Assembly: GCA_027295975.1 (NCBI GenBank)
Contig: JAPUJX010000291.1
Coordinates: 1-8,449, forward strand
Reading direction: 5' to 3'
From: Gammaproteobacteria bacterium
GTDB taxonomy: Bacteria; Pseudomonadota; Gammaproteobacteria; Pseudomonadales; Azotimanducaceae
Length of the DNA stretch: 8,449 nt
The position numbers and the translations under genes were made by a program. The notes under the pieces are model-generated. The model was not told the DNA's origin, ran no database searches, and saw nothing but the letters and a program-made list of their open reading frames with translations. The first letter of the stretch is position 1. Each line of letters opens with the position of its first letter. Below are positions 1-8,449 of this stretch, piece after piece.

Positions 1-1212
1 GAAAGTTTTGGTCGACACGACGGCCACTTCGGGCCCTGCGTGCAGGTATACGCCGCCCGCGCAGGTGCGGGCGATGGTGCTCCCAACACTGTTGACTACC
101 CCCAGCACCGTACCGCCTTTGCGCTGGATCTCCTCCACTGCCGCCAGCGTATCGAACGTTTCTCCGGATTGGCTCACTGCAAAGTAGAGCGTGTCCTGCT
201 CAACTATTGGATTGCGATAACGAAACTCCGCGGCGGGTTCCGAATCACTCGGGATTCGTGCCAATCGTTCTATGATCTTTGCGCCCAACAGCCCCGCTAT
301 GTGGGCGGAGCCGCAACCCAGCACCTTGATACGTTTGAAACGCAGGAGATCTTTCGCTTCGATGTTCAAACCTCCGAGACGCGCCGATGAGAATCGCGGT
401 TCGAGACGTCCGCGCAGCGTTCGTGTCACGGCGTCGGGCTGCTCGTGGATTTCCTTGAGCATGAAATGCGCGAAATTTTCCTTATCGAACTGTGTGTCGA
501 GAAGTTTGATGGTGGACGGCGTCTTGTCGCTGGGAACTGCGTCCAGGGTCGTGACCTCGTAACCGTCCCTGGTTAGTCGAGCGATTTCCCCGTCGTCCAG
601 ATAAACTACCTGCTGGGTGTGGCGAACCAGGGCGGCGACATCGGACGCGGCAAAAAGCGCCTTGTCGGCAATACCGAGAACCACCGGGCTGCCGTTGCGC
701 GCCACCACCATCTCATCGGGATGATTGGTGTCGAGCACGGCTACACCATACGCTCCCGATACCCGGCGTAATACCGAGCGAACATTGTCAATGAGAGAAT
801 CGCCCTTTTCGGCCGCGATGAGATGCGCAAGCAACTCCGTGTCGGTTTCCGAGGTGAGTTTGATCCCATCGGCCTCGAGCGCGGCGCGCAACACGTTGGC
901 GTTCTCGATGATGCCGTTGTGTACCACCGCGATTCGTTCGCTGCTGTCTGTATGTGGATGGGCGTTTGCATCACTCGGCTCGCCGTGGGTTGCCCAGCGC
1001 GTGTGACCGATGCCGACGGTCCCTTTGAGACGCGCAGGCAAACGTGCCTCCATCTCTCTCACCTTGCCCTTCGCCTTGTAAACGGCGAGACCGCCCGCCC
1101 GGTGTACGGCAATACCCGCCGAGTCGTAACCGCGGTATTCCAACCGGCGTAATCCTTCAACGAGAATCGGCATGGCATTGTGCCGCCCGACGTAACCAAC
1201 TATTCCACACAT
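1..1212 (-). CDS. glmS: Glutamine--fructose-6-phosphate aminotransferase (isomerizing), 3'-truncated by window edge
   Basis: GlmS makes glucosamine-6-phosphate from fructose-6-phosphate and glutamine in the cytoplasm, the first step towards UDP-GlcNAc for peptidoglycan and LPS. Reading down from the ATG at 1212 gives exactly 404 uninterrupted codons to base 1. The protein starts MCGIVGYVG, so Cys2 becomes the N-terminal nucleophile of the glutaminase domain (about 2-225). Family motifs follow: RRLEYRGYDSAG (22-33), GHTRWATHGEP (69-79), HNGIIEN (98-104) and SETDTE (121-126). The first sugar-isomerase (SIS) domain starts near 295, with SQSGETFDT at 347-355, and the visible part ends in the conserved VVSTKTF. 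The E. coli enzyme is about 609 residues, so roughly the last third is outside the window. The phosphate-binding loop reads CGSAH where many homologues have CGTS. AAAGGG lies 8 nt before the ATG. The gene lies 30 nt downstream of the 88-residue gene and is probably cotranscribed with it. Identity is very secure. Confidence 0.97.
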   Translation of the reverse strand, partial: MCGIVGYVGRHNAMPILVEGLRRLEYRGYDSAGIAVHRAGGLAVYKAKGKVREMEARLPARLKGTVGIGHTRWATHGEPSDANAHPHTDSSERIAVVHNGIIENANVLRAALEADGIKLTSETDTELLAHLIAAEKGDSLIDNVRSVLRRVSGAYGVAVLDTNHPDEMVVARNGSPVVLGIADKALFAASDVAALVRHTQQVVYLDDGEIARLTRDGYEVTTLDAVPSDKTPSTIKLLDTQFDKENFAHFMLKEIHEQPDAVTRTLRGRLEPRFSSARLGGLNIEAKDLLRFKRIKVLGCGSAHIAGLLGAKIIERLARIPSDSEPAAEFRYRNPIVEQDTLYFAVSQSGETFDTLAAVEEIQRKGGTVLGVVNSVGSTIARTCAGGVYLHAGPEVAVVSTKTF

Positions 1213-1220
1213 TCGAGTAA

Positions 1221-1226
1221 CCCTTT
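1221..1226 (-). promoter_or_regulatory. Ribosome binding site of glmS
   Basis: On the minus strand AAAGGG sits 8 nt before the ATG at 1212. This supports that start, which is also required by the catalytic Cys at position 2. Confidence 0.7.
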
Positions 1227-1235
1227 TTCAGAACA

Positions 1236-1251
1236 TACGGCTTCAGCCGTA
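1236..1251 (-). promoter_or_regulatory. Small RNA hairpin over the stop codon of the 88-residue gene, ahead of glmS
   Basis: The 16 bases form a perfect inverted repeat. On the minus-strand RNA it folds as UACGGC-UGAA-GCCGUA: a 6-bp stem with a UGAA loop that contains the stop codon TGA (1245-1243). It lies 23 nt before the glmS ATG. No run of U follows it, so it is not a classical intrinsic terminator. A processing or mRNA-stability element is possible. The structure is seen; the function is inferred. Confidence 0.5.
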
Positions 1252-1509
1252 GATAACGCGCCGGATCTGCCGCGTGCTGAGCGACGGTGCGGAAAAACAC
1301 CGGGCCGTCAGCTCCCCTTGAATCAGGGTGTAGATCGCCGCGTTTTTTAGTCCGGACTGTTTGAGCTCGAGATGCCGACGTAGAACGAATGTTTCCGGCG
1401 TCTCGGAAAAGAAAGCGACAACTTCACGAACCACCCGCCGGGACTCGGCCGGGGTCAGCGATGAATTGCCGCTGAGATAATCCACCAACTCATTCAGATC
1501 CGTATTCAC
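1243..1509 (-). CDS. Uncharacterised small helical protein (88 aa) upstream of glmS
   Basis: I do not recognise a named family with certainty. The product is 88 residues, cytoplasmic (no signal peptide or membrane segment), and looks mostly helical. It has charged stretches such as AESRRVVREVV (21-31) and FVLRRHLELK (41-50), and ends in QIRRVIYG, which has the feel of a conserved C-terminus. The start is GTG at 1509; no ATG lies upstream in frame before a TAA, and the Shine-Dalgarno sequence is weak. It lies 30 nt upstream of glmS and 80 bp downstream of the DUF3570 gene on the same strand, so it probably forms a small operon with glmS. Coding is supported by composition and position. A regulatory or nucleic-acid-binding role would be a guess. 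Confidence 0.72.
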   Translation of the reverse strand: MNTDLNELVDYLSGNSSLTPAESRRVVREVVAFFSETPETFVLRRHLELKQSGLKNAAIYTLIQGELTARCFSAPSLSTRQIRRVIYG

Positions 1510-1589
1510 GGCTAATATCCAGAATACCTTGAAGATAATCCAGAATTATGCCCGATATCGGACACTTTTGTTTGTAAAGGAAAGTAAAT
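1510..1589 (-). promoter_or_regulatory. Short intergenic region with paired repeats; probable 5' region of the 88-aa gene and glmS
   Basis: This 80-bp AT-richer gap separates the DUF3570 gene from the 88-residue gene. It contains two copies of ATCCAGAAT (plus strand, 1517-1525 and 1538-1546), spaced by 21 bp, and a perfect 10-bp palindrome CCGATATCGG (1552-1561). On the minus strand TTTACA (1578-1573) could be a -35 element, but I find no well-spaced -10 partner. There is no hairpin plus T-run, so read-through from the upstream operon cannot be excluded. Confidence 0.4.
1517..1546. repeat. Two 9-bp direct repeats 21 bp apart
   Basis: ATCCAGAAT occurs at 1517-1525 and 1538-1546. The 21-bp period is two helical turns, so both copies face the same side of the DNA, as expected for a direct-repeat operator. 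They lie 8-37 bp upstream of the GTG of the 88-residue gene. The repeat is seen; an operator role is inferred. Confidence 0.45.
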
Positions 1590-2747
1590 CTAATACCAGA
1601 ACGAGATAAAGGCGCGGGTTACGATCGAATGAAAGCCATACAGCGGTTCGCTGCCCGCGTTAACACCCGTTGCGGTGACGTCACGAAAGTTGTCGTAGTC
1701 AAAATAAATGTAGTCGACAAACAGGTTCACTTCGCCTTTTTTGAAGAACGGCATCCAATCCGGCTTGAACTCGTAACTCAGTCCCACTCCGGCGGTATGG
1801 GAAACGAACGTACTGAGTTCCTTGTCGCGGGCGAGAAAGTTCTGCGCCGAGGGGCGATCGAAGAGGTCGCTGTAAAAGTCGGCCGACGTCTGCGAGTAAT
1901 AACGATATTTCACATCGAGGGTTATCCCCTTGGGCAACGGATGCACATAGGTAAACTCGACGTTCCACGCATCAACTCCCCAGGTATCCGTGTAATAACG
2001 GTATTCGGCCTTCACAGACGCACGGTACGGCAGGTAATACAAGGCCCGAATGGCCGTGGCACTCGAGGTTTTGGTACGTGGATAAATTTCCGGCTCGTAC
2101 TCGTAACCTCGTGCCGAGTTGACGTCGAGATAACGCACCTGTCGATAGGGGTTGTTGAGAAACCCTTCGTCGCTCACTCCTTCGTAGTTGAGGTTGACGA
2201 TCATGTTTTTGGTGATGATCTGTGAGAGGTCGACCCGGTAACCCTGGCGGGTCGTTTCTTCCTCGAAGTTGAGATCGCCATTGCGATAAACCGTATCCCA
2301 GCCCCGGCCGTAACTGATGCCGAGGGTGGTGAGGTCGCCGAAAAAATCCTGGCTGATGCCAAACCGCACCGAGTCCGCCGAATAGTCGTCTTCCTCGCTG
2401 TTGGTGTAGGAAAGCCCCATGAAGGTTTTGCCGTGCAGGTAGTCGACACCGATACTCTTTTCGTCTCGCTCTTCTTCGTACTCGCTGGCGGTGGCCATCA
2501 CGTCGATCGAAGCGCTGGTAATCATGTCGACGTAATAATTACTCCAAACCGACACGGTGTCTCTGAACCCTTTTCGAACCAGCACCGAAGGACCAACCAC
2601 CTGAAGTCCACCTCCATCGTACCCGTGATACATCAGGTCGGCCCGGTCTTCAGGGAGAATGGCAGCCTGGGCCGCCGATCCGAACAACACCAACCCTGCA
2701 ATTGCCTGGAGCAGTCCTTTGCGGGGCTTGGAACTAGTTACAGCCAC
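1590..2747 (-). CDS. DUF3570 family outer-membrane beta-barrel protein
   Basis: Predicted outer-membrane barrel of about 385 residues whose family function is not established. A Sec signal peptide (KPRKGLLQAIAGLVLFGSAAQA) is followed by the family signature LPEDRADLMYHGYDGGG and then GPSVLVRK. The rest is alternating amphipathic strands rich in Tyr and Phe, and the protein ends in FISFWY, an aromatic terminus suited to BAM insertion. The start is ambiguous. GTG at 2747 gives a compact n-region (MAVTSSKPRK) and overlaps the DUF4266 gene by 14 nt. GTG at 2765 would add six residues (MGLGAV), and neither has a strong Shine-Dalgarno sequence. It is the last gene of the five-gene operon, directly after DUF4266, an association I recall as common for these two families. 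Family assignment rests on the N-terminal signature and the neighbour. Confidence 0.88.
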   Translation of the reverse strand: MAVTSSKPRKGLLQAIAGLVLFGSAAQAAILPEDRADLMYHGYDGGGLQVVGPSVLVRKGFRDTVSVWSNYYVDMITSASIDVMATASEYEEERDEKSIGVDYLHGKTFMGLSYTNSEEDDYSADSVRFGISQDFFGDLTTLGISYGRGWDTVYRNGDLNFEEETTRQGYRVDLSQIITKNMIVNLNYEGVSDEGFLNNPYRQVRYLDVNSARGYEYEPEIYPRTKTSSATAIRALYYLPYRASVKAEYRYYTDTWGVDAWNVEFTYVHPLPKGITLDVKYRYYSQTSADFYSDLFDRPSAQNFLARDKELSTFVSHTAGVGLSYEFKPDWMPFFKKGEVNLFVDYIYFDYDNFRDVTATGVNAGSEPLYGFHSIVTRAFISFWY

Positions 2748-2985
2748 AACCGCCCCCAGACCCACCTTCGGCCCCGCGTGCGCCTTCCCGTGCCTGATAA
2801 ACGTGATGCAGATAGGCAGCAGCCACCGGCGCCCGGTTGAAGCTCATGATGGGATCCGCAAGGTTGTTTCGCTCGTATGGGTTCACCCATGGCTCGAGTT
2901 TCATCGAAGAACAGCCAACAGATCCCATAATCGAAACGCTCAACAAGATAGCCAACATAACCCTGGATACATTTGGGAACTTCAT
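2734..2985 (-). CDS. DUF4266 small lipoprotein with Gly-rich CxC tail
   Basis: An 83-residue predicted lipoprotein. The signal peptide MKFPNVSRVMLAILLSVSIMG leads to SVGC, with lipid-modified Cys25 followed by SSM, which favours the outer membrane. The mature part carries the family pattern EPWVNPYERNNLADPIM (31-47), then HHVYQAREGARG (60-71), and ends GGSGGGCGCN with Cys80 and Cys82. I recognise this as DUF4266, a family usually found beside DUF3570; its function is unknown to me. The tail cysteines could bind a metal or cofactor, form a disulfide, or be modified. The start ATG has AGGAGA 5 nt upstream. That ribosome site overlaps the stop codon of the preceding barrel gene, which suggests coupled translation. 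Its last codons overlap the start of the DUF3570 gene. Confidence 0.88.
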   Translation of the reverse strand: MKFPNVSRVMLAILLSVSIMGSVGCSSMKLEPWVNPYERNNLADPIMSFNRAPVAAAYLHHVYQAREGARGAEGGSGGGCGCN

Positions 2986-2990
2986 GGTCG

Positions 2991-2996
2991 TCTCCT
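2991..2996 (-). promoter_or_regulatory. Ribosome binding site of DUF4266 gene, overlapping upstream stop codon
   Basis: AGGAGA on the minus strand lies 5 nt before the ATG at 2985 and shares bases with the TAG stop (2997-2995) of the upstream barrel gene. This arrangement fits translational coupling. Confidence 0.65.
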
Positions 2997-3657
2997 AGAA
3001 AAAGAGGGTTACCCCGCCGGAAAACTCGATGTTGTGTTTGGTTTCCTGAGCACCGAGCAAATCGGTTTCGAATACGTGATCGCGAACGTCGATATGAAAC
3101 GCAAGCCAGTCCTTCGCGATGAGTCGATAGCCAACCCCGGCATTGATCGTAAAGAGGTCATCCCCGCCAAAGTTGGTGCTGCCAACCCCGGCAACAACAT
3201 ACATGCTGCCTTTGAAAGCCAACCCGCGTCCAAGGAAAGATTCACCTGGAAAGATGTTGTAACCGACCGACACGTTGTAATACGTCATATCCCGTTCGTC
3301 GTCGCTGAGAATCTGTGCTCCCCCGCTCAAACGTTCGAAACTGGTTTCGCCCAGGGTCGTTTTTCCGTACTGGCCTTCAACGAAAAAATCTTCCGTTACG
3401 TGATAGGCAACTCTTGCGCCTACAACCGTGTTGCTGCCGAAGTCCTCAACGCTCATCATTCCGCCGAGCAAACCAAACTCGAAGTTCTCTTTATCGAGCC
3501 TGTCTATGTCGATCTCTCGGCGTTCCGGCTCCCGCACCACGAGGGGTTCCAGCTCGAGTTCATCGGGATCGGGCGCGGCTACTGCCGCCGGGAACACCCA
3601 AAGTGTGCCCATGGCAACTATCGCGGCTAGAAAAATATGCTGAATCCGGCTTTCCAT
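2995..3657 (-). CDS. Small outer-membrane beta-barrel protein (OMP_myx_plus-like)
   Basis: A 220-residue exported protein. The signal peptide (about 1-28) ends in PAAVAA. An acidic linker (DPDELELEPLV, then EPERREIDIDRLDKENFE, about 30-60) precedes a compact barrel of about 160 residues: FGLLGGMMSVEDFGSN (61-76), GARVAYHVTEDFFVEGQYG (80-98), and further amphipathic strands to the C-terminal GGVTLFF. The block ENFE-G-GG-SVEDFGSN-GARVAYHVTEDFFVE matches what I recall of the outer-membrane beta-barrel family TIGR04565 (OMP_myx_plus), whose role is not established. The ATG at 3657 lies inside the end of the SH3-barrel gene (31-nt overlap), and the next gene starts 9 nt after its stop. Only a weak ribosome site (AGAG) precedes it, so translation may depend on the upstream gene. 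The barrel call is firm, the family name likely. Confidence 0.84.
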   Translation of the reverse strand: MESRIQHIFLAAIVAMGTLWVFPAAVAAPDPDELELEPLVVREPERREIDIDRLDKENFEFGLLGGMMSVEDFGSNTVVGARVAYHVTEDFFVEGQYGKTTLGETSFERLSGGAQILSDDERDMTYYNVSVGYNIFPGESFLGRGLAFKGSMYVVAGVGSTNFGGDDLFTINAGVGYRLIAKDWLAFHIDVRDHVFETDLLGAQETKHNIEFSGGVTLFF

Positions 3658-4415
3658 TGATCTATCTCTTGGTTGTCGTCTCGACTGGTGAGCACCGTAT
3701 GGCGTTTGTATTCCATCCGCAGAATGAACCGGTCACTCAGGTAGACGTTCACGCCCGTTCCCGCATGGACAATCTCGTCGGTGCGGTCTTCCGCCTGAAC
3801 TATGGTGGTATGCGGCTTGGTTTTGATCATACCGGTGCCAATCGTGAAATAAGGTGACACACGCCACTCGGGAAACGGATACATGACAATGTTTCCCGAT
3901 GCCATCAGACCATCGGAGAAATTACCGAGGATCTGAGTGGCTTCGAACTGCACAGTGATGTGTTTGTTGAGTGCGTAACCCAGATACCCGGTGATCGAGG
4001 CCGCACCGCCGAAATCTCCACCGTTCAGGCCCAGCTCCCATCGCCGCCTGGCGAAGTCACCCAGCGCAATTTTTCCGAAATCGATCTGATTTCCTTCGAG
4101 GTCCAGGGTGTGACGCATCTGCTCGACGTGCACCCAGCCTTCCTGCAGACGTTGACCACGAGGCACCCGTACCTTGAACCACTCCGTGCGTTGTTTGAGG
4201 ATCTGGATGCGATCGCCCTGACCGGCCACATAAAATACCGGGTAACCGCGGCCCGGGCCGGTATGCATCTCGATATATGGATCCGACACCACCACTTCGG
4301 GCTGATAGGTCTGAAAGAAGTCCAGCACTCGCGCCTGGGCGGAAACGGCAACGAACAGGCAAACGAGGGCCAGCAGCAATCGCGTTCCCAGGTATCTGAC
4401 TAGTCTGCCGTTCAT
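3627..4415 (-). CDS. Exported SH3-domain protein with C-terminal beta barrel
   Basis: A 262-residue protein in two parts. After a clear signal peptide (MNGRLVRYLGTRLLLALVCLFVAVSAQA), residues about 42-100 form a bacterial SH3 domain: VVVSDPYIEMHTGPGRGYPVFYV, then GDRIQILKQRTEWFKVRV and EGWVHVEQM. Such domains often bind peptidoglycan or peptides. From about 122 to 262 there is a small outer-membrane-type barrel (ARRRWELGLNGGDFGG, ITGYLGYALNKHITVQFEA, YFTIGTGMI), ending AGFSIFF. The ATG at 4415 was chosen because AAGGAG lies 10 nt upstream and the signal peptide then starts cleanly. A TTG at 4439 overlapping the upstream TGA is an alternative and would add eight basic residues. The gene follows the di-haem lipoprotein gene by 20 nt and overlaps the next by 31 nt. 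It may bridge the cell wall and outer membrane; that is inference. Confidence 0.86.
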   Translation of the reverse strand: MNGRLVRYLGTRLLLALVCLFVAVSAQARVLDFFQTYQPEVVVSDPYIEMHTGPGRGYPVFYVAGQGDRIQILKQRTEWFKVRVPRGQRLQEGWVHVEQMRHTLDLEGNQIDFGKIALGDFARRRWELGLNGGDFGGAASITGYLGYALNKHITVQFEATQILGNFSDGLMASGNIVMYPFPEWRVSPYFTIGTGMIKTKPHTTIVQAEDRTDEIVHAGTGVNVYLSDRFILRMEYKRHTVLTSRDDNQEIDQWKAGFSIFF

Positions 4416-4425
4416 CCTTTTCCGG

Positions 4426-4431
4426 CTCCTT
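4426..4431 (-). promoter_or_regulatory. Ribosome binding site that decides the start of the SH3-barrel gene
   Basis: AAGGAG on the minus strand lies 10 nt upstream of the ATG at 4415 and downstream of the alternative TTG at 4439, so it supports the ATG. Confidence 0.65.
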
Positions 4432-4435
4432 AAGC

Positions 4436-7135
4436 TCAAGGCGGTACGTCAAATGGGTTGTTGTAATACTGACCACCAATGTCGATCCATTCGGAGATGA
4501 GCTTCAACTCCGCCGCAGACAACCGGCCCGCGTGGCTTCCACCATCGAACAACGTGAAAAACCGGGGGGAGAAGTTCGCGCCGACAACAGACAACGAAGG
4601 GGTGAGCAAGACCGGAATCAGAATCGGAATGGGATCGCCATTGGCATCCAGCACCGGGTCGCCGTTTGCATCGAGCAGGAACAGCAGGTTGCCGTTTTCA
4701 TCGGTGTCCTGTACCAGCACATCGATGAGCGCACCGTTGTCGAGGATCTGGGAATTATCGTTGAACAACAACTCACGATAACTTTTGAAGTGATCCGGCT
4801 CGTCTGCAGAAAGACCGTCGGACAGATCGACCTGGGCCGCCGGTACCACGGCCGCGCCCATGTCATCGACGGCGCGGTGGCAACTCGTGCAGGTATCGTC
4901 GCGCAACAACGTGATGCCGTCGATGTCGAACACCCGGCGATCTACTCCCCACAGGGGATGTACATGGGTCTCGTAGTTGACGACGATGCGGCAGGTGGCA
5001 TTCCAATTGGTTACACAGCCGGGATCGAGGGGCGCAGGTGTCGTCAGATCCGCGTAGCTGTAATCGAAGCTCGCATCCTTGGCACGCACATTGGGATCGG
5101 TCCACACATCCACGTACTCGATGTCCACGTTGGGATTCGGGACGCCATTGATGCGGGTATAAACCTCTGCCATCGTCTCACCGGCATTCGCGAATAGTGC
5201 GGGCTCGGTATTCGGGAACGGTGCGCCGTCCGCGGGGGCACCGGGGTTGGCGGAAGGCGCTTCGGCGTCCAACCTGCCGTGGGGAATTTCGCTGACGGAG
5301 GTATGACAGCCATTACAGGTTGCCTCTTCGCCGGGACGAACCTGCAGCCAGTTTTGATGCCTGCCCCCTAGCCTGCGGCCGTTCGCGTCGAGGATGTCGA
5401 ACCAGAAAGCAACGTTCGCCGGAACCTTCATCTTAACGGAACCGTCCGGTTCTATTGGCGCGTAACCGATCACCTCGCGCATGAGTTGTGCCTGGGAACG
5501 CCCGAACGCGGTACCGTCCAGATCTACAATATCGTCGTCGGGCATCGAGACGGCTTTTACCACGCGCACGAAACGCAGCGGACGGTCCGCATCCGTGGTG
5601 ATACCGGGATCGCGTAACGCGGTTATCGGTGCGACTTCCAGGCCATCAAAGTCGTATACGCTGGCTATGTGCACGATACCCATCGCCTCTGACACCAGGT
5701 CGGGATCGAGATCGATGCCAGCAGTCTTGTCCAGGATCACCGGCGGATTGATCCGCGCTTCCATCACCGCAACTTCCGTGAGCACCACACCCTCTTCGGC
5801 AACGACGATTGGCTGCTGGGTGTTCTCATCGAGGTCGTGCATCCAGATGCCATAAAGCGGGTCTGCTTCCACAAAGTTCGGATCGAGCAGGAATTCGTCT
5901 GTACAGGGTGCAATCACCGGATCCGCCGGGTTGCTTATGACGTCGATCAACCGACATTGGCTCCATGAGACGATCACCCGGTTGGTGCCATCGAACAGCG
6001 GCACCAGGTTTGCGTAGCGGCCCTGTAACGCCGGGGTGTCGTCATCCAGATTGAGTTCACCCGGAATGAGAAACTCCTGGGCATCGGCTAAAAGCCCGAG
6101 ATTCGCAAAAGTCGGTTGATCGTGTTCCACATAGGACGCGGTATCGATGGCAACCGGTATCGCACCCATGCGGGTCTGGTTGCCGGGTGGGCGCATCATG
6201 ACCAGCAACCGGCCATCCGGCAGTTCCTGAGCCTTCACGAAATCGATGGTGGCGCCAAGTGGTCCGGTATCGTGGCTGTGAACACCATACAGAAGCTGCA
6301 ATTCCGTACCATCGGGGAGTACCCGGTAGAGGCTGATTCGATCGCGCCCGGCAACGTTGTCCCAACGGCTGTATACGACCCGACCGTCGCTCAACACCAT
6401 TGGGTCGAGGTCGGAACTCTGGTTGAAAGTGATCTGATGAATGTCGCTGCCATCCTCGTTCATCACGTGCAGCGTCAGCGCTTCCTCGTTGCGATTTTCA
6501 TCAAACGCGGGAAACTGCGGTTTACCTTCGTCGAGCAACACGGCTTTCGACTGACGTTGACGCGTTGAGGAGAAAAGGATTCTGCCATCGGGAAGAAAAC
6601 GCGGAGCAACATCCTGGCCAATCTCGGCGGTGATGTCGGAACCGATCGCGCGACCGAGCAGATTCGTCATTCGATCGTAAACCCAGATGTTCCATTTGGG
6701 TTGTTCGTCATCGTCGAGATCCGGATCTTCCGGTGCGCGCATGGCAAAAACGAGTTTCTGGCCATCGTAGGAGACGCTCAGGTCCTTCACGTCATACGCA
6801 GGGGGTTCGCCGTCCTCATCATCGGGGAACACCCCGTCGGTAAGGGATATTTCGGCGGCGCTCGGGGAAGCACGATCCCGCAGGAAAAGTTCGGCGCCCG
6901 GACGAAACTCTACGGCACGGCGAATTTCGGAAGTAAGCAGGTTGCCATCGTCATCGAACAACACACCTCGACTGACGTAGGCAATTGGAAAGTCGAGCAC
7001 CACCGGATCGGGGTCCTGGCCACCACCCAGCGCCGAGCTGGAACTGCTTCCACTTCCACCTCCGCAGCCGACAACACCAATGGCAAACGCCACGGTGATC
7101 GTGAACTTCACAACAAACTGACGTTGACAGGTCAC
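4436..7135 (-). CDS. Di-haem c-type lipoprotein with TolB/PD40-like propeller and hydrazine-synthase-alpha-like region
   Basis: First gene of the operon; about 899 residues from GTG 7135. A lipoprotein signal (QFVVKFTITVAFAIGVVGC) gives lipidated Cys24, followed by a Gly/Ser-rich linker. Residues about 48-460 look like a TolB/PD40-type beta propeller, with blades such as LSVSYDGQKLVFAM, APRFLPDGRILFSST and DPMVLSDGRVVYSRWD. Residues about 518-618 carry IEPDGSVKMKVPANVAFWFDILD and NWLQVRPGEEATCNGCH, the pattern I associate with the middle domain of hydrazine-synthase alpha-like proteins. Haem motifs are CNGCH (607-611) and CTSCH (749-753); the second follows NYETHVHPLW, a usual lead-in for such cytochromes. 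The end (LSAAELKLISEWIDIGGQYYNNP) fits a cytochrome c helix. An LDANGDP tandem (821-834) resembles a calcium loop. Starts at 7111, 7177 (ATG) and 7201 (TTG) are possible; 7135 has GAGGG 8 nt upstream. The reaction is unknown. The protein probably faces the periplasm or cell surface. Confidence 0.85.
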   Translation of the reverse strand: MTCQRQFVVKFTITVAFAIGVVGCGGGSGSSSSSALGGGQDPDPVVLDFPIAYVSRGVLFDDDGNLLTSEIRRAVEFRPGAELFLRDRASPSAAEISLTDGVFPDDEDGEPPAYDVKDLSVSYDGQKLVFAMRAPEDPDLDDDEQPKWNIWVYDRMTNLLGRAIGSDITAEIGQDVAPRFLPDGRILFSSTRQRQSKAVLLDEGKPQFPAFDENRNEEALTLHVMNEDGSDIHQITFNQSSDLDPMVLSDGRVVYSRWDNVAGRDRISLYRVLPDGTELQLLYGVHSHDTGPLGATIDFVKAQELPDGRLLVMMRPPGNQTRMGAIPVAIDTASYVEHDQPTFANLGLLADAQEFLIPGELNLDDDTPALQGRYANLVPLFDGTNRVIVSWSQCRLIDVISNPADPVIAPCTDEFLLDPNFVEADPLYGIWMHDLDENTQQPIVVAEEGVVLTEVAVMEARINPPVILDKTAGIDLDPDLVSEAMGIVHIASVYDFDGLEVAPITALRDPGITTDADRPLRFVRVVKAVSMPDDDIVDLDGTAFGRSQAQLMREVIGYAPIEPDGSVKMKVPANVAFWFDILDANGRRLGGRHQNWLQVRPGEEATCNGCHTSVSEIPHGRLDAEAPSANPGAPADGAPFPNTEPALFANAGETMAEVYTRINGVPNPNVDIEYVDVWTDPNVRAKDASFDYSYADLTTPAPLDPGCVTNWNATCRIVVNYETHVHPLWGVDRRVFDIDGITLLRDDTCTSCHRAVDDMGAAVVPAAQVDLSDGLSADEPDHFKSYRELLFNDNSQILDNGALIDVLVQDTDENGNLLFLLDANGDPVLDANGDPIPILIPVLLTPSLSVVGANFSPRFFTLFDGGSHAGRLSAAELKLISEWIDIGGQYYNNPFDVPP
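4625..4676 (-). repeat. In-gene tandem repeat encoding LDANGDP twice
   Basis: Inside the di-haem lipoprotein, two adjacent seven-codon units both encode LDANGDP but with different synonymous codons (for example GCAAAC against GCCAAT). The repeat is therefore held at protein level rather than being a recent DNA slippage. DxNxD spacing resembles calcium-binding loops, and DTDENGN lies just before it. Confidence 0.6.
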
Positions 7136-7143
7136 TAAAGCCG

Positions 7144-7148
7144 CCCTC
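7144..7148 (-). promoter_or_regulatory. Ribosome binding site supporting the GTG start at 7135
   Basis: GAGGG on the minus strand lies 8 nt before GTG 7135. The alternative starts at 7111, 7177 and 7201 lack an equally good site. Confidence 0.5.
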
Positions 7149-7176
7149 TGGCTGGATATCAACCAAGTGCCAGCCA
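7149..7176 (-). promoter_or_regulatory. Inverted repeat flush with the ribosome site of the di-haem lipoprotein gene
   Basis: TGGCTGG (7149-7155) and CCAGCCA (7170-7176) form a perfect 7-bp stem around a 14-nt loop. The 3' arm of the minus-strand RNA hairpin ends at 7149, directly beside GAGGG (7148-7144). It could modulate ribosome access or be a protein site. Seen in sequence; role inferred. Confidence 0.4.
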
Positions 7177-7196
7177 TTCTTCCATAAGCCCAATGG

Positions 7197-7248
7197 TTCA
7201 AACGTGACTGCTATCACAGCCGGGGGTGGGGGCGCATTCAAGCGTGAC
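7197..7248. repeat. 12-bp direct repeat TTCAARCGTGAC, 40 bp apart
   Basis: TTCAAACGTGAC at 7197-7208 and TTCAAGCGTGAC at 7237-7248 differ at one base. The offset is 40 bp, about four helical turns. The first copy overlaps the left half of the first CRP-like dyad. Confidence 0.5.
7203..7218. promoter_or_regulatory. CRP/FNR-superfamily-like dyad 1
   Basis: CGTGA-CTGCTA-TCACA matches the CRP consensus TGTGA-N6-TCACA at 9 of 10 defined bases. It lies 68 bp upstream of the GTG at 7135 of the minus-strand operon. The match is seen; the regulator is not known. Confidence 0.45.
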
Positions 7249-7275
7249 GCGTAGTAACAATCGCGCCGCCGCAAA

Positions 7276-7291
7276 TGGGATGAGTATCACA
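7276..7291. promoter_or_regulatory. CRP/FNR-superfamily-like dyad 2
   Basis: TGGGA-TGAGTA-TCACA also matches TGTGA-N6-TCACA at 9 of 10 defined bases and is preceded by AAA, as in good CRP sites. It lies exactly 73 bp from dyad 1 and shares the 9-mer TATCACAGC with it (7212-7220 and 7285-7293). It is placed about right to activate the plus-strand cytochrome gene. Confidence 0.45.
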
Positions 7292-7361
7292 GCTTCGAAA
7301 TTAGCTTTGTCAGACCCTAATCAAACAACTTCCCACCAATGGACCGGTGACTGGATAAGCG

Positions 7362-7395
7362 CGTCCAAACGATTCATGAGGGAACGCTTTGGACG
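7362..7395 (+). promoter_or_regulatory. Leader hairpin just before the ribosome site of the cytochrome gene
   Basis: CGTCCAAA (7362-7369) pairs perfectly with TTTGGACG (7388-7395). The stem can continue by two more C-G/G-C pairs across a single bulge (C7387), leaving a 13-nt loop. Five bases separate it from AGGAG. No T-run follows, so it is not an intrinsic terminator. Candidate leader structure or operator. Confidence 0.42.
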
Positions 7396-7400
7396 GGTTC

Positions 7401-7405
7401 AGGAG
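7401..7405 (+). promoter_or_regulatory. Ribosome binding site of the plus-strand cytochrome gene
   Basis: AGGAG lies 7 nt before the ATG at 7413 and fixes the start of this gene. Confidence 0.75.
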
Positions 7406-7412
7406 CATATTG

Positions 7413-8449
7413 ATGAAATCCAAAGTGAACGCTCACCGAACCTGGCAGTTCGTAGTGCTCTTTCTTTTAGCGTCATCCATGACGCCGGCGGGTTGGGCCG
7501 ATGCCAGAGACCAGGCGAAACGTATTCACGACCGTGTCGCCGGCGTTCCCCCGAACGAAACCACCCTGCTGGCCATGGAAACTGCGATCACAAACAACGA
7601 CGCTATCGGTGCGGCGTTGATGGCTACCGATTCTCGAGAATTCTACAACGTGACATTAAAGAACTTCGCGGCACCCTGGACCAATCGCGACGACAGCATT
7701 TTCGTTCCGCTGGACGACTATCAGGCGACCATCATCGGGTTGGTACGAGACGATGGCGACTTTCGCGAGATATTGAGCGGCGACATCTTATATATAGGCG
7801 CGGGCCCCGGCGTTCCCGCTTATTCAAACAACAGCAACGCACATTACGAAGCCCTGGAGAATTCGGGCGTCAACCTGCAAACCAACCTGCAGGCAACGAC
7901 GCAGTCATCGTTGAACGGCATTCCCACCGGCGCGACGGCGGGCATCATGACCAGCCGCGCGGCCGCAAAAGCGTTTTTCATCGATGGCACAAACCGAGCC
8001 ATGTTCCGTTTCACGCTTCGCAATCACCTATGCAACGACATGGAGCAGGTGCTGGATACTTCCCGGGCACCGGACCGGATTCGTCAGGACGTGTCTCGAA
8101 GCCCCGGCGGCGACAGCCGGATCTTCCTCAACAATTGTATTGGTTGTCACTCCGGCATGGATCCCATGGCACAGTCTTTTGCCTATTACGATTACATCTA
8201 CGATGAGGTCAACGATCCGTTTGGCGACAGCGGTGCCATCAGTTACAACGGCGCAGGCGCGGTCGACCCCGTCACCGGCACGCGAGTAGTTTCCAAGTAT
8301 TTCAACAACAACAACAATTTCGAGCACGGTTTCATCACGACGGACGATGCCTGGAAAAATTATTGGCGCGAAGGCCAGAATTCCCTGCTGGGCTGGGATG
8401 CAGGTCTGCCCGGCAGCGGAAATGGCGCCAAAGGCATGGGGCAGGAACT
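7413..8449 (+). CDS. Exported mono-haem c-type cytochrome-like protein, 3'-truncated by window edge
   Basis: From ATG 7413 (AGGAG 7 nt upstream) 345 codons stay open to the window edge. The signal peptide MKSKVNAHRTWQFVVLFLLASS is followed by MTPAGWA and a likely cut before DARDQ. Residues about 36-130 hold IHDRVAGVPPNETTLLAM and FYNVTLKNFAAPWTNRDDSIF, a block I recall from uncharacterised gammaproteobacterial proteins. GIMTSRAAAKAFFIDGTNRAMFRFT (178-202) leads to LNNCIGCHSGMDPMAQSFAYYDY, where Cys242, Cys245 and His246 form the haem c site. CxxCHxxMDP recalls DUF1588 and planctomycete-type cytochromes, where this Met could be an axial ligand. A run of five Asn occurs at 298-302. The gene is divergent from the redox operon and shares its control region, so a joint role is likely. 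The reaction is unknown, and further haem sites may lie past the edge. Confidence 0.82.
   Translation, partial: MKSKVNAHRTWQFVVLFLLASSMTPAGWADARDQAKRIHDRVAGVPPNETTLLAMETAITNNDAIGAALMATDSREFYNVTLKNFAAPWTNRDDSIFVPLDDYQATIIGLVRDDGDFREILSGDILYIGAGPGVPAYSNNSNAHYEALENSGVNLQTNLQATTQSSLNGIPTGATAGIMTSRAAAKAFFIDGTNRAMFRFTLRNHLCNDMEQVLDTSRAPDRIRQDVSRSPGGDSRIFLNNCIGCHSGMDPMAQSFAYYDYIYDEVNDPFGDSGAISYNGAGAVDPVTGTRVVSKYFNNNNNFEHGFITTDDAWKNYWREGQNSLLGWDAGLPGSGNGAKGMGQE

Follow-up and report, generated by a model that had tools for sequence, protein, structure and literature searches.

The window analysed here is a stretch of 8,449 nt, contig JAPUJX010000291.1 of assembly GCA_027295975.1, from an uncultured gammaproteobacterium (Azotimanducaceae). 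We found five tightly packed genes on the minus strand and one divergent gene on the plus strand. All six proteins are predicted to reside in or outside the outer membrane; domains were assigned by Pfam/NCBIfam profile searches of the window proteins, and export signals were assigned by visual inspection and pattern matching. The genes are as follows.

1590..2765, minus strand: DUF3570 barrel, short divergent type (PF12094, 1e-38)
2734..2985, minus strand: DUF4266 lipoprotein (PF14086, 1.9e-22), C-terminal CGCN with its CXC at 2740-2748
2995..3657, minus strand: OMPX, outer-membrane barrel (TIGR04565 'OMP_myx_plus')
3627..4439, minus strand: SH3B, SH3 domain plus OmpA-type outer-membrane barrel (SH3_3, OMP_b-brl)
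4436..7201, minus strand: PROP, di-haem propeller lipoprotein, 921 aa as an ORF, probably 891 aa
7389..8447, plus strand: CYT, divergent mono-haem protein with CIGCH at 8136-8150, incomplete because the contig stops at 8449

The positions and packing agree with an earlier sequence-only reading of this DNA; the gaps between the five minus-strand genes, from PROP to DUF3570, are -4, -31, +9 and -32 nt. Motifs and profiles likewise bear out the three haem-c sites, three predicted barrels and two lipoproteins (lipoboxes in PROP and DUF4266) of that reading. Its view of the genes as one unit is also upheld: all six occur in 67 of 80 related loci, in identical order in 67/67. This is more than chance would give. 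A lack of recurrence beyond the host genome had been set beforehand as the refuting outcome, and it was not what we saw. A thioredoxin gene lies nearby in 51/80 loci and an ApbE gene in 21/80. Named carriers of the module include Marinobacter, Hahella, Alteromonas and Aliikangiella, so that mutants are feasible. Our literature search found no title or abstract describing the six-gene module, consistent with the suggestion that this envelope redox combination is undescribed. Seven window proteins were compared with PADLOC and PHROGs and gave no match in either, and a role in anti-phage defence was rejected on these grounds.

Haem proteins, barrels and flavin-type components

PROP matches the HZS_alpha middle domain (1.1e-15) and PD40 (2.7e-5), and its predicted fold matches the alpha subunit of hydrazine synthase (HZS) over the full length. 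The gene caller gives 891 aa, indicating that the start is probably the GTG at 7109-7111. PROP has the following features, all on the minus strand.

7055..7075, minus strand: lipobox VVGC|GGG, Cys46 invariant in 37 aligned homologues
5753..7024, minus strand: TolB-like beta-propeller domain, aa 60-483
5303..5317, minus strand: haem-c site 1, CNGCH, aa 629-633, followed by PHGR with His641 at 5273-5284
4877..4891, minus strand: haem-c site 2, CTSCH, aa 771-775, with His890 in GGSHAG at 4526-4543

Both His641 and His890 are invariant in the 37 aligned homologues. PHGR is found no more than 14 residues from haem-c site 1 in 66/103 homologues, a G..H.G pattern lies downstream of haem-c site 2 in 59/103, and 95 of 98 carry two CxxCH motifs. 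A tyrosine at the axial Tyr591 position of HZS occurs in 0/103, and the HZS equivalog model NF052339 gives PROP 52 bits against a cut-off of 800. Because the axial tyrosine is missing and the equivalog score is too low, we conclude from its sequence that PROP is not a hydrazine synthase.

SH3B matches SH3_3 (7.1e-7) and OMP_b-brl (3.5e-7), and its profile matches the OprF barrel 4rlc (2.4e-5). OMPX scores 167.6 bits (2.1e-49) against TIGR04565, whose cut-off is 60; its profile had no match in the PDB. A C-terminal phenylalanine is present in 72/78 SH3B and 75/76 OMPX relatives. Among the 120 of 3789 OMPX matches listed, the few names given are of Pseudomonadota and none of Myxococcota. A barrel pair lies directly 5' of the genes C17-C16-C20, described below, in loci L060 and L110, and the likeness of SH3B and OMPX to Myxococcus GltB and GltA is one of gene position and of the name OMP_myx_plus only. 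The 31-nt SH3B/OMPX overlap is kept in 70/76 relatives; we dropped it as a sign of coupling, reasoning that a conserved Glu/Gln-Trp pair alone yields an in-frame ATG or GTG.

CYT is present in 75/80 loci. The truncated window copy gave only a sub-threshold PSCyt3/DUF1588 match, and its full-length relatives (412 and 417 aa) gave sub-threshold matches to PSD2/DUF1585. In relatives, the module is extended by a second haem lipoprotein (CYT2), making two large lipoproteins per locus, and by a Tat-type protein with a predicted alkaline-phosphatase-like fold. One CxxCH is found in 92/96 CYT and two in 87/91 CYT2 proteins. We hold the fold of the Tat-type protein with moderate confidence: its sequence profile had one PDB match (E 0.24), its model had no Foldseek match at E <= 0.001, and since neither gave a good match the call rests on VIA. 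Pfam DUF1501 (PF07394) matched 0/38 members at E <= 1.

The window DUF3570 scores 133.7 bits (cut-off 25) over part of the profile, with its best stretch at 220-383. The canonical [ST]GA[ST] motif, which the known flavin system has twice, was not found in this protein, and a relaxed D..[ST].A[ST] occurs once. The two putative sites are listed below.

2508..2528, minus strand: candidate flavinylation site DMITSAS, aa 80-86, in an aligned column conserved in PROP-linked DUF3570
2484-2504, minus strand: second, degenerate site DVMATAS

The relaxed site is present in 87/87 long DUF3570 proteins of PROP loci, which weakens loss of flavinylation as the reason for the missing SGAS; it is also present in 4/11 from loci without PROP. 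The CGCN tail (CXC) of DUF4266 is kept in 103/106 homologous ORFs. Short-type DUF3570 occurs in 43 genomes, 39 of them with PROP; in the four others it lies no more than 4 kb from C17. ApbE (7.8e-83) and a thioredoxin (AhpC-TSA, 1.7e-33) are found in the window genome on contig C546. The usual association of DUF3570 and DUF4266 with ApbE and thioredoxin stands for the genome, and not for the window contig. The thioredoxin resembles ResA (130.3 bits, cut-off 170). Trx-DUF4266-DUF3570 sets with ApbE are also found on stretches without PROP, barrels or motor, and one such stand-alone cluster (L067) has DsbD beside it.

Linkage to an Agl/Glt-type core and motor

We found that a set of TPR core genes adjoins the module in 31/80 loci, on either side. 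When core clusters are read past C37, TolQ-ExbD-ExbD genes come next in 19/20 (phmmer) and a GltG-like gene is found in 18/20. Pfam identified MotA_ExbB (3.1e-28) and two ExbD proteins in the core of loci L198 and L208. The TonB-like protein of L198 scores 69.9 bits against the AgmX/PglI C-terminal domain NF033768 (cut-off 40), and 44.1 bits (1e-11) against the GltG equivalog, far below its cut-off of 650. The core TPR families are strong; the GltE model gives 36.6 bits (2.6e-9, cut-off 225), and no GltC or GltD model matched. Genes from C17 to the GltG-like gene lie on one stretch in L198, L199, L204-L210 (L206 having no C37 match) and L212-L216, as well as in L200, which has no C16 match. 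In the window genome, contig C546 reads ApbE-Trx-C17-C16-C20-C29-C37. The same ApbE-Trx-C17 head is found in seven family members, all continuing into motor genes (L200, L207-L211, L215), and a PROP homologue lies 3' of the motor genes in L206 and L079.

In a sample of 276 genomes, the core marker C17 is present in 40/41 genomes with PROP vs 22/235 without (Fisher 4.7e-31, shared ancestry ignored), the one exception being G097. PROP and C17 lie within 20 kb of each other in 27/41 PROP genomes. Several observations speak against coupling. Contig C546 stops short of its motor genes, and the sole motor cluster of this type seen in the window genome is a paralogue on contig C229. In Hahella sp. 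HN01 (L202), no motor genes follow the core that adjoins the module, and complete cores occur in L204, L212 and L216 on stretches that lack all of the redox genes considered here. G097 and the 22 genomes with C17 but no PROP, the loci with no thioredoxin or ApbE nearby, and the absent [ST]GA[ST] motif of the window protein weigh against a single machine as well. Coupling of the redox module with the core and motor set is well supported. The sequence-only reading had noted no inner-membrane component, which is true of the window contig but not of the wider system, with its predicted TolQ/ExbD motor, TonB-like linker and TPR proteins. Its suggestion of a plain oxidase or dehydrogenase, or a porin-cytochrome module, leaves out this motor half and is incomplete for that reason.

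A possible surface redox machine and its alternatives

We slightly favour a reading in which an envelope system is built from two parts. The window would supply its redox part, at the outer membrane, and a predicted proton-driven Agl/Glt-type motor the rest, the two forming one machine that moves electrons between the periplasm and surface haem proteins. We infer its electron flow, direction and purpose as follows. The TolQ/ExbD/ExbD channel and the TonB-like linker would use the proton gradient, and the motor would push or cycle the TPR proteins together with the SH3 and TIGR04565 barrels. Electrons may pass from thioredoxin to the CXC of the DUF4266 lipoprotein, then to an ApbE-attached flavin on the DUF3570 barrel and on to the haems of PROP and CYT/CYT2; the whole relay might also run in reverse. 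The Tat-type protein and the haem lipoproteins may form a complex whose substrate lies at the outer membrane or beyond it, and which the motor would position or turn over. More tentatively, and with considerable doubt, we suggest that the gammaproteobacterial Agl/Glt-type core could be the engine of this machine, its proton-driven, TolQR-like motor spanning the envelope and mechanically driving or gating electron transfer through the flavin barrel and the HZS-alpha-like haem lipoproteins, across the outer membrane. If true, this would make it the first redox system of the outer membrane to be coupled to a motor. In the literature searched, neither AglRQS nor AgmX appears in one paper with ApbE, DUF3570 or hydrazine synthase, so motors of the gliding type have not been connected there to flavin and haem chemistry outside the cytosol.

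Alternatively, a Glt-like motor might work in the manner of Nfs on the Myxococcus spore coat and move or export a polysaccharide of the cell surface, with the haem, flavin and alkaline-phosphatase-fold proteins modifying or cross-linking the polymer. We consider this unlikely: no glycosyltransferase was found among the ten L109 neighbours scanned, and the lack of a Foldseek match for the Tat-type protein also counts against it. Myxococcus GltA/B/H barrels carry a surface adhesin, and by analogy the barrels and motor could bring the large haem lipoproteins out to the cell surface, with thioredoxin (ResA/CcmG-like) and ApbE as maturation factors only. The ResA-like score of the thioredoxin and the two large lipoproteins in each locus fit such display, which we nevertheless regard as rather improbable; the Trx-DUF4266-DUF3570-ApbE set also occurs without PROP, barrels and motor and is therefore not specific to those cargos.

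There is a slim chance that the redox module works alone, with the Glt-like core inherited alongside it as a neighbour. The two sets lie on different contigs in the window genome, some Glt-like cores (L203, L212) have no redox module, and C17 is found without PROP in the 22 genomes mentioned above. Against this separation stand the 40/41 co-occurrence and the adjacency on either side, the ApbE and thioredoxin genes heading the core locus, and the four PROP-less genomes that keep a short DUF3570 beside C17. A hydrazine-synthase-like nitrogen enzyme appears barely credible. It would accord with the full-length fold match of PROP, and hzs-like genes have been proposed as a wider enzyme family (PMC10732223), but the equivalog score and the absent axial tyrosine argue against it, and Pfam named no MauG-like beta/gamma partner among the ten L109 genes scanned.

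Comparison with known systems

The TolB-like propeller beside a TolQR-like motor recalls Tol-Pal; PD40 propellers are common, and TolB is not known to have haem sites. In a porin-cytochrome conduit, a multihaem cytochrome with about ten haems is paired with a barrel. Here, CxxCH motifs number two in PROP, one in CYT and two in CYT2; we rejected a conduit on these counts, in agreement with the earlier remark that the haem count falls short of a classic multihaem conduit. The Tat-type protein with its haem partner resembles the pairs of DUF1501 with PSCyt/DUF1588 or DUF1800, which also occur beside stand-alone Trx-DUF4266-DUF3570; it differs in having no Pfam DUF1501 match, though the fold class fits.

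Like HZS alpha (5c2v; PMC12607021 and PMC12758564), PROP has propeller, middle and C-terminal haem domains in a single fold. According to PMC12607021, Tyr591 is an axial ligand four residues after the CxxCH histidine; PROP differs in its lipobox, conserved histidine candidates, other partners and lack of this tyrosine. DUF3570, the CXC-bearing DUF4266, thioredoxin and ApbE are shared with the ApbE/DUF3570/DUF4266/thioredoxin (DsbD-type) flavin system (Meheust et al. 2021, PMC8238504). Unlike that system, DUF3570 here is short with a relaxed site, and propeller, barrels, haem proteins and motor are added; the main text of that paper uses none of the terms ExbB, gliding, barrel, propeller, DUF1501 and DUF1588.

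The Agl/Glt core complex of Gammaproteobacteria was left 'of unknown function' (Luciano et al. 2011, PMC3169522). In the main text of that article, gltA/gltB are placed only in Myxococcales and Bdellovibrionales, and the word cytochrome is absent. TPR proteins, a TonB/PglI-type linker and a TolQ-ExbD-ExbD motor in one cluster are common to that core and to the one found here. Unlike the core as described, the present one has links to TIGR04565 barrels as well as to haem, thiol and flavin-type proteins. The module may be a partner set for the gammaproteobacterial Agl/Glt core, and thus offers a testable function for it.

The redox module in the window

The source assembly is a metagenome-assembled genome (77% complete, 680 contigs), of which the window is one entire contig of 8449 bp. 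It carries the following features:

1-1212, left of the module, glmS
1243-1509, between glmS and the module, an ORF of 88 aa
1590-2765, minus strand, DUF3570 protein
2734-2985, minus strand, DUF4266 protein
2995-3657, minus strand, OMPX, a TIGR04565 barrel
3627-4439, minus strand, SH3B, an SH3 plus outer-membrane barrel protein
4436-7201, minus strand, PROP, a propeller lipoprotein with haem-c sites at aa 629-633 and 771-775
from 7389, truncated by the contig end, plus strand, CYT, a divergent protein with one haem-c site at aa 250-254

Family scans bore out the domain assignments made for these proteins in the sequence-only reading. The minus-strand genes, from PROP to DUF3570, are spaced by -4, -31, +9 and -32 nt. 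The 88-aa ORF has no family above its cut-off in the family scan and no phmmer match outside the window among the related loci. The 31-nt overlap of SH3B and OMPX (3627-3657) recurs in 70 of 76 relatives. A conserved Glu/Gln-Trp pair, which creates an ATG or GTG codon there, probably gives rise to this overlap as a side effect.

Agl/Glt-type core and motor genes

Among the 80 related loci, the C17-C16 genes of an Agl/Glt-type core adjoin the module in 31, on either side. C20 is present in 29 of these module-adjoining core sets, and the sequence retrieved includes C29 in 16 and C37 in 13. C16, C20 and C29 (GltE-like) are TPR proteins; the family scan assigned no family to C17. The SH3B-OMPX barrel pair stands immediately before C17-C16-C20 in two loci (L060 and L110), and in Aliikangiella coralliicola (L206) an OMPX-SH3B-OMPX set is divergent from a core with motor. 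A PROP homologue directly follows the motor cluster in L206 (16283-19501) and L079 (8042-9733).

The stretch extends past C37 in 20 core clusters (L079, L198-L202, L204-L216 and L222), not all of them module-linked. A TolQ-like and two ExbD-like genes come next in 19 of these, and a GltG-like gene is also present in 18. The lone motor exception is Hahella sp. HN01 (L202), where no TolQ/ExbD genes follow the core beside the module. Family scans of two clusters, L198 and L208, gave MotA_ExbB and two ExbD, and a TonB-like protein of L198 has an AgmX/PglI C-terminal domain above the NCBIfam cut-off.

In the window genome, contig C546 (L197) reads ApbE-thioredoxin-C17-C16-C20-C29-C37 and then ends. 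The ApbE-thioredoxin-C17 head continues to motor genes in seven same-family relatives (L200, L207, L208, L209, L210, L211 and L215), including the congener G002 (L208). Thus, the core cluster begins with the genes that DUF3570 and DUF4266 usually have as partners. The motor genes expected after C546 were not found in the incomplete assembly of the window genome; a paralogous core on contig C229 has its own motor. In L204, L206, L212 and L216, where the stretch reaches upstream of C17, no ApbE, thioredoxin, DUF4266 or DUF3570 is present there; the genomes of L204, L206 and L216 carry the module elsewhere, and that of L212 has no PROP. Glt-like core clusters without the redox module are L203, L212 and the C229 paralogue (L222, G000:C229).

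Co-occurrence and redox parts

In 58 close genomes, PROP was found in 23, C16 in 26 and both in 22; in the sole PROP genome without a C16 match (G035), C17 and C20 adjoin the module. In a wider sample of 276 evenly drawn Gammaproteobacteria genomes, PROP (E < 1e-50; weak matches in G124 and G244 left out) occurs in 41 and C17 in 62. C17 is present in 40 of the 41 PROP genomes versus 22 of the 235 others (Fisher 4.7e-31, a test that ignores shared ancestry). Strong C17 matches (>150 bits) occur in 38/41 versus 4/235, again ignoring shared ancestry, and in 25 of the 27 PROP families. PROP and C17 lie at most 20 kb apart in 27 of the 41. DUF3570 is found in 73 of the 276 genomes. Besides full-length proteins there is a short type (<160 bits, match start after profile position 90), which occurs in 43 genomes, 39 of which carry PROP; in the four PROP-less genomes it lies within 4 kb of C17.

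The C-terminal end of DUF4266 is CGCN in 103 of 106 ORFs. Meheust et al. 2021 (PMC8238504) demonstrated flavinylation of a Chlorobium DUF3570 protein by ApbE at two [S/T]GA[S/T] motifs, and proposed a thioredoxin/flavin system with DUF4266. In our motif search, [S/T]GA[S/T] was absent from 74 of 102 DUF3570 ORFs, including the window protein. A relaxed form, D..[ST].A[ST], occurs in all 87 PROP-locus DUF3570 proteins of at least 300 aa and in 4 of 11 DUF3570 proteins without PROP in the stretch. In PROP-linked DUF3570, the Gly of [ST]GA[ST] is often replaced by Ser or Thr, and two tandem sites are often found (2484-2528 in the window). The relaxed PROP-linked site may be a new target motif of ApbE.

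Stand-alone Trx-DUF4266 clusters without PROP adjoin a Tat-type DUF1501 protein in L068, L070, L072 and L076, where its partner is a haem (PSCyt3/DUF1588) or DUF1800 protein; the L068 pair was assigned by eye and via a CYT match, without Pfam. DUF3570 is beside Trx-DUF4266 in three of the four, with no DUF3570 match in L072. The DUF1501/partner pair was not seen in the ORF listing of L067, L069, L074 and L075, and L073, L077 and L080 are short or ambiguous for it. Next to the Tat-type gene that extends the PROP module, L221 (187-1533) and 18 loci encode a protein of ~450-470 aa that has paired cysteines close to the N-terminus.

A possible motor-served relay and known systems

What we observed directly is gene content, gene order, co-occurrence, motifs and predicted folds, and on balance we lean towards a redox relay in the outer membrane, with a proton-driven envelope motor serving it. 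The module and motor parts would be in physical contact, and electrons may pass from thioredoxin through DUF4266 and the DUF3570 flavin to the haem lipoproteins, or along the same path in the opposite direction. The putative task of the motor would be to serve the relay. The strongest alternative, a surface-polymer machine whose redox proteins modify the polymer, seems rather unlikely to us.

For the motor-served relay, our search of literature outside subscription papers found no paper that names either AglRQS or AgmX and also ApbE, DUF3570 or hydrazine synthase, and within the same literature DUF4266 or DUF3570 is named only in Meheust et al. 2021 (PMC8238504). The main text of that paper makes no mention of ExbB, gliding, barrel, propeller, DUF1501, DUF1588 or DUF1800. 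In a 2025 survey of hydrazine synthase homologues, those of the alpha and beta-gamma subunits are described as lying together in Planctomycetota and a few others; 'gammaproteobacteria', 'Pseudomonadota' and 'Marinobacter' are absent from its main text.

In M. xanthus, the gene order is gltK-gltB-gltA-gltC, with GltB of 275 aa and GltA of 256 aa, as given by Luciano et al. 2011 (PMC3169522). Position, size and family name offer a lead that the SH3B/OMPX barrels are candidate GltB/GltA homologues. The same account describes gltC, D, E and G clustered with aglR, Q and S and one extra gene in Gammaproteobacteria, and terms this cluster a functional complex of unknown function. The TPR set, TolQ/ExbD/ExbD and TonB-like linker found here match the core complex as described there.
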